Positions 1-64,000 of a stretch of DNA of 64,000 bases are shown here, in pieces. Under the pieces are notes generated by a model. That model was not told where the DNA came from. It worked only from the letters and a program-made list of their open reading frames with translations, and made no database searches. Position 1 is the stretch's first letter. Each line of letters opens with the position of its first letter. A program made the translations under genes and the position numbers. The DNA lies in NCBI RefSeq assembly GCF_011297335.1, contig NZ_JAAOTJ010000001.1:558001-622000 (forward strand), given 5' to 3'. This DNA comes from Catellatospora methionotrophica. Lineage in GTDB: Bacteria > Actinomycetota > Actinomycetes > Mycobacteriales > Micromonosporaceae.

Positions 1-647
1 TGCGCGGCCAGGCGCTGCCAGCCGGCGGTGTCCCGAGGCGGTGCGCCCTGCTGCCCGCTCAGGTGCCACGCCTCGCCCTCGTTCACCACCAGCACGTCGA
101 CGGCCGCCAGCAGCTCGGCGAACACGGGGTCCATCACCTTCGGCAGCGGAGCGGCGTTGAGCAGCACCGTCGCTCCCGCCGCGCGCGCCAGCAGGGCCGC
201 GTCCAGGCAGGTGGCGAGCGGGATCTCCAGCTGCAGCAGCAGCACCGCGCCCGGTGACAGCAGCTGCGGCAGCTGGGCGGTCAGCGGCTGGCCGTCGAGC
301 AGCTCGTTCGCGCCGGGAGCGACGACGATCGTGTTCTCCCCCGCACCCTCCACCACGATCATGGCCAGCCCCGTTGCCGCGCCGTCGATCGTGGTCAGGC
401 TCCCCGCGGGCAGCCCCTCAGCCTGCAGCGCGGTGCGCAGGTCCAGGCCGAACTGGTCCGCGCCGACCGCGGCGAACAGGATCGTGTCGGCCCCCATCCG
501 GCGCGCGGCGACGGCCTGGTTGCCGCCCTTGCCGCCGGGCCGGAAGGAGACCTCCGAGCCCAGCACGGTCTCGCCCGGATCGGGCAGGTGCGACACCGCC
601 ACGGTCAGGTCGAGGTTGACGCTGCCGACCACCGCCACCCTGGTCAT
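1..647 (-). CDS. rbsK: Ribokinase (PfkB family), C-terminus beyond left edge
   Basis: Cytoplasmic sugar kinase that should phosphorylate ribose, or a similar pentose, at O5 with ATP. The frame runs off the left edge, so only the first 215 residues are present. They start MTRVAVVGSVNLDL and contain the ribokinase N-terminal signature GGKGGNQA at residues 38-45. The C-terminal catalytic Asp and ATP-site motif GAGD lie outside the window. The ATG overlaps the stop of the upstream LacI-type regulator by four bases (ATGA), so the two are co-transcribed and translationally coupled. Regulator plus ribokinase suggests the end of a ribose-type uptake operon whose transporter would lie further left. 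The family is clear; the exact sugar is inference. Confidence 0.88.
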   Translation of the reverse strand, partial: MTRVAVVGSVNLDLTVAVSHLPDPGETVLGSEVSFRPGGKGGNQAVAARRMGADTILFAAVGADQFGLDLRTALQAEGLPAGSLTTIDGAATGLAMIVVEGAGENTIVVAPGANELLDGQPLTAQLPQLLSPGAVLLLQLEIPLATCLDAALLARAAGATVLLNAAPLPKVMDPVFAELLAAVDVLVVNEGEAWHLSGQQGAPPRDTAGWQRLAA

Positions 648-1702
648 CGTTTCCCCATTTCGTTCGTACTGGTCGGTGCGCTGGCGCGGCCGCCGCCGGG
701 CGGGTCGTCGCAGCCGCACGAGCCGCGGGCGAGCAGTTCGACAGGCAGCACCTGCGGCTGCTGTTCGGTGCCCGCGAGCTGCCCGAGCAGGTGGTCCATG
801 GCCACCCGGCCGAGCTGCGGGAAGGGCTGCACCATCGTGGTGAGCCCCGGAGTCGTGAACGCCCCCGGCGCGATGCCGTCGAACGAGGCCAGGGCCACGT
901 CGGTGGGGCAGCCGAGGCCCAGCTCGGCGATGGCCCGCAGGGCTCCGATCGCCTGCTGGTCGCTGGCGGCGAAGATCGCGTCCGGGCGGTCGCGCGGGTC
1001 GGCGAGGATCGCCCGGGTCGACTCGTACCCGGCGCGGCGGCCGAACGGCGCGTGCCAGGCGAGCATGTCGGCGGGGCGTACCCCGGCCGCGGTCAGCGCG
1101 TCGCGCCACCCGGCGACGCGGTCGGTGGCGGGCATGACGTCGCGCGGCCCGGCGATGCAGGCGATGCGGGTGCGGCCGTGGGCGAGCAGGTGCTCGACCG
1201 CGACCCGCGCGCCGCCCCGGTTGTCGACCAGCACCGCCGGGGCGGTGGCCCCGTCGACCTGCCGGTCCAGCGACACCCACGGCACCCGCGAGCGCTCCAG
1301 CTCCTCCAGGCAGCCGACCGGGCCGTGTGCCGGGACGAGGAACAGCCCGTCGACCTGGCGGGCCAGGAAGGTACGCACGTAGGTGGTCTGGCGCTGGTCG
1401 TCCTCGGCGGCGTTGCCGATCAGCAGCGTGTAGCCGCGGGCGAACGCCTCCTCCTCGATGGCGCGGGCCAGCTCGGCGAAGAACGGGTTCGCGTTGTCGG
1501 GCACCACCAGCCCGAGGGTCATGGTGCGGTTCATGCGCAGCGACCGGGCGATGCCGTTGGGCCGGTAGCCGAGCTGCTCGATCGCGGCCAGCACCTTCGC
1601 ACGGGTGTGCGCGGCGACCGGGCGTCCCCCGTTGAGGACATAGCTGACGACAGCCGGCGATGTTCCTGCCAGCTTCGCCACGTCAGCGCGCCGTACCGTC
1701 AC
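644..1702 (-). CDS. LacI-family transcriptional regulator (RbsR-like)
   Basis: A 352-residue repressor with an N-terminal LacI helix-turn-helix (RRADVAKLAGTSPAVVSYVL), a hinge helix, and a periplasmic-binding-protein-like effector domain (GLVVPDNANPFFAELA; DQQAIGALRA). The GTG at 1702 is chosen because GGAGG sits seven bases upstream of it; an upstream in-frame GTG at 1720 would place that ribosome binding site inside the gene. Downstream it overlaps the ribokinase start by four bases, so the likely effector is ribose, ribose phosphate or a related pentose. The last residues (GSCGCDDPPGGG) are low complexity. Autoregulation is probable; a candidate palindrome lies just upstream. Confidence 0.9.
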   Translation of the reverse strand: MTVRRADVAKLAGTSPAVVSYVLNGGRPVAAHTRAKVLAAIEQLGYRPNGIARSLRMNRTMTLGLVVPDNANPFFAELARAIEEEAFARGYTLLIGNAAEDDQRQTTYVRTFLARQVDGLFLVPAHGPVGCLEELERSRVPWVSLDRQVDGATAPAVLVDNRGGARVAVEHLLAHGRTRIACIAGPRDVMPATDRVAGWRDALTAAGVRPADMLAWHAPFGRRAGYESTRAILADPRDRPDAIFAASDQQAIGALRAIAELGLGCPTDVALASFDGIAPGAFTTPGLTTMVQPFPQLGRVAMDHLLGQLAGTEQQPQVLPVELLARGSCGCDDPPGGGRASAPTSTNEMGKR

Positions 1703-1766
1703 TCCAACCTCCGTCAACACGAGTTGCGTTTCAGCGAGGTTGCCAGGATGTGACTAGCGGATGTGG

Positions 1767-1774
1767 TTGCGCAA
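1767..1774. promoter_or_regulatory. Candidate operator upstream of the LacI regulator
   Basis: TTGCGCAA is a perfect 8-bp palindrome with the central CpG expected of LacI-family sites. It lies about 65 bp upstream of the regulator start. Short palindromes are common in GC-rich DNA, so this is only a candidate. Confidence 0.3.
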
Positions 1775-1941
1775 TACGTGTTGATAGCTGTTACCTGACC
1801 GAGACAACGGATCTTGTCGATCGCTGTGCTGGACCCGCTCGTCTGCCGTACGCCGTCCGATCGTGCCTGGTCGGGCCGTCGCGCCGAAAGCGCAGGTCAG
1901 GAGCGGGAGACGTCCGGGCCGTTACGGCCGGCGGAACGTGT

Positions 1942-2060
1942 CTAGCCGGACAGGTAGGTGCCGGGGTGCGGCCGGTGGCGCGGCGGAACGCGGCGATGAA
2001 GGCACTGGTCTTGCGGCAGCCGACTTCGCGGGAGGCTCCACCGCGAAAGATCGCTGTTTA
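1942..2060 (-). pseudogene. AraC-family regulator, C-terminal helix-turn-helix relic
   Basis: The minus strand encodes REVGCRKTSAFIAAFRRATG followed by RTP, which matches the second helix-turn-helix and tail of AraC/XylS regulators. A one-base shift near 1962 restores the usual end GTYLSG followed by TAG at 1944-1942. A second frame change near 2030 restores an upstream stretch of the type DLS...LPRE. Nothing of the first helix-turn-helix or the ligand domain can be seen above position 2060. It is a small remnant with at least two frameshifts. The family call rests on the SAFIAAFRRATG block, which is highly characteristic. Confidence 0.7.
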
Positions 2061-2453
2061 GTGTCGGCATGCGTGGTCAGACAGCACAAGATGGCACGAA
2101 AGGCGATCTTGAAACCGGCCGTAGCGGCTCCACCGACGGAAGCGGCACGAACGGGCGCAGCGGCGCCCTAACCCGTGCATGATCGCTCGACTTGCCAGGC
2201 AATCGGGCGGAACCGTCCCCAAGATACGCACGGGTGGGGGGCGAGGCTACTGGGCCGAGGGCCGCACCGGGCTCGACTGATCGGCGCATGCCACCGGGAA
2301 AGGCAACCTTCCGGTCAGGACCTCCGATGGGACGGTCCGGTGCGGTCGACGCCTGACTGTGCCGTGACCACACCGGGAGCGGTGTTCGAAGCCGGAGAGC
2401 GGAACGAGGAACGGGGCGACGCACCTCGACCCACCTTGAGCTACCTCCATCTA

Positions 2454-2467
2454 TGTTAGCGCTCACA
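2454..2467. promoter_or_regulatory. Orphan LacI-type operator TGTTAGCGCTCACA
   Basis: A 14-bp inverted repeat with one mismatch around the core AGCGCT. It fits the TGnnAGCGCTnnCA pattern of sugar-responsive LacI regulators in actinomycetes such as CebR. No gene start is adjacent; the nearest downstream gene on the plus strand is the AbfB-sigma gene 455 bp away. The second LacI gene in the window, at 60 kb, has a related palindrome. Confidence 0.5.
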
Positions 2468-2921
2468 TCACTGCGCCTGGTTCGGCGACGTCCAGAGCAG
2501 TCGAGCAACGGTGGAATGCGACCGGAGCCGACGCGGGCACGCCGATCCGGTATGCGCCGAGACTGCCAGAGTCCCCCTCCGTTCTCAAGTGGGCAGTCAC
2601 CGTCCCCCTGCCGCGGAATGGTCTGGGCAATCCGCTTTCGTGGCACGTATCACCAGGTGGAGACCCGCAGGAAGCATCCCGAATAGCTGCCGAAACGAAG
2701 TGGACATCAGCCACGGCGACCACTTTGATCGAGCCTGCATAACGTTTATCACCACATGCTTTCCGGCGTGTCGCGCCCAGATCGTTGTCGAGAAAAGTCG
2801 TTATGCGGCAACCCGACGTGAAGTCGCACCTGGTGACGGTTGCCCGAACCACGCACGGCCGCCTTGACGGGACGACCGCCGTCAGCCAAAGTCAACTCCC
2901 CCGATCCGCCACGACAGCGAT

Positions 2922-4463
2922 ATGGACATGCCGACCAGCAGCCCCGACGACGCCGCACTCGTCACCGCGGCGCAAGCCGGCGACCGGCGCGCGCTCGAAG
3001 CTCTACTCGACGCCTACCTGCCGTTCGTCTACACCATCGTGCGCCGGGCTCTGGACGCCGACCCCGACGCGGACGACGTGGTTCAGGAGACCATGGTCCG
3101 CGCCGTCCGCGAGCTGCGCGGCCTGCGCGACCCGTACACCTTCCGGGCCTGGCTGGGCACGATCGCCGTGCGCCAGGTGAGCACCCACCTGCAGCGGCGG
3201 CGTACGCCGCGGCCCGACGGCGATCTCGACGCCCTGACCGGGGTAGCCGACGTGCACGCGTCCTTCGAGGACCTGGCGGTGCTGCGGCTGGGCATCGCCG
3301 CGCAGCGTCGGCAGGCGGCGCGGGCGGCCCAGTGGCTGGAGACCGACGACCGCGTGCTGCTGTCGCTGTGGTGGCTGGAGGTCGCGGGCGGCTTGACGCG
3401 CACAGAGCTGGCGTCAGCGGCCGGCGTCAGCGTCGCCCACGCCGGGGTCCGGGTGCAGCGCATGCGCCAGCAACTGGAACAGTGCCGCGTTTTCGTCGCG
3501 GCCCTGGACCGGCGGCCCCGCTGTGCCGGGCTCGACGACGTGGTGACCGGCTGGGACGGCGTACCGGCCTCGGCCTGGCGCAAGCGCTTGACCCGGCACG
3601 TTCTCGCCTGCGCCGACTGCGCGGCCGGCAGCGGCGATCTGGTCGCCGCCGAGCGGCTGCTCACCGGGCTCGCCGTGCTGCCCGTGCCGCTGGCGCTGGC
3701 CGCGGCCGTGCTCGGCAAGGGCGCCACGGCCGCCGCGACCTCATCGGCGACGCTGGCCGCCACCAAGGCGGGCGTGCTCGGCCACCTGGCGAAGGTGTTC
3801 GCCGCCGCGCCGGTGACGGCCACCGCCGCGACCGGGTCCGTGGTCGCCGCGGCCACGGTCGCCGTGATCGCCTGGCCCGCGGCAGCGCCGCCATCGCCCC
3901 CGGCGGCCGCCGCGCCGCCGCCTGCGGCCACGACGGCCGCACCCGCGATCCCGGCCGTGCCGCGCCCGTCGGCGACCCGCCCGAGTCCCACGCCGAGCCG
4001 GGTGCAGCCGAGCCCGGCACGCGCGCTGACGGCCGGGCCGGTGTCGCTGGAGGCCGGCGGCGGACCCGGCCTGTACGTCACCACCGCCGACAGCGTGGGC
4101 GTGCTCGCCGCGCTGTCGGCCGCGAGCGCCTCCGCGGCACGGGAGCAGGCGACCTTCGAGGTCGTCGCCGGGCTGAACGATCCGAAGTGCTTATCCTTGC
4201 GGTCGGCTGACGGGCGGTATCTGCGCCACCTGTCGTGGCGGCTGCGGCTGGACGAGCGGATCGACACCGCACTGTTCCGCGGCGACGCCACCTTCTGCGT
4301 ACGCCCGGTGGCCGGGACCGGCACGGTCCAGCTGGAGTCGTCGAACTATCCGGGCTGGTTCATGCACCGGCGCGGCGGTCAGCTGTGGGTCGACCAGAAC
4401 GACGGATCGGCGGCGTTCCGGGCCGACAGCGCGTTCCGGGTCCGGACGCCGCTGACCGCCTAG
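2922..4463 (+). CDS. ECF sigma factor fused to zinc motif, TM helix and AbfB domain
   Basis: A 513-residue one-piece regulator. Residues about 14-85 are sigma region 2 (DADDVVQETMVRAVREL) and about 137-187 are region 4 with its helix-turn-helix (LTRTELASAAGVSVAHAGVRV). Next comes an anti-sigma-like zinc motif H226-x3-C230-x2-C233. A hydrophobic stretch at 247-260 and a clear membrane helix at about 296-318 follow. A Pro/Ala/Ser/Thr linker leads to a three-repeat AbfB (CBM42-type) beta-trefoil at 374-510, with the repeat hallmarks LESSNYPGWFMHRRGGQL and FRGDATF. AbfB domains bind arabinofuranose. The predicted topology is sigma domain inside and sugar-binding domain outside. The next three genes degrade arabinoxylan, so it may switch them on when side-chain arabinose is bound. 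The domains are seen; the signalling role is inference. Confidence 0.88.
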   Translation: MDMPTSSPDDAALVTAAQAGDRRALEALLDAYLPFVYTIVRRALDADPDADDVVQETMVRAVRELRGLRDPYTFRAWLGTIAVRQVSTHLQRRRTPRPDGDLDALTGVADVHASFEDLAVLRLGIAAQRRQAARAAQWLETDDRVLLSLWWLEVAGGLTRTELASAAGVSVAHAGVRVQRMRQQLEQCRVFVAALDRRPRCAGLDDVVTGWDGVPASAWRKRLTRHVLACADCAAGSGDLVAAERLLTGLAVLPVPLALAAAVLGKGATAAATSSATLAATKAGVLGHLAKVFAAAPVTATAATGSVVAAATVAVIAWPAAAPPSPPAAAAPPPAATTAAPAIPAVPRPSATRPSPTPSRVQPSPARALTAGPVSLEAGGGPGLYVTTADSVGVLAALSAASASAAREQATFEVVAGLNDPKCLSLRSADGRYLRHLSWRLRLDERIDTALFRGDATFCVRPVAGTGTVQLESSNYPGWFMHRRGGQLWVDQNDGSAAFRADSAFRVRTPLTA

Positions 4464-4742
4464 CGGCAAGAAATGCGATTGAAACATTTTCGGTCGTCTT
4501 GACGCCCGGCATGTTATCGGTCACATTCGACTGACGGACAGCAGGCGCGTGACACACGCAGCGCCTCGGCCACCGCCCGGAGCGGGCGGCGTCTTCCATG
4601 ACGCGCTCCACGGTGACCTGTGACCGTCGATTCCCCCTGCAGCACCGTGGACGGCCGTCCTGACACCCGCGCGGCCTACGACGGCGCCGCGTCGCGCCCT
4701 CGACCTGCCCTTTTCGTCCCGACTGATTCCAAGGAGGATGCC

Positions 4743-6269
4743 GTGACCGGCATCATCACCCGCACCCCGCCCACTGCCCGACGACGATCGTGGCAAGCCG
4801 TGCTGACCATGGCGGTGGTCACCGTACTGGCGAGCACCGGCATCGCCGTCGTCGCCGGCACCAGCGCGCAGGCCGCCACCGTGGACACCAGCGCCTGGTA
4901 CGTCCTGGTCAACCGCAACAGCGGCAAAGCCCTGGACGTGTACAACTTCTCCACCGCCGACGGCGGCCGCATCACCCAGTGGACCCGGGGCACCGCCAAC
5001 AACCAGCAGTGGCAGTTCGTCGACTCCGGCAGCGGCTACTACCGCCTCAGGTCCCGCCACTCGGGCAAGGTCCTCGACGTCTACAACTTCTCCACCGCCA
5101 ACGGCGGAGCCGTCGTCCAGTGGGCCGACCTGAACGGGACCAACCAGCAGTGGCGGCTGGCCGACTCGACCGACGGCTACGTCCGGTTCATCAACCGCAA
5201 CAGCAACCGGGCCCTGGAGGTGCAGGGCGCGTCGACCGCCGACGGAGCCAACATCGTCCAGTACGACGACTGGGGCGGCAACAACCAGCAGTGGCAGCTC
5301 GTCCGGGTCGGGTCCAACCCGACGCCGAGCCCGAGCGCGTCGTCGTCACCGCCGCCGGGCGGCTGCTCCCTGCCGTCGTCCTACCGGTGGACGTCGACGG
5401 GTTCGCTGGCCAACCCGAAATCGGGCTGGGTGTCGCTGAAGGACTTCACGTACGCGCCCTACAACGGCCGTCACCTGGTCTACGCCACCACGCACGACAA
5501 CGGGCCGAGCTGGGGCTCGATGAACTTCAGCCTGTTCACGAACTGGTCCGACATGGCCTCGGCCAGCCAGAACACCATGTCGTCGGGCACTGTCGCACCC
5601 TCGCTGTTCTACTTCGCCCCGCGCAACATCTGGATCCTGGCCTACCAGTGGGGCCCGACCGCGTTCTCCTACCGGACCTCCAGCGACCCCACCAACCCCA
5701 ACGGCTGGTCGTCGGCGCAGACCCTGTTCTCCGGCAGCATCTCCGGCTCCGGCACGGGACCGATCGACCAGGCGGTCATCGGTGACAGCACGAACATGTA
5801 CCTGTTCTTCGCCGGGGACAACGGCAAGATCTACCGGGCGAGCATGCCGATCGGCAACTTCCCCGGCAGCTTCGGCTCGACCTCCACGGTCATCATGAGC
5901 GACTCGACGAACAACCTGTTCGAAGCCGTCCAGGTGTACAAGGTCGCCGGGCAGAACCAGTACCTCATGATCGTCGAGGCGATCGGCTCGCAGGGCCGGT
6001 ACTTCCGCTCCTTCACCGCCACCAGCCTCGGCGGCTCGTGGACCCCGCAGGCCGCCAGCGAGAGCAACCCGTTCGCGGGCAAGGCCAACAGCGGAGCCAC
6101 CTGGACCAACGACATCAGCCACGGTGAGCTGCTGCGCAGCAACGCCGACCAGACCATGACCATCGACCCCTGCAACCTGCAGCTGCTCTACCAGGGTCGC
6201 TCGCCCAACTCCGGCGGCGACTACGGTCTGCTGCCCTACCGGCCCGGCCTGCTCACCCTGCAGCGCTGA
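4743..6269 (+). CDS. Secreted GH62 alpha-L-arabinofuranosidase with N-terminal CBM13
   Basis: Removes arabinofuranosyl side chains from arabinoxylan outside the cell. The GTG at 4743 is preceded by AAGGAGGATGCC; in-frame codons further upstream lack a ribosome binding site. The 508-residue product has a Sec signal ending AQA before ATVDTS, a CBM13/ricin-type lectin module with three QxW repeats (about 47-189), a Pro/Ser/Thr linker and a GH62 five-blade propeller (about 203-508). Putative catalytic residues are D234 (SLKDFT), D342 (PIDQAV) and E394 (LFEAVQ), spaced as in known GH62 enzymes. The first 190 codons and the ribosome binding site are near-duplicates of the GH43 gene at 7972. It has its own terminator. 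Confidence 0.93.
4881..5310 (+). repeat. CBM13 module, copy A (in GH62)
   Basis: First of three near-identical DNA copies encoding a ricin-type lectin domain; the others are at 7515-7940 and 8110-8540. Identity with copy C extends upstream through the signal peptide end and also covers the ribosome binding site and first codons, pointing to recent duplication or gene conversion. Confidence 0.9.
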
Positions 6270-7943
<1,674 letters not shown>

Positions 7944-7971
7944 CCCACGTCATCTCGGACAGGAGGATGCC

Positions 7972-10068
7972 GTGACCGGCATCGGCACCACCCCGCAGGC
8001 GCGCCCACCGCGCAGAGCCTGGCGCACGACCCTGGCCGGCGCCCTGGTCACCGTGCTGGCAGCCACCGGCCTGGCCGTCGTCGCCACCACCGGCGCGCAG
8101 GCCGCCACCGTGGACACCAGCGCCTGGTACGTCCTGGTCAACCGCAACAGCGGCAAAGCCCTGGACGTGTACAACTTCTCCACCGCCGACGGCGGCCGCA
8201 TCACCCAGTGGACCCGGGGCACCGCCAACAACCAGCAGTGGCAGTTCGTCGACTCCGGCAACGGCTACTACCGGATCAAGTCCCGCCACTCCGGCAAGGT
8301 CCTCGACGTCTACAACCTCTCCACGGCCAACGGGGCGTCGGTCGTGCAGTGGGCCGACGGCAACGGGACCAACCAGCAGTGGCGGCTGGCCGACTCGACC
8401 GACGGCTACGTCCGGTTCATCAACCGCAACAGCAACAAGGCCCTGGAGGTGCAGGGCGCGTCGACCGCCGACGGAGCCAACATCGTCCAGTACGACGACT
8501 GGGGCGGCAACAACCAGCAGTGGCAGCTCGTGCCGGTCGGCAGCACGCCGCCGCCGTCCAGCCCGCCGCCGGGCGGGACCTTCACCAACCCGGTGCTGTG
8601 GCAGGACTTCGCCGACATCGACATCATCCGGGTCGGCGACGCCTACTACTACTCCGCCTCCACCATGCACTACTCACCCGGCGCGCCGATCCTGCGCTCG
8701 TACGACCTGGTCAACTGGGAGTTCGCCGGGCACTCGGTGCCGGTGCTCGACCATTCGAGCGCGTACAACCTCAGCGGCGGGCGCGCCTACGTCAAGGGCA
8801 TCTGGGCGTCGACGCTGAACTACCGCCCCTCCAACAGCACGTTCTACTGGATGGGCTGCATGGAGTTCAACAAGACCTACGTCTACACGGCCTCGGCCGT
8901 CGACGGGACCTGGTCGAAACGTTCCACGATCAACAACTGCTACTACGACGCGGGGCTGCTCGTCGACGACAACGACACGATGTACGTCGCGTACGGCAAC
9001 AGCAACATCAGCGTCGCGCAGCTGTCGGCCGACGGGCTCAGCCAGGTCCGCACCCAGCAGGTCTTCAGCACCCCGTCATCGGTCGGCACCCTGGAGGGGG
9101 CCCGGTTCTACAAGCGCAACGGCAGCTACTACATCTTCCTCACCCGGCCCGCCAACGGGCAGTACATCCTCAAGTCGTCCAGCCCGTTCGGCCCGTACAC
9201 GATGCAGCAACTGCTGCTCAACCTGCCCGGACCTGTCTCCGGCGGCGGCGTGCCCCACCAGGGCGGCCTCGTCCAAACCCAGAACGGCGCCTGGTACTAC
9301 ATGGCGTTCGTCGACTCCTACCCCGGCGGGCGCATCCCCGTGCTCGCCCCCGTCACCTGGACCGCCGACGGCTGGCCGCAGATCCAGCTCGTCAACGGCG
9401 CCTGGGGCACCAGCTACCCCAAGCCGCTGACCACCCGCACGGTCAAACCGATGATCGGCACGGACACGTTCAGTGGCACGGCACTGGGACCCCAGTGGGA
9501 GTGGAACCACAACCCCGACACCAGCCGGTACGCCGTCAACAACGGTCTGCGCCTGCAGACCGCGACGGTCACCGGCGACCTCTACAGCGCCCGCAACACC
9601 CTCACGCACCGCATCCAGGGGCCGACCTCGACGGCCACGATCCAGCTCGACTACTCGACGATGCGCGACGGTGACCGGGCAGGCCTGGCGATGCTGCGCG
9701 ACTCCTCGGCGTGGATCGGCGTCAAACGCGACAACGGCACCACCCGCGTCGTCATGACCAACGGCCTGACCATGGACAGCAGCTGGAACACCACCGGCAC
9801 CGGCACCGGCACCGAGAACGCCTCGGCGGCGATCTCCGGCGGGCGGATCTGGCTGCGCGCCAACGCCGACATCAGACCCGGCAGCGGACGCCAGGCCCGC
9901 TTCTCCTACAGCACCGACGGGACCAACTTCACCTCGCTGGGCGCGGCGTTCACGCTCAACAACGCCTGGCAGTTCTTCATGGGCTACCGGTTCGCCATCT
10001 TCAACTACGCCACCCAGGCCCTAGGCGGCGCGGTGACGGTGTCCCGGTTCGACCTGACCACGCCCTGA
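7972..10068 (+). CDS. Secreted GH43 beta-xylosidase/arabinofuranosidase with N-terminal CBM13
   Basis: Exported glycosidase expected to act on xylo-oligomers or arabinosyl groups released by the preceding enzymes. The GTG start follows AGGAGGATGCC, the same ribosome binding site as the GH62 gene. The 698-residue product has a Sec signal (GAQA before ATVDTS), a CBM13 module (about 46-189), a short Pro/Ser linker, and a GH43 five-blade propeller from FTNPVLWQDFAD. The likely base Asp lies in QDFADIDII, the modulating Asp in CYYDAG and the acid Glu in TLEGARFYK. A C-terminal beta-sandwich (about 500-698, from GTDTFSGT) resembles the GH43 C2 domain. Xylosidase versus arabinofuranosidase specificity cannot be decided from sequence alone. 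Confidence 0.9.
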   Translation: MTGIGTTPQARPPRRAWRTTLAGALVTVLAATGLAVVATTGAQAATVDTSAWYVLVNRNSGKALDVYNFSTADGGRITQWTRGTANNQQWQFVDSGNGYYRIKSRHSGKVLDVYNLSTANGASVVQWADGNGTNQQWRLADSTDGYVRFINRNSNKALEVQGASTADGANIVQYDDWGGNNQQWQLVPVGSTPPPSSPPPGGTFTNPVLWQDFADIDIIRVGDAYYYSASTMHYSPGAPILRSYDLVNWEFAGHSVPVLDHSSAYNLSGGRAYVKGIWASTLNYRPSNSTFYWMGCMEFNKTYVYTASAVDGTWSKRSTINNCYYDAGLLVDDNDTMYVAYGNSNISVAQLSADGLSQVRTQQVFSTPSSVGTLEGARFYKRNGSYYIFLTRPANGQYILKSSSPFGPYTMQQLLLNLPGPVSGGGVPHQGGLVQTQNGAWYYMAFVDSYPGGRIPVLAPVTWTADGWPQIQLVNGAWGTSYPKPLTTRTVKPMIGTDTFSGTALGPQWEWNHNPDTSRYAVNNGLRLQTATVTGDLYSARNTLTHRIQGPTSTATIQLDYSTMRDGDRAGLAMLRDSSAWIGVKRDNGTTRVVMTNGLTMDSSWNTTGTGTGTENASAAISGGRIWLRANADIRPGSGRQARFSYSTDGTNFTSLGAAFTLNNAWQFFMGYRFAIFNYATQALGGAVTVSRFDLTTP
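8110..8540 (+). repeat. CBM13 module, copy C (in GH43)
   Basis: Third copy of the lectin-domain DNA, closest to copy A. The pair also share the ribosome binding site and the codons VTGI at the start, so the whole 5' end of the gene was copied. Confidence 0.9.
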
Positions 10069-10076
10069 ACGACGCT

Positions 10077-10110
10077 CGCACGCGGCTCGGCACCCGCCGA
10101 GCCGCGTGCG
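10077..10110. terminator. Bidirectional terminator between GH43 and the methyltransferase
   Basis: CGCACGCGGCTCGGC (10077-10091), a four-base loop and the perfect 15-bp complement (10096-10110). It lies between convergent genes and can serve both. Confidence 0.88.
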
Positions 10111-10115
10111 CCGCG

Positions 10116-10853
10116 CTACGGCGTGCTCACCAGCCGGTAGCCGACGTCGGCCGTGCCCGTGGCGTCCGGGCTGCCGTGGCGCTCCTGCCACGCCCCACTG
10201 TCCAGATCGGCGCGCAGCCGCCGCATCGCCTCGTCCACCCGGACCGGGTCGAGCTTGGCCAGCGACGAGATCGAAGCCCGGACCGCCGGGTCGAGATACG
10301 CGTGGGGCCGGTTCCAGTACGCGGCCAGGAAACCGTCGGTGCAGTCGTGCGGCACCGGCAGCGCCGTCACCCGCGCCGGGGCCAGTTCCCGGCTGATGAA
10401 CTCGCAGGTGGCCAGCCCTCGCTCGGCGTCGGCGATCTCGGGCAGGTAGTCGGCGACCAGCCAGAACCGCGAAATGACCGCGGGATCCCAGGTGACCACC
10501 ACCTGGCGGCGCGAGACGCGGCGCAGCTCGGCCAGCCCGCGCGCGGGGTCCGTCCAGTGGTGCACGGTGAGCACGGCCAGGCCGGCGTCGAAGCTCCCTT
10601 CGGCGAAGGGCAGCCGCTCGGCGACGGCCCGTACCACGGACGCGCTGCCCGGCCGACGCTGCGCGATCATCACCGGCGACGGCTCCACCGCGAGCACGGC
10701 CCGGTCCACGGGCTCGTAGGAGCCGGTCCCCGCCCCCACGTTGACCACGGTGCGGGCGTCACCGAGCGCGTCGTCGATGATCGCGGCCAGACGGGGATCG
10801 GGGCGGCGCTGCTCGGCGTAGCCGGTGCCGAGAGTCCGGTAGGGATCGCTCAT
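10116..10853 (-). CDS. Class I SAM-dependent methyltransferase (substrate unknown)
   Basis: A 245-residue cytoplasmic methyltransferase. The SAM-binding motif I is VVNVGAGTGSYEP (about residues 36-48), with an acidic motif II in LAVEPS and a post-II region VHHWTDPARGLAELRRV typical of UbiE/BioC-like type 11 enzymes. Nothing in the sequence points to the acceptor. It ends at the bidirectional terminator shared with the GH43 gene and has no obvious operon partner; a VOC protein follows upstream on the same strand 49 bp away and could be co-transcribed. The ribosome binding site before the ATG is weak. Confidence 0.85.
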   Translation of the reverse strand: MSDPYRTLGTGYAEQRRPDPRLAAIIDDALGDARTVVNVGAGTGSYEPVDRAVLAVEPSPVMIAQRRPGSASVVRAVAERLPFAEGSFDAGLAVLTVHHWTDPARGLAELRRVSRRQVVVTWDPAVISRFWLVADYLPEIADAERGLATCEFISRELAPARVTALPVPHDCTDGFLAAYWNRPHAYLDPAVRASISSLAKLDPVRVDEAMRRLRADLDSGAWQERHGSPDATGTADVGYRLVSTP

Positions 10854-10902
10854 CCGTTGTGCATACCAGCAGAAGGTCCTCAGCCGGGTGCGGGTTCGGG
10901 TG

Positions 10903-11523
10903 TCACTGCGGCAGCGGCTGCCCTGCGGCCTCGGCCACCATGTACGCGGCGTACCAGGTCGGCCAGTCGGGATCCGCCGCGCCGATGCGCTTCTCGTGCT
11001 CGCCGTGGGCCTCGGAGGCGCGCCGCATCGCGTCGGCCAGGTCGGTCGCGGTGGCGTACGTGGTTTCCCCTGGATCGACCCGGCCGGGCAGCCGATCGGT
11101 GACCTCCTGCATCACCCAGGTGTTGCCGTCGGGGTCGGCGAACTCGGCCCGCGAACGGTAGGTGCCGCGCTCGGGATCGGGCCCGGTGATCGGCCCGTCG
11201 GGGCCGAGATGGAAGACCTCCCCGACGTCCACACCCGCGGCGACCAGCGCCTCGCGGGCCCGCACGATGTCGCTGACGATCAGGAACGCCTTGGCCGAAC
11301 CGGGTGTCGCCGAGGTGAGGCCCGTGCCGAAGTGGACCGAGCAGCCGGAGCCGTGCGGCGTCAACTGCACGACGCCCGATCCGGGCGGGGTCTGGTCCGA
11401 GCGCCAGCCCAGGCGGCCGTAGAACTGCTCCGCCCTGGCGACGTCGGTGACCGGGAGCACCACCACCTCCAGCTTCATGTCGACGTCGCCGACACGGGCA
11501 GGCGAGCCATCGGTCGTGCTCAT
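10903..11523 (-). CDS. VOC-family (glyoxalase/bleomycin-resistance fold) protein
   Basis: A 206-residue protein with a vicinal-oxygen-chelate domain: EVVVLPVTDVARAEQFYGRL at the N-terminus, GSGCSVHFG in the middle and EFADPDGNTWVMQEV near residue 130-145. Members bind a metal and act on small molecules, or sequester antibiotics. The C-terminal 60 residues (ATDLADAMRRASEAHGEHEK) form an added helical tail seen in actinobacterial relatives. The ATG at 11523 is preferred because GGGAGGA precedes it; the frame extends 20 codons further without a ribosome binding site. Substrate unknown. Confidence 0.8.
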   Translation of the reverse strand: MSTTDGSPARVGDVDMKLEVVVLPVTDVARAEQFYGRLGWRSDQTPPGSGVVQLTPHGSGCSVHFGTGLTSATPGSAKAFLIVSDIVRAREALVAAGVDVGEVFHLGPDGPITGPDPERGTYRSRAEFADPDGNTWVMQEVTDRLPGRVDPGETTYATATDLADAMRRASEAHGEHEKRIGAADPDWPTWYAAYMVAEAAGQPLPQ

Positions 11524-11679
11524 CGCGTCCTCCCAGAGATCGACATCATGCTCCTGACGATACTGGCGAAGCGGTCGAAACATTCCTTATAACGCCATTA
11601 TCCTGATAAGCATTCATGTCGCAGCCGAGAAGCGCGCAGCCAGCCCAGAGCCGGGCCGACTGCCAGGAGAGGTTCTGCC

Positions 11680-12264
11680 ATGACCACGTACCACGTCGGA
11701 TACTTCGTCGGCAGCCTGTCGTCGACCTCGGTCAACCGGGAACTGTCCCGCGTGCTGATCCGGCTCGCGCCGGAGGAGCTGTCGTTCACCGAGATCCCGA
11801 TCGGCAACCTGCCGCTGTACAGCCCCGACCACGACGCGAACTACCCGCCCGAGGCGGTCGCGCTCAAGGACGCCATCCACCGCTCGCAGGCGATCCTGTT
11901 CGTCACCCCGGAGTACAACCGCTCGATACCGGGTGCGCTGAAGAACGCCATCGACTGGGCGTCGCGGCCGTGGGGCAAGAACTCGTTCGACCACATCCCG
12001 GCGGCGGTCATCGGCGCGTCCATCGGCCAGATCGGCACCGCGCTCGCCCAGCAGGCGCTGCGCGGCGTCCTCAGCTTCTGCAACGCCCGGCAGATGACCG
12101 CACCCGAGGCCTACATCCAGTTCAACAACACGCTGTTCCCCGGTGACGGCATCGTCGTCGACGAGGCCGTCAAGACGTTCCTGGCCGACTACATGGTGGA
12201 GTTCCGCGACCACATCGCGCGGGTCCTGTCGGTCCTGCCCCGCCAGGGCCGCGACGCGGGCTGA
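11680..12264 (+). CDS. NADPH-dependent FMN reductase (flavodoxin-like fold)
   Basis: A 194-residue flavin reductase, probably a quinone or azo-type reductase using NADPH. The phosphate-binding loop is GSLSSTSVNRELSR (about residues 11-24) and the second flavin motif is TPEYNRSIPGALKNAIDW (about 72-89), both diagnostic of the family. The start is preceded by CAGGAGAGG. It stands alone, convergent with the small CAP-domain lipoprotein gene 12 bp downstream, and divergent from the VOC gene. The substrate is not evident. Confidence 0.9.
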   Translation: MTTYHVGYFVGSLSSTSVNRELSRVLIRLAPEELSFTEIPIGNLPLYSPDHDANYPPEAVALKDAIHRSQAILFVTPEYNRSIPGALKNAIDWASRPWGKNSFDHIPAAVIGASIGQIGTALAQQALRGVLSFCNARQMTAPEAYIQFNNTLFPGDGIVVDEAVKTFLADYMVEFRDHIARVLSVLPRQGRDAG

Positions 12265-12276
12265 CCGTCGCACCGG

Positions 12277-12741
12277 TCACGCGGTGGCGAAGTCGGCCAC
12301 CGCCACGTACTCGCCACCCTCGGCCAGTTCGACGGCGCCGACCTGGGTGAGGCCGCAGTCACTGATGATCTCGCGATGGCCTGGGCTGTCCATCCAGGCG
12401 TCGACCGCCTGCCGCGCGTCCCCGGTGCCCCGCGCCCAGTAGAGGATCTCGCCGGTCGCCGACGCCGGGTATCCGGTGGCCGAGATGCGCTGCCCGGCGG
12501 TGCTGCCGTCGGAACCGGTGTGGTCGCGTACGCCGTGGTCGAGCATGTCCCGCGCATGGCGGCGCGCCGCCTCGGCCAGTCGCGGGTCACCGGACAGCGC
12601 CGGGCAGGACAGTTCGGCGCGCCGCTGATTGAGCAGCACCAGCAGGGGATCGCCGGTCTCCGGCCGCGAGGGCTCGGCCTGACCGCCGCCGCACGCGGCG
12701 AGGTGGAGCGCCAATCCGGCGGCGAGCACCTTTCGCACCAT
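12277..12741 (-). CDS. CAP-superfamily (SCP/PR1) lipoprotein
   Basis: A 154-residue exported protein. The N-terminus has a lipoprotein signal with lipobox LAAC (about residues 13-16), so the mature protein should be anchored at the membrane surface by its first Cys. The rest is a CAP/SCP domain: LLVLLNQRRAELSCPAL, LAEAARRHARDMLDHGV and the conserved AWMDSPGHREII near the C-terminus. Bacterial CAP proteins are secreted and of mostly unknown role. It converges with the FMN reductase gene. No partner is evident. Confidence 0.87.
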   Translation of the reverse strand: MVRKVLAAGLALHLAACGGGQAEPSRPETGDPLLVLLNQRRAELSCPALSGDPRLAEAARRHARDMLDHGVRDHTGSDGSTAGQRISATGYPASATGEILYWARGTGDARQAVDAWMDSPGHREIISDCGLTQVGAVELAEGGEYVAVADFATA

Positions 12742-12798
12742 GGCTCGCCGATGCCCGAGCCCGTCGTCCGGGAAACAGGGCGGCCCGCTCCCCTGCCG

Positions 12799-13488
12799 TC
12801 ACGCCATCGGGCCGTACACCACGTTCCAGGCCGTGGCCATGGTCGCCGCGTCCGACAGGTCTGGTGCGCCGTAGGCCAGCGCCGCCCCCCGCAGCGCGCC
12901 GTACGCCGACTCCCACGGCTCCGCCACGACCTCCTCGCCGTCGCCGTCGACGGTCCACGCCTGTGGGCCGCCCCGCGAGCGGGCACTGTCGCGTACCAGT
13001 TGGTGCAGCAGCCCGGACCCGGACCCGATCGGCGATCCCGCGCCGCCCGTCCGTGGTCCGGCCAGCCAGCGCTGCCAGGCCGACCGGCAGGCCTGCGGCG
13101 CGGCGCGGTGCCGGGCCGCCGCCAGGCGGTACGCGGTCGCCTCGTCCAGCGCCCGCGCGGCGTCGAGCACCCGCGCGACCGCGTCGCCGTGCGCTCCGAA
13201 CGGCAGCCCTGGAGGCAGTTCCTCCAGCACGTCGACACTGGTGGCGTGCGTGTAACCGGCACCGGGGCGGATGGGGGCCACAGCGGCGGCCAGGGCCGCC
13301 CGTTCCGGCTCGGACGCGGTGGGCACGGCCCGTACCCGTAGCAGCCGTCCCGGCCAGCGGTTCACCAGGACCCGCTCCGGTGTCTCGTACACCACCAGCC
13401 ACGGGGGCGACAGCGCGGGCATCCGTATCCGGCCGCCGACCCGGGCCTGCTCCGGAGCCGCCCGGTCGACCCACAGGTAACCCGACAT
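12799..13488 (-). CDS. Hypothetical cytoplasmic protein
   Basis: A 229-residue protein with no signal peptide, no membrane segment and no domain I recognise. It is rich in Ala, Arg and Gly, with a more conserved-looking start (MSGYLWVDRA; PPWLVVYETPERVLVNRWPG) that may be a small beta domain, followed by an alpha-helical middle with DAARALDEATAYRLAAARHR. Codon use fits the neighbours and the frame is uninterrupted. It is divergent from the amidohydrolase gene and could share its promoter region. No function is proposed. Confidence 0.65.
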   Translation of the reverse strand: MSGYLWVDRAAPEQARVGGRIRMPALSPPWLVVYETPERVLVNRWPGRLLRVRAVPTASEPERAALAAAVAPIRPGAGYTHATSVDVLEELPPGLPFGAHGDAVARVLDAARALDEATAYRLAAARHRAAPQACRSAWQRWLAGPRTGGAGSPIGSGSGLLHQLVRDSARSRGGPQAWTVDGDGEEVVAEPWESAYGALRGAALAYGAPDLSDAATMATAWNVVYGPMA

Positions 13489-13568
13489 GGCCTGCCTCCC
13501 GGCGCTCGTCCACCCTGGAGTGTCGGCGGTGCGTGGCGCGCTCGGACGCGACGCACCATCCTGTCAGC

Positions 13569-14798
13569 ATGACCACGCACACGCACTCCCGGCCGCGACT
13601 GCTCGTGCTGCGGGCAGGCCACCTGTTCGACGGCGGCGGCGGACCCCTGCTCGCCGCCCCGTCCGTGGTCGTCGACGGCGGCCGGATCGTCTCGGTCACG
13701 AGGGGTCCAGCAGGCCTGCCCGACGGTGCGGACATCGTCGACCTGCCCGGGGCCACGCTGCTGCCCGGTCTCGTCGACACGCACGTGCACCTGGCGTTTG
13801 ACGCCTCCGCCCAACCGGTCACCCGGCTGGCCGAACGCGACGACGCGGCGGCCTACGAGGCGATGTGCGCGGCGGCCCGCTCGGCCGCGGCCGGGGGCGT
13901 CACCACCGTGCAGGACCTGGGCGACCGCGGCTACCTGGCGCTGCGGGTGCGTGCGGCGGCGCGGGACGGCGACCATACGCTGCCCGAGGTCGTAGCCGCG
14001 GGCGTGCCGATCACGACCCCCGGCGGGCACTGCCACTTCCTCGGGGAGACCGCCGCCGGGGCCGCGGACCTGCGGGCGGCGGTGCGGGCACGGGCCGACC
14101 GGGGCGTCGACGTCATCAAGATCATGGCCAGCGGCGGGCACATGACGCCCGGCAGCCGCCCGGAGGTGGCGCAGTACTCCGTGGACGAGTTGCGGGTGGT
14201 GGCCGAGGAGGCGCACCGGCTCGGGCTGCGGGTCACCGCGCACGCGCACGGCACATCGGCGGTGGTGGCGGCGGTTCAGGCCGGTGTCGACAGCATCGAA
14301 CACGCCACCTTCATGACCGCCGACGCGGTCGACGAGATCCCCGCCGGGCTGCTGGACGTGATCGTGTCGCGCGGCATCGCGCTGAGCCTCACCTTCGGCA
14401 CCCGCGTGCTGGACGGGCAGACAGTGCCGCCGAGCATCGCCACCCGGATGCCGGGGTTCACTGCCAACGCGGGCCGGATGCGCGCCGCGGGGGCGCGGAT
14501 CGTGATCGGCACCGACGCGGGCATCGCCCCGGTGAAGCCGCACTTCGTACTGCGCCACGCGGTGCCGCAGCTCGCACCGCTGGGCATGGGCGGCGCGGAG
14601 GCGCTGCACGCGGTGACGGCACGGGCCGCCGACGTCATCGGCCTGGGTCATCGCAAGGGGCGGCTCGCCGCCGGGTACGACGCCGACATCCTGGCGGTGT
14701 CCGGGAATCCGGTCGCCGAGCCCGCCGCGGTCCACCGCCTGCTGGCCGTCTACGTGCGGGGTAAGCGGGTGCCCGGCCCGCCTGCCGGCTCGTGTTGA
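13569..14798 (+). CDS. Amidohydrolase (imidazolonepropionase/prolidase-like)
   Basis: A 409-residue metal-dependent hydrolase of the amidohydrolase superfamily. Metal-binding motifs are in the expected order: DTHVHLAFD (HxH), VIKIMASGGHM (likely bridging carboxylated Lys), THAHGTSA-type second-sheet His, SIEHATF and GTDAGIAPV (catalytic Asp). The start at 13569 is the first Met of the conserved N-terminal beta-sandwich; the frame runs far upstream but that part is antisense to another gene. No signal peptide, so it acts in the cytoplasm, probably on an N-acyl or peptide-like compound. Substrate cannot be assigned. Confidence 0.88.
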   Translation: MTTHTHSRPRLLVLRAGHLFDGGGGPLLAAPSVVVDGGRIVSVTRGPAGLPDGADIVDLPGATLLPGLVDTHVHLAFDASAQPVTRLAERDDAAAYEAMCAAARSAAAGGVTTVQDLGDRGYLALRVRAAARDGDHTLPEVVAAGVPITTPGGHCHFLGETAAGAADLRAAVRARADRGVDVIKIMASGGHMTPGSRPEVAQYSVDELRVVAEEAHRLGLRVTAHAHGTSAVVAAVQAGVDSIEHATFMTADAVDEIPAGLLDVIVSRGIALSLTFGTRVLDGQTVPPSIATRMPGFTANAGRMRAAGARIVIGTDAGIAPVKPHFVLRHAVPQLAPLGMGGAEALHAVTARAADVIGLGHRKGRLAAGYDADILAVSGNPVAEPAAVHRLLAVYVRGKRVPGPPAGSC

Positions 14799-14868
14799 CA
14801 GACGTTCCCGGCAGCGACCGCGTCGACCCAGGCGATCATGCGGACACCGTGCACGCCACGGATGGCGC

Positions 14869-16590
14869 TCAGGTCGACGGCGTCGTCACGCAGGCCCATT
14901 CGCTGCTGGCGGCCGGGGCGTAGGCCGATACGCCGCCGGAGTGGTAGGCGCGGACCTTGAAGCACATGTAGGTGCCCGCAGCCAGCCCGTCCCACTGGTA
15001 GGTCGTCGTGTCGGCGCCGACGTTGCGTGAGGTGTTGCCGTTGGTGATGGTGAAGCCGGTCTCGTCGGCGGCGTTGTCGCTCCACTGCAGGCGGATCGTC
15101 CCGGCGTCGACCGCCGTCGCCGACAGGTTCGTGGGCGCGGCCGGTCCCGATCCGTCCAGGCTGGTCGCGCAGACCCAGTTGCCCTGCGCGGCCGGGAAGT
15201 ACGCCGTCACGCCGGACGCGTCGAAGGCCCGGACCTTGAAGCACGAGTGGGTCGCGGGCGACAGCCCGGTCCAGTCGTAGCTGGTGGTGTTCGCCGGGAC
15301 GTCGTGCGAGGTGTTGCCGTTGATGACGGTGAAGCCGGTCTCGCTCGCCGACCGGTCCCGCCACCGCAGGCGGATCGTGTCGGGGCCGACCGCTGTCGCG
15401 GTCAGGTTGTTCGGGGCGACCAGGGACCGGGCCACCCGCGCCTTCGGGCTCGCGGCGCTGGCACTGGGCACCGGACTGGTGACGGCAGGACTGGTCGGCA
15501 CGCCGACCGTGTCGTCGCGTCCGGCGGGGCTCGGGACGGAGCCGCTCGGGCTCGCCGCGACGTTCGGTGACGGGGTATCCGGGGATTGGCTGAGCACGAA
15601 CGCCGTCGCCGCGACGGCCGCGACGATCAGGCCGGCGGCGACGGGCAGCAGCAGCCGCCGACCGCCTCGCCTGTCCGGGACGGTCTGGCGGCGTGTCGGC
15701 ACCGGGGCCACGGCCTGGGGCCGGGTCGGCAGCGACGCCGTCGCCTGCTCCCCCGGCACCGGGGCCGACGCTTCGCGAGCCGCGGCGGCGAGCGCGGCGG
15801 CTGACGGCCAGCGCTGCGCCGGGTCCTTGGCCATGGCCCGTGCCACGATCGCCCGGACGGCGGGTGGCACGTCGGGCGGCAGCGGGTCCGGTGCGTCGTG
15901 GACGTGGCGCAGGGCGAGTTCGACCATGCTGTCCCCGGCGAACGGCAGCCGCCCGGCCAGGCACCGGTAGGCGACGACGCCGAGCGCGTAGATGTCGGTG
16001 GCGGGGGTGGCGGGGTGGCCCATGGCGCGTTCCGGCGCGAGGTATCCGGCGGTGCCCACCAGCATCCCGGTGGTGGTGAACCCGGCCGCGCCGGCCGACC
16101 GGGCGATGCCGAAGTCGGTGACGAGCGTGCTGCCGTCGGGGCGTACCAGCAGGTTGCCGGGTTTGATGTCGCGGTGGGTGACGCCTTTGGCGTGGGCGGC
16201 GTGCAGGGCGTCGGCGGCCTGCGCGACCAGGCGCATCGTGGCCGCGGCGTCGAGGCGCCCGACCCGGGCCAGGGTCTGCGCCAGCGACTCGCCGTCGATG
16301 AACTTCATGACCAGGTAGACGCCCGCGGCCGGGTCGTCACCGAAGTCGTGCACCTCGACGACGCCGGGGTGGCTGATGGTGGCCATGATGCGGGCCTCGG
16401 TGCGGAACTGGTCGACGAAGTTCGGCTCGTCGGGCCGCCCGTCGAGCAGGCACTTGACCGCGACGACGCGGTCCAGGACCTGGTCGTGGGCCCGCCACAC
16501 CTCACCCATGCCGCCGCTGCCGACGCGCTGGTCGAGCCGGTACCGTCCGGCCAGCACCGTTCCCGCTTGGACCACTGCGACCACCTTCAC
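14869..16590 (-). CDS. Ser/Thr protein kinase with TM helix and two external FN3 domains
   Basis: A membrane receptor kinase. The cytoplasmic kinase domain (about residues 10-265) has GSGGMGEVW, VAVKCLLDG, HRDIKPGNLL, TDFGIA and a GTAGYLAPE activation loop. A basic Pro-rich juxtamembrane region and one TM helix (LLLPVAAGLIVAAVAATAFV) follow, then a Ser/Pro linker and two fibronectin III domains that are near-repeats of each other (ETGFTVINGNTSHDV and ETGFTITNGNTSRNV). FN3 replaces the PASTA domains of PknB. The GTG at 16590 follows AAGGA; an in-frame ATG at 16614 has no ribosome binding site. The external ligand is unknown; FN3 domains suggest polysaccharide or protein sensing. Confidence 0.88.
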   Translation of the reverse strand: MKVVAVVQAGTVLAGRYRLDQRVGSGGMGEVWRAHDQVLDRVVAVKCLLDGRPDEPNFVDQFRTEARIMATISHPGVVEVHDFGDDPAAGVYLVMKFIDGESLAQTLARVGRLDAAATMRLVAQAADALHAAHAKGVTHRDIKPGNLLVRPDGSTLVTDFGIARSAGAAGFTTTGMLVGTAGYLAPERAMGHPATPATDIYALGVVAYRCLAGRLPFAGDSMVELALRHVHDAPDPLPPDVPPAVRAIVARAMAKDPAQRWPSAAALAAAAREASAPVPGEQATASLPTRPQAVAPVPTRRQTVPDRRGGRRLLLPVAAGLIVAAVAATAFVLSQSPDTPSPNVAASPSGSVPSPAGRDDTVGVPTSPAVTSPVPSASAASPKARVARSLVAPNNLTATAVGPDTIRLRWRDRSASETGFTVINGNTSHDVPANTTSYDWTGLSPATHSCFKVRAFDASGVTAYFPAAQGNWVCATSLDGSGPAAPTNLSATAVDAGTIRLQWSDNAADETGFTITNGNTSRNVGADTTTYQWDGLAAGTYMCFKVRAYHSGGVSAYAPAASSEWACVTTPST

Positions 16591-16713
16591 AGGCCAGATC
16601 CTTGAAGTCCACATCGACTGGCAGTAGGTTACGGCCCCCGTTCGCGATCTTCAGCCCGGGTGCCCCGATCCACCGCACGGCCGGCCGCCGCGCCGCACCG
16701 CACACCGCCTTTC

Positions 16714-16778
16714 ATAGACGTTGGCCTATCTAGATGAGTTCGATCTTGTTCCAGTCATCCAGATAGGCCAACGTCTAT
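16714..16778. repeat. Perfect 18-bp inverted repeat around a 29-bp spacer
   Basis: ATAGACGTTGGCCTATCT (16714-16731) is exactly inverted at 16761-16778. It lies between the kinase gene and the antiporter relic, 18 bp before the relic's start codon, and is AT-richer than its surroundings. It could be paired repressor sites or a transcript hairpin controlling the former antiporter gene. No transposase accompanies it. Confidence 0.8.
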
Positions 16779-16796
16779 TGCGAACGGGGAGGTCAC

Positions 16797-17191
16797 ATGG
16801 AACTGCTGATCATCGCGGCGGGCTCGCGGGCGGCATCGCCGTCGGCGCGATCGTCAGCCCGACCGACGCGGTGGCGACCGCCATCGCCAAGCGGCTCGAT
16901 GCCCCGACGGCAGCGTCTATCCCCCGGAGGTGCTCGCCCGCGTACGAACCGATGTCGTTCGCGAGGACGCCACCGCCGACCTGGACGCGCTGGAGGTCCC
17001 GGGTGATCCGGGAGTACCGCGAGCTCAGGTTGCGGGTCATCGAGCGGCAGCGGTCGGCGTTGCTGGACGCGCGGTCCACCGGCCGGTACGACTCGCGCGA
17101 ACTGGAGAAGGTGCTGGACACCCTCGACGCCGAGCAGATCATGGTCGAGTCGCGGACGGCGTCGGTCGCCGACGACTGGAGTTACTTCTGA
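16797..17191 (+). pseudogene. CPA1 Na+/H+ antiporter relic with internal deletions
   Basis: The gene keeps its ribosome binding site (GGGAGG), ATG and first codons (MELLIIA). It then changes frame into the membrane motif GAIVSPTDAVATAIAKRL, which is the signature around the ion-binding Asp of CPA1 antiporters. A second gap leads to the intact cytoplasmic tail VIREYRELRLRVIERQ...SRELEKVLDTLDAEQI and a stop. A full CPA1 protein has about 500 residues and 12 helices; nearly all of them are gone. The tail overlaps the end of the convergent DUF1996 gene by 10 bp. It cannot make a functional transporter. Confidence 0.82.
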
Positions 17192-18306
17192 TAGCCGAAG
17201 TTGTCGCAGGTCCGGCGCTGCTGTACGCAGTTCTTGGTGCGCTTGTTCATGGCGTCGACGTCCCACATCACGAACGCGTCGCCGTGCATCGACGACGCGC
17301 TCTTGCCGTCCTTGTCGGAGGCGAGGTAGAAACCGGCCGCGCTGCCCTGTGCGCCGTACGCGATGTCGAAGGTGATGGCGGGGATCTTCACGGGGTGGCT
17401 GCGCGGGCAGGCGTTGCCGCGGCCGAACGACACGTGCGCCTTGTGGTCGGGGCTGTCCAGGTGCTTGGCGTCCCAGCAGTCCGGGAACTGCATGATGTAG
17501 TGCAGCGTGGCCTTGCCGTCACAGATGGGCCAGTTGCCGTTGCTGCTGCGCGCGACGCCGTTCACGTCGCCCGGACCGTAGTAGGCGCAGAAGAACTGGC
17601 CGTTCGCCCCGCGCGGGGTCGGCTTGCTCTTCTTGGCGTCGCCGACGATCATGCGCAGGCCGTTGGGCATCGGCTGCTGGTTCGCCGAGGTGGTCATCAG
17701 CGACCGGTAGTACACCCGGAAACCGGTCGTCTCGACGGGCTTGCCGGTCGCGTTGTCGTACAGCGTCGGCACCCAGTACGAGGAGTGGTCCTCGGTCGGC
17801 TTGCAGGTGGTGGCCGTGAACCTGGTCAGGTCGGCGGCCCTGGTCCGCGCGTCGACGGCCTTGTTGCCGACGAACGAGTGCATGTGCGACGCGCCCGGCA
17901 GCCCGGGGGCGACGATCGGGTCGTCGGGCAGCGAGTGGCTGTAGGTGCAGTCGGCCCGGAACTCGGGCAGGTTGCCCACCCCCGCCGGGACCGGGTCGAT
18001 CTTCCTGTTCCGGTACGCGTCGACCTGCGCCTGCCATGACTTCTGGTCGACGGGGACCCAGCCGGGTTTCGCGGGTTTGGCGGTGACCGCGGACGGCGAC
18101 GGCGACGCCGGCGACGACGCTGGAACCGGTGCCGCCGACGCGGCCGCCGACGCGGGACCCGGGGCCGCGTTCGACGCCTCCGGCGCGTCGGCGGCGAACA
18201 GGGCACCCGCCGCGACGGCCGTCACCACTGCCAGTCCCCCGGCGACGACCAGCAGGTTGCGCCGGTTGCGGACCGGGCGCGGGTCGTTGCTCGGCTCATC
18301 CCACAC
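17182..18306 (-). CDS. DUF1996 protein, membrane-anchored/exported
   Basis: A 374-residue protein with a short basic N-terminus (RPVRNRRN), a signal-anchor helix (LLVVAGGLAVVTAVAAGALF), an Ala/Pro/Ser linker and a DUF1996 domain from about residue 120 to the end. Domain hallmarks include CTYSHSLPDDPIVAPGLPGASHMHSF, PNGLRMIVGD, FPDCWDAKHLDSPDHKAH and CPRSHPVKIP; several Cys likely form disulfides outside the cell. The family is common in fungi and actinomycetes and its function is unknown to me. The GTG at 18306 follows GTCAGGAG; the frame continues upstream but only as antisense of other genes. A paralogue lies 0.8 kb away on the other strand. Confidence 0.85.
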   Translation of the reverse strand: MWDEPSNDPRPVRNRRNLLVVAGGLAVVTAVAAGALFAADAPEASNAAPGPASAAASAAPVPASSPASPSPSAVTAKPAKPGWVPVDQKSWQAQVDAYRNRKIDPVPAGVGNLPEFRADCTYSHSLPDDPIVAPGLPGASHMHSFVGNKAVDARTRAADLTRFTATTCKPTEDHSSYWVPTLYDNATGKPVETTGFRVYYRSLMTTSANQQPMPNGLRMIVGDAKKSKPTPRGANGQFFCAYYGPGDVNGVARSSNGNWPICDGKATLHYIMQFPDCWDAKHLDSPDHKAHVSFGRGNACPRSHPVKIPAITFDIAYGAQGSAAGFYLASDKDGKSASSMHGDAFVMWDVDAMNKRTKNCVQQRRTCDNFGYQK

Positions 18307-18457
18307 GGCTGACTCCTGACACGGGCGGCTCTCATGAACGCAGGCATGGTAGCCGCTGGCCCGCCGGGTCCCGCGCCGCACGACCACAAAGGATGCTCCG
18401 CCAGCCGTCACGCGCGGACCTTGCCCGCCCTGTCCGGGCGTATCGCGACGGTGCAAG

Positions 18458-19078
18458 ATGTCCTCCGTGAACACCCCGACGCGCAGCCTTCCGGTGACCG
18501 GTGAGCAACCGCCGCCGGAGGCCCGCGGCCGCCACCGGCCGGGTCTGCGGGGCAGGCTCGCGGACTCGGCCTCGCCGTCTCCGGGCCTGGTCGCCGTGGT
18601 GATCGTGGTGACCTGGCTGGCGGTGCTCGCGGAGTCGACGCTGGTGCCGGTCAACCCCGCGCTGCACCGGGTGGCCCTGTTCGTGCACCTGGCCTGCCTG
18701 GTCGTCGGGTTCGGCGCGGTGGTCGCGGTCGACTGGTTCGCCCTGAAGTGGCTGCTGCGGCGCTGCCAGCTGCGGCAGGTGCTGGCCGTCGCCGACCAGG
18801 TGCACCTGCTGATCTGGCTGGGCCTGGCGGGCCTGGCCGCCAGCGGCGGGCTGCTGCGGCCGGACCTCGGGGCGACCCTGACCCAGATCAAACTGCTGCT
18901 GGTGCTGCTGGTGGCGCTCAACGGGGTGCAGGCGACCGCGCTGCACCGCAGGATCGCCGCGTACACCGGCCCCGTGCCCCGGTCGCTGCTGGCCCGCTCG
19001 GTGCTGGCGGCGCTGGTGTCGCAGGGCGGCTGGTGGGGCGCGATGGCGATCGGATTCCTCAGCAGCCACCCGGCGTGA
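18458..19078 (+). CDS. Integral membrane protein, unknown
   Basis: A 206-residue protein with a polar N-terminus and about five hydrophobic segments (LVAVVIVVTWLAVLAE; VALFVHLACLVVGFGAVVAV; VHLLIWLGLAGLAASGG; IKLLLVLLVALNGVQATALH; ALVSQGGWWGAMAIGFL). The layout resembles small CopD- or DUF2269-like membrane proteins but I do not recognise it firmly. It lies 29 bp upstream of the second DUF1996 gene with no terminator, so the two are probably one operon, and it is divergent from the first DUF1996 gene. A function with those exported proteins is possible. Confidence 0.75.
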   Translation: MSSVNTPTRSLPVTGEQPPPEARGRHRPGLRGRLADSASPSPGLVAVVIVVTWLAVLAESTLVPVNPALHRVALFVHLACLVVGFGAVVAVDWFALKWLLRRCQLRQVLAVADQVHLLIWLGLAGLAASGGLLRPDLGATLTQIKLLLVLLVALNGVQATALHRRIAAYTGPVPRSLLARSVLAALVSQGGWWGAMAIGFLSSHPA

Positions 19079-19107
19079 CCCGGTCGGCCCTCTACCTGGG
19101 AGAACCT

Positions 19108-20196
19108 TTGCGTACCGAAGAACAGGCAGCCCCGCACCGTGGCTGGACGGCCCGGCTGGGCCGTCTCGGCCCGGTCCTGATCGCGGTGCCGGTCGTGCTG
19201 GCGATCGCGGTGGTCTCGTTCATCGTCACCGACGCCGGTGAGGCCTCCGCGCCGCAGAGCGCGCCGACGCGAACGGTCGCGACCGCCAGCCCGTCGGCCG
19301 TGTCGCCGGTGGCCCCGGCCTCGGCGAAGCCGTCGCCGAAACCGGCCAAGCCGGGCTGGATCGCGGTCGACCCGGACGAGCAGAAGGCCCGGACGGCGGC
19401 GTTCTTCGCCCGGAGACCGGCGACGGTGACCGGCAGGCCGGTGAAGGTCCCCGAGTTCCACGCCACCTGCACGGTCAGCCACCACGCCGACGACGACCCG
19501 ATCGTCTTCCCGGGCCTGCCCGGCGCGTCGCACAACCACACCTTCTGGGGCAACAAGACCGTCGACAGCCGGACCACGGCCGCGTCGCTGCGTTCCGGTG
19601 CGACGACCTGCAATCCCAAGCAGGACCGTTCCGGGTACTGGATTCCGACGCTGTACCGCGACGGCAAGGTCGTCGACCCGGACGAGATCACCGTCTACTA
19701 CGGCTCGCGGCTCAAGGACCCGAGCCGGACCCAGCCGTTCCCGTATGGGCTGCGCATGGTCGAGGGCGACGCGAAGAAGAAGTCCGACCCGAACGGCAAC
19801 CGGTTCTGGTGCGCGGGCATCGGCGGCGAGACCGGCCGCTCGAAGGACGGCGTGTTCCCGGTCTGCGCGCCCACCGCGCACATCGTCCGCCAGATCACGT
19901 TCCCGGACTGCTGGGACGGCAGGCACCTGGACAGCCCCGACCACCAGGCGCACATGTCCGGGGCGCTGCACACCGGGGTCTGCCCGCGCAGCCATCCGGT
20001 GCCGATCCCGTCGGTGTCGTTCGTCATCTCGTACAAGGCCCTCAGCGCCGACACCGACGGCATCACCCTGTCCTCGGGCAACTCCTTCTCCATGCACGCC
20101 GACTTCTTCAACGGCTGGGACGACGACGCGCTCGCCGCCCGCGTCCGCAACTGCCTGGACCAGGGCGTCAAGTGCAACGCGGCGGGCGGGTTCTGA
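19108..20196 (+). CDS. DUF1996 protein, membrane-anchored/exported (second copy)
   Basis: A 362-residue paralogue of the DUF1996 protein at 17182. It has a signal anchor (GPVLIAVPVVLAIAVVSFIV), a Ser/Pro/Lys linker (KPSPKPAKPGW is shared with the paralogue) and the DUF1996 domain with CTVSHHADDDPIVFPGLPGA, YGLRMVEGDAKKK and FPDCWDGRHLDSPDHQAH. I chose the TTG at 19108 because GGGAGA precedes it by five bases and no ATG or GTG fits. A TTG start lowers translation. It probably shares a transcript with the membrane protein before it. The two DUF1996 genes likely arose by duplication with inversion. Confidence 0.85.
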   Translation: MRTEEQAAPHRGWTARLGRLGPVLIAVPVVLAIAVVSFIVTDAGEASAPQSAPTRTVATASPSAVSPVAPASAKPSPKPAKPGWIAVDPDEQKARTAAFFARRPATVTGRPVKVPEFHATCTVSHHADDDPIVFPGLPGASHNHTFWGNKTVDSRTTAASLRSGATTCNPKQDRSGYWIPTLYRDGKVVDPDEITVYYGSRLKDPSRTQPFPYGLRMVEGDAKKKSDPNGNRFWCAGIGGETGRSKDGVFPVCAPTAHIVRQITFPDCWDGRHLDSPDHQAHMSGALHTGVCPRSHPVPIPSVSFVISYKALSADTDGITLSSGNSFSMHADFFNGWDDDALAARVRNCLDQGVKCNAAGGF

Positions 20197-20335
20197 TCGC
20201 CGGGGCCCGGTGCGCGTTCGCGGGAACGCCCACCGGGCACGCACAGACGGCTACGCGGGCCGAACTTCCGGCCGCGCCGACGGCGGGGGCGTGAACGACA
20301 CGTCGTCACCCGGCCACCGAACTATGCTCGCGATC

Positions 20336-21193
20336 ATGGCTAACACGAGCTGGAAACTGGGTGGGGACCTCGACGTCGGCCGGGTCGGTTACGGGGCGAT
20401 GAAACTGACCGGCTGGCCGCAGGGCGGGCGGCCGGACCGTGACACGGCGCTGGCGATCCTGCGGCAGGCGGTCGAGCGGGGCGTGAACCACATCGACACG
20501 TCGCACTACTACGACCGCGACGGGGTCGCCGCCAACGAGCTGATCAGGACGGCGCTGCACCCGTACCCGGCGGATCTGGTCCTGGTGACCAAGGTGGGCG
20601 CGCTCGTCGAAGGCTCGGACATCGCCCTGCCGTCGGCCGAGCAGCAGGGGCTGAGCGCGGACGGGCTGCGCCGGGGCGTGGAGGCGAACCTGCGCTCGCT
20701 GGGTGTGGACCGGCTGGACGTGGTGAACCTGCGCATGGGCGACCGGGGCCACGACCGCTCCGCGATCGCCGCGCCGCTGGAGACGCTGATGGCGCTGCGT
20801 GAGGAGGGGCTGATCCGGCACCTCGGCATCTCCAACATCGGCACCGCCGAGTTCGAGACGGCGCGCACCATCGCGCCGATCGTCTGCGTGCAGAACCGGT
20901 ACAACATCGCCTACCGCGACGACGACGCGCTGGTCGACGCGTGTGCGGCGGCGGGCGTGGCCTACGTGCCGTTCTTCCCCGTCGGGGGCTTCCAGCCGCT
21001 GACGGCCGAGCACCTGAACACCGTCGCCGAGCGGCACGGCGCGACCGTCGCGCAGGTCGCGCTGGCCTGGCTGCTGGCCCGCTCGCCGAACATCCTGCTC
21101 ATCCCCGGCACCGGATCACCGGCGCACCTGGCGGAGAACATCGCCGCGGGCGAGCTCGCCCTCACCGGCGAGGACCTGGCGCTGCTCGGCTGA
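20336..21193 (+). CDS. Aldo/keto reductase
   Basis: A 285-residue NADPH-dependent oxidoreductase of the AKR superfamily. The barrel motifs are LDVGRVGYGAMKLTG, GVNHIDTSHYYD (catalytic Asp and Tyr) and LVLVTKVGA (catalytic Lys). The position usually occupied by the active-site His reads LRMGD, a noticeable change. IRHLGISNIG and LLIPGTGSPAHLAENIAA are cofactor-binding elements. The start may instead be the ATG at 20324. It converges on the membrane protein at 21209 with only 15 bp between them. Substrate unknown. Confidence 0.87.
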   Translation: MANTSWKLGGDLDVGRVGYGAMKLTGWPQGGRPDRDTALAILRQAVERGVNHIDTSHYYDRDGVAANELIRTALHPYPADLVLVTKVGALVEGSDIALPSAEQQGLSADGLRRGVEANLRSLGVDRLDVVNLRMGDRGHDRSAIAAPLETLMALREEGLIRHLGISNIGTAEFETARTIAPIVCVQNRYNIAYRDDDALVDACAAAGVAYVPFFPVGGFQPLTAEHLNTVAERHGATVAQVALAWLLARSPNILLIPGTGSPAHLAENIAAGELALTGEDLALLG

Positions 21194-21208
21194 CGAGCGG
21201 GCGTCAGC

Positions 21209-22087
21209 TCACGACGCGGAACCGGTGGTGGACACGGGAACGTCCGCCGTCCGGCTCCGCCGGTGCCGGGCCACGACCGTGAGCAGCCCGTACGCGGCAG
21301 CCCCGCCGACCAGCAGCGGACCCAGCACGACGAGTCCCAGGTCGCTGTGGTCCCCGGACGGGCCCGGGCCGGTGAACAGCGTCGCCACGATCACCGCCGT
21401 GACGCCGCCGACCCCGGCGAGGCCCGCCACGAGCAGTGCCCGAACCGACTCCCACCGGCCGAACAGGCAGGCCAGCGCGGCCGTCACCGGGCCGAGCAGC
21501 AGCGCCGAGACCAGCGACAGGTCGTTGCGCGCACCGTAGTCCAGTGGGAGGTCCAGCGCGCCGAGCACCGGCGGGTCGATCGCCGACGCGCTCGCACCGA
21601 CCACCAGCAGGGTCCCGACCACGGCCGTGCCGACGGCGACACCCGGTGTCGACGCGCGGCCCGACGCGAGACGGGCGGCCAGCACGCTGAGGGCCGCGCC
21701 GAGCACGACGCCCGTGATCACCGCCTGCGCGGCGGACCCCGAGGCGTCACCGACCAGGTTCAGGTGCTGCGCCCGCGCCGCCTGCGCCATCGCCAGCGGC
21801 AGGACGGTGGCGGCGCCGAGCGCCGCAGCGACGACCGGACGCCAGGTGCGCTCGTCGTTGATCAGCCGGGCCGCCAGCGCCGCGAGGACGACGGCCGTCA
21901 TGCACAGCCACAGCAGGTTGCGGAAGTTCAGCAGCCAGTCGTTGTCGCTGCCCGCGTCGAACCGGCGGGTGAAGTCCAGCACGCCGACGCCGAGCGCCGC
22001 CGCCACCTGGGCCCAGGCCAGCGCCGCGCCCAGCGCCGCGGCTACGAGCGGTGCGAACCAGCGCGGGCGGGCACGGTGAACCGACAT
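21209..22087 (-). CDS. Polytopic membrane protein, unknown
   Basis: A 292-residue protein with about eight predicted membrane helices, starting WFAPLVAAALGAALAWAQVAAALG. A conserved-looking loop, FDAGSDNDWLLNFRNLLWL, follows the first helix. No known family motif is visible. The protein ends in a basic tail (VVARHRRSRTADVP). It stands as a single gene between the aldo/keto reductase and the TetR regulator. No function is proposed. Confidence 0.75.
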   Translation of the reverse strand: MSVHRARPRWFAPLVAAALGAALAWAQVAAALGVGVLDFTRRFDAGSDNDWLLNFRNLLWLCMTAVVLAALAARLINDERTWRPVVAAALGAATVLPLAMAQAARAQHLNLVGDASGSAAQAVITGVVLGAALSVLAARLASGRASTPGVAVGTAVVGTLLVVGASASAIDPPVLGALDLPLDYGARNDLSLVSALLLGPVTAALACLFGRWESVRALLVAGLAGVGGVTAVIVATLFTGPGPSGDHSDLGLVVLGPLLVGGAAAYGLLTVVARHRRSRTADVPVSTTGSAS

Positions 22088-22171
22088 GGCCCGAAGTTAG
22101 CCAGCGGCACGAGCGGCGTCAACATGGCTCGATATGACACGCCGCGGACGCGTCGGCCGCCAACCGGGTGA

Positions 22172-22852
22172 TCATCCCTGACCGCGACCGGCGGGCGGTG
22201 CCAGCAGATGGTGCAGCCCCAGGTCCGGGGGCGGGGGCAGCGGAGCGGCGGGCTCGGCCCGGAACGACTGCAGCAGGTACGCGGTCAGCCGCCGGGACGC
22301 GGCCGCCGCGTGGGCCGGGGACAGCGCGGCGACGGCGTTGTTGGCGACCAGCAGCAGGACCAGGTCGGCCTGGGCGAAGTCGGCGCGCAGCCGCCCGGCC
22401 GCCTTGGCGCGCCGGGTGAGTGCGGCGAAGCCGTGCTCGGCCAGGTCACGGCGCCGGTCGTGGTCGACGGCGTCGGGGAACATGGCCAGGAACGCGGCGG
22501 TGAACCCCCGGTCCGCGGCCTGCATGGCGCACAGCTTCTCGACCAGCAGCACGAAACCGCGCCAGGGGTCCGGGTCGGCCAGCGCCTCGTCGAGCGCGCC
22601 GACACAGGTCGTGAACTGTTCGGCGAAGACCTCCCTGATCAGCGCCTCCCGGGTCGGGAAGTGCCGGTACAGGGTGGCCACGCCGACGCCGGCGCGGCGG
22701 GCGACGGCGGCCATCGGCACGTCGACACCCTGGCGGGAGTAAGCGTCGCGGGCGACGTCGAGGATCTGGGCCCGGTTGCGCACCGCGTCGGCCCGCTGCC
22801 CGCCAGGCTGCCCGTCGGCGGGGAGCGGTATCCGAGACGAACCGGCACTCAT
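22172..22852 (-). CDS. TetR-family repressor
   Basis: A 226-residue repressor. The N-terminal helix-turn-helix is typical (RAQILDVARDAYSRQGVDV; VARRAGVGVATLYRHFPTREAL) and the ligand domain is all-helical. It is divergent from a zinc-independent alcohol dehydrogenase/quinone oxidoreductase gene. The palindrome AAACGGA-N8-TCCGTTT lies 18 bp above its start, in the shared promoter, so it very likely represses both itself and the oxidoreductase. The inducer is unknown, probably a small hydrophobic molecule. Confidence 0.92.
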   Translation of the reverse strand: MSAGSSRIPLPADGQPGGQRADAVRNRAQILDVARDAYSRQGVDVPMAAVARRAGVGVATLYRHFPTREALIREVFAEQFTTCVGALDEALADPDPWRGFVLLVEKLCAMQAADRGFTAAFLAMFPDAVDHDRRRDLAEHGFAALTRRAKAAGRLRADFAQADLVLLLVANNAVAALSPAHAAAASRRLTAYLLQSFRAEPAAPLPPPPDLGLHHLLAPPAGRGQG

Positions 22853-22869
22853 GCTTCTCACCTTAGCGC

Positions 22870-22891
22870 AAACGGATACCCCCGTCCGTTT
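22870..22891. promoter_or_regulatory. TetR operator in the divergent promoter
   Basis: AAACGGA (22870-22876), eight bases, TCCGTTT (22885-22891): a perfect 7-bp dyad between the TetR gene and the divergent oxidoreductase gene, positioned to repress both. Confidence 0.75.
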
Positions 22892-22950
22892 ACCAGGTTA
22901 CGCTCGCCGCTCGAAGCCCCGCGCCACTGCGGGCGGAACGGATACGAGTG

Positions 22951-23916
22951 ATGGACCAGATGCGTGCGGCCATGTACGACAGCTACGGCCCGCCGGAGGT
23001 GCTCTACGAGGGCAGGGTGCCCACCCCGGTCGCGGGGCCGGGTGAGGTGCTGGTGCGGGTGCACGCGGCCAGCGTCAACGGCGGCGAACTGGCAGGGCGG
23101 GCAGGCCGGCTGCGGCTGGCGACCGGGCTGATCAGCCGGGGCTTTCCGAAGCGCACCGGGATGGACTTCGCGGGCGAGGTCGCCGCGGTCGGCGCGGGGG
23201 TGTCCGGCCACCGCGTCGGCGACCGGGTGTGGGGCGGGCTCGGCCGCAGGTTCGGCAGCGCCGCCGAGTTCGTGGCCGTACGCCCGGAGCTGATCGCACC
23301 GGCCCCGGCCGGGATGGACCTGGTCGCGGCGGCGGCGCTGCCCGGCGTCGGCACGACGGCGATCACGGCGCTGCGGGACAAGGCCCGGCTGCGGGCGGGC
23401 GAGCGCCTGCTGGTGCGCGGCGCGAGCGGCGGCGTCGGCAGTGTGGCGGTGCAGCTGGGGCGGGCGTACGGGGCACACGTCACCGGCCTGGCCGGTGCCC
23501 GCAACCTCGACCTGGTCCGCGAGCTCGGGGCCGACGAGGTGCGCGACTACGCCACCACCGAGCTGTCCGAACTCGGCCGGTTCGACGTGGTCCTGGACAC
23601 CGTCGGCACCGCGCTGCCCACCCTGCGGCGGCTGCTGGCCCCGGGCGGGCGCATGGTCGCGATCAGCTTCGACATCGACCGGCTGCTGCCGTCGCTGGGC
23701 TACCTGTTCGCGTCGAGTGTCTTCGGATCGCGGCGGGTGCGCTTCTTCAGCGGCAACCCGACCAGCGGCCTGTTCGCCGACCTGACCGCGTACGTGGACG
23801 GCGGTGCGGTGCGGCCGGTGGTGGGCGGCGTCTACCCGCTGGCCGACGTCGCGGGGGCGCACCGCGCGCTGGAGGCGGGCGGCGTCGGCGGCAAGATCGT
23901 CGTCCAGGTCGGGTGA
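22951..23916 (+). CDS. Zinc-independent MDR quinone/alcohol oxidoreductase
   Basis: A 321-residue NADPH-dependent medium-chain reductase. The N-terminal GroES-like part starts RAAMYDSYGPPEVL, and the Rossmann motif is GASGGVGSVAVQLGRAYGA. It lacks the Cys/His zinc ligands of classical alcohol dehydrogenases, which places it with quinone oxidoreductases. The ATG at 22951 or 22960 is likely the start. It is divergent from and probably repressed by the TetR protein through the 22870-22891 dyad, so it likely detoxifies or transforms that regulator's ligand. Confidence 0.9.
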   Translation: MDQMRAAMYDSYGPPEVLYEGRVPTPVAGPGEVLVRVHAASVNGGELAGRAGRLRLATGLISRGFPKRTGMDFAGEVAAVGAGVSGHRVGDRVWGGLGRRFGSAAEFVAVRPELIAPAPAGMDLVAAAALPGVGTTAITALRDKARLRAGERLLVRGASGGVGSVAVQLGRAYGAHVTGLAGARNLDLVRELGADEVRDYATTELSELGRFDVVLDTVGTALPTLRRLLAPGGRMVAISFDIDRLLPSLGYLFASSVFGSRRVRFFSGNPTSGLFADLTAYVDGGAVRPVVGGVYPLADVAGAHRALEAGGVGGKIVVQVG

Positions 23917-23985
23917 CGCAGGTTCGGGCTACCATCCGCCCCGGCGGCCCGTGCCGGGACGCCGACCGGGATCGGAGGCGCGGCA

Positions 23986-24705
23986 ATGTCGATGCACTAC
24001 GTCGAGGATCTGGTGTCCGCATCGGTCGAACTGCTCGACGCCCGTCACCCGCCCGACGACGACCGGCTACGCGGCTGGTTCACGGCCCTGTACGCGTTCC
24101 AGTCCGGATACGACTGCTCGTTCACCCAGGGCCGGGTGCTGGACATCCTGCTGCGGCGGCGGCACACCTACCGGTTCGCGCTCGCGGAGCACCCGGACTA
24201 CGCGGCGCGGCGTGCGTTCTTCGACGGGCTGACCGCGTTCCAGGGGCTGCGCGAGTTCGACGAGGACGACGACGACTTCGACGGCTACGACAGCTGGCTG
24301 GAGGACGGCTACGTCGACCCGCCGTGGCTGTACTGCGAGGCGGGTTCGGCGCTGTGGCGGCGGCTGGTGGAGGCCGGGCGGCTGGCGGGCCGCGACGCGG
24401 TCGCACCGCAGCGGGTAGCGCTGATCGACGTGGTGGCGGAGGTGGCCGCCGCGGCCGAGCAGACCGGCGACCTGCGGCTCATCGCCGAGTGGTACGGCCT
24501 GGGCCATGCCGCGCTCGTCGACGGCACCCCGCTGACGGCCGACGACCTGAGCGAGATCACGGGCGTCACGCGGCTGCGCGAGATCGTACGGCGGTCCGGC
24601 GCGGGGGCGGTGTCGCTACCGGACGGCTACCGCCCCACCGAGGACCAGCTCGAGATGCTGGACGACGAGCGCGAGACCTGGTGGTACGAGGTCATGCCGG
24701 CCTGA
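23986..24705 (+). CDS. Hypothetical acidic protein
   Basis: A 239-residue, strongly acidic cytoplasmic protein with a clear ribosome binding site (GGAGGCGCGGC before ATG). A notable run of Asp and Glu (EFDEDDDDFDGYDSW) occupies about residues 92-106, and the C-terminus is also acidic (LEMLDDERETWWYEVMPA). No signal peptide, membrane segment or known domain is visible. It converges with the M15 peptidase gene with 8 bp between. Function unknown. Confidence 0.7.
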   Translation: MSMHYVEDLVSASVELLDARHPPDDDRLRGWFTALYAFQSGYDCSFTQGRVLDILLRRRHTYRFALAEHPDYAARRAFFDGLTAFQGLREFDEDDDDFDGYDSWLEDGYVDPPWLYCEAGSALWRRLVEAGRLAGRDAVAPQRVALIDVVAEVAAAAEQTGDLRLIAEWYGLGHAALVDGTPLTADDLSEITGVTRLREIVRRSGAGAVSLPDGYRPTEDQLEMLDDERETWWYEVMPA

Positions 24706-24713
24706 TCGGGCGC

Positions 24714-25265
24714 TCAACCCGCGGACGCGTCCGGCAGTCGCGGCGGGCAGCTCCCGCCGGGCGCGGTCCGCAGTTCGAAGTGCCAGATCTCGTTGGCGTA
24801 CACCTGGCAGAGCCCGTAGGCCGGGCCGTGCCGCTGCAGCCACCGGTCCGCCTCGACCGGCCCGATGTCGACGGCCCTGCCGGTGACATGGCTGGACCGG
24901 TCGGGGGGCAGCACCTGCCTGCGCGCCTCGTCCGAGCCGTGCTCGGCCACGGCTTCGTCGAGCAGGTGCTGCTGGTGGCGGGGGCTGCGCCAGCCGGAGT
25001 TGACCTGCAGTTCGACCCCGTCGCGGCGGGCGTCCCGGGCCGCCTGCCGGACGGCGGCCAGCAGTGCGGGGTCGAGCCGGTCGAGCGCAGGACGGCCGTC
25101 GTCGAACGGGGACACCGGCCGGTCCAGCGCGCCGTCGCTCGCGGTGGTGCCGTCAGCGGCCGAGGCGACGGCCCGGTAGGCGGGAACGGCCGTCAGCACG
25201 GCGGCGGCGGCGATGCCGACACCGAACCGCAGGGTCTTCGAGGGGCGCGGGGATGGGCAGGACAT
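24714..25265 (-). CDS. Secreted M15 D-Ala-D-Ala carboxypeptidase (VanY-like)
   Basis: A 183-residue exported peptidase that should trim peptidoglycan stem peptides. A signal peptide (LRFGVGIAAAAVLTAVPAY) is followed by an M15 domain with SHVTGRAVD giving zinc ligands H126 and D133, NSGWRSPRHQQHL upstream, and WHFE giving the third ligand H162. This is the full VanY/VanX metal set. The gene has a leader that folds its Shine-Dalgarno into a hairpin (25266-25317), suggesting translational control. It stands alone. Confidence 0.88.
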   Translation of the reverse strand: MSCPSPRPSKTLRFGVGIAAAAVLTAVPAYRAVASAADGTTASDGALDRPVSPFDDGRPALDRLDPALLAAVRQAARDARRDGVELQVNSGWRSPRHQQHLLDEAVAEHGSDEARRQVLPPDRSSHVTGRAVDIGPVEADRWLQRHGPAYGLCQVYANEIWHFELRTAPGGSCPPRLPDASAG

Positions 25266-25317
25266 GTGAACTCCTTACGGTCACCGGCGTTCCGCTCGGT
25301 GACATTGGGGAGTTCAC
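25266..25317 (-). promoter_or_regulatory. Leader hairpin sequestering the M15 ribosome binding site
   Basis: In the minus-strand transcript a 5' arm GUGAACUCC (25317-25309) pairs with GGAGUUCAC (25274-25266), which contains the Shine-Dalgarno GGAG and ends at the ATG. A nested 7-bp stem (25303-25297 with 25286-25280, GUCACCG/CGGUGAC) closes inside it. Both stems are perfect. It could also be read as a dyad operator, but the exact fit to the ribosome binding site favours RNA control. Confidence 0.65.
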
Positions 25318-25412
25318 TTGACCACGCAGCGTGTTATCGGGACGTGACCCGATCACCACACATGCCCTTAACATCGGCGATAAGCAGCCAGATGGGGTGC
25401 TACCGGTGGGGT

Positions 25413-26180
25413 TCAGCGGGTCGGGTCATGAACCTCGCCCCGGATGATGAACGTCAACGGGGTGCCCTGTCCGAGTGCGACCCCGGTCACGCCCGTGCCG
25501 GTCACCTTCAGCGCCTGGCCGCCGAGCACCACCTCGTACGGCGCGGCGGTTCCGCGCAGCACGACCCGCTGCTCCCGGCGGGAGCCGTCGCAGGCGGTGA
25601 CGGTGAACCGGTCCCCGTCGCGCACCGCGCAGCCGAGCTCGCCTGAAGTCCCGGGCTGGGCGGTCTTGAGGAAGTACTCCTCGCCCTCAGGGGTGAGCGG
25701 GATGAGCGCGAACTGCGCGTCGTCGGTGGCGGACTGCTCTCCCACCGCCGACAGCGAGCGGTCGGGCAGGACGGTGAGCAGCGGGTAGCCGCCGGTGGTG
25801 GTCGCCTGCAGCCATACCGCCTGATCCCGGTTCGGCACTCCGTCGCCCGGCACGGCCGACGGGTCGACCTTCGGGGTGACCACCGGCGAGGGCGACGCGG
25901 ACGGCGACGCGGAGGCCGACACGACCGGGCGGGGCCGTTCGGTCGCCGGGGTCAGTTCCGGCGAGCCCTGGCCGAACTGGGTGACGTACACCCCGGCGAA
26001 CACCGCGACCACGGCCAGGCCGCTGGCCGCCGCGGCCAGCCGTCCATTGCGCCGCCGTTGCGCGCCCCGGTGCCGGGCCTGCTCGGCGCCGCTCAGCCGC
26101 CCGATCCGGGCACCGTGGTCGGCGAGCGCGGCCAGATTACGGTCCAGGCCCCTTTCGTCCTCGCCGCGCTGCTCAGCCAT
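25413..26180 (-). CDS. Single-pass membrane protein, probable anti-sigma partner
   Basis: A 255-residue protein whose gene overlaps the end of the SigE-type sigma gene by 8 bp. The N-terminal 45 residues are basic and cytoplasmic (IGRLSGAEQARHRGAQRRRNGR), then one TM helix (LAAAASGLAVVAVFAGVYV), a Ser/Pro linker and an external domain of about 150 residues with two Cys (GELGCAVRDGDRFTVTACDG) likely disulfide-linked. No zinc HxxxCxxC motif is present, so the anti-sigma role rests on gene order, tight overlap and topology. Confidence 0.7.
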   Translation of the reverse strand: MAEQRGEDERGLDRNLAALADHGARIGRLSGAEQARHRGAQRRRNGRLAAAASGLAVVAVFAGVYVTQFGQGSPELTPATERPRPVVSASASPSASPSPVVTPKVDPSAVPGDGVPNRDQAVWLQATTTGGYPLLTVLPDRSLSAVGEQSATDDAQFALIPLTPEGEEYFLKTAQPGTSGELGCAVRDGDRFTVTACDGSRREQRVVLRGTAAPYEVVLGGQALKVTGTGVTGVALGQGTPLTFIIRGEVHDPTR

Positions 26181-26706
26181 GACTGCCGTCCTCTCCTGTG
26201 ATCGTCTGGTGCGGGATATGACCGGGTTCGGGATGGTCGCTGAGCCAGCCGGCCAGTGCCCGCCGCCCGCGCAGCAGCCTGGCCTTGATCGTGCCCTGGG
26301 GGGAGCCGACCTCGGCGGCGACCTCGGCCACGCTCAGGCCGACCAGGTGGTGCAGCACGATCGCGCGGCGCTGCTCGGCGGGGATCTGGCGCAGCGCGTG
26401 GACCAGCGCCACGTGGTCCGGGCCGAGGCCCGCGAGTTCCTGTTCGGGGGTGGCGCGGTGGTGGGCGCGCATCCGGTTGACCGCCTTGCGCCAGGTGCTG
26501 ATCGCGATCCGCGACGCGGTACGCCGCACCCAGGCCTCGGGGCTGTCACACTCGCGCACCTGCCTCCAGCGCTGCCAGGCCCGCGCGTACGCCTCGGCCA
26601 CCGCGTCCTCGGCCTCGGCCCGGCTGCCCGTCATGGTCCACAACTGGCCCAACACCCTCCAGGACGTATCGGCGTAGAAGGCGTCGAACTCCTCGATGTC
26701 GGACAT
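26173..26706 (-). CDS. SigE-family ECF sigma factor
   Basis: A 177-residue sigma factor: region 2 EFDAFYADTSWRVLGQLWT and EAEDAVAEAYARAW, region 4 LRQIPAEQRRAIVLHHLVGL followed by SVAEVAAEVGSPQGTIKARL. The ATG at 26706 has GGAGG upstream; the longer frame above it has no sigma homology. It is translationally coupled to the membrane protein gene that follows. A promoter-like pair GCAACC-N16-CGTC at 26857-26882 on the same strand suggests that it transcribes its own gene. Targets beyond that are unknown. Confidence 0.92.
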   Translation of the reverse strand: MSDIEEFDAFYADTSWRVLGQLWTMTGSRAEAEDAVAEAYARAWQRWRQVRECDSPEAWVRRTASRIAISTWRKAVNRMRAHHRATPEQELAGLGPDHVALVHALRQIPAEQRRAIVLHHLVGLSVAEVAAEVGSPQGTIKARLLRGRRALAGWLSDHPEPGHIPHQTITGEDGSHG

Positions 26707-27028
26707 CAGGCCTCCACGATCGCGGCCGCCACCGACCGGTCGTCCCGGCCCTCCCCCGCGTCGCCGCACTCCGTCAGCATCGTGCGACCCACCGCGCATC
26801 CGAGCCTTGCATCTGCGTCCCCTCCCACGATCGTGCTCCGGCCGGAGCGGTTCACTGACGCCCGGCCGTACCCCCCGGTTGCATGCGATCTTCGAAACGT
26901 GACCCGGAGCGCCCACGGGGTGGGACGGCGCGCCCCACATCGCCGGTCTGCCGTCCTCCGACCAGGCATTAAAAGGTCCACCCGGTGCCGCACCCACCGA
27001 ATCGCCGCGGACGACGTACCTTTGCCGC
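26707..27028. other. Divergent promoter region sigE-type/secA2
   Basis: A 322-bp gap without a gene. Apart from the candidate ECF promoter on the minus strand, I see only an AT-rich spot CATTAAAAGG near 26968 that could belong to the secA2 promoter. No clear -35/-10 pair for secA2. Confidence 0.5.
26857..26882 (-). promoter_or_regulatory. Candidate ECF promoter GCAACC-N16-CGTC
   Basis: On the minus strand GCAACC (26882-26877), a 16-bp spacer and CGTC (26860-26857), about 150 bp before the SigE-type sigma gene. AAC at -35 and CGTC at -10 are the usual ECF hallmarks. Confidence 0.5.
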
Positions 27029-29494
27029 ATGGGTTTGGGTAGTCGGTTGAAGCAGAAGCTGCGCACGTTCATGGAGCGCCCGGGTACGACGGTCAGTTTG
27101 AGCCGTTACGAGGCTATCCTGCCGAAGATCCGGGACCTGGAGGACGAGCTCGAGGCATTGACCGATGCCGAGTTCACCGAGCGGGCGCTCGGGCTGCGCG
27201 ACGACGTCAGCGGGCCGGAGGACGGCGAGCCGGTGGTCACCGCGGCCACGCCGCTGTCCATCGACGAGCGCGACCTGATCGAGATCTGCGCGATGGGCCG
27301 CGAGGCCGGCCGCCGCGCCCTCGGCGAGCGCGCCTTCGACGTGCAGCTGCTCGGCGCGATGGCGATGATGCAGGGCAACGTCGTGGAGATGGCCACCGGC
27401 GAGGGCAAGACCCTGGCCGCCGTCATCGCGGCCTTCGGCTACGTCGTACGCGGCTCGCGGGTGCAGGTGCTCACCGTCAACGACTACCTCGCCGACCGCG
27501 ACGCCCGCTGGATGGGCCCCGCGTACCGGCTGCTCGGCCTGACCGTCGGCTCCGTCGGGGAGGGCGACGCCCACGACGAGCGCGCGGCGGCGTACCGGTG
27601 CGACGTCACCTACGTGTCGGTCAGCGAGGCCGGTTTCGACTTCCTGCGCGACCAGCTCGTGCTGCGGGCCGAGGACGCGGTCATGCCCGGCCTGTACACG
27701 GTGATCATCGACGAGGCGGACTCGATCCTGATCGACGAGGCCCGGGTGCCGCTGGTGGTGGCGGGCAGCCTCACCGACGGCGGGTCGGACGCGAGCGCAG
27801 CCGCGCTGCTGGTGGCCGGGATGCGGCAGGGCCGCGACTTCGAGGTCGTCGACGACGGCCGCAACGTGCAGCTCACCGACGCCGGTGCGGCGCTGGTCGA
27901 GCGCGCCTGGGGCGGGCTGCACCTGTACGCGCAGGAGAACCTGAACAAGCTCACCGCGGTCAACCTGGCCCTGCACGCGCGGGCGCTGCTGGCCGTGGAC
28001 GTGGACTACATCGTCAAGGACGACCGGATCGCGCTGGTCGACGAGTTCCGGGGCCGGGTCGCCCGCCGCCGCCGCTGGCCCGACGGGCTGCAGGCGGCGG
28101 TCGAGGCCAAGGAGGGCCTGACCGCGACCGACGAGGGCGAGATCCTGGCCACGATCACCGTGCAGGCGTTCATCGCGCTCTACCCCACCGTGGCGGGCAT
28201 GACCGGCACCGCCTCCACGATCGGCGACGAGCTGCGCGAGTTCTACAAGCTCGAGGTCGCGGTCATCCCGCCGAACACGGAGAACATCCGGGTCGACGAG
28301 CCCGACCGGGTGTACGCGACGATCGAGGAGAAGGAAGAGGCGCTGATGGCCGAAGTGGCCGAGGCGCACGAGACGGGTCGTCCGGTGCTGGTCGGCACCC
28401 TCGACGTCGCCGAGTCGGAGCGGCTCGCGGCGGCCCTGCAGGAGCACGGCATCGACTGCGCGGTGCTCAACGCCAAGAACGACGCGCACGAGGCCGCGGT
28501 CATCGCCGAGGCGGGCCGCCGGGGCGTGGTCACGGTGTCCACGCAGATGGCGGGCCGGGGCACCGACATCCGGCTCGGCGGCAGCGACGGCGAGGACCGC
28601 GCGGCGGTCGCCGAACTCGGCGGCCTGTACGTCATCGGCGCGGGTCGGCACGACAGCCGCCGCGTCGACGACCAGCTGCGCGGCCGGGCCGGCCGGCAGG
28701 GCGACCCGGGCGGCTCGATGTTCTTCGTCAGCCGCGAGGACGAGCTGATCGTGCGGCACGGCGACGGCATCGGCGGCACGACCGCCGGGGACGGCCGGGT
28801 GACCGGCCCGGCCGTGCACTGGGCCGTCGGGCACGCCCAGCGCGTCGCCGAGGGCGTCGACTTCGAGATCCACCGCAACACCTGGCGGTACGGCGTACTG
28901 GTCGAGCAGCAGCGCCAGGTGCTCGCCCTGCGCCGCAAGGCCCTGCTCACCACCGACGCCGCAGCGCAACTGCTGCGCGAGGACCACACCCGCTTCCCCG
29001 CCGATCCCGACGCCGTCGCCGAGGCGGACCTGCCCGCCGACGCCGACGCCGACGACCTGGCTCACGCCGGGCTGGAGATGACCACGGTCGCGGAACGCTA
29101 CGCCGAGGTCGTGAACCTCATCGGCGAGCAGGCCGCCGAGGAGGCCGTACGCCAGATCGCGCTGTACCACCTGGACCGGGGCTGGGCCGACCACCTGGGC
29201 ATGCTGGCCGACGTGCGCGACGGCGTACACCTGCGCGCGCTGGGCAGGCAGGACCCGCTGGACGAGTTCCACCGGCTGGCCGTGCCCGCGTTCAGCCAGA
29301 TGCTCGACGGCGTGAACGCCGCCACGGCGGAGACGTTCCTGGCCGCCCGGATCGACAGCCCCGACTGGACCCCCGCCGAGGTGGGCCTCGAACGCCCCAG
29401 CGCCACCTGGACCTACATGGTCCACGACAACCCGTTCGGCTCAGAGATCGAACGCTTCATCTCCGGCATAGCCAAGGCCGTCCTGGGCCGCTGA
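27029..29494 (+). CDS. secA2: Preprotein translocase ATPase SecA2
   Basis: An 821-residue SecA-type motor ATPase that drives export through the SecYEG channel. Walker A is MATGEGKTLAAVIAAFG (about residues 112-128), Walker B region VIIDEADSILIDEARVPLV, and helicase motifs VSTQMAGRGTDIRLGG and RRVDDQLRGRAGRQGDPG match SecA. It is shorter than housekeeping SecA1 (about 900-950) and lacks the C-terminal zinc-binding tail, which fits the actinobacterial SecA2 branch. No accessory Sec glycoprotein genes lie nearby. It ends at a very long palindromic terminator. Substrates are unknown. Confidence 0.92.
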   Translation: MGLGSRLKQKLRTFMERPGTTVSLSRYEAILPKIRDLEDELEALTDAEFTERALGLRDDVSGPEDGEPVVTAATPLSIDERDLIEICAMGREAGRRALGERAFDVQLLGAMAMMQGNVVEMATGEGKTLAAVIAAFGYVVRGSRVQVLTVNDYLADRDARWMGPAYRLLGLTVGSVGEGDAHDERAAAYRCDVTYVSVSEAGFDFLRDQLVLRAEDAVMPGLYTVIIDEADSILIDEARVPLVVAGSLTDGGSDASAAALLVAGMRQGRDFEVVDDGRNVQLTDAGAALVERAWGGLHLYAQENLNKLTAVNLALHARALLAVDVDYIVKDDRIALVDEFRGRVARRRRWPDGLQAAVEAKEGLTATDEGEILATITVQAFIALYPTVAGMTGTASTIGDELREFYKLEVAVIPPNTENIRVDEPDRVYATIEEKEEALMAEVAEAHETGRPVLVGTLDVAESERLAAALQEHGIDCAVLNAKNDAHEAAVIAEAGRRGVVTVSTQMAGRGTDIRLGGSDGEDRAAVAELGGLYVIGAGRHDSRRVDDQLRGRAGRQGDPGGSMFFVSREDELIVRHGDGIGGTTAGDGRVTGPAVHWAVGHAQRVAEGVDFEIHRNTWRYGVLVEQQRQVLALRRKALLTTDAAAQLLREDHTRFPADPDAVAEADLPADADADDLAHAGLEMTTVAERYAEVVNLIGEQAAEEAVRQIALYHLDRGWADHLGMLADVRDGVHLRALGRQDPLDEFHRLAVPAFSQMLDGVNAATAETFLAARIDSPDWTPAEVGLERPSATWTYMVHDNPFGSEIERFISGIAKAVLGR

Positions 29495-29542
29495 CCGCGC
29501 CCCCAGCGCACCCCGCCGCGCTGGCCCGGCTGCCCTCCTGCG

Positions 29543-29603
29543 GCAACTCTTAAAGACTTGCGGCCTCCAGGTGACCTGGAGGCCGCAAGTCTTTAAGAGT
29601 TGC
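29543..29603. terminator. 61-bp near-perfect palindrome, bidirectional terminator
   Basis: Two 30-bp arms (29543-29572 and 29574-29603) are exact complements around a single central base. The outer part is AT-richer (CTCTTAAAGACTTG), the inner part GC-rich. It lies between the convergent secA2 and SDR genes, so it can terminate both transcripts. Confidence 0.88.
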
Positions 29604-29634
29604 GAAACAGGGCGGGGCTCTCGCCGTACACCGA

Positions 29635-30435
29635 TCACTGGACGCTGCGGACGGTGCCGCCGTCGACGCGTAGCGTCGCGCCGCTGATGTAGCTTGCCAG
29701 CGGGCTGGCCAGGTAGGCCACCGCCGAGGCGATCTCGTCCGGCCGCCCGAAGCGGCCGGTGTCGTTGGGCACCCAGTCGGCCGTGGCGGCCCGCTCGATC
29801 TCGTCCGGGGTCTCACCCCAGCCATGCGTAGGCGCGAGCCGCACCAGCAGGTCCCGGACCGCGTCGACCATGATCGCGCCGGGGGCGACGACGTTGGACG
29901 TCACGCCGGTCCCGGCAAGGTCGCGGGCCAGCGACACGGCGAGGTTGTGCCGGGCGGCCAGCGTCGCGGTGTAGTGGGGCTGGTCGGCCGTCGGCTGTCC
30001 GGCCAGACCGCCGCCGATCTGGACGACGCGGCCCCAGCCGCGCTCGCGCATGCCGGGCACCAGGTGCTGGATCATGCGTACCCCGGAGATGACGTTGACC
30101 TCGTACAGGCGCGCCCAGGCGGCGGGGGCGGCCTGCGCCCAGCCGATGGGGTCGTAGCCGCCCGCGTTGTTGACCAGGATGTCGATCGGCCCTCGTGCGG
30201 TCGCGGCACCGGCCACGGTGGCCGCACCGGCATCCGTGGCCAGGTCGCCGACGGCGATGTCGGCCGATCCTCCGTCGGCGCGGATGGCGTCGGCGACGTT
30301 GACGGCGCGCTGTTCGTCGCGGCCGTGCACGACCACTGTCGCGCCTTCAGCGGCCAGCCGCCGGGCGATGGCCTCACCCAGCCCGGAGGTGCTTCCGGTG
30401 ACGAGCGCCCGCTTGCCCGTGAGTTGCAGATCCAT
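29635..30435 (-). CDS. Short-chain dehydrogenase/reductase with atypical active site
   Basis: A 266-residue SDR. The cofactor motif TGSTSGLGEA (about residues 13-22), the HGRDEQ loop suggesting NADP, and NNAGG are classical. The active-site region reads PHYTATLAARHNL: the Tyr is present but the Lys expected four residues later is Leu. That resembles a subgroup of actinobacterial SDRs with an altered catalytic centre. It is divergent from a TetR gene with two operators between, so it is very likely controlled by it. Substrate unknown. Confidence 0.88.
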   Translation of the reverse strand: MDLQLTGKRALVTGSTSGLGEAIARRLAAEGATVVVHGRDEQRAVNVADAIRADGGSADIAVGDLATDAGAATVAGAATARGPIDILVNNAGGYDPIGWAQAAPAAWARLYEVNVISGVRMIQHLVPGMRERGWGRVVQIGGGLAGQPTADQPHYTATLAARHNLAVSLARDLAGTGVTSNVVAPGAIMVDAVRDLLVRLAPTHGWGETPDEIERAATADWVPNDTGRFGRPDEIASAVAYLASPLASYISGATLRVDGGTVRSVQ

Positions 30436-30462
30436 GATCTCCCCCAGTGGTGTTCGATTGGA

Positions 30463-30480
30463 TGTCTACGACCGTAGACC
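30463..30480. promoter_or_regulatory. TetR operator O1 (SDR side)
   Basis: TGTCTAC-gacc-GTAGACC: 6-bp arms GTCTAC/GTAGAC matching operator O2, 28 bp before the SDR start on the minus strand. Confidence 0.72.
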
Positions 30481-30494
30481 GCACTGACCTGCAA

Positions 30495-30512
30495 TGTCTA
30501 CACTAGTAGACA
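30495..30512. promoter_or_regulatory. TetR operator O2 overlapping the TetR start
   Basis: TGTCTAC-acta-GTAGACA, perfect 7-bp arms. Its last base is the A of the ATG at 30512, so bound repressor would block its own gene directly. Confidence 0.78.
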
Positions 30513-31090
30513 TGAGTGTGACGCAGCAGCCACGCCGCCGGGACGCGGCGGCCACCCGTGAGGCGATCCTGAACTCGGCGATCGAGGCGTTCACCCGCGC
30601 CGGATACGACGGCGCGGGTGTTCGCGAGGTCGCCGCCGCCGCCGGAGTCACGGCGATGCTGGTCAACCGCTATTTCGGGTCCAAGGAGCAGCTGTTCGCC
30701 GAGGTCGTGAACCGGTCCTTCGCCCCGCCCACGATCGTGGGCGACGACCCGGCGGAGCTGCCCGCGCAGATCGCGCGAGCGCTGGTCGACCGCACCGACC
30801 CGGCCGCAGCGCAGTTGAGCCCGTTCCTGCTGATGCTGCGCTCGGCGGGCAACCCGCGCGCCGCCGAGATCATGCACGACGCCATCGCCGGTCACGCCGG
30901 ATCACGCCTGACCGGCCTGCTCGACGGAGCCGACGCCGACCAGCGGGCCGAACTGATCCTCGCCCTGATCGCGGGCGTATGGCTCATGCGCTCCGTCATC
31001 GCCACACCAGCACTCACCGGCGCCGACCCTGCGGCCCTCACCGCCCGGCTGACCATCGCCCTGCAGGCGCTGAGTGGACCCGGCCACTGA
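30512..31090 (+). CDS. TetR-family repressor of the SDR gene
   Basis: A 192-residue repressor with an N-terminal helix-turn-helix (RREAA-type start; TREAILNSAIEAFTRAGYDGA; VREVAAAAGVTAMLVNRYFGSKEQL) and a C-terminal helical domain resembling the TetR_C_17 type (ALVDRTDPAAAQLSPFLLMLRSAGNPRA). An in-frame ATG at 30494 lies in operator O2; the ATG at 30512 is preferred but the spacing leaves little room for a ribosome binding site, so a leaderless or short-leader mRNA is possible. It is divergent from the SDR gene, its likely target. Confidence 0.9.
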   Translation: MSVTQQPRRRDAAATREAILNSAIEAFTRAGYDGAGVREVAAAAGVTAMLVNRYFGSKEQLFAEVVNRSFAPPTIVGDDPAELPAQIARALVDRTDPAAAQLSPFLLMLRSAGNPRAAEIMHDAIAGHAGSRLTGLLDGADADQRAELILALIAGVWLMRSVIATPALTGADPAALTARLTIALQALSGPGH

Positions 31091-31150
31091 CGCCGCCACG
31101 CCGACCCGGCGGAGGGGTACGAAGATGCTTGAAGGAATGTCGGCGGCGCG

Positions 31151-31177
31151 TGTCGGATCGCGGCAGCCTCGTTCGTA
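31151..31177 (+). promoter_or_regulatory. Candidate ECF42 promoter TGTCGGA-N16-CGTA
   Basis: TGTCGGA (31151-31157), 16 bp, CGTA (31174-31177), 54 bp upstream of the YciI gene that is co-transcribed with the ECF42 sigma gene. It resembles the TGTCG-type -35 element I recall for ECF42 targets. Confidence 0.5.
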
Positions 31178-31230
31178 GCAGGGGTGAAGGCCGCCGAGGG
31201 GCGGCGGCCCGATGACAGGAGATGGTTGCG

Positions 31231-31563
31231 ATGGCGCAGTACCTGGTTTCCGTGCTGTTCGACTCGGACGCGCTGGCCACCGACGAGGAGATGGCCGCGA
31301 TCGATGTCTTCAACGACCGGCTGCAGGCCGACGGCCACTGGGTCTTCGCCGCCGGCCTCGCCTCACCCGACTCGGCCACCGTCATCGACGGCCGGGGCGG
31401 CGAGCCGGTGTTCACCGACGGGCCCTTCCTGGAGTCGAAGGAGCACGTCGCCGGTCTGTGGATCATCGAGGCCGACGATCTCGACGTGGCACTGCGGCTG
31501 GCCGCCCAGGGGTCGAAGGCTTGCAACCGCCGGGTCGAGGTGCGGCCCCTGCTGAGCGCATGA
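31231..31563 (+). CDS. YciI/DGPF-domain protein, ECF42 partner
   Basis: A 110-residue protein of the YCII-related (DGPF) family, with the hallmark VFTDGPFLESKEHVAGLWII at about residues 68-87. DGPF proteins are the standard neighbours of ECF42 sigma factors and are thought to be their targets or signal partners; the catalytic role is unknown. The ATG at 31231 has GACAGGAG nine bases upstream; the ATG at 31222 sits too close to it. The stop overlaps the sigma start by four bases (ATGA), so the two are translationally coupled. Confidence 0.9.
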   Translation: MAQYLVSVLFDSDALATDEEMAAIDVFNDRLQADGHWVFAAGLASPDSATVIDGRGGEPVFTDGPFLESKEHVAGLWIIEADDLDVALRLAAQGSKACNRRVEVRPLLSA

Positions 31564-32780
31564 CCGACGTCGGCGAGGCGATCACCCGGGTTCACCGCGC
31601 GGAGTGGGCCCGGCTGGTCGCGACCCTGGCCAGGCGATTCAGCGACCTCGACGTCGCCGAGGAGATGGCCGCCGAGGCGTTCGCCACGGCCGTCGAGCGC
31701 TGGCCGGTCGACGGCGTGCCGCCGAATCCGGGCGGCTGGCTCACCACCACCGCCCACCGCAAGGCCGTCGACCGGCTCCGGCGGGAGGTCAAGCGCGAGG
31801 AGAAGCACCAGGAGGCGCTGATGCTGGCCGACGTTCCCGAGCCGCTCGGCGCCATCGACGACGACCGGCTGCGCCTCGTGTTCACCTGCTGCCACCCGGC
31901 GCTGGCCATGGAGGTGCGGGTCGCGCTGACGCTGCGGATGGTCGGCGGGCTGACCGTGGCCGAGATCGCCCGCGCGTTCCTGGTGCAGGAGGCCGCCATG
32001 AGCCGCCGGATCACCCGCGCCAAGACGAAGATCAAGGACGCCCGCATCCCGTATCGCGTGCCGTCGCGCGAAGACCTCCCGGGCCGCGTCGGCGGGGTGC
32101 TCGCCGTCCTCTACCTGATCTTCAACGAGGGTTACCTGTCCTCGGACCCGGACAAGGAGGCGGTCCGCGGCGAGCTGACCGCCGAGGCGATCCGGCTGAC
32201 CCGGCTGGTTCGCGAGCTGATGCCCGCCGACGGCGAGGTCGCCGGGCTGCTGGCTCTGATGCTGCTGACGGAGGCCCGCCGCACCGCGCGGGTGTCGGCG
32301 AGCGGCGAGCTGGTCGTGCTCGGCGAGCAGGACCGCGGCTCCTGGGACCGGGCGCTGATCGCCGAGGGGCATGCCCTGGTCCGGGCGCGGCTGAGGTCCG
32401 GGCAGCCGCCGGGCCGGTATCAGATCCTCGCCGCGATCAACGCCGTGCACACCGATGCCCGCGACGTACGCGACACCGACTGGTCGCAGGTCGTCGCGCT
32501 CTACGACCAGCTGGTGCGGCTGGACCCGTCGCCGATCGTGCGGCTCAACCGGGCCATCGCGGTCGCGGAGCTGGACGGCCCTCAGGTCGCGCTGGCGCAG
32601 GTCGACGGGCTGCCGCTGGAGGGTTACCACGCGTTCCACGCCACCCGCGCCGACCTGCTGCGCCGGCTCGGCCGCGGCGAGCAGGCGCGGGCGGCGTACG
32701 ACCGGGCGATCGAGCTGGCGGGCAACACCGCCGAGACGGCGTACCTGCGCCGCCGCCGCGACCAGCTGCCGGGCCGGTGA
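31560..32780 (+). CDS. ECF42 sigma factor with TPR-like C-terminal extension
   Basis: A 406-residue sigma factor, more than twice the length of a minimal ECF. Region 2 is ARRFSDLDVAEEMAAEAFATAVERWP, and region 4 is LRMVGGLTVAEIARAFLVQEAAMSRRI. The 220-residue C-terminal extension (LYLIFNEGYLSSD, LLALMLLTEARR, NRAIAVAELDG) is the SnoaL-free, TPR-like domain that defines group ECF42 and is required for activity in studied members. There is no anti-sigma gene. It is coupled to the DGPF gene upstream. The converging SARP gene ends 3 bp downstream. Confidence 0.93.
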   Translation: MTDVGEAITRVHRAEWARLVATLARRFSDLDVAEEMAAEAFATAVERWPVDGVPPNPGGWLTTTAHRKAVDRLRREVKREEKHQEALMLADVPEPLGAIDDDRLRLVFTCCHPALAMEVRVALTLRMVGGLTVAEIARAFLVQEAAMSRRITRAKTKIKDARIPYRVPSREDLPGRVGGVLAVLYLIFNEGYLSSDPDKEAVRGELTAEAIRLTRLVRELMPADGEVAGLLALMLLTEARRTARVSASGELVVLGEQDRGSWDRALIAEGHALVRARLRSGQPPGRYQILAAINAVHTDARDVRDTDWSQVVALYDQLVRLDPSPIVRLNRAIAVAELDGPQVALAQVDGLPLEGYHAFHATRADLLRRLGRGEQARAAYDRAIELAGNTAETAYLRRRRDQLPGR

Positions 32781-32783
32781 AGC

Positions 32784-35579
32784 TCACCTGATCGCCGGGG
32801 TACGCAGCGTGGCCAGCAGTTCCTCGACGCGGCGCATGTCGCGGGTGCGCTGCTGGGTGCGGTAGAGGTCCACCGCCTGGCGCCAGGCGTCCTCGGCTGC
32901 GGCGTGTTCGCCGAGCGCGCGGTGCGTCTCGCCCAGGTGGGTGAGCGTGTCCGCGGTGTAGGCGTGGTTGCCCAGCTCGCGGAACAGGGCCAGCGCCAGG
33001 CGGTAGTAGCGCAGGGCGGTGGTGTGGGCGGCGCTGAGATGGGCGACGTAGCCGAGGCTGTCGAGGGTCGCGGCCTCGCCGTTGCGGTTGCCGTGCCGCC
33101 GGTAGAGCGCCAGGGCCCGCAGGGACAGCGCGTGCGCCTGCCCGTGGTCGCCGAGCCGGGCGCTGTACCAGCCGGCGAGGTTGAGCGCGTCGGCCTCCCA
33201 GGCGGTGTTGCCGAGTTCGCGGTGCAGGGTCAGCGCGCGGGTCGCGTGGGCCAGGGCCCGCGCGTCGTCGCCCTGCTGGCCCCATACCCAGGCCAGGGTC
33301 TGGTGGGTGTGCGCCTGGTCGGTGGGGGCGTCGGCCGCCTCGAACAGCGTGAGGGCCTGGTCGAGGTGGGTGACGGCTTCGGCGTGGCGGCCCAGCAGGG
33401 TGCAGGAGCGGGCGAGCAGCCGGTGCGCGATGGCGAGCGGCCCGGGTGCGCCGAGCTGGTTCGCGGCGGCGAGCCCGGCCTGCCAGGTCTGGAATCCGGC
33501 CTGGAGGTGTCCGCGCTGCCAGTGGTAGCTGCTCAAGGCCCAGGCGAGCTGCCACACCCGCGGGTGCCAGCCGTGCTCGGCGGCGCGGCGCTGGGCGTTG
33601 AGCAGGCAACTGTGCTCGGCGTCGAACCAGGCCAGCGCGGCGTTCGCGTCGGGCAGCGGATGGCTGGGGCCGGGCGGTGGCTGCTGTCCGGGCTCCTCCG
33701 GCCGCGGCGGGTCGAGCAGGCGGTCGGCGGCGTACGCGGTACGCAGGTAGAAGTCGACCAGCCGTCCCAGCGCCGCGCTGCGGGCCGGTGCGCCGTCCTC
33801 GTCGCGGCATCGCTCGGCGGCGTACAGGCGCAGCAGGTCGTGCATGCGGTAGCGCCCCGGTTGGTGTTCCTGCAGCAGGTGGGCGGCGTCGAGCAGGCGC
33901 AGCTGGAGGCGGATGCGCCCGGGTTCGTCCTCGGCGAGCGCGGCCGCCGCGGGCAGGCCGATGTCGGGTCCGGGGACCGTGCCGAGCAGGCGGAACAGCC
34001 GTGCGGCCGGGGGCGGCAGGGCTTCGTAGGAGGTGGCGAAGACCGCGCGCAGGTCCGTGGTCAGGTCGGCGGTGTCCAGGGCGTCCAGCCGGGTCGCGGC
34101 GTCACGCAGCTCCTCGGCGAACGCGTTGAGGGCGAAGTCGCGGCGGGCGGCCGCGCGCGCCGCGACGATGCTCAGCGCCAGCGGCAGGCCCGCACACCAG
34201 CGCAGCAGCGCGGCGACGGCGACCGGCTCGGCGGCGGTGCGCTCCCGGCCGAGGTGGGTGGCCAGCAGCTGGCGGGCCTCGGTGTCGGTGAGCACGTCCA
34301 GCGGCAGCAGCCGCGCGCCGTGGGTCGCGGCGAGGCCGGTGAGCTGGTTGCGGCTGGTGACCAGCACCGTGCAGGTGGCGCTGCCCGGCAGCAGCGGCAG
34401 CACGTGGGCGGTGTCGCGGGCGTCGTCGAGCACGATCAGCAGCCGCCGTCCTGCCACGACGCTGCGGAACAGCGCCGCCTGCGCCTGCGGGTCGGCCGGG
34501 ATCGCCGCGGTCGGCACGCCGAGGGCGTCGAGGAAGCCCCGGACCGCCACGGCCGCGTCCACCGGCGGCTGGGTGGGGTCGAATCCGCGCAGGTCGACGT
34601 AGAGCTGCCCGTCGGGGAAGCGATCGAGGGCGGTGTGCGCCCAGTGCAGCGCCAGCCAGGACTTGCCGACTCCCCCGCCGCCGCTGACCGCCGTGAGCGC
34701 CATCGCCCGGGTGCTGTCCCGGGCCGCGTCCACGGCGCTGTCGAGCTGCGCCAGCGCCCTGCTGCGCCCGGTGAACAGCCGCGGCGGGACCGGGAGCTGC
34801 CGGGGCTCCGGATGCGGCGCGGCCTGCCCGCCGGGGGTCGGCGGGCGCAGGTCGGCGTCGTCGGCCAGGATCTGCCGGTGCCGTTGCTGCAGCGCGGCAC
34901 CGGGGTCGATGCCCAGTTCATCGGCCAGCCGCAGGCGGGTGGCCTGGTAGTGCGCCAGGGCCTCGGCGCTGCGGCCCGCCCGGTGCAGCGCGAGCATGAG
35001 CTGCCCGGCCAGCCGCTCGTCGAGCGGATGCGCGGCGGCCCGCACCGTCAGCGGGGCCAGCAGTGCGTCGTGGCGGCCCAGGCCCAGGGCCAGGTCGGTG
35101 CGGTCCAGTTCGGCGGCGAGCCGGCGGCTGTCCAGGACGGCGCGTTGCGCGGCGAGCCACGGGGTGTCCAGACCCGCCAGCGCGTCGCCCTGCCACAGCG
35201 CCAGGGCCTCGTCGAGCAGGGCCAGGCGGTCCGGCTCGGGTCCGGTTCGCGCCTGGTCGACGAGCTGCGTGAAGCGGTACGCGTCGACGGCCGCCGGGGC
35301 GACGGGCAGCTGGTAGCCGCCGTGCTCCCGGACCACGGTGACGCCGGTGGGAGCCAGTGCCTGGCGCAGCCGGGACAGGTAGCCGTAGAGGGTGCTGTGC
35401 GCGCGGCGGGGCGGCTGCTCGGCCCAGACGCGGTCGATGAGCTGGTCGGCCGATACGGACTGGTCGGCCTGCAGCAGCAGTACGGCGAGCACGCTGCGCT
35501 GGCGCGCGTGGCCCAGGCGCAGCGGGCGGCCGTCGTGCCGTGCCGCGACGTCGCCGAGCAGAACGAACTCCACCGTCAT
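32784..35579 (-). CDS. SARP/AfsR-family regulator with NB-ARC and TPR domains
   Basis: A 931-residue transcriptional activator. Residues about 1-95 form the winged helix (FVLLGDVAARHDGRPLRLGHARQRSVLAVLLL), about 100-250 the bacterial transcriptional activation domain (WLAAQRAVLDSRRLAAELDRTDLALG), then an NB-ARC ATPase (P-loop SGGGGVGKSWLAL; LLIVLDDARD) and a long TPR array to the C-terminus. This is the AfsR layout. SARPs bind direct heptamer repeats spaced 11 bp, and such a triple repeat lies upstream of the adjacent CHAP hydrolase gene. The ATG at 35579 is chosen because the SARP domain begins there. No biosynthetic cluster is seen next to it. Confidence 0.92.
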   Translation of the reverse strand: MTVEFVLLGDVAARHDGRPLRLGHARQRSVLAVLLLQADQSVSADQLIDRVWAEQPPRRAHSTLYGYLSRLRQALAPTGVTVVREHGGYQLPVAPAAVDAYRFTQLVDQARTGPEPDRLALLDEALALWQGDALAGLDTPWLAAQRAVLDSRRLAAELDRTDLALGLGRHDALLAPLTVRAAAHPLDERLAGQLMLALHRAGRSAEALAHYQATRLRLADELGIDPGAALQQRHRQILADDADLRPPTPGGQAAPHPEPRQLPVPPRLFTGRSRALAQLDSAVDAARDSTRAMALTAVSGGGGVGKSWLALHWAHTALDRFPDGQLYVDLRGFDPTQPPVDAAVAVRGFLDALGVPTAAIPADPQAQAALFRSVVAGRRLLIVLDDARDTAHVLPLLPGSATCTVLVTSRNQLTGLAATHGARLLPLDVLTDTEARQLLATHLGRERTAAEPVAVAALLRWCAGLPLALSIVAARAAARRDFALNAFAEELRDAATRLDALDTADLTTDLRAVFATSYEALPPPAARLFRLLGTVPGPDIGLPAAAALAEDEPGRIRLQLRLLDAAHLLQEHQPGRYRMHDLLRLYAAERCRDEDGAPARSAALGRLVDFYLRTAYAADRLLDPPRPEEPGQQPPPGPSHPLPDANAALAWFDAEHSCLLNAQRRAAEHGWHPRVWQLAWALSSYHWQRGHLQAGFQTWQAGLAAANQLGAPGPLAIAHRLLARSCTLLGRHAEAVTHLDQALTLFEAADAPTDQAHTHQTLAWVWGQQGDDARALAHATRALTLHRELGNTAWEADALNLAGWYSARLGDHGQAHALSLRALALYRRHGNRNGEAATLDSLGYVAHLSAAHTTALRYYRLALALFRELGNHAYTADTLTHLGETHRALGEHAAAEDAWRQAVDLYRTQQRTRDMRRVEELLATLRTPAIR

Positions 35580-35676
35580 CGAAACCACCCACCCGTAGAA
35601 CCCGGCCCTTCTCTCAGCGAGACGAGAGGGGTGGTGTCCTAAGTGGTGGGTGGTGACCGAGAGCACAACGGGTGAA

Positions 35677-35713
35677 CGACACCGGCCCTGGCGGTGAACC
35701 AGGGCCGGTGTCG
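35677..35713 (-). terminator. Terminator after the CHAP gene
   Basis: CGACACCGGCCCTGG (35677-35691), seven-base loop and exact 15-bp complement (35699-35713), 13 bp past the stop codon. It separates the CHAP gene from the SARP gene. Confidence 0.85.
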
Positions 35714-35725
35714 AGGTGCGGCTGC

Positions 35726-36391
35726 CTACTTCGCGGCGGGCGAGGTGTATCCGACGACGCCGGACTCCCAGTTGCCGTGCAGCACGTGGGTCACCTTGTT
35801 CGACTGGTTGCCGCCGACCACGTAGTGGTTGCCGTCGGTGCTGGTGTCCTCGTACGACGTGACGATCGCGACGTGGTCGATGACGCCGTCGGACTCCCAG
35901 TCGTAGACCGCCGCGTCACCCTTGCGCGGCACGTAGCTCCTGCTGGTGTGCCAGGTGCCGTTGGTCTGGCCGTAGGTCTTGAAGCTGGACGCCAGCGCGT
36001 TCAGGCCGGTGTACTTCGCACCGCCCCAGTAGAACGCGAACTTGGCGAAGTCGGCGCACCAGGCCCGGGCCCGCCAGTTCACCGCGCCCCAGGACTTGGT
36101 GCCGTCGCGGTACATGTACCCGTCGGTGGTCTTGCCGCAGGTGCTGGCCGACGTGCCGTCCCTGCGGTCGTTGTTCGGGTCGGTCCAGAAGCCGGTGTAG
36201 AAGTTGCAGTTCGTGCCCGTCTCCGACAGCCGCGCCTTGACGTCGGCATTGGTGGACGTGAACTGCTCCCAGGCGATGTTGCCGACGTCGATGCCGAGCG
36301 CGGTGTCGGCGGCCTGCGCCGGGGTGGCCGCGCCGAACGCGGCGGCCGAGATGGCGACCGCCGCCACCAGCATCATGCGAATGGACTTCAT
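35726..36391 (-). CDS. Secreted CHAP-domain peptidoglycan hydrolase
   Basis: A 221-residue exported protein, probably a cell-wall amidase or endopeptidase. A Sec signal (MKSIRMMLVAAVAISAAAFG, cleavage near AQAAD) precedes a mature protein whose C-terminal half is a CHAP domain: WCADFAKFAFYWGG holds the catalytic Cys, and GVIDHVAIVTSY the His, followed by HYVVGGNQSNKV. The ATG at 36391 follows AGGGAG. The leader contains a 9+6-bp nested hairpin, and further upstream lie three direct repeats of SARP type, so the neighbouring SARP gene may control it. Confidence 0.88.
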   Translation of the reverse strand: MKSIRMMLVAAVAISAAAFGAATPAQAADTALGIDVGNIAWEQFTSTNADVKARLSETGTNCNFYTGFWTDPNNDRRDGTSASTCGKTTDGYMYRDGTKSWGAVNWRARAWCADFAKFAFYWGGAKYTGLNALASSFKTYGQTNGTWHTSRSYVPRKGDAAVYDWESDGVIDHVAIVTSYEDTSTDGNHYVVGGNQSNKVTHVLHGNWESGVVGYTSPAAK

Positions 36392-36404
36392 GCGGGATCT
36401 CCCT

Positions 36405-36444
36405 GTCCTCACCCTTGCCTCCGGCGTTCGGAGGTGGTGAGGAC
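36405..36444 (-). promoter_or_regulatory. Leader hairpin of the CHAP gene
   Basis: Outer arms GTCCTCACC (36405-36413) and GGTGAGGAC (36436-36444) with nested CCTCCG (36418-36423) and CGGAGG (36429-36434). In the minus-strand mRNA the structure ends directly before the Shine-Dalgarno AGGGAG. Confidence 0.6.
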
Positions 36445-36459
36445 GACTCTCGGCGGGCG

Positions 36460-36488
36460 GCCTTGGGCGCACCTTGGACGAACCTTGG
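36460..36488 (-). promoter_or_regulatory. Three SARP-style direct repeats with 11-bp period
   Basis: GCCTTGG (36460), ACCTTGG (36471) and ACCTTGG (36482) start exactly 11 bp apart: heptamers with 4-bp gaps. On the minus strand they read CCAAGGT, CCAAGGT, CCAAGGC. This is the architecture bound by SARP and OmpR-type winged helices. They lie 69-97 bp before the CHAP start. Confidence 0.7.
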
Positions 36489-36560
36489 GCCGGTGCGCCG
36501 ACCAGGGAGGACCGCGAGGGCACGGAGCCCCGCCCGCGGGCCGGGCGGGGCTCCGTGCCG

Positions 36561-38105
36561 TCACGGGCCGCCGCAGACGGTGACTCCGGCGACGTTGACC
36601 GCGGTCCAGGCCGCCTGCACGGTCTTGTGCTCGATCGAGCAGCTGCCGTAGAGGTCGGCCGCGGCGGCCAGGGTGTAGGCGCGCATGTTCGCGTACGACG
36701 TGGTGGACAGGGCGTAGACGTTCAGCGCCCGGTACCAGATCTTCTCGGCCTTGGCCCGGCCGATGCCGGTGACGTCGGCGGCCTTGCCGCAGAGCGGGCT
36801 GTAGCCGTACACCGTGGCGCCGGTGCCCTCGGCGAGGTTGAAGAAGAAGTGCTTGCCGACCCCGGCCGACACGTGCGGGTCGGCCGGCGGTGTGGCCACC
36901 GACCAGCAGCTGTGCGAGGAGCCGTCCAGTGACGGGTCGAACAGGTTGCCGAACGGCTCGCCGGTGCCGAAGATGTCGGCCTCCTCGCCGATCAGGTAGT
37001 CGCCGGGGTCGCCGGGCGCGGCGGCGTAGAACTCGACCATCGCGTCCCAGATGTCGCTGCTGGCCTCGTCGATGCCGCCGGCCTCTCCGCTGTAGACCAG
37101 GCCGACGATGGCGTCGGTGTACCCGTGGCCGAGTTCGTGCGCCAGGATGTCGGTCGAGGTCAGCGGGTGGACGTTGCCGATGCCGTCGCCGAAGGTCAGC
37201 TGCACGCCGTCGTAGAAGGCGTTGACGTAGTTGTTGCCGAAGTGGACCCGCGAGGTGATCCCGGCCCCGGTGCCGGTGCGCCCGGACCGGTTGTGCACGA
37301 ACTTGAAGTAGTCGTAGGTCTTGGCCGAGGCGAAGTGGGCGTCGGCGGCGGCGCTGGCCCGGTCGGTCGTGGTGTAGTTGCCCCACAGGTTGTCCGCGTC
37401 GGTGAACAGGACGCACGGCCCACTGGTGGCGTTGCGCATGTCGCAGGTGCGGTTGCCGCCGTGCGACGGGTCGATCATCTGGTAAGCCGTGCCTGACGGC
37501 GTCGTGTCGATACGCACCGGTCCGGCGTAGATCGTCCGTCCGGTGCCGAGCGCGGTCCGGATCTCGTCGTCGGTGGCGTAGACGGCGCCGGTCGCGGCGT
37601 CGGCGAGCACGTGCAGCCGGGACGGCGTCTGCCCGTCGGCGGCCCGGCCCTGGACCACGGTCTCCCAGGCCAGGCGGCCGCCGGTGGTCGCGTCGACGAT
37701 CAGTTCGGGCCGGCCGACCTCGGTGACGGTGCCGTGGAACGCGTCTCTCGCGGTCCGCGCCGCGACGGCGGCGGCGACCCGGGGTGTGCCGATGGCGGGC
37801 GGGACGGGCAGCGCGCCGTCGGTGCGCGTGGCGCGACCGGACGGGTCGAGGTGCACGACGGCGTCGCCGCCGCGTACGGGCAGCCCGTGCATGGTGCGGC
37901 GCAGGCGTACGTGGGCGCGCCCGTCGGGGTCGGTGACGGTGCGCAGGACAGTGTAGGTCTCGCCGGGCGGTGCGCCGAGCGCGGCCAGCGCGGCCGCGGC
38001 GGGGTCGGCGGTGCGGGCCGGTTCACCGGCCGCGGGTCCCGTGGGCAGGACGGCCGCGGCGATCGCCACGGTCGCCGCCACGGCAGCGGTGAGGGTGCGT
38101 CTCAT
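36561..38105 (-). CDS. Secreted M4 (thermolysin-like) metalloprotease
   Basis: A 514-residue extracellular zinc protease. It has a signal peptide (LTAAVAATVAIAAAVLPTG), an FTP/PepSY-type propeptide (MHGLPVRGGDAVVHLDPSG) and a mature M4 domain with zinc motif H323-E-L-G-H327 and the third ligand in GGIDEASSDIWDAMVEF. The M4 C-terminal helical half ends at VTVCGGP, with paired Cys in this half. The start is followed by MRRTL and its Shine-Dalgarno GGAGG lies in a small palindrome. It is divergent from the esterase gene. Function is nutrition-type protein degradation, by family. Confidence 0.92.
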   Translation of the reverse strand: MRRTLTAAVAATVAIAAAVLPTGPAAGEPARTADPAAAALAALGAPPGETYTVLRTVTDPDGRAHVRLRRTMHGLPVRGGDAVVHLDPSGRATRTDGALPVPPAIGTPRVAAAVAARTARDAFHGTVTEVGRPELIVDATTGGRLAWETVVQGRAADGQTPSRLHVLADAATGAVYATDDEIRTALGTGRTIYAGPVRIDTTPSGTAYQMIDPSHGGNRTCDMRNATSGPCVLFTDADNLWGNYTTTDRASAAADAHFASAKTYDYFKFVHNRSGRTGTGAGITSRVHFGNNYVNAFYDGVQLTFGDGIGNVHPLTSTDILAHELGHGYTDAIVGLVYSGEAGGIDEASSDIWDAMVEFYAAAPGDPGDYLIGEEADIFGTGEPFGNLFDPSLDGSSHSCWSVATPPADPHVSAGVGKHFFFNLAEGTGATVYGYSPLCGKAADVTGIGRAKAEKIWYRALNVYALSTTSYANMRAYTLAAAADLYGSCSIEHKTVQAAWTAVNVAGVTVCGGP

Positions 38106-38117
38106 GGAGTTCCTCCA
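38105..38117 (-). promoter_or_regulatory. Palindromic ribosome binding site of the M4 gene
   Basis: In the mRNA UGGAG-GAA-CUCCA: the Shine-Dalgarno GGAG can pair with CUCC directly before the AUG, forming a 5-bp stem with a three-base loop. It could lower initiation at low temperature or allow regulation. Confidence 0.45.
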
Positions 38118-38174
38118 GGCATGGCAGTGCCGATGATGCACTGATGTCTTTGTATATCGGAGGGCCCTCAATGA

Positions 38175-39425
<1,251 letters not shown>

Positions 39426-39514
39426 CGCGGCGGGCGAGGGTGTGCCCCACGCACGCCCTCGCCCGCTCCCCCACGGCTCGGCGACCGAGCGCGGACGGCC
39501 CGTACCATCGGGTC

Positions 39515-40630
39515 GTGCCCGGACTGTCCTTCTGGCGCGAGCCGCGCCCCGCGCCGGTCCCGCCGCGCGGCCGGGCCGACTACCTGCTCGCCGCCGCGCT
39601 GGTCGCGGCCACCGTGGCCGAGGGCCTGCTGCGGCCCGACCTCCCGATCGCCTCGCTGCTGCTGAGCGCGGCGTTCACGGCGACCCTGCCGTGGCGTCGC
39701 GAACGCCCGCTGCCGATGGTGCTGCTGGCGTTCGGGACCGGCGCGCTCGTGCCGCTGCTGACCCGCGACACGGTGCCCGACACGTACACGATGGTCTACC
39801 TGCTGCTGCTGCCGTATGCCGTGACGCGGTGGGGTGCGGGTCGCGAGATCGTGCTCGCGGCGGCCGGCATGCTCGGGTGCCTGGGGCTGTCGGCGGCGAC
39901 AGGCACGACCGGTCCGGCGGATTCGCTGGGCGGGCTCGCGGTCGTCGTGGCCGTCGCCGCGGCAGGGCTGGCACGGCGCTACCGCGTGCGGGCCCGCGTA
40001 CGCGAGCTGGAGCAGGTGAAGCTGCTGGAGCGGGAACGGCTGGCCCGCGACCTGCACGACACGGTCGCGCACCACGTGTCGGCGATGGCCATCCGGGCGC
40101 AGGCCGGGCTGGCCCTCGCGCCGACCAGGCCCGAGGCGGCGACCGAGGCGCTGCGGGTGATCGAGGCGGAGGCGTCGCGGGCGCTGGCGGAGATGCGCGG
40201 CATGGTCCGGGTGCTGCGCGAGGGCGAACCGGCGTCGTACGCCCCGGAGCCGGGGGCCGCGGACCTGCACCGACTGGCCGGTCACAACGGCGCGGGGCTG
40301 CCCGTCGACGTCGTGGTCGACGGGGACCTGGCGGCGCTGCCCGCCGCGCTGGGCGGTGCGCTGTACCGGATGGCGCAGGAGTCGGTCACCAACGCGCAGC
40401 GGCACGCGCGGCAGGCGACCCGGGTGCGGGTGCGGGTCAGTGTCGACGATGATGTGGTGCGGCTGCGGGTCGGCGACGACGGCGCACCGGCCAGGGACAC
40501 CGGCAGGGGGTACGGGTTGACCGGCATGAGCGAGCGCGCACGGCTGCTGGACGGGGTGCTGCGGGCCGGTCCCGATCCGGCCGGCGGCTGGACCGTCGCG
40601 GTCGAACTGCCGCTGGCGGGTGCGCGGTGA
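39515..40630 (+). CDS. Sensor histidine kinase (NarL-type partner)
   Basis: A 371-residue membrane kinase. About five hydrophobic helices occupy residues 20-155 (YLLAAALVAATVAEGLL onward), then a HisKA_3 domain with the phosphorylation site in LARDLHDTVAHHVSAMAI and an HATPase domain with the G-box in GYGLTGMSERARLLDG. The start is a GTG at 39515, where the protein becomes recognisable. It overlaps the response regulator start by four bases (GTGA), so the two form a coupled two-component system. The signal is unknown. Confidence 0.9.
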   Translation: MPGLSFWREPRPAPVPPRGRADYLLAAALVAATVAEGLLRPDLPIASLLLSAAFTATLPWRRERPLPMVLLAFGTGALVPLLTRDTVPDTYTMVYLLLLPYAVTRWGAGREIVLAAAGMLGCLGLSAATGTTGPADSLGGLAVVVAVAAAGLARRYRVRARVRELEQVKLLERERLARDLHDTVAHHVSAMAIRAQAGLALAPTRPEAATEALRVIEAEASRALAEMRGMVRVLREGEPASYAPEPGAADLHRLAGHNGAGLPVDVVVDGDLAALPAALGGALYRMAQESVTNAQRHARQATRVRVRVSVDDDVVRLRVGDDGAPARDTGRGYGLTGMSERARLLDGVLRAGPDPAGGWTVAVELPLAGAR

Positions 40631-41295
40631 ACGTCCGGGTGCTGGTCGCCGACGACCAGGAGCTGGTCCGCACCGGGCTGGCGATGATCCTGGACGCCCA
40701 GCCCCGCGTCGAGGTTGTCGCCACGGCCGCCGACGGGCGGGAGGCGGTGCGGCTGGCCGAGCGGCTGCGCCCGGACGTGTGCCTGCTCGACGTGCGGATG
40801 CCGGTGCTGGACGGGATCGCCGCGACCCGGCAGCTGGCCGGGCCGGAGGTCGCCCGCCCGCTGGCGGTCGTCGTCATCACCACGTTCGACCTGGACGAGT
40901 ACGTGTACGGGGCGCTGCGCGCCGGGGCGCGCGGTTTCCTGCTCAAGGACGCCGGACCGGCGCTGCTCAGCCAGGCGGTGCACGCCGCCGCCCGGGGCGA
41001 CGCGCTGATCGCCCCGAGCGTGACGACGCGGCTGCTGAGCGCCTTCGCCCGGCACGACCCCGCCACGCCGCGCCGCCAACCACTGGAGGCGCTGACCGAC
41101 CGGGAGGAGCAGGTGCTGTCCGCACTGGCCGCCGGGCGCACCAACACCGAGGTCGCGGCGGAGCTGTTCATCAGCCTCAGCACCGTGAAGACGCACGTGG
41201 GCAGCCTGATGACCAAGCTCGGGGTGCGCAACCGGGTCGAGGCGGCGATCTGGGCATACGAGACCGGCCGGGCGGGTCATAGTACCAAAGGATGA
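40627..41295 (+). CDS. NarL/LuxR-family response regulator
   Basis: A 222-residue regulator. The receiver domain begins VRVLVADDQELVRTGL with the phospho-accepting Asp in VCLLDVRMPVLDG and the Lys in FLLKDAGP. A C-terminal LuxR helix-turn-helix follows (LTDREEQVLSALAAGRTNTEV; STVKTHVGSLMTKLGVRNR). It starts with GTG inside the kinase stop. A DUF2306 membrane gene follows 67 bp later and may be a target. Both are typical for this two-component class in actinomycetes. Confidence 0.93.
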   Translation: MNVRVLVADDQELVRTGLAMILDAQPRVEVVATAADGREAVRLAERLRPDVCLLDVRMPVLDGIAATRQLAGPEVARPLAVVVITTFDLDEYVYGALRAGARGFLLKDAGPALLSQAVHAAARGDALIAPSVTTRLLSAFARHDPATPRRQPLEALTDREEQVLSALAAGRTNTEVAAELFISLSTVKTHVGSLMTKLGVRNRVEAAIWAYETGRAGHSTKG

Positions 41296-41362
41296 CCGGG
41301 GCGGCGATCCCCGGCCTGAAGGGCGATGAAGCGGCCCTGCCCCCGGCCGCACCATCGACGGC

Positions 41363-42028
41363 GTGACCAAACGTTCTCGCCTTGTTCCGTACGCGCTGAT
41401 CGCCCTCAGCCTGATCCCGGTCGCGGCCGGGGCCTTCCGGGTGACCTCACTGGCCACCGGGGCCCCGATCGACGACGGCAACGCGCGGTTCTTCGCCGAC
41501 CCGGTGCCGGTGGTGCTCCACATCGCCGGCGCGACCGTGTACTGCCTGGTCGGCGCGTTCCAGTTCGACGCCGTGCTGCGCCGGCGGCGGCCGGGCCGGC
41601 ACCGTGCCGCCGGGCGGGTCCTGATCCCGTGCGGCCTGGTCGCCGCGCTGTCGGGGATGTGGATGGCGGTCGCCTACGAACTGCCGCCCATCGACGGACC
41701 CGGGGTGATGCTGCTGCGGCTGGTGTTCGGCGGCGGCATGGCGGCGGCGATCGTGCTGGGTCTGCTGGCCGTGCGGCGGCGCGATTTCACCGCGCACCGG
41801 GCCTGGATGATGCGGGGGTACGCGATCGGGCTGGCGGCGGGCACCCAGGCGTTCACCCACCTGCCCCTGCTGCTGACCGGTGACGAGCCGGGCAGGCTGG
41901 GCCGGTTCACCGCGATGGCGGCCGGGTGGCTGATCAACCTGGCGGTCGCGGAGTGGTTCATCCGCCGTGCCGGTCGCCGTCCGATGCGGACCAGGGCCGA
42001 CGAACCGGTGGCCCTGCCGGTGGGCTGA
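41363..42028 (+). CDS. DUF2306 membrane protein
   Basis: A 221-residue integral membrane protein of the DUF2306 family with about six helices (LVPYALIALSLIPVAAGAF; PVVLHIAGATVYCLVGAFQF; GRVLIPCGLVAALSGMWMAV; MLLRLVFGGGMAAAIVLGLLAV). The conserved RAHRAWM-type motif appears as FTAHRAWMMRGYAIGLAAGTQAF. It starts with GTG and lies just behind the two-component pair, as in many actinomycetes, which suggests that this system controls it. Function is unknown. Confidence 0.85.
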   Translation: MTKRSRLVPYALIALSLIPVAAGAFRVTSLATGAPIDDGNARFFADPVPVVLHIAGATVYCLVGAFQFDAVLRRRRPGRHRAAGRVLIPCGLVAALSGMWMAVAYELPPIDGPGVMLLRLVFGGGMAAAIVLGLLAVRRRDFTAHRAWMMRGYAIGLAAGTQAFTHLPLLLTGDEPGRLGRFTAMAAGWLINLAVAEWFIRRAGRRPMRTRADEPVALPVG

Positions 42029-42064
42029 GCGCGAGCGGCGCGGGCTTGTCCACGGGCAGCGGCG

Positions 42065-42270
42065 CTACGGCTGCGGGCGGCGTCTGGCCAGATGCGCGGT
42101 GATGTCGGCGTCGATCTCGACCGTGTCCGGCAGGACCCGCAGGATCCGCTGGTACACCTGCTCCTGGTCGGCGGGCGGCAACATCAGGTCGAAGAGCTCC
42201 ACGGGATACCCGGCCGGAACCTCTCGTAGGCCTGGGCCATGGCTCCGAAGCTCAGTGCGCGTACGGGCAT
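42065..42270 (-). pseudogene. SAM-dependent methyltransferase relic with internal deletion
   Basis: The minus strand begins MPVRALSFGAMAQAYERFRP, a typical N-terminus of a type 11 methyltransferase. It changes frame at RPGYPVELFDL, skips the whole SAM-binding core and resumes at the C-terminal end LPPADQEQVYQRILRVLP followed by DTVEIDADITAHLARR and a stop. A full protein would have about 250 residues; under 70 codons remain. It cannot be functional. Confidence 0.75.
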
Positions 42271-42474
42271 GGCGAGCATCGTGGCACGGTTCGCGCCACC
42301 GGGCTCGCCCTTTACGCCAGCTGACCACCGCACACACGGCAGTCCGCCATATAGCAGATAACCACCTACCTGGGAGTATTCATTCATGTGATTGCTCTAC
42401 CGGCGGTGGTCGCGGCAGGCCTACCGTGTAGTTACAGAAGGTGATCTGACCTGATCGTCGCGCTGGAGGTCGCC

Positions 42475-42846
42475 ATGCGTCGCCTGCTCACCACCGCCGC
42501 CCTGACCGTGGGACTGGTGCTCGTCGCCGCCCCCGCCTACGCCTTCGCCCACAACCGGGTCACCAACCCGTGGGCGCACACCGTCCTGGACCTGCTGACC
42601 CTGGCCGTCGTGCTGTCACCGATCGTGACGGCCTTCGCCTGGGGCCCGCAGCGCCGCGGCCAGATGCTCGCCCTGATCGCCCTCGTGCAACTGCCGGTCG
42701 CGATCATCGCGTTCGTCCCGATCATCGACCCGGTGCTGCACGCGGTCCTGTTCGTGGCGGCACTGGCACTGACCGGCACGTCGCTGTGGCTGGTCCGCCG
42801 GCACCCGGCAGCCGTCCCGGCCCCGGCGGCCACGGACGGCAGGTAA
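42475..42846 (+). CDS. Small membrane protein, unknown
   Basis: A 123-residue protein with a signal-like N-terminus (RLLTTAALTVGLVLVAAPAYAFA) and three further hydrophobic stretches (TVLDLLTLAVVLSPIVTAFA; MLALIALVQLPVAIIAFVPII; VLHAVLFVAALALTGTSLWLV). GGAGGTCGCC precedes the ATG. It converges with the DoxX gene, with a hairpin between them. No family is recognised and no function is proposed. Confidence 0.72.
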   Translation: MRRLLTTAALTVGLVLVAAPAYAFAHNRVTNPWAHTVLDLLTLAVVLSPIVTAFAWGPQRRGQMLALIALVQLPVAIIAFVPIIDPVLHAVLFVAALALTGTSLWLVRRHPAAVPAPAATDGR

Positions 42847-42891
42847 CCGGCTTCACCAGAGCGCTGCTCTCCTTCCCCCGGGCAGCGCCCG

Positions 42892-42923
42892 GCGGCCCGC
42901 CGGCCTCACGGCCTGCGGGCCGC
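42892..42923. terminator. Hairpin between convergent genes
   Basis: GCGGCCCGC (42892-42900) pairs with GCGGGCCGC (42915-42923) around a 14-base loop, between the small membrane gene and doxX. Confidence 0.5.
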
Positions 42924-42995
42924 AGTCGTGTCATCCCGTCGGCGGCCCGCAGCCCGGCCGCCGTCGCGTACGTCCCCGCACCGTCACGCCGTGGC

Positions 42996-43379
42996 TCAAC
43001 CGGCGAAGGCGTACGGGCCGAACCGGCCCCAGGCCACGAAGACGGCCATGGCGAGGTAGACGAGGTCGACGATGATCGTGGCCCGCTCGCCCCGGCGCCA
43101 CCGCATGATCGCGGCCCCGGTGAAGAGCAGCGCCACGCAGGTCGCGGTCACCGGCACCAGGACCGGCACGATGTCGAGGACGGCGGGCAGCGTCAGCCCG
43201 ATGGCGGCCAGCAGCTCCAGCGACCCGATGACGCGCAGCGCGGCCGGGCTGAAGTCCAGGACCCACTGTCCGGCGTGGCCGACCGCAGCGATCTTCTCGC
43301 GCGGGACGAACATTTTCGAGGTGCTGACCAGCAGCACTGCGGCGAGGATTCCGGTGACGACCCACAAGGTGACGTTCAT
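42996..43379 (-). CDS. DoxX-family membrane protein, ECF41 target
   Basis: A 127-residue protein with four predicted helices and the DoxX-type pattern (FSPAALRVIGSLELLAAIGLTLP; RRGERATIIVDLVYLAMAVFVAWG). Start at 43379 (MNVTLW). DoxX, carboxymuconolactone decarboxylase or oxidoreductase genes are the usual targets of ECF41 sigma factors; here the sigma gene is divergent and the doxX promoter carries TGTCACA-N16-CATC at the correct spacing. Likely role in redox or thiosulfate-type stress, not proven. Confidence 0.87.
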   Translation of the reverse strand: MNVTLWVVTGILAAVLLVSTSKMFVPREKIAAVGHAGQWVLDFSPAALRVIGSLELLAAIGLTLPAVLDIVPVLVPVTATCVALLFTGAAIMRWRRGERATIIVDLVYLAMAVFVAWGRFGPYAFAG

Positions 43380-43388
43380 GCCCCTGTA

Positions 43389-43415
43389 GATGCCGGCCGC
43401 CCGGACACTGTGACA
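43389..43415 (-). promoter_or_regulatory. ECF41 promoter of doxX (TGTCACA-N16-CATC)
   Basis: On the minus strand TGTCACA (43415-43409), 16 bp and CATC (43392-43389), about 10 bp before the doxX start. It matches the ECF41 consensus TGTCACA-N16-CGTC except for one base in the -10. Confidence 0.75.
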
Positions 43416-43449
43416 GCGGCGAGCAGTGACCTGGACCACTCGCATGGGA

Positions 43450-43476
43450 TGTCACACGGCGGCGGTGAGCGGCGTC
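43450..43476 (+). promoter_or_regulatory. ECF41 promoter of the sigma gene (TGTCACA-N16-CGTC)
   Basis: TGTCACA (43450-43456), 16 bp, CGTC (43473-43476): an exact match to the ECF41 consensus, 37 bp upstream of the ATG. Indicates autoregulation. Confidence 0.85.
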
Positions 43477-43513
43477 TGGTGTGTTGCATGGTCGGCAACG
43501 CGAGGAGTCACCG

Positions 43514-44392
43514 ATGAACGACAGCACCGATGCTTTCGTGGCCCACCGGAACCTGCTGTTCACGGTCGCCTACGAGATGCTCGGCTCGGCCGCCGACGCC
43601 GAGGACGTCCTGCAGGAGACATGGCTGCGCTGGTCCGGCGTCGACGTCGACACCGTCGACGAGCCACGGGCGTACCTGGTGCGGATCACGACGCGGCTCG
43701 CGCTCACCCGGCTGCGCACCCTGCGCCGCCGCAAGGAGTCCTACATCGGCACGTGGCTGCCCGAGCCGCTGGTCACCGCGGCCGATGTGGCCGACGACGT
43801 CGCACTGGCCGAGAGCGTCTCGATGGCGATGCTGCTGGTCCTGGAGACCCTGACGCCCACCGAACGGGCGGTGTTCGTGCTGCGGGAGGTGTTCGACCTC
43901 GGATACGACGAGATCGCCGCCGCCGTCGACAGGAATCCGGCAGCCGTCCGCCAGATCGCGCACCGGGCCCGTTCGCACGTGGCGGCGCGCAGGCCGCGAG
44001 GCGCGGTCCCGCCGGCCCAGGCCCGTGGCGTGATCCAGGCCTTCCAGCACGCCACCGAGACCGGTGACCTGCAAGGCCTGCTCGACGTGCTGGCCCCCGA
44101 CGTCGTCCTGCTCGCCGACGGCGGCGGGGTCAAGCAGGCCGTGCTGCGGCCCATCCTCGGTGCGGACAAGGTCGCCCGGCTGCTGCTCGGCGGTGCGGTC
44201 AAGGTGGACCAGACGGCGACGCTGCGGCCCGTGGAGATCAACGGCTCGCCCGCACTGCTCGTCCTGTTCGACGGCGAGATCGACACCGTGCTGGCGGTAC
44301 GCGTCGCAGACGGCCTCATCACGGGCCTGTACGCGGTACGCAACCCGGCTAAGCTGTCCCACGTGAACCGGGAGACGTCCATCAGCCGCTGA
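43514..44392 (+). CDS. sigJ: ECF41 sigma factor with SnoaL-like C-terminal domain
   Basis: A 292-residue sigma factor. Region 2 is YEMLGSAADAEDVLQETWLRW; region 4 LTPTERAVFVLREVFDLGYDEIA. The linker motif WLPEPL and the C-terminal motifs DGGGVK and NPAKL correspond to the WLPEP, DGGGR and NPDKL signatures of ECF41. The SnoaL-like C-terminal domain regulates these sigmas in place of an anti-sigma factor. The ATG at 43514 follows AGGAG; a longer frame from 43481 lacks one. Both it and the divergent doxX have ECF41 promoters. Confidence 0.95.
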   Translation: MNDSTDAFVAHRNLLFTVAYEMLGSAADAEDVLQETWLRWSGVDVDTVDEPRAYLVRITTRLALTRLRTLRRRKESYIGTWLPEPLVTAADVADDVALAESVSMAMLLVLETLTPTERAVFVLREVFDLGYDEIAAAVDRNPAAVRQIAHRARSHVAARRPRGAVPPAQARGVIQAFQHATETGDLQGLLDVLAPDVVLLADGGGVKQAVLRPILGADKVARLLLGGAVKVDQTATLRPVEINGSPALLVLFDGEIDTVLAVRVADGLITGLYAVRNPAKLSHVNRETSISR

Positions 44393-44501
44393 CAGCGGCT
44401 GCGGCTCGGGATCACCGCCGGCGCGGTGCCGGCGTCGTGCCGCCGCGATTGCGCCCACCGGAGCACCGCGAGCCGCGATGATGGTGTCGGAGGAGGTGGC
44501 C

Positions 44502-44810
44502 GTGTCGATCGGTCAGGGCATGCTCCGGGTGACGCTGGCCTACCCGTCGCTCACCAGGCGGTACCGGACGAGCACACCGCAGCTGAGCGTCGACGGCGTG
44601 GATCAGCTCGTCGAGGGCTGGGGCACGCACACGCTGGCCGTCGCCGCGGGGCCGCACCGGATCGCGGTGCGGCTCGTCCCGCCGAGGGGTGAGCCGTTCG
44701 GCCAGGCCGAGGCGAGCGCCGTCGTCGAACTGGGCGGGCAGACCGCGGTGGACTACCGGGCGTCCCGCTTCCATCGCCGCGGCAGGATCACGATCGCGCG
44801 AACGGTGTAG
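44502..44810 (+). CDS. Small hypothetical protein
   Basis: A 102-residue protein starting at a GTG with GGAGGAGGTGG directly upstream (MSIGQGMLRVTL). It looks all-beta, with short strands and Gly turns (YPSLTRRYRTSTPQLSVDG; WGTHTLAVAAGPHRIAVRLVPP; ASAVVELGGQTAVDYRASRF). A PEGA-like or immunoglobulin-like fold is possible. No signal peptide is present. It is a single gene between the ECF41 sigma gene and the acetyltransferase relic. Confidence 0.65.
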   Translation: MSIGQGMLRVTLAYPSLTRRYRTSTPQLSVDGVDQLVEGWGTHTLAVAAGPHRIAVRLVPPRGEPFGQAEASAVVELGGQTAVDYRASRFHRRGRITIARTV

Positions 44811-44938
44811 CCGGGACCGGGCCGCGCCGGACCTGGCCGCGATTTCGGGGAAATTCACCGGATCTCGTGCCGGGTCACCGCTGGACTGGCGCGCGCCACC
44901 ACGGGTCGTGGTGGCGGCACCCCGGAGAGGCGGCGGCA

Positions 44939-45215
44939 ATGGAGATCCGTTCCACGTCCGACCAGGACCTGAAGGTCTTCGTGGCCGCTACCTGCTGACC
45001 GTCCGGGACGGCCGGGCCGCCTGCGTCCCCACGGACCGCGAGCCCGACCTTTCCCTGGACGTACGCGAGCTGGGCGCGGTCTACCTCGGTGGCACCGCCC
45101 CGAGCGCGCTCGTACGGGCCGGGCACGTACGGGCCCACCGGGCGGGCGCGCGGCCGCCGAGGCCGACGACCTGTTCCGCACCGACCGGCCGCCGCACTGC
45201 CTGCACTGGTTCTGA
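44939..45215 (+). pseudogene. Eis-like GNAT acetyltransferase relic with internal deletion
   Basis: The ribosome binding site (GGAGAGG) and N-terminus MEIRSTSDQDLKVFV of an Eis-type N-acetyltransferase are intact. After 15 codons the frame changes and only the C-terminal sterol-carrier-like domain remains: GRYLLTVRDGRAACVPTD and EPDLSLDVRELGAVYLGG. A further frameshift then gives the terminal block ADDLFRTDRPPHCLHWF and the stop at 45213-45215. A full Eis protein has about 400 residues, so both acetyltransferase domains are lost. Confidence 0.78.
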
Positions 45216-45250
45216 CGGCTGACGGGACGGCGGCTGCCGGAGACGGCGGG

Positions 45251-45283
45251 ACCGGTGCCGCGCCGTGACGGCGCGGCACCGGT
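45251..45283. terminator. Terminator after the M4/M28 protease gene
   Basis: ACCGGTGCCGCGCC (45251-45264), a five-base loop and exact 14-bp complement (45270-45283), 50 bp beyond the stop of the minus-strand protease gene. Confidence 0.85.
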
Positions 45284-45332
45284 GGGCGGCCTCCCTGTAC
45301 GGCTCACGCCAGGGGCGACCGGCTCCGACCCG

Positions 45333-48300
45333 TCAGAGCGTGATCGACCAGGTGTCGAGCACGCCGTAGTCGCCCGGACCGTAGTCGGTCACCCGCAGCT
45401 GCCAGGTGCCCGCCGCGAGCGCCGCCACGGGCACGCTGTACGTGCGCGTGCCACCGAAGGGCGTGCACTGGTAGTTGCCGCTGCCCGAGGTCTTCACGGC
45501 GTAGACCAGGCCGCTGGGATCGATCAGGCTGATCCCGAGGTCCTCGGCGCAGGTGTGCTGGATCGTGACCGACAGCTGGACCGGGGACACCGCCAGGCCG
45601 GGGGCCGTGGAGACGACCGGGCTGTAGATGCGGTTGTCCACGATCTGGTAGTCGGCGCCGTTGGTGAAGGTCCGGCCGCCCGGCGGTGTCGTCGACGGGG
45701 AGGGCGACGGCACCGAGCTCGGCGAGGGCGACGGGCTGGCGCTCGGCGACGGCGACGGGCCGGGCCCGGTGCTCACCGCCGTCTTCCAGATCGTGTACGC
45801 CAGGCCGTCCGCGCTGCGGTTGAGCGCCGTGGCGTTGATGTTGTTGACGGTGTCGCACGACTGGTGGTAGCAGGGGTCGTACGACGATCCCGCCGTGCCG
45901 CCCCACTTGCTCGCCTGCGCCGAGGTCTTGCTGTTACCGGCACCGGTCGCGTAACCGCTGGTGGGGATACCCGCGTTCTTGAAGGACGCGTCGTCGGACC
46001 GGCCCTGGCCCTCGACGTTCTCCTCCGGGGACAGGCTGAGGGAGTCCCAGTACTCCTTCATCGGCGCGGACGTGGCGGAGTTGATGTTGTTGATGAAGTA
46101 GCCGCCGTTGGTCGAGGCGACCATGTCGAAGTTGTAGTAGCCCTTGATCGCCGACTTCTGGGTCGAGGTCAGCGAGTTGACGTAGAAGCGGGAGCCGTTG
46201 AGGCCCTGCTCCTCGTCGGTCCACCAGCCGAAGCGGACGTGCTTGGCGGTCGTCGGGTTCGCGGCGGCCAGCGCCAGCGCGGACTCCAGCAGGATCGACG
46301 AGCCCGAGGCGTTGTCGTTGATGCCGGGACCGGCCGACACGCCGTCGAGGTGGGCGCCGAACATGACGACCTGGTCGGCGGGGCCGCCCGGCCAGTCGGC
46401 GATGAGGTTGTTGGAGCGGTACGTGCAGCTCGTGCAGTCCTGCAGGGTCACCGTGTATCCGGCGGCCTCCAGCTTGGACTTCACGTAGTTCACCGACGCG
46501 GTGTACCCGGCCGACCCGGCCCGGCGGTTGCCGCCGTTCTGGGAGGCGATGGTGCCGAACTGGCTCAGGTGCGCCTGGATCTTGGCGACGTCGATGTCCG
46601 GGGCGGTCGGCGGCGGGGTGGTGGTCCCGACGGTGAGGGTGTACTGGGCGGAGTGGTCGGTGGTGCCGTCACCGTTGACGGTGATGGTGTAGGTGCCCGG
46701 CGTGGTGCCGGACGTGGTGGTGACGGTCATCGTGGAGCTGTTGCCGGTCTGCACCGACGTCGGGCTGAACGACACGCCCACCCCGGACGGCGCGCCCGTG
46801 GCGCTCAGCGTCACGTTCTGCGCGCTGCCGCCGGTCGTGGTGGTCTGCACGGTCGCGGTGGTGCCGCTGCCCGGCTGCACGGTGCCCGAGGACGGGTTCA
46901 GCGCGATCGACCAGTCGCTGCCCGAGGGCGTGCAGGTGGCCTCGCCCGACTGCGCGGGCAGGGTGACCGCGTCCCAGGCCGCCTTGGTACGGGCGTGCAG
47001 GTTGCAGGTGCTGTCGAGGTTCTTCGCGGCCTGCAGGGTGGCGATGCGGTACTTCTTGTACGTCATGCCGGAGGTCTTGAGCAGCATGGCGTTGTAGAAG
47101 ATCTTGCCCGCGGTCTGGATGCCGACGCCGGTCACCGAGGACGGGCCGCCGGAGCAGATCGGGCTGTTCGGCTTGCCGTTGCCGGGGCTGTTGCCCTCGG
47201 CCAGCAGGTAGAACCAGTGGTTGAGCGGCCCGGCCGCGTCGTGGACCTCGGTGTTCGGGATCGACGACGAGTAGCAGTTGGGGCTGCGCCCGTCCAGCGA
47301 CGGGTTGTACATGAAGCGCAGCGGCTTGCCGTTGCCGGAGAAGTTGACCATTTCGCCGGTCTCGTAGTCCGGCACGTCGACGGAGCTGTTGATGAAGTGC
47401 TCGGTCAGCGCGCCGAAGATGTCGCCGGTGCCCTCGCCGAGCCCGGCCTCCTGCGAGGTGCCGCCGGGGGTGTTCTCGTCGATGCCGTGGCCGTTCTCGT
47501 GGCCGACGACGTCCATGCCGGTCAGCCACTGCCCGGCCTGGTTGTAGCCGAACAGGGTCGCGTTGGGCACGTAGTCCCAGTAGGCGTTGCGGTCGGCGAG
47601 GCCGACGTACGAGGGCCACGCGCCGCCGTTGCCGTTGAGGCCGTTGCGGCCCAGCCACTGGTTGACCATGTCGGACTGCTTGGCGCTGGTGTGGAACACG
47701 TCGACGCAGCCGGAGACCTTGTCGGTCTTGCTGCTGCTGCCCCATACGTCGTCGGCGTCGGTGAAGATCGAGCCGGTGCCGTTGCTGTAGTTGGCGCAGC
47801 TGATGCCGCGGCTGGTGTCGCGCATCTGGTAGTTGCCGCTGGACCCCGACGTCGGGATCTGCAGGTTCGACCCGCTCCAGACCCCAGTGCCGGTGCCCGC
47901 CTGGATCTCCTCCTGGGCGTACGCCACCTTGCCGGTCCGCGCGTCGACGTAGACGTTCTTGCGGCTCGGCTGCGCCTTGGTGACGCCGGAGACCTGCACC
48001 TCCCAGGCCAGTACGGGCTTGGGCTGGTCGAGGGTGAGCACCACCAGGCGCGGCTCGGTGGTCTTGTCGACGCGCAGGTAGCCCTGCTTGGCAACGGTCA
48101 CGGCCCGCGCGGCCGGCACGGTGGCCCGGGTGTTCACGGCGACGTCGCCGCTGGTCGCCGACACGGTGCTGAGCACCCTGCCGGTGGCGTCGGTGGCCAC
48201 CACGGCGTCGCCGCCGACCACCGGCAGGCCCTTGAACGTACGGTTGTAGGAGACGTGGAACAGGTCCTGTCCGGACGGTGTCGTGCTGCGGTAGACGGCA

Positions 48301-48521
48301 CGCCGGTCGAACTCCTCGGCGCTGCTGTGCTTGCGCAGCGCGTCGAGACCGTTGACAGCGGCCCGGTCGGCGGCGGCGACGGCCCGCGCGGCCGGGTCCA
48401 GGCGGTCACCGGGCGATGCCGGGGTGACGGCGGCCGACGCGGTGAGCCCGGTGGCGACCACGATGCTGCCGGCAAGGATCAAGCCTGCGGCGGCCGCCGC
48501 GAGGCCAGCTCTGTGCTTCAT
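45333..48521 (-). CDS. Secreted dual protease: M4 thermolysin + M28 aminopeptidase + P domain
   Basis: A 1062-residue exported protein with two metalloprotease modules. Signal peptide and FTP/PepSY propeptide come first ([15 protein letters not shown]). An M4 domain (about 200-530) follows with H341-E-N-G-H345 and [13 protein letters not shown] for the third ligand. An Ig-like linker domain (about 535-630) and an M28 aminopeptidase (about 640-900; zinc motif [19 protein letters not shown] with H724, and DEEQGLNGS) are next. A Ser/Pro linker and a P/proprotein-convertase domain (about 954-1062, [16 protein letters not shown]) close it. The ATG at 48521 follows GGAGGAGTCACTC. Endo- plus exopeptidase in one chain suggests complete digestion of proteins to amino acids. 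Confidence 0.9.
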
Positions 48522-48532
48522 GAGTGACTCCT

Positions 48533-48564
48533 CCTCCTGCCGCACCTCGCGATGCGGCTGGAGG
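48533..48564 (-). promoter_or_regulatory. Leader hairpin of the dual protease gene
   Basis: In the mRNA CCUCC-A-GCCGCA pairs with UGCGGC-A-GGAGG around an eight-base loop. The GGAGG arm is the first of two tandem Shine-Dalgarno copies (GGAGGAGGAG), so the structure could mask part of the ribosome binding site. Confidence 0.5.
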
Positions 48565-48670
48565 GAGCCAACCGGAAATGCACATGGATCGAAACAGAGG
48601 AAACCCTTGCATGGCCCCGCCGAGGATCAGGGATGTCCTTGCCGCGCAACGGGTCCGCGCGGCGCGCACG

Positions 48671-51343
48671 TCACGGCGACTCGGCCGCCAGCAGCAGCGA
48701 CAGCTGCACCCGTGAGCGCACACCCATGATGCGGTAGATCCGGGTCAGCGAGGACTCCACCGTCTTGACGCTCAGGAACAGCGCGTTGGCGATCTCCCGG
48801 TTCTTCGCCCCGGCCGCGACCAGTTCGACGATCCGCGCGTCGGCGGGATTGAGGCCCCGGCGCTCGGCCGTGCCGGGCTCCGTGGCCCGTGCCGCCGCCC
48901 ACGGCGCGGCTCCGCGCTCGCGGTAGATCGCCTCGGCGAGCGCGCCCGTGTCCCGCGACGCGGCCCAGCGACGCTGGCGGCGCTGCGCCGACGCCAGCGC
49001 CAGCAGCGAGCGGGCCTGCTCCAGCGGCATGCCCAGCGTGGCGAACGTGTCCGCCGAGCGTTCCAGCACCTCCGCCGCCTGCGCCGCGGGTCCGGTGGCG
49101 CACAGCAGCAGCCCTTCGGCACGGTCCAGGGCCGCCGGGACCCCGCCCGACCGGCCCGGTGCGGCCAGCCCTCGGGTCTGCTCGATCAGCCGGGCGGCGG
49201 CCGCGGTCTCCCCGACGGCGATCAGGGCCTCGGCCAGGTCGCCGTGCCAGCGCAGCATCGACGGGTCCCGTGCGTGCTGCTGCCGTGCCAGCTCCTGCAC
49301 CGTACGCAGCGACGCCACCGCCCCCGCGGCGTCACCGGCGGCGAGCTGGACCAGTCCGCGCGCGTACGTGGCCCGGGTCAGGTAGAGCTGGTCGTGCTCC
49401 TCGGCCGACGCGCGCACCGCCCCGTCGGCCAGTACGCGGGCCTTCGCGGGGCTGCCCGCCGCGAGTTCGACCAGCGCCGCGCTGTACCAGGTCGGGCCGG
49501 GTGACATGCCCGACCACTCGGTGATCGCCAGGGCCCGGCCGACGTGGCCGAGCGCGGAGGCGCACCGGCCCATCCGGATCTCGACCTCGGCGAGCGCCCG
49601 CAGCACCTCCGCCAGGTCCTCGGGCACACCGCCCGCCTCGGCCTGCGGCAGCAGCCCGAGCAGGCCCTGCCGTGCCTCGTCGAGCCGGTCGTCGAAGAAC
49701 GCGTGCCGCGCGGCGACGTGCGGCGGCGCGTTCACCAGCCGGGCCCCGTGCGGTCCGGGTGCCACGGCCAGCGCCTCGGCCAGGGTCTGCGCGGCCGCCA
49801 CCGGGTCGCCGACGACCCGCTGCATGAGCGCCAGGTAGGCCAGGCTCGACGCCTGCACGGCGGGATCGCGCGCGGCGACGGCGTGCTGCACGGCGTGACG
49901 GGCGTGCACGGCGGCGCGCGGCGGCGCGCCCTCGGTGATGTTGGCCCGCACCGCCAGCCGCAGGTGGGCCTCGGCGAGCAGGCCCGGATGCCCGCTGGCC
50001 TCGCTGAGCACGGTGGACAGCAGCTCCTCGCAGCCGTCGAGGTCTTGGCCCGCCGCGTCGAACGCGGCCAGGCGGGCCCGGGCGCGGTCGGCGGCCGGTG
50101 CGTCGACGCTTTCCAGACGGCCCAGCATGCGGCGTACGAGCACCACGTCACCGGCGGTTCCGGCGTCCTGGGCGGCGTCGCGCAGCCAGCGCACGACCGT
50201 GCCGCGATCGAGGTCGGCCGGGGCGAGGTCCACGGCCCGCAGGGCGAGTTCGGCCGCGCGCCGGGGGCGTCCGCGCGCCCGCATGGTGGCCCGTGCCCCG
50301 GCCAGCGCGTGGGCCAGTGCAGCGTCGGGCGCGGTCGCGGTCATCGCGAGGTGCCAGAGCCGGGTCGGCTCGTCGATCGCGGCTGCGGCGAGCGTGTGGT
50401 GCCCCTCGGCCAGCTCGTCCGGACCGGCGTCGGCGGTCACCACCTCGGCCAGCACCTCGGCGCACAGGCGCAGGTGGTCGTCGGGGTCGACCTGCACGAG
50501 ACCGGCCAGTTCGGCGATCACGACGTCGCGCGCGGACACCGCCGAGCGCGGCAGCATCGGCGTCGGCAGCCGCCCGGCCAGGGCGGTGAGCAGCACGAGG
50601 CGGCGTACGCCCGGTGCCGTCCCGTCGAGCAGGTCCTGCGCCGCCTGCTCGACGGCACGCGACAGCACCGCCGCGCCGCCCCGGGCGCGGCCGGTCCGGT
50701 GTGGACCCGTGCCCAGCGCCAGTGCCAGCCGGGGATGGCCGCCGGACGCGGCGTGCACCTGCACGGCCGTCCGGTAGGCCAGGCCGCGGCTGCCCAGCAG
50801 CTCCACCACCTGCGCCACGGTCAGCCGCGGGATCGCGAACTCGACGGCGTCGCGGTCCAGGCCCGCGGTCGGCCCGGCGGTGGCGGGCCGGGCCGTCAGC
50901 AGCGCCAGCTCGGCCCGGTCCGCGACGAAGCCGATCACGTCCACGCTGAGCGGATCCAGCCACTGCACGTCGTCGACGACCAGCACCGGCGCGGTCGCGA
51001 GCTGCCGCACCAGGGCGAGCGCGCCCAGGCGCAGCGCCAGCGGATCGGCGGGGCGCTGCTCGCCACGGCAGAGCACGGCCTCGACCGCGACGGCCTGGCG
51101 GGCGGGCAGCCCGTCCACGCCGTCCGGCGCAATCTGTTCCAGCAGGTCGGCCAGGCCCAGGTGCGCGATGTCCCGGGCCGGCGACATCCGCACCACCGGA
51201 CGCCCGGTGGCGGTGAGCTGTTCGGTGAGGGCGCCGAGGATAGCCGTGCGCCCGGCGCCGCGCGGTCCGGTCAGCACGGCCCGACCCGAGGTGGCCAGTG
51301 CCGCGCGTACCTCGGTCAGCAGATCTTCCCGCCCGACCAGCAC
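48671..51343 (-). CDS. LAL-type (large ATP-binding LuxR) regulator
   Basis: An 890-residue transcriptional activator. An N-terminal AAA ATPase has Walker A GPRGAGRT (26-33) and Walker B VLVVDDVQWLD. A long helical/TPR-like middle follows and a LuxR helix-turn-helix closes the C-terminus (LNPADARIVELVAAGAKNREI; SVKTVESSLTRIYRIMGVRSR). The Walker A Lys is replaced by Arg32, so ATP binding or hydrolysis may be altered. The start is a GTG. It lies 149 bp upstream of nothing on its own strand except the dual protease beyond it, which is a possible target. Inducer unknown. Confidence 0.9.
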   Translation of the reverse strand: MLVGREDLLTEVRAALATSGRAVLTGPRGAGRTAILGALTEQLTATGRPVVRMSPARDIAHLGLADLLEQIAPDGVDGLPARQAVAVEAVLCRGEQRPADPLALRLGALALVRQLATAPVLVVDDVQWLDPLSVDVIGFVADRAELALLTARPATAGPTAGLDRDAVEFAIPRLTVAQVVELLGSRGLAYRTAVQVHAASGGHPRLALALGTGPHRTGRARGGAAVLSRAVEQAAQDLLDGTAPGVRRLVLLTALAGRLPTPMLPRSAVSARDVVIAELAGLVQVDPDDHLRLCAEVLAEVVTADAGPDELAEGHHTLAAAAIDEPTRLWHLAMTATAPDAALAHALAGARATMRARGRPRRAAELALRAVDLAPADLDRGTVVRWLRDAAQDAGTAGDVVLVRRMLGRLESVDAPAADRARARLAAFDAAGQDLDGCEELLSTVLSEASGHPGLLAEAHLRLAVRANITEGAPPRAAVHARHAVQHAVAARDPAVQASSLAYLALMQRVVGDPVAAAQTLAEALAVAPGPHGARLVNAPPHVAARHAFFDDRLDEARQGLLGLLPQAEAGGVPEDLAEVLRALAEVEIRMGRCASALGHVGRALAITEWSGMSPGPTWYSAALVELAAGSPAKARVLADGAVRASAEEHDQLYLTRATYARGLVQLAAGDAAGAVASLRTVQELARQQHARDPSMLRWHGDLAEALIAVGETAAAARLIEQTRGLAAPGRSGGVPAALDRAEGLLLCATGPAAQAAEVLERSADTFATLGMPLEQARSLLALASAQRRQRRWAASRDTGALAEAIYRERGAAPWAAARATEPGTAERRGLNPADARIVELVAAGAKNREIANALFLSVKTVESSLTRIYRIMGVRSRVQLSLLLAAESP

Positions 51344-51419
51344 CCGGCCAGGCTAGGCGATACCTGACCGGCGCGATACCCCCGCGGCGATCAGGCGTCT
51401 CGCCGCGTGCCATGCGGGT

Positions 51420-52364
51420 CTAGATCGGGAAGTGGCCGCGTTGCCAGCGCCAGTGGCGGCCCGCCGCCAGGTGGTCGATGGCCGCGCGCCGGAGCACGGT
51501 GTCGCGCGGCAGCCGGTCGAGCGGCGTGGTCAGCGAGCGGAACACGAAGCGCAGCACCTCGACGTCGGCGTCGATGCCCTGGGGCTCCTCGTACGGCTCC
51601 AGCTCGAACCTGCGCTGGAACCGGATGATGTTGGAGTCCTCGGGCAGGTACTCCCGCAGCTGCGGGTCGAGCAGCCACGAGCCGCAGGAGAACGCGGTGT
51701 ACGCCTCGTCGGGGAAGTGGCGCGGGAAGAACGCGCGGGCTTCGTCGAGCGAGGCGTCGATCGCCTCCGGGGTCAGCGGCCCCGATTCGGGGATGTGCAG
51801 GCTGATGGCGGTGTCGCCGCGATGGTGCTGCAGGCGGCCGAGCTGGTAGAGGCCGCCGCGCGCGTGCAGCGTCAGCCAGGCCTGCATGACCGGCCAGCCC
51901 TCGCCGCTCATGCGCCGGTCGATGGCGAGGTTGCGGCCCAGGTCGGCCAGGGTCGCCCAGGTCACGTCCCCGGCTACGCCGTGTTCGCGGTGGTACGCCG
52001 TGACGACGTCGACCAGGGCCAGGTAGGCGTACACGTAGAGGTGCCGCCAGGCGAGGCCCTGTTCGCGGGGCAGTTCCGGGCCGGGCGGCAGCCAGCCGGT
52101 CCCGCCGAGGTCGGCGCGGACCAGGGCGATCGAGCGGTCGAGCAGCCAGCGCAGCTCCGGCGTCCACAGCGGGGAGCCGGGGTCGGGCCAGCCCGCCATG
52201 ATCTCGGCGGCGTCGTCCGGGCGCACCCCGAGCCGGTCGAGGAGCGCCGGGGCGTCGGCCTTGGCGGGCAGTGGAGCCGACGGCAGGTCACCGGCGAGCT
52301 GGTGCACGCGTGCGACGTCCGTGACGGGTACGCCGAGCCGGGAGGCGGTGTCGTCCAGATCCAC
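51420..52364 (-). CDS. Acyltransferase-like protein (DUF5596-type)
   Basis: A 314-residue cytoplasmic protein that resembles the two-domain acyltransferase family annotated as DUF5596: an N-terminal helical half ([21 protein letters not shown]) and a C-terminal half with [26 protein letters not shown] and [28 protein letters not shown]. Family membership is from memory of its length and these blocks and is not certain. No signal peptide or membrane helix. Substrate unknown. It is divergent from the small RHH gene. Confidence 0.65.
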
Positions 52365-52402
52365 GCGCGGAGTCTACGTGCTGTCGGGTGGCCGCGTGGC
52401 AC

Positions 52403-52438
52403 TTGCGCCCGGAAAATAGATATCACTATGATAGCGGC
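52403..52438 (+). promoter_or_regulatory. Promoter of the RHH gene with overlapping dyad, leaderless start
   Basis: TTGCGC (52403-52408), 18 bp and TATGAT (52427-52432). The expected transcription start is about seven bases on, at or next to the ATG at 52439, so the mRNA should be leaderless. A dyad TATCA-cta-TGATA (52421-52433) covers the -10 and could be the gene's own operator. Confidence 0.6.
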
Positions 52439-52645
52439 ATGGCGGCCGAGCGTAAGCAACTGCTGCTGCGGCTGGACCCGGCGATCCACGACGCGCTGGC
52501 CCGCTGGGCAGCCGACGACCTGCGCAGCGTGAACGCGCAGATCGAGTACCTGCTGCGTCAGTCACTGGCCCAGGCCGATCGGCTGCCCGGCGACGCGGGC
52601 GAGCCACGGCGGCGCGGCCGTCCCCCCAGGAACACGTCAGATTGA
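52439..52645 (+). CDS. Small ribbon-helix-helix DNA-binding protein
   Basis: A 68-residue protein with an Arc/MetJ-like pattern: a short beta strand KQLLLRLDP, then [25 protein letters not shown] as two helices. [15 protein letters not shown] is the classic second helix. The C-terminal tail is basic and Pro-rich ([12 protein letters not shown]). Such proteins are often antitoxins, but no toxin follows: the next gene, 9 bp away, encodes a GPP34 protein. It probably regulates that gene and itself through the dyad over its -10. Confidence 0.82.
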
Positions 52646-52654
52646 GAGCCGGTC

Positions 52655-53275
52655 ATGGAACTGCCCCTCACCTCGCAGGTCTACCTGCTGGCGTACAACA
52701 CCGACAAAGGCAAGCTGACCTGCAACGGTTACCTGGGCTACGTGATCCGCGCCGCGGCGCTCACCGAGCTGCACCAGCGCGGCGCGCTGTCCGATGCCGA
52801 CGGCAGGCCGCAGGCGACGGGCACCAAGGTCAGCGATCCGCTGCTCGCCGAAGTGCTGGCGTCGATCGCGGCCGCGCCGAAGCCCAAGAAATGGGCCTGG
52901 TGGGTCAACCGGGGCCAGACGCCCATGTTCCGCGCGGTGCAGCAGCGACTGGTCGACGACCGCGTCATCACCACCGAGCGTTACCGGATGCTGGGCCTCT
53001 TCCCCGCCACCAGAGTGAAGCTGCACGAGCACCGGGCGGTCAGCCAGCTCCGCTCCACGGTCAGCCACACGCTCAACGGCGGCAGCGCCGATCCGCGGGC
53101 CGGCGCACTGACCGCGCTGGCCGCCGTCGGCGAGATCCGCATCGCGATCAGCCGGGCGCAGACCCGCCAGCACGCCCGGCGGCTGGAATCGCTGGTGGGA
53201 CAGGCGGGTCCGGCACTTCCCGCGCTGCGCAAGGTGATCCGCGACCACCACGCGGCCATGGAGTCGGGCGCCTGA
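52655..53275 (+). CDS. GPP34 (Golgi phosphoprotein 3-like) family protein
   Basis: A 206-residue protein of the GPP34 family, named for the eukaryotic phosphoinositide-binding Golgi protein. The start MELPLTSQVYLLAYNTDKGKL and blocks YVIRAAALTELHQRGAL and RYRMLGLFPATRVKLHE are typical. In actinomycetes these proteins are widespread and have been linked to peripheral membrane and conservon-type functions; the exact role is not known to me. It is co-transcribed with the RHH gene 9 bp upstream. Confidence 0.85.
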   Translation: MELPLTSQVYLLAYNTDKGKLTCNGYLGYVIRAAALTELHQRGALSDADGRPQATGTKVSDPLLAEVLASIAAAPKPKKWAWWVNRGQTPMFRAVQQRLVDDRVITTERYRMLGLFPATRVKLHEHRAVSQLRSTVSHTLNGGSADPRAGALTALAAVGEIRIAISRAQTRQHARRLESLVGQAGPALPALRKVIRDHHAAMESGA

Positions 53276-53322
53276 CGAGCACGCCCGAAGCTCCCTCGCC
53301 TGTCCCCGTGGGGAGCCCTGCG

Positions 53323-54372
53323 TCAGCGCGGTCCCCGCGCGGCCAGGCCGAGGTCGTCGCCGGAGTGCGCGAAGTATCCCTCGACGGCGTCCGCGTCGAC
53401 GTCGGCGAGGCTCGCCGGATGCCAGCGCGGGTTGCGGTCCTTGTCGATGATCTGGGCACGAACCCCCTCGGCGAAGTCCGGCGACCTCAGCATCGACGCC
53501 GACAGCCGGTACTCCTGATCCAGCGCGGCCTCCAGCGACGGCAGGCGCGCGGCGGTGCGCAGCGAGCGCAGGGTGACCACGAGCGCGGTCGGCGACTTGG
53601 CGGCGATCTCCTTCGCCGCCGCGTGCGCGGCCGGGGCCGGGTCGGAACGCAACCGGTCCAGGATCTCGGCCACGGAGTCCGCGGCGTAGCACCGGTCGAT
53701 CCACTCCCGGCACGAGGCCAGCTCGCCCTCCGGCGGTGCGACCGCGAACGCGGCCACCGCCTCGGCCGCGTCGCCGCTGGTCAGCGCCTCGGCCAGGGGC
53801 GCCAGCCGGTCGGCGGGCACGAAGTTGTCGGCCAGCCCCGCGTGGACGGCGTCGGCCGCGCCGACCGACGTCCCGGTCAGGGCCAGGTGGGTGCCGACCT
53901 GGCCGGGCGCGTGCGACAGCAGCCAGCTGCCGCCGATGTCGGGGTGGAAGCCGATGCCGACCTCCGGCATCGCCAGCCGCGAGCGCTCGGTGACCAGGCG
54001 CACCCCCGCGTGCGCGGAGATCCCGATGCCGCCGCCCATCACCAGGCCGTCCATCCAGGCCACGACCGGTTTGCGGTAGCGGGCGATGCCGGCGTTCAGC
54101 CGGTACTCCCGCGCCCAGAAGTCCAGGGACGCGCTGCCACCGGACACCGCGTCGGCGTGCAGCGCGCGGATGTCGCCGCCTGCGCACAGCCCCCGGTCAC
54201 CGGCCCCGCTGATCAGCACGGTCCGGACCTCGCCGGAGGTGGCCCACCGGTCGAGCGCCTGCTGCATGAGGGTGACCATCTCGGTGGTCAGCGCGTTGAT
54301 CGCCCGCGGCCGGTTCAGCGTGATCCGGCCGAGGTGTCCGGTGACGCCGGTCAGCACGGTCGGTGCGTTCAT
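53323..54372 (-). CDS. 3-hydroxyisobutyryl-CoA hydrolase (enoyl-CoA hydratase family)
   Basis: A 349-residue enzyme of the crotonase fold. GDRGLCAGGDIRALHAD forms the oxyanion hole, and VAWMDGLVMGGGIGISAHAGVRLVTERS with MPEVGIGFHPDIGGSWLLSH matches 3-hydroxyisobutyryl-CoA hydrolases of valine breakdown. The C-terminal part (ASMLRSPDFAEGVRAQIIDKDRNPRWHPASLADV) is the characteristic extension that distinguishes these from short enoyl-CoA hydratases. Ribosome binding site GGGGAGG. No other valine-catabolism gene lies nearby. Confidence 0.88.
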   Translation of the reverse strand: MNAPTVLTGVTGHLGRITLNRPRAINALTTEMVTLMQQALDRWATSGEVRTVLISGAGDRGLCAGGDIRALHADAVSGGSASLDFWAREYRLNAGIARYRKPVVAWMDGLVMGGGIGISAHAGVRLVTERSRLAMPEVGIGFHPDIGGSWLLSHAPGQVGTHLALTGTSVGAADAVHAGLADNFVPADRLAPLAEALTSGDAAEAVAAFAVAPPEGELASCREWIDRCYAADSVAEILDRLRSDPAPAAHAAAKEIAAKSPTALVVTLRSLRTAARLPSLEAALDQEYRLSASMLRSPDFAEGVRAQIIDKDRNPRWHPASLADVDADAVEGYFAHSGDDLGLAARGPR

Positions 54373-54472
54373 GCGCGGGCCTCCCCTCGGGCGGGTCCGG
54401 ATCCGGGCACGTGCTCAGGCTGCTCCACGGTGCCGGACGATATAGCAGCGCGCCGCGCCGACTGACAGCGCG

Positions 54473-55984
54473 TCAGCTCACATCGACGAACACCGGGTTG
54501 GTGTAGAACCACAGGTCGCGCCACGGGTCGGCGTCCCCCGACGGGTCGGGCCGCGGCTCGATCGAGTCCCGTGCGCTGACGTTGCCGTCCGTGCCGCGCA
54601 GCCGTACGTAGAACGGTTCGCGTACGTCGCCGAAGCGGTGCCGCAGCGTGACCGTGCCGCCGGCCTCGTCGACGTCGTACGAGCCGACCACCCGCGTCCC
54701 GGGCGCGGTCCGGGCATCGGGTGCGGCCCGGCCGGTGACCGGGCCCGCGATGACGTCGACGCGCCGCAGCCGTGGCCGGTCACCGTTGGCGTTGTCCCGC
54801 GAGGCGAGCGTGACCGTGATGTCGGCGTCGATGCCGTCGCCGCGGTCGACCGTGGCCACCTCACCGAGGGTGGCCGAGCCCACCGACACGGCGACGGCGT
54901 CGACGAGGTGGCCGTGGTCGACCCAGACCCGGCCGTCGCGCAGCGCCCGCATCACCGCCAGCGGCCCGCCGCCGGTGACGCCGACGTGGGTGCGGCTGTA
55001 CTGGCCGGGCCAGAACCCGCCCGCCGCACCGGGCGACGGGTCGATCACGGGGTCGGGGTAGGAGCCGTCGGCGCCGGGCGGCCCGCCGCTGCGCCAGCGT
55101 TCGCCGAAGACCTTGTGCGCATCGGAACTGGCCGTGATCCACCACGGCAGCCCTTCGGCGAGCATCGCGTCCCACATGCCGCCGACGGTCGCGGTCAGCC
55201 AGTCGAACCCGCCGTAGGTGCGGTAAGCCTCGTCCGGATAGCCGCGATAGGAGGTGGCGAACGGGCCCCGGCCGTAGGAGCCGCGGTCGCCGCCCACTCC
55301 CCCGTCCGCGGCCGGGATTCCGTTGGCCTGCCCGCCGGGCGCGCCCTCCATGCCGATGACGATCGCGCCCGCGTCACGCAGCGCCCGCAGTTCGGCCGGA
55401 CCGTACGTCCCGGCGCGGCTGGGATGGTTGAGGATGCACAGCGCCATCGGTGCCAGACCGGCCCGGACCTGCGCGGACAGCCAGTCCAGCGCCCGCACGG
55501 CTTCGGCCTGCCCGGCGGCCCCGGACCCGACGGAGTCGTTGAGACCGGTGTCGAACCGGGCCTCGAAGTCGGCCAGCAGGCTCGCCTCGTGTGGGCCCGG
55601 CGCGGTGAACAGCGTCGCGTGCTCCCCGGCCGGGACCCGCCACTCGATGCCCTGGAACAGCTGCATGTCCGGGTGGTCGGCACGGGCCCGGCGCAGGTCG
55701 TCCAAGGACCGGGCCAGCCCGTGGCTGCGGTGGGCCGGACCCGGATGGTCGGTCACCACCAGCCAGCCCAGCCCGAACCCGGCAGCGCGCTCGACGTGCT
55801 GTTCGATGCGGTAGGGGGCGTCGGCGCTGCCGCTGTACTTGGTGTGCACGTGATGGTCCCCGGCGACCCAGCGCAGGCCGCGCGGCGGCTTTCCCGCGCC
55901 CGCGACCAGAGGGGTCAGCCCGGCCGCGGCGGCGCAGGCGAGCAGCGACCGGCGGGACAGGCCGGAGTTCGGGCGACGGATCAC
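54473..55984 (-). CDS. Secreted PHP/CehA-McbA-type metallohydrolase, Tat signal
   Basis: A 503-residue exported metal-dependent hydrolase. SRRSLLACAAAAG near the N-terminus is a twin-arginine signal. The catalytic domain starts at WVAGDHHVHTKYSGSADA (HxH metal ligands) with VVTDHPG and ITASSDAHKVFG, as in PHP and CehA/McbA-like phosphoesterase/hydrolases. The C-terminal 120 residues form a beta-rich domain (VDVIAGPVTGRAAP; REPFYVRLRGTDGNV). A GTG at 55984 puts the Tat motif at the usual distance from the start; ATG at 56026 is also possible. A phosphoester or carbamate substrate is likely but not assignable. Confidence 0.85.
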   Translation of the reverse strand: MIRRPNSGLSRRSLLACAAAAGLTPLVAGAGKPPRGLRWVAGDHHVHTKYSGSADAPYRIEQHVERAAGFGLGWLVVTDHPGPAHRSHGLARSLDDLRRARADHPDMQLFQGIEWRVPAGEHATLFTAPGPHEASLLADFEARFDTGLNDSVGSGAAGQAEAVRALDWLSAQVRAGLAPMALCILNHPSRAGTYGPAELRALRDAGAIVIGMEGAPGGQANGIPAADGGVGGDRGSYGRGPFATSYRGYPDEAYRTYGGFDWLTATVGGMWDAMLAEGLPWWITASSDAHKVFGERWRSGGPPGADGSYPDPVIDPSPGAAGGFWPGQYSRTHVGVTGGGPLAVMRALRDGRVWVDHGHLVDAVAVSVGSATLGEVATVDRGDGIDADITVTLASRDNANGDRPRLRRVDVIAGPVTGRAAPDARTAPGTRVVGSYDVDEAGGTVTLRHRFGDVREPFYVRLRGTDGNVSARDSIEPRPDPSGDADPWRDLWFYTNPVFVDVS

Positions 55985-56058
55985 ACCTATACCTACCGTG
56001 GACCAGGCCGGAGACCGGATCGGCACGCCGACGGACGGGGGCCGATCTCGGAGAGGGT

Positions 56059-56088
56059 CGAGCCGCCCGCGTGGCGGCGGGCGGCTCG
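56059..56088 (-). terminator. Terminator after the ABC exporter operon
   Basis: CGAGCCGCCCGC (56059-56070), six-base loop and exact 12-bp complement (56077-56088), 10 bp past the permease stop codon. Confidence 0.85.
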
Positions 56089-56098
56089 GGCGGGCCGA

Positions 56099-56860
56099 TC
56101 AGGCGATCTTGCGGCGGTAGACCCGCATCGCGAACGCGTACGCGACCACGAGGATGCCGACGCACCAGCCCAGGGCGATCCAGATGTCACTGCCGACCGG
56201 CTGCTGCTCGAACAGGGCCCGGATCGCGTTGACGATGGAGGTGACCGGCTGGTTCTCGGCGAAGGCCCGCACCGGCCCCGGCATCGTGGCGGTCGGCACG
56301 AAAGCCGAGCTGAGGAAGGGCAGGAACACCAGGGGGTACGAGAACGCGGTCGCCCCGTCGGTCGAGGACGCGGCCAGTCCCGCGATCATCGCCACCCAGG
56401 TCAGCGACAGGGTGAACAGGGTCAGGATCGCGGCGACGGCGAGCCACGCCAGCACCCCGGCCGAGGTCCGGAAGCCCATCAGCAGCCCCACGGCGAAGAT
56501 GACGACCACGCTGATCGCGTTGGACACCACGGAGGTGAGCACGTGTCCCCACAGCACCGACGAGCGCGCGATCGGCATGGAGTGGAAACGTTCGAAGATG
56601 CCGCTCTGCATGTCGTTGAACAGCCGGAAGCCGGTGTAGGAGATGCCGCTGGCGATCGCGATGAGCGCGATGCCGGGCATCAGGTAGTTGGTGTAGTTCG
56701 CGGTCCCGGCCTGGATCGCGCCGCCGAAGACGTACCGGAACAGCAGCATGAACGCGATCGGCATGATCGTGACGGTGATGACGGTGTCCATGCTGCGGGT
56801 GACGTGCCGGATGGAACGCCCGAGCATGACCCCGGTGTTGCTGATGACGTGCGTGCTCAT
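56099..56860 (-). CDS. ABC-2 type permease (DrrB-like)
   Basis: A 253-residue membrane subunit with six predicted helices (TIMPIAFMLLFRYVFGG; ISVVVIFAVGLLMGFR; VLAWLAVAAILTLFTLSLTW; WIALGWCVGILVVAYAFAM). The block SGIFERFHSMPIARSSVLWGH and PFLSSAFVPTATMPGPVRAFAENQPVT-type sequence (written here in parts) are typical of daunorubicin-resistance permeases. Its ATG overlaps the ATPase stop by four bases. Together they export a drug, antibiotic or lipid; the substrate is unknown. Confidence 0.92.
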   Translation of the reverse strand: MSTHVISNTGVMLGRSIRHVTRSMDTVITVTIMPIAFMLLFRYVFGGAIQAGTANYTNYLMPGIALIAIASGISYTGFRLFNDMQSGIFERFHSMPIARSSVLWGHVLTSVVSNAISVVVIFAVGLLMGFRTSAGVLAWLAVAAILTLFTLSLTWVAMIAGLAASSTDGATAFSYPLVFLPFLSSAFVPTATMPGPVRAFAENQPVTSIVNAIRALFEQQPVGSDIWIALGWCVGILVVAYAFAMRVYRRKIA

Positions 56861-57621
56861 GACGGCTCCTTCTTCACCACGGCCAGGAAGATCTCCTCCA
56901 GGGTCGGCTGACGTTCGACGAGTTCTGCCTTCGCGGCGGGCAGCAGTTTGCGCAGGTCCGCCAGGGTGCCCGAGACGATGATGGTGCCCTGGTGCAGGAT
57001 CGCGATCCGGTCGGCGAGCTTCTCGGCCTCCTCCAGGTACTGGGTGGTCAGCAGGACCGTGGTGCCGCTGTCGGCCAGGCCCTGGATCTCCTTCCACACC
57101 TCGATGCGGCCCTCCGGGTCCAGGCCGGTGGTCGGCTCGTCGAGGAAGATCACCGGCGGGTCGCCGATCAGGCTCATCGCGATGTCGAGGCGGCGGCGCA
57201 TCCCGCCGGAGTAGGTCGCCACCCGGCGACCGGCCGCGTCGGTCAGCCCGAAGCGCCGCAGCAGGTCGTCGGCGACCTGGCCGGGATTCTTGACCTGGCG
57301 CAGCCTGGCGACCATGACGAGGTTCTCCCGGCCGGTGAGGATGGCGTCGACCGCGGCGAACTGGCCGGTCAGGCTGATCGACGCGCGGACCCGCTCGGGC
57401 TGGGCCAGCACGTCGAAACCGGCGACGCCCGCCGTGCCGCTGTCGGGCTTGAGCAGGGTGGACAGGATGCGTACGACGGTGGTCTTGCCCGCGCCGTTGG
57501 AGCCGAGCAGCGCGAAGATGCTTCCGGCGGCGACGCTGAAGTCCACGCCTTTGAGGACTTCCAGCTTTCCGTATGACTTGTGCAGTCCACTGACGTGGAC
57601 CGCCGGGGGTGCGGTGGACAT
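56857..57621 (-). CDS. ABC transporter ATPase (DrrA-like)
   Basis: A 254-residue ATP-binding subunit. Walker A GSNGAGKTTVV (about residues 39-49), signature YSGGMRRRLDIA, Walker B VIFLDEPTTGLDP and the switch TTQYLEEAEKLAD match the drug-exporter (DrrA) branch. The ribosome binding site is AAGGAG. First gene of a two-gene operon with the permease. No adjacent biosynthetic genes; it may be a self-standing multidrug exporter. Confidence 0.94.
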   Translation of the reverse strand: MSTAPPAVHVSGLHKSYGKLEVLKGVDFSVAAGSIFALLGSNGAGKTTVVRILSTLLKPDSGTAGVAGFDVLAQPERVRASISLTGQFAAVDAILTGRENLVMVARLRQVKNPGQVADDLLRRFGLTDAAGRRVATYSGGMRRRLDIAMSLIGDPPVIFLDEPTTGLDPEGRIEVWKEIQGLADSGTTVLLTTQYLEEAEKLADRIAILHQGTIIVSGTLADLRKLLPAAKAELVERQPTLEEIFLAVVKKEPS

Positions 57622-57911
57622 GGGGGTGGTGTCTCCTTATTCGACGATCACCTGTGGCGTGCGAAGCCGCCCTGGCGGATCGAGTGGGCGGACGGCCCGC
57701 CGCGGCGCGACATCCGTTCGCGGGCAGCAGGACTCCCTCGACCAGCAGGCCGAGTCGCACAGGTGCACAAGGGTGTGGACGAGCCACGGCGGCCCTGGGT
57801 CAGGAGCCGTCGTGCTGTACGCGGCGACGAGAACGCCGCGGGGAGACGAGCATCGGGACGCGCGTCGGACGCGCGGCGCTCGCCGTCAGAAGTCGAGCCG
57901 GGCCGTGGTGG

Positions 57912-58343
57912 TTACTCGCAGAACACCTGCACCTTGGCTTCCGCGGAGTCGATGTCGACGGTGAGCTCGTCCAGGTGCTCGATCAGCTCGTCGAGGTGCT
58001 GCGGCTTGAGCTGGGTCAGGTCGATGTTGACGCCCGACCGGTGCAGTTCGGCGTTGGCCCGGCTGAGCGCCTGCGGCGGGACCAGGCTGGTGAGCCGTAC
58101 CCCTGCCCGCAGCAGCTGCAGCGGAACCCGGACGTTGATCCGGGACGAACCCTCACCTGCCGGGTCCTCGTCCGCGACCACCATCACGCGCAGATACCTG
58201 GGGCGCGACTTCGCGCCGGACCCGGTTCCCGGCGACGTCTGTAGCTGGTCCCGCCCGAGGGCGTCGATCAGCCGCTCAGCCTCCTCCGCGGTGATCTTTC
58301 CTGCTGCCAGCATCTCCAGGACCTGGCGGCGCTGCTCGTTCAT
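57912..58343 (-). CDS. SHOCT-like/LiaX-type regulator-like protein
   Basis: A 143-residue protein. The start MNEQRRQVLEMLAAGKITAEEAERLIDAL is the short helical SHOCT-like domain found in YvlB and LiaX-type envelope-stress proteins. The rest (RYLRVMVVADEDP; SSRINVRVPLQLLRAGVRLTSLVP; LDELIEHLDELTVDIDSAEAKVQVFCE) is the conserved C-terminal part of this actinobacterial family. ATG at 58343 has GGGAGGAGC upstream. Last gene of a three-gene operon with a small membrane protein and a DUF2089 protein, 19 bp after the former. Confidence 0.8.
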   Translation of the reverse strand: MNEQRRQVLEMLAAGKITAEEAERLIDALGRDQLQTSPGTGSGAKSRPRYLRVMVVADEDPAGEGSSRINVRVPLQLLRAGVRLTSLVPPQALSRANAELHRSGVNIDLTQLKPQHLDELIEHLDELTVDIDSAEAKVQVFCE

Positions 58344-58362
58344 CGTTGCTCCTCCCTCTGCC

Positions 58363-58623
58363 TCAACGGACACTCACCAGCACGCCCATGCGGCCTTCGG
58401 CGATCTCGAACCGGGTGCCGGGCAGCGCCCACACCAGCCGCCCGACACCGCTCAGCGCGCCCACCATGCTCACCTTGAAGATCACACACGCGATCAGCCC
58501 GCCCAGCACGGCGAGCAGCAGCAGCGGTGACAGCACCAGCACGACCGGCAGGACCGGGATGTACAGCCGGAACCAGCGGCCGTCCCGGCGACGCCAGCCC
58601 ACGGTCACCAGCTGCGGGATCAT
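58363..58623 (-). CDS. Small membrane protein of the DUF2089 operon
   Basis: An 86-residue protein with a polar start, one or two hydrophobic segments (YIPVLPVVLVLSPLLLLAVLGGLIACVIF) and an Arg-containing tail. Its ATG overlaps the DUF2089 stop by four bases, showing tight coupling in the operon DUF2089-membrane-SHOCT. The same three-gene order recurs in actinomycetes as I recall. The function is probably envelope sensing, not established. Confidence 0.8.
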   Translation of the reverse strand: MIPQLVTVGWRRRDGRWFRLYIPVLPVVLVLSPLLLLAVLGGLIACVIFKVSMVGALSGVGRLVWALPGTRFEIAEGRMGVLVSVR

Positions 58624-58982
58624 CGGGAACGGTCCAACTCGGCCAGCGCCGCCGCGACGTCGATCTCGCCCCGCTGCAGGCGGTCGAGGACGTCGGCGCC
58701 GGTGGGGGCCGGGTCGGTGTCGACGAAGTCGAGGCGCTCGGCGATCCGGTTGAGCCGCGACTTGATCGTCGGATAGCTCACTCCGAAGATCCGTTCCATC
58801 TCCTTGATCGAGCCGTGTGAGCGCACGAACGCGGCGACGAAGACCTGGTCGTCACCGCTGAGCTGGGCCAGTTGCGGCGGCTCGAACCGGCCCTCGACCG
58901 CGATGCCGCTGCCCTCCAGGCGAACCCGCTCGACCACGAACGGCTCCCCTCGCGTGAGGTCCGTCAGCTCCTGCCACTCCAT
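58620..58982 (-). CDS. DUF2089 helix-turn-helix protein
   Basis: A 120-residue protein. The middle holds a helix-turn-helix (DDQVFVAAFVRSHGSIKEMER; FGVSYPTIKSRLNRIAERLDF) and the C-terminus a short helical SHOCT-like end (DVLDRLQRGEIDVAAALAEL). DUF2089 proteins are small DNA-binding regulators. First gene of the operon; the promoter TTGACA-N17-TACAAA lies upstream and two copies of TTAATT-x-ATCTTGA flank or overlap it, probably its own operators. Confidence 0.85.
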   Translation of the reverse strand: MEWQELTDLTRGEPFVVERVRLEGSGIAVEGRFEPPQLAQLSGDDQVFVAAFVRSHGSIKEMERIFGVSYPTIKSRLNRIAERLDFVDTDPAPTGADVLDRLQRGEIDVAAALAELDRSR

Positions 58983-59016
58983 GCCGGGCTCCTCACTCTC
59001 ACCGATACGCTCGCCA

Positions 59017-59032
59017 TTAATTTGTATCTTGA
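59017..59032. repeat. Direct repeat 1 over the DUF2089 promoter -10
   Basis: TTAATTTGTATCTTGA; nearly identical to the copy at 59069-59083 (one base deleted, two changed). It overlaps the -10 of the DUF2089 promoter. Confidence 0.6.
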
Positions 59033-59049
59033 TTATTTCAAGGTGTCAA
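59021..59049 (-). promoter_or_regulatory. Vegetative promoter of the DUF2089 operon
   Basis: On the minus strand TTGACA (59049-59044), 17 bp, TACAAA (59026-59021), 38 bp before the DUF2089 start. Consensus -35 and good spacing in an AT-rich island. Confidence 0.72.
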
Positions 59050-59068
59050 ACCCCAAACCTTCACTTTC

Positions 59069-59083
59069 TTAATTCGATCTTGA
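59069..59083. repeat. Direct repeat 2 upstream of the DUF2089 promoter
   Basis: TTAATTCGATCTTGA, same orientation as the copy at 59017; the two starts are 52 bp apart (about five helical turns), compatible with looping or cooperative binding. Confidence 0.55.
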
Positions 59084-59246
59084 ATGTATGCGGGCATAGT
59101 CGGGCCGAGCAGCGCAGCGCTCGACTCCGGCACGGGCAGCGCGAGCTACAGCCAGCCCCGGCACGTGACCGCCGGGGCGGAGAAAGAGGCAGACCCTCGC
59201 CATGAGCAGCAGCTAGCAGCGGATGCCCCAGACGGGACCGCGCTCA

Positions 59247-60254
59247 TCAGGACTTCGGTGCTCCGGTGCTCTCACGTTCGACGAGTTCGGCCGGGAACAG
59301 GGAGCGGTGGCCGGGCACGATGTCACCGGACAGCAGCAGCCGCACCGCCGCCGCGGCCATCTCCTCCACCGGCAGGCGCATCGTGGTCAGCGGCGGGTTC
59401 ACGCAGATCGCGGCGACGCTGTCGTCGAACCCGATGACGCTGACGTCCTCGGGCACCCGCCGCCCGCACGCGGTGAGCGCCTGCACCACGCCCGCGGCCA
59501 TCAGATCGCACGCCACGAACACGGCGTCGAGGTCCGGATGCCGGTCCAGCAGCGCGAGCGCGGCCTGGTAGCCGCCCTCGCGGGTGAAACCGGCGTCGGC
59601 GCTGACGTCGGCCAGCCCCCAGCGCTGGACCGCACGCAGGTGACCGATGCGCCGGTCGGCGGCGCAGGTGCTGATCGCCGGACCGTGGATCGCGGCGATC
59701 CGGCGGCGGCCCAGGCCGTGCAGGTGGGTGACCGCCGCGTACGCCCCGCCGGCGTTGTCGGCGACCATCGCCGGGACCGTCGCCGCGGTCGGCACCAGCG
59801 AGACCACCCGGCGGCACAGCCGGTGGAAGCGGGCGGCCAGCGCGGGGGTGATGTCGGACAGCACCGCGCCGAGGGTGACCCCGGCGCTGATCTCGTCCAG
59901 CGCCTCGGCGGCCGACTCGTGGCTCAGCGCGTGCACCCGCAGTTGCGCGCCGGTCCCCTCCAGCAGCGGCATCATCCCGGCCAGAACCCGGCTGTAGTAC
60001 GGGTTGGAGCCCAGCCAGCCGCCGGGCAGGTTGCAGGACACCGCGATCACGTCGACCACCCGCGGCCGCCCGGAGGCCAGCGCGCGGGCCGCCTCGTTGG
60101 GCCGGTAGCCGAGTTCGGCCACCGCCTCGTGCACCCGCGCCCGCAGCAGCCCGGAAGCACCCGGCGCGTTGTTGATCACGCGGGACGCGGTGGCCCGGGA
60201 CACGCCCGCGACCCTGGCGACGTCATCGATCGTCGGCTGCTTGGACCGGCTCAT
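59247..60254 (-). CDS. LacI-family transcriptional regulator
   Basis: A 335-residue repressor. The helix-turn-helix TIDDVARVAGVSRATASRVI and hinge GYRPNEAARALASGR are typical, followed by a sugar-binding-protein-like effector domain (SNPYYSRVLAGMMPLLEG; VFVACDLMAAGVVQALTACG; VSVIGFDDS). The palindrome GAGAGCGCTCTC lies 57 bp upstream and is probably its autoregulatory site. It is an orphan: no sugar gene is adjacent, and the radical SAM locus lies on the other side. Its operator core matches the orphan site at 2454. Confidence 0.92.
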   Translation of the reverse strand: MSRSKQPTIDDVARVAGVSRATASRVINNAPGASGLLRARVHEAVAELGYRPNEAARALASGRPRVVDVIAVSCNLPGGWLGSNPYYSRVLAGMMPLLEGTGAQLRVHALSHESAAEALDEISAGVTLGAVLSDITPALAARFHRLCRRVVSLVPTAATVPAMVADNAGGAYAAVTHLHGLGRRRIAAIHGPAISTCAADRRIGHLRAVQRWGLADVSADAGFTREGGYQAALALLDRHPDLDAVFVACDLMAAGVVQALTACGRRVPEDVSVIGFDDSVAAICVNPPLTTMRLPVEEMAAAAVRLLLSGDIVPGHRSLFPAELVERESTGAPKS

Positions 60255-60309
60255 GTGGCACCTGCACCCTCCGCCGCGTCCGGGGATAGCGGTATCCCGA
60301 CGATAAGGG

Positions 60310-60323
60310 CGAGAGCGCTCTCA
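60310..60323. promoter_or_regulatory. LacI operator CGAGAGCGCTCTCA
   Basis: The central GAGAGCGCTCTC (60311-60322) is a perfect 12-bp palindrome with the AGCGCT core, located between the LacI gene and the end of the radical SAM gene. Confidence 0.78.
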
Positions 60324-60363
60324 CAGGAAGCATCCGCATCCGATGCGGCACAACCGGCTCCCG

Positions 60364-61725
60364 TCAGGACAACGGGGTCAGGCCGGTGGATCCGGCGAAC
60401 AGGTCGAGGCGCTGGGTGAGGTTGGTCTTCAGCGGCGGGCACGGCGGTTTGCCCTCGCGCCACAGTTTCGGGCACGCGCCGCCGCAGACCGGGAGCAGGC
60501 GGCAGTCGCCGCAGCCGGTGCGGTCCCGGTCGATGCTGTCGTACCAGTCGTCGAAGGCGCCCGCCGGGCGGGGCTCGGCCGGGTCGAGTGCGGTGAGGTC
60601 GCCGACGTGCTGCTCGGTGAAGCCGGGCACGAGCGGCTGCTCGGTGCAGCTGTAGACGCGGCCGTCCGGGGCGACGACCTCACTGTGCGCGGTGACCGCG
60701 GTGCACACCACCGGGCGGGTCGTGGCGGGCAGCAGCGCGCAGGTCAGTCCGGCGGCGAGGTAGGCGGTGTACCAGTCCAGCTCGACGCGGGCCTGTTCGG
60801 CGCGCTCCAGCGCCACGTCGCTGACGTCGTTGCCCCAGGAGTGGATCGGCGCGGGATAGAAGCTCACCCTCGGGTGGGCCAGCCCGGCCGCGGCCATGCC
60901 CGCCGCGAACTCCCCGGCCAGGTCGGCGTTGTGCTGCCCGACGTTGGTGCGCACGCTGAACGACAGCCCGGCGAGGTCGGGATCGGACAGCGCCGCGCCG
61001 ATCGCGGTGACGATCCGGGCGTACGACTGCTGCCCGCTCTTGAGCGGGCGGGACGCCTCGTGCCGGGCGGGCGGGCCGTCGATGGTGACCTCGATCTGCT
61101 TGACGCGGCACTCCAGGTGCAGCGCGCGCAGCTTGCGGGCGTCCAGCAGCGCGCCGTTGGTGACCAGTTTCGCCGAGTACGTCACGCCGTGGCGCTGCGC
61201 GTCGGCCACGAACCGGGCCGACAGCGCCCGCATCACCGCGTACCCCATCAGGGGCTCGCCGCCGAACCAGCGCACGTGGACGGCGTCGTAGCGGCCACCG
61301 GCCATCGCCCGTTCGGCCCGCTCGACCAGGGCGTCGCGGTGCCGGCCGGGCGCGATGCCGGAACCGCGCCGGTGCTCCTGCCCGCAGTAGTCGCAGCCCA
61401 TGTTGCAGTAGGCCGTCGGCATCACCACGAACTGGCGCTGCCGCGCGTCGCGCACCGCCGCCCGCGACACGGCGATGACGGCGCCCGCCTCGTCGGTCCC
61501 GGCGGGCACGAGCAGGCCGAGCTGTGCGAGCCGGTCCAGGGACGCGGCGTCCAGCCGGTCCAGCGGGGCGGCGCCACTGAGCACGTCCACGATGGACGGG
61601 TCGAGCAGCAGGGCCGACGCCGTGGCGGTGTGGTAGACCGCGCGCACCGGCCGACCGGTGCGGTGCTGGAACGTGCGCTCGCCGAAGGCGAGGTAGCGGC
61701 TGGGGACGTGGGTGGCTCGGACCAT
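60364..61725 (-). CDS. Radical SAM/SPASM peptide-modifying enzyme
   Basis: A 453-residue iron-sulfur enzyme, a likely maturase of the small peptide encoded just upstream. The first 100 residues resemble a RiPP-recognition-type region. C107-x3-C111-x2-C114 (AYCNMGCDYC) binds the radical SAM cluster, and a Cys-rich SPASM domain at the C-terminus (VYSCTEQPLVPG; GCGDCRLLPVCGGACPKL) binds auxiliary clusters. SPASM enzymes make thioether or carbon-carbon links in ribosomal peptides. ATG at 61725 follows GGAAGG; one at 61791 has no ribosome binding site and overlaps a hairpin. Target residues unknown. Confidence 0.9.
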   Translation of the reverse strand: MVRATHVPSRYLAFGERTFQHRTGRPVRAVYHTATASALLLDPSIVDVLSGAAPLDRLDAASLDRLAQLGLLVPAGTDEAGAVIAVSRAAVRDARQRQFVVMPTAYCNMGCDYCGQEHRRGSGIAPGRHRDALVERAERAMAGGRYDAVHVRWFGGEPLMGYAVMRALSARFVADAQRHGVTYSAKLVTNGALLDARKLRALHLECRVKQIEVTIDGPPARHEASRPLKSGQQSYARIVTAIGAALSDPDLAGLSFSVRTNVGQHNADLAGEFAAGMAAAGLAHPRVSFYPAPIHSWGNDVSDVALERAEQARVELDWYTAYLAAGLTCALLPATTRPVVCTAVTAHSEVVAPDGRVYSCTEQPLVPGFTEQHVGDLTALDPAEPRPAGAFDDWYDSIDRDRTGCGDCRLLPVCGGACPKLWREGKPPCPPLKTNLTQRLDLFAGSTGLTPLS

Positions 61726-61794
61726 GGCGGGGCCTTCCGTCAGCGGTTCGGGACCTGGCGGGGAGCGTCGTGCGGCGGTGCGGCTCTGCATACG

Positions 61795-61828
61795 TAGACG
61801 GACGGGCGCGGCCGCACCCGTCCGTCTA
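61795..61828 (-). terminator. Attenuating hairpin between peptide and radical SAM genes
   Basis: TAGACGGACGGG (61795-61806) and CCCGTCCGTCTA (61817-61828), perfect 12-bp arms with an inner palindrome. It would let the peptide be made in excess over the enzyme, as is common in RiPP operons. Confidence 0.72.
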
Positions 61829-61854
61829 GGCGAGATCTGTGATCAGGCTGGGCA

Positions 61855-62052
61855 TCAGCACACGCCGCAGCCGAAGTTGGGACCCGGTGCCTCCGGGCCG
61901 CCGTCGCCGAGCGCGAGCACCTCGATGATCGCCGTGCTGTGGTCGCGTGCGACGGCCTGATCGCTGTCCGGCGACGCGCTGGCGAGGCCGGGCGAGGCGA
62001 CCACTGCCAGGGCGGCGGCGGCGAGGACGGTCGTGAGGCGGTTCCTGGACAT
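61855..62052 (-). CDS. Putative RiPP precursor peptide, secreted, Cys-ended
   Basis: A 65-residue peptide. The N-terminus is an apparent Sec signal (MSRNRLTTVLAAAALAVVAS, cleavage near ASA/SP). The middle is acidic (DSDQAVARDHSTAIIEVLALGD), and the end is GGPEAPGPNFGCGVC, giving two Cys, C62 and C65, in the last four residues. The ribosome binding site GGAGGATCATC is good. It immediately precedes the radical SAM/SPASM gene and is its most likely substrate. A Sec signal in place of a classical RiPP leader is unusual. No known precursor family is recognised. Confidence 0.75.
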   Translation of the reverse strand: MSRNRLTTVLAAAALAVVASPGLASASPDSDQAVARDHSTAIIEVLALGDGGPEAPGPNFGCGVC

Positions 62053-62118
62053 GATGATCCTCCGATTGAGGGGTCCGGGTGGCATTCAAAGATGGCGATG
62101 CGATAATCTCTACGTTCA

Positions 62119-62147
62119 AAATAATCTGAGCAACTAAACAATGTCAA
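62119..62147 (-). promoter_or_regulatory. Promoter of the precursor peptide gene
   Basis: On the minus strand TTGACA (62147-62142), 17 bp, TTATTT (62124-62119), about 60 bp upstream of the start codon. It overlaps the control region of the divergent ArsR-like gene, whose own -10 is probably TATAGT at 62157-62162. Confidence 0.72.
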
Positions 62148-62199
62148 GCGTTGGTGTATAGTCGAACCGTAGACATGAGATGAACGGGAGGTCTGAGCC

Positions 62200-62775
62200 G
62201 TGACTGAGCTAGTACCGCGGCGGGTCATCGACGATGTGGCGACGTTGAAGGCGCTCGCTGATCCGATCCGCATGGCGATCCTGGAGCTGGCGATGGCCGA
62301 GCCAGCGCGCACCTGGACGGCCAAGGAGTTCGCCGGCATCGTCGGCATCTCCCCCACCAAGATCTATTACCACCTCAACCAGCTGGAGCAGCACGGTCTC
62401 ATCCAGATCAGGGACACCCGGGTGGTCAACGGCATCATCGAGAAGCAGTACGGCACGGGCCAGCTCGACCTGACCTTCAGCCGACGCACCGAGGACGGCG
62501 GCGAGAGCCTGCGTGCCGCGGTGTGCACCCAGTTCGACATCACCCGCGACGAGATCGACCGCGGCCTGGCCGCGTCCACGATGTCCATCGAGGCCGACGC
62601 CGACGAGACCGAACGACTCCTGGTCAGCCGCTCGGTGGCCAGCATCGAGCAGAGTCAGATCGCGGAGTTCCGCGCGGAGCTGCTCAACCTGGTCCGCAAG
62701 TTCGAGAAGAGCGCCGGTTCGGGCAGCCACCCGTTCGGCATGCTGGTCGCCCTGCATCCGACCCGGAGCGAGTGA
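62200..62775 (+). CDS. ArsR/HTH_20-type winged-helix regulator
   Basis: A 191-residue regulator with an N-terminal winged helix (ATLKALADPIRMAILELAMA; TWTAKEFAGIVGISPTKIYYH; LNQLEQHGLIQIRDTR) and a helical C-terminus (LLVSRSVASIEQSQIAEFRAELLNLVRKFEK) that may bind a ligand or mediate dimerisation. It starts with GTG after GGGAGG. It is divergent from the precursor peptide gene with overlapping promoters, so it likely controls the peptide locus and itself. Confidence 0.9.
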   Translation: MTELVPRRVIDDVATLKALADPIRMAILELAMAEPARTWTAKEFAGIVGISPTKIYYHLNQLEQHGLIQIRDTRVVNGIIEKQYGTGQLDLTFSRRTEDGGESLRAAVCTQFDITRDEIDRGLAASTMSIEADADETERLLVSRSVASIEQSQIAEFRAELLNLVRKFEKSAGSGSHPFGMLVALHPTRSE

Positions 62776-62869
62776 CCACAGCTCTCCCCGGCCGGCCGGC
62801 CGTCCCCGCGGTCGCCCGCCCGAGCGCCGGTGCGGGAACAAACTCGCCCGGCAGCGCCTGATCCCGCGA

Positions 62870-62910
62870 CGCCGACACGACCCCGCCCCTGACCGGCGGG
62901 GCCGTCGGCG
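62870..62910. terminator. Terminator between convergent regulators
   Basis: Arms CGCCGAC (62870-62876) plus CCCCGCC (62881-62887) pair with GGCGGGG (62895-62901) plus GTCGGCG (62904-62910) with a small internal loop, between the two winged-helix genes. Confidence 0.7.
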
Positions 62911-62941
62911 TGCCCGGCGACGTCAGGTCGGGGCGGTCGCG

Positions 62942-63256
62942 TCAGGTCGCGGGGCGGTCGGCGGCCGGGAAGTCCCAGCGCAGCGCGGCGCACGAGGTCT
63001 GGTAACGCCGCTCGCGGCGGCCCTGCGCAGTGCGGCGCACCACCACCCCCACCAGGTCCTCGGTACGCAGGATCTTCAGGTGGTAGTGCATCAGCGTCAG
63101 CGCGACACCGGTGCGTTCGGCCAGGTCACGCACGGAGAACGTCTCCTGTGGATGGTCGAACAGGATCGTCAGCACGGCCAGGCGCACGGTGTCGCTGACC
63201 GCACGCAGCTCGCTCACACCGGCGATCCTGCGCAGGCTTGGCGCGGGGTCGGACAT
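62942..63256 (-). CDS. Small winged-helix regulator
   Basis: A 104-residue ArsR-like DNA-binding protein: SELRAVSDTVRLAVLTILFD, then FSVRDLAERTGVALTLMHYHL as the recognition helices and VVVRRTAQGRRERRYQT as the wing. Ribosome binding site GGGAGGGGAACGTC. It lacks any ligand domain and has no metal-binding Cys pair. It lies between the ArsR-like regulator and the SagB-like gene and may be part of the same peptide locus. Confidence 0.85.
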   Translation of the reverse strand: MSDPAPSLRRIAGVSELRAVSDTVRLAVLTILFDHPQETFSVRDLAERTGVALTLMHYHLKILRTEDLVGVVVRRTAQGRRERRYQTSCAALRWDFPAADRPAT

Positions 63257-63318
63257 GACGTTCCCCTCCCGTCAGAGGTGCGGCGCGCGCTCAGATGTGC
63301 CACACTGTGTTCAGCGAT

Positions 63319-63352
63319 GCCCTCGGTCCTCCCTGACGGTCGGGGGCTTTTT
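63319..63352 (+). terminator. Plus-strand intrinsic terminator without a matching gene
   Basis: GCCCTCGGTC (63319-63328), nine-base loop, GGTCGGGGGC (63338-63347) with G-U pairs, then TTTTT. It is oriented for plus-strand transcripts, but both flanking genes are on the minus strand. Confidence 0.55.
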
Positions 63353-63365
63353 CGCGTCCGGCCTG

Positions 63366-63394
63366 GCCACGGGCCCGGAAGCCGGGCCCGTGGC
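63366..63394 (-). terminator. Terminator after the SagB-like gene
   Basis: GCCACGGGCCCGG (63366-63378), three-base loop and exact 13-bp complement (63382-63394), 3 bp past the stop codon. Confidence 0.85.
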
Positions 63395-63397
63395 GGT

Positions 63398-64000
63398 TCA
63401 GCCGTCCGGCGAGCGCCGCTGCCGTCCGACCGGCATCAGGTAGATCGCCACGTTGTCGATGCCGTCGAGCCCGAACACCTCGTGCGCGACGTCGTCGTAG
63501 AAGCCGCCGATCATGCCCAGCGACAGCCCCGTCGCCGCCGCGACCAGTGACAGGTTCTGGGCGAGATGCCCCGCTTCGGCGGTGGCGAAACGCAGCGCGC
63601 GCATGCCGTAGCGCGGCCGCAGCCGCCCCAGTTCGACGTAGAGGGCGAGCATCGCCGGCATGGCCGAGATGTCGATCCCCTCGTACGCCGAGGTGTTGTC
63701 CGGCTGGAACCAGGTCGAGGTCGCCAGCAGGTCTACATCGGAGGGCGTCCCGCCCATCCACCACAGTGTCCGGTCGGCCGGGTCGACGTGGTAGCAGCCG
63801 GGGTCCACCCCGGCGACGTCGCGTACGACCAGCCGGAGCTTCGCCACGTAGCGGGCGCCCGCACTCGGGTAGGGCCGGTGCCCGAACCGGTAGGGCGTGC
63901 CGTCGGGCAGCACGATCTGCTCGTGGTGCGAGATCGCGTGGGCGCTCCACAGCAGCGTTCCCAGCTCCTCGGCCACCAGCGGGCCGGTGACCGCGCCCCG
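63398..64000 (-). CDS. SagB/ThcOx-type nitroreductase-fold dehydrogenase, N-terminus beyond right edge
   Basis: At least 200 residues of an FMN-dependent dehydrogenase; the frame is open to the right edge. GPLVAEELGTLLWSAHAIS, the Pro/Tyr-Pro-Ser segment HRPYPSAGARYVAKLRLVV, LAQNLSLVAAATGLSLGMIG and the end NVAIYLMPVGR match SagB-type enzymes, which oxidise azolines to azoles in thiazole/oxazole-modified peptides or act as flavin oxidases. Together with the radical SAM enzyme and the Cys-ended peptide it suggests a peptide-modifying locus. The N-terminus and any partners lie outside the window. Confidence 0.85.
   Translation of the reverse strand, partial: RGAVTGPLVAEELGTLLWSAHAISHHEQIVLPDGTPYRFGHRPYPSAGARYVAKLRLVVRDVAGVDPGCYHVDPADRTLWWMGGTPSDVDLLATSTWFQPDNTSAYEGIDISAMPAMLALYVELGRLRPRYGMRALRFATAEAGHLAQNLSLVAAATGLSLGMIGGFYDDVAHEVFGLDGIDNVAIYLMPVGRQRRSPDG

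Follow-up and report, generated by a model that had tools for sequence, protein, structure and literature searches.

What does a sigma factor fused to a carbohydrate-binding module do beside a cluster of arabinoxylan-degrading genes, and which promoters does it serve? This question is raised by a gene in a window of 64,000 nucleotides from the soil bacterium Catellatospora methionotrophica (the whole stretch of DNA analysed here; contig NZ_JAAOTJ010000001.1), in which a one-piece sigma gene is followed by GH62, GH10 and GH43 genes. A first-pass annotation, made from the letters of the window, had proposed that the protein is a membrane-tethered sigma factor that meets arabinoxylan outside the cell and turns on these three genes.

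Domain layout of the sigma protein and its known counterparts

The sigma open reading frame (2922-4463, plus strand) starts with ATG, encodes 513 amino acids and has a GC3 of 0.93. Its product is ordered as ECF sigma part, zinc motif, one likely TM helix, Pro-rich linker and CBM42/AbfB trefoil (Table 1). Pfam placed Sigma70_r2 at residues 28-94 (E 1.8e-13) and did not call region 4 separately, which is included in the NCBIfam match to TIGR02937 (sigma70-ECF; residues 24-187, E 1.4e-16), in agreement with the two sigma regions recognised in the first-pass annotation. ECF sigma structures also occur among the Foldseek matches of the protein model; the VIA-align structure listing scarcely probes this part. 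Pfam, TIGR02937 and Foldseek together describe a sigma factor with regions 2 and 4 only, as in ECF sigma factors.

Table 1 Features of the sigma locus and its neighbours (window coordinates)
Feature	Position	Strand	Basis
LacI-family regulator, candidate ligand-controlled repressor	644..1720	-	Pfam
LacI-type operator ATGTTAGCGCTCACAT	2453..2468	.	exact; 0.02 matches expected in window
Leftward family-type promoter: GTTATG 2743-2738, N17, GTCG 2720-2717	2717..2748	-	score 17.1
Family-type ECF promoter of sigma itself: A-tract, GTTATG 2800-2805, N17, GTCG 2823-2826	2793..2826	+	score 11.1
Sigma-70-like basal promoter TTGACG-N17-CAAAGT	2864..2892	+	aligned with three Catellatospora relatives
One-piece ECF sigma factor with fused regulatory extension	2922..4463	+	ORF, Pfam, NCBIfam, structure model
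Sigma regions 2 and 4, residues 1-188	2922..3485	+	Pfam, TIGR02937; helices in model
Putative zinc anti-sigma domain, ligands C201, H226, C230, C233	3522..3620	+	residue conservation
First hydrophobic stretch, residues 246-264	3657..3713	+	hydropathy, K/R charge
Likely single TM helix, residues 298-316	3813..3869	+	hydropathy and positive-inside bias; low confidence in model
Pro/Ala/Thr-rich linker, residues 319-370	3876..4031	+	sequence
AbfB/CBM42 beta-trefoil, residues 372-508	4035..4445	+	Pfam, model, structure matches
Sigma-70-like promoter TTGACG-N17-CACATT upstream of GH62, overlapped by LacI-type operator 4511-4526	4498..4526	+	shared with L011
Secreted CBM13-GH62 arabinofuranosidase	4743..6269	+	Pfam, E 3e-154
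Secreted GH10-CBM13 xylanase	6465..7943	+	Pfam, E 5e-115
Secreted CBM13-GH43 enzyme	7972..10068	+	Pfam, E 7e-38

The H-x3-C-x2-C motif noticed earlier at residues 226-233 reads HVLACADC, and it is joined by an additional invariant cysteine, C201, that had been missed. Zinc-binding anti-sigma (ZAS) domains hold their metal by His/Cys-x(24-25)-H-x3-C-x2-C, a spacing matched by C201-x24-H226-x3-C230-x2-C233 of the sigma protein. All four residues were kept in 21/21 AbfB-type proteins and in 45/45 proteins of a wider sample covering every sampled sensor type. The zf-HC2 profile matched 2/27 proteins with a best E of 0.02, which is below significance, and a profile search among PDB sequences returned no anti-sigma match to the zinc domain.

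Two hydrophobic stretches follow. The first (hydropathy 2.3) lies inside a family-wide LLxGLALLPVP segment and, judged from its sequence, is probably not membrane-spanning. The second has a hydropathy of 1.8. Among 60 proteins (that of the window and its relatives), K/R residues were more numerous before this stretch than after it in 47, equally numerous in 8 and fewer in 5. This excess supports a single TM helix that places the C-terminus outside the cell, making the one helix first sketched at about 296-318 the likely topology on grounds of charge. Residues 250-348 have pLDDT values below 50 in the AlphaFold model. An arrangement with two TM helices and the trefoil inside is disfavoured by the charge, the Pro-rich linker and an invariant cysteine pair of the trefoil (C423/C459).

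The outer three-repeat AbfB trefoil, expected at 374-510, was recovered by Pfam (AbfB, residues 376-507, E 3.3e-36), and the structure prediction that had been suggested as a check indeed folds this part as a trefoil (pLDDT about 93), with GH54 AbfB and CBM42 structures as top matches. Among the residues known to line the arabinofuranose pockets of CBM42 (PMC12493170), H436/W439/D455 of the beta pocket are retained and the alpha and gamma pockets are degenerate; H436 and D455 are invariant in 21/21 AbfB-type proteins, as are C423 and C459. Residues 372-508 have the three-repeat trefoil and the His/Asp pocket that characterise CBM42/AbfB modules, and the sigma protein is predicted from the model to carry this fold with one intact arabinofuranose pocket. 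Domains, zinc-type residues and K/R bias together uphold the earlier picture of a membrane-tethered ECF sigma factor that carries its own zinc motif and exposes a CBM42 sensor on the outside.

This architecture is not new, since actinobacterial proteins built as a fusion of a sigma part, a zinc finger, a TM segment, a Pro-rich stretch and a carbohydrate-binding part have been published as ECF52/ECF53 (PMC5826349, PMC8999054, PMC10766802). The window protein has the C-terminal extension of this type, its zinc part being without a zinc-finger profile match. It has already been proposed that the outside module does the sensing and that proteolysis or a shape change ensues (PMC5826349, citing Pinto and Mascher 2016), and PMC10766802 describes predicted hydrolase and binding domains for which experimental validation was lacking. 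By domain architecture, the ECF52/ECF53 protein SCO4117 of Streptomyces coelicolor has the same one-protein layout, but it differs in its sensor (a smart00776 domain versus AbfB/CBM42), in its reported promoter (CSGYN-17-SRHA versus GTTATS-N16/17-GTC here) and in its surroundings, as the window sigma, unlike SCO4117, lies beside hemicellulases. Excerpts of PMC8999054 name IutY (Pseudomonas putida, ECF243) as the only characterised case; it joins a sigma to its membrane anti-sigma, sets a precedent for proteolytic release and answers the siderophore aerobactin, and no carbohydrate-binding domain is described for it there.

The nearest working analogues are RsgI proteins, which carry CBM42 or another sensor (PMC12203970, PMC4711584). 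RsgI is a separate anti-sigma, whereas the window protein combines ECF sigma and zinc motif in one chain; a Pfam scan of the window protein found no RsgI domain, and its sigma part matches ECF models. Its trefoil lies 1.4 Å from the sensor of the anti-sigma RsgI5 of C. thermocellum, a resemblance that supports the SigI/RsgI-like function suggested in the first-pass annotation. The CBM42 modules of AtAbf43C and GH54 AbfB share the trefoil and the His/Asp sugar pocket (PMC12493170) but sit on enzymes, in contrast to the sigma-borne trefoil with one of three pockets intact. Within the openly licensed literature searched, what is new here is the promoter code, its occurrence ahead of arabinoxylan genes, and the match to CBM42; no published description of the GTTATS-N16/17-GTC promoter was found there, which is no proof of novelty. 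With a promoter motif, a defined sensor pocket and, next to the sensor gene, a GH62 gene present in one copy, this putative nutrient-sensor class is open to direct reporter test and would give actinobacteria polysaccharide sensing comparable with that of clostridial SigI/RsgI.

Sensor types and gene neighbourhoods among relatives

Relatives were collected by a scan of genome contigs, and the best 80 loci, whose counts are no census, comprised 22 further AbfB-type proteins (L009-L028, L060, L085), 35 proteins whose longer extension is of another type (group C) and 23 short proteins (264-354 aa) that lack an outside domain. Of the short proteins, 22 reach a stop codon within the locus and one (L058) runs to the locus end. 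Pfam analysis of 39 proteins (the 35, L060, L085 and the paralogues L002 and L005 from the window's own genome) revealed CAP (18), Glyco_hydro_cc (3), AbfB (2), Lcl_C (1) and beta-helix (1) domains. In a tree of the sigma and zinc part (83 rows), whose bootstrap had not settled, 8 changes are required to explain the distribution of the AbfB label, and supported branches force no fewer than 5 of them. Gain or loss of the AbfB sensor has thus probably occurred repeatedly in the family.

Two features of the relatives were seen in passing. L002 (contig 23) encodes 740 aa with a pectate-lyase-like beta-helix as outside part, and a family-type site with a score of 22.9 lies past its 3' end, pointing away. 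The 23 short relatives (L029-L054 and others) consist of the sigma and zinc part only, and in those inspected the next genes are of GH5, GH10, GH95 or other RicinB type.

Comparing neighbourhoods, an arabinoxylan gene was present within 10 kb at 15/23 AbfB-type loci (window included) versus 0/35 loci with other full-length sensors (Fisher 1.6e-8), a contrast inflated by closely related loci, as there are only 2-3 independent contrasts; on average the trait changed in the same direction in 1.2 of these, and in the opposite direction in none. It is further weakened by flanks shorter than 9 kb on one side in 17/35 controls and several AbfB loci. Neighbours were scored as GH62, GH10, GH43, GH51, GH54 or another AbfB gene (profile E <1e-20), not counting the AbfB sigma itself and omitting the paralogues L002 and L005 with their short flanks; the 23 short proteins, 5 of which have arabinoxylan neighbours, were kept out of the comparison. 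CAZyme labels came from small local profiles built from Pfam-located domains, on genes from a simple caller, and Pfam analysis of 30 neighbours showed GH62, GH10, GH43, GH54 and GH51 domains, with some neighbours carrying other domains or none. No arabinoxylan gene was found within 10 kb at 8/23 AbfB-type loci, including L011, which ends at a contig edge. As for the nearest relatives, L009 is without an arabinoxylan gene and L010 has GH10 and lacks the GH62 operon. The survey of sigma-AbfB fusions called for in the first-pass annotation shows that adjacency to hemicellulase-type genes recurs.

These data also bear on a reading in which the trefoil would merely anchor the protein to wall or substrate and the true signal would be redox or zinc at C201/H226/C230/C233. 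The invariance of these residues over all sensor types sampled would suit such a role, as would the degeneration of two of the three sugar pockets, but sensor type tracks neighbour type in the above comparison and the beta-pocket His and Asp never vary among the AbfB-type proteins, and we regard the anchor role as very improbable.

A promoter motif common to sigma and CAZyme genes

Words enriched upstream of AbfB-type and other-sensor sigma genes centre on GTTAT. When 27 sites from the 35 other-sensor genes were aligned, a second box emerged unsought 23-24 bases past the start of GTTAT, giving a site of W3-NN-GTTAT(C/G), a spacer of 16-17 and GTC(TCC or G), with the consensus W3-NN-GTTATS-N16/17-GTC. 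A matrix was built from 24 distinct group C sites (3 of the 27 dropped as near-copies), and because it was trained solely on non-AbfB relatives, its test on AbfB-type loci is not circular; the score of the second box has a floor, so that a match may have a poor one.

On the AbfB-type loci, the matrix gave 23 matches scoring at least 13, distributed over 18/23 loci, versus 0.58 matches per 100 kb of one strand in shuffled sequence. Around L009-L028 (20 relatives), an upstream same-strand match was found for 10/46 CAZyme-type versus 2/243 other genes (Fisher 2e-7), for 9/46 versus 2/243 when a score of at least 15 was applied, and for 8/26 versus 4/263 when a narrower arabinoxylan set was used (Fisher 6e-7), while 300 column-permuted matrices reached a mean of 0.18 CAZyme genes and a maximum of 3. 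Matches precede GH62 (L013, L017), GH10-GH62 (L012, L027), GH10 (L014) and AbfB genes (L018, L020, L022, L023), with an imperfect second box in L014 and L027; beyond the gene table, they were seen at an L011 esterase, an L017 GH62, an L019 AbfB gene (start inferred) and, at minus 18187 in L015, about 255 bp before a GH54-RicinB frame. The two non-CAZyme matches belong to an L016 gene that precedes a fucosidase gene and clusters with the LacI gene of the window, and to an L024 alginate-lyase-like gene (Pfam). The promoter motif is common to the family sigma genes and to CAZyme genes near the AbfB-type relatives, and together with the neighbourhood contrast it supports the family-level link to arabinoxylan genes that had been proposed.

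A site scoring at least 11 within 250 bp of the sigma start, on the sigma strand, was present at only 5/23 AbfB-type genes (window, L009, L011, L012, L014), so autoregulation is not general. In the 35 group C loci, 30 matches of at least 13 fell at the sigma gene of the locus, a count that includes the training sites, and another 7 lay at other places, one of them before a RicinB ORF. At short-protein loci, sites lie before GH10 frames (L040, L041, L071), GH54 (L071) and a GH43 gene (L059). In an alignment of seven Streptomyces loci, the interval from sigma to the following gene contains GTTATG together with an A-rich tract in 6/7 (L032 has ATTATG); the following gene is GH5-RicinB in both loci tested by Pfam (L029, L037). 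We see even chances that these loci represent an actinobacterial modular family of one-chain transmembrane sigmas. The sigma part and GTTATS-N16/17-GTC would be held constant in such a family, and the sensor outside the cell (AbfB, CAP, glycosyl hydrolase core, beta-helix or none) would be swapped, so that it matches the adjacent CAZyme targets; the family would be an independent counterpart of SigI/RsgI re-using the CBM42 sensor.

Several loci, including L030, L032 and L037, have a good family-type promoter on the minus strand near the 3' end of sigma, antisense into the gene. Back-to-back pairs on opposite strands were observed upstream of sigma in the window (2743/2800), L011 (9800/9857), L014 (9841/9901) and L058 (9840/9898), with start points 57-60 bp apart; L009 (37 bp) and L012 (137 bp) differ.

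Control of the window genes and the proposed mechanism

In the window's own genome, a strict promoter pattern had 3 matches, including the one at 2743 (reversed control, 1), and a looser pattern had 4, of which the GTTAT ones are 2743 and 2800. As the looser matches equal the control count (4), genome-wide predictive strength is at chance and weight comes from place and conservation. The best family-matrix scores before GH62, GH10 and GH43 were -3.3, -4.2 and -7.2 versus 11.1 at sigma, that is, no family-type promoter precedes these genes, and neither the promoter scanner nor the family matrix found a separate promoter for the 6465 gene. The proposal that sigma turns on the three genes is therefore not supported in the form first given. 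GH62 (the sole GH62 match in a genome with 9 AbfB domains) has a sigma-70-like promoter overlapped by the LacI-type operator ATGTTATCGGTCACAT, which, with the missing family site, leaves direct sigma control of the 4743 gene unsupported. Over 1700-10200, where chance would yield 0.4 promoters, a sigma-70-type consensus scanner called none, so both TTGACG promoters are proposed on conservation only.

This leaves the sigma factor two possible routes to GH62/GH10/GH43, namely read-through that starts at the sigma promoter, or an unrecognised site. Sigma and GH62 lie on one strand, 280 bp apart, and no intrinsic terminator matched on the plus strand in 1700-10200, which makes read-through possible. 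A G+C-rich hairpin in the GH62 leader could limit it; as a notable structure this hairpin was set aside, being no more stable than shuffles.

The operator opens another explanation, by which the GH62-GH10-GH43 operon would be under a LacI-type repressor and a sigma-70-type promoter, with sigma regulating only itself and perhaps the leftward transcript, and the adjacency being a leftover of gene order. Two exact operator copies (2453, 4511) occur in the window, and ATGTKANCGNTMACAT is found at 14 places in the genome (L096-L109) versus 0 in the reversed control; 12/14 have a glycoside-hydrolase- or RicinB-type gene in the 3 kb examined, counting L102 via its overlap with L099 and L104 via a weak profile match. 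Gene types there are AbfB, GH51, GH62, GH43, GH95, GH127, alpha-galactosidase, GH5 and GDSL-RicinB; the remaining places are one with a sugar-kinase gene and 2453 itself. These operators outline a candidate genome-wide arabinose/plant-polysaccharide regulon, and we infer that the LacI-family regulator at 644 binds them. L011 shares the operator and the TTGACG promoter. The GH62 gene of the window is not preceded by a sigma site. Against this, hemicellulase genes bear a sigma site in L012, L013, L014, L017 and L027, and read-through from sigma is possible in the window. We give repressor control without a sigma contribution a substantial chance, somewhat short of even. The operator was rejected as a general AbfB-locus feature, with at most two mismatches in 7/20 relatives (L010, L011, L013-L016, L018) and exact copies in two (L011, L016).

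The account that we favour as probable is that the protein is an ECF52/ECF53-type polysaccharide sensor spanning the membrane as a single chain. The sigma-70-type promoter at 2864 would make the sigma protein, whose zinc domain would hold regions 2 and 4 of the sigma part to the membrane. Binding of an arabinofuranosyl polysaccharide outside would lead to cleavage at the TM helix, or to a shape change, and free the sigma, which would start at the GTTATG-N17-GTCG sites of its own gene (2800) and of the leftward transcript (2743). Read-through from the sigma promoter would raise GH62-GH10-GH43, for which the LacI-type repressor would provide a second, sugar-controlled promoter at GH62. For the window, the probable picture is thus a sigma factor that drives its own gene; transcription may then run on into GH62, and LacI would act as a second control.

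Activation could also proceed without proteolysis, if outside binding altered the zinc domain and freed the tethered sigma or if the holoenzyme worked at the membrane. No site-2-type protease gene is present among the annotated neighbours, which are a minority of all neighbours. Since such proteases are often encoded away from their partner genes and few neighbours are annotated, this absence is a weak point in its favour. IutY, in contrast, requires Prc and RseP, and truncation data for SCO4117 are taken in PMC8999054 as favouring cleavage; we therefore consider activation without proteolysis unlikely.

Between the LacI gene and sigma, about 1 kb (1721-2740) has no coding signal, GC being equal at codon positions. 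It contains operator 2453, and leftward transcription from 2743 would cross it and enter the LacI gene, so that a feedback loop is possible. A decayed esterase gene in this interval was rejected, as the best tblastn E was 0.001 (a short L015 frame of 99 codons) and codon-position GC is flat. Each of the GH62, GH10 and GH43 proteins has a ricin-type lectin domain, and their CBM13 modules are very similar in translation, which suggests copying within the operon. Farther downstream, 14869-16614 (minus strand) encodes a Ser/Thr kinase with two C-terminal fibronectin type III domains (Pfam).
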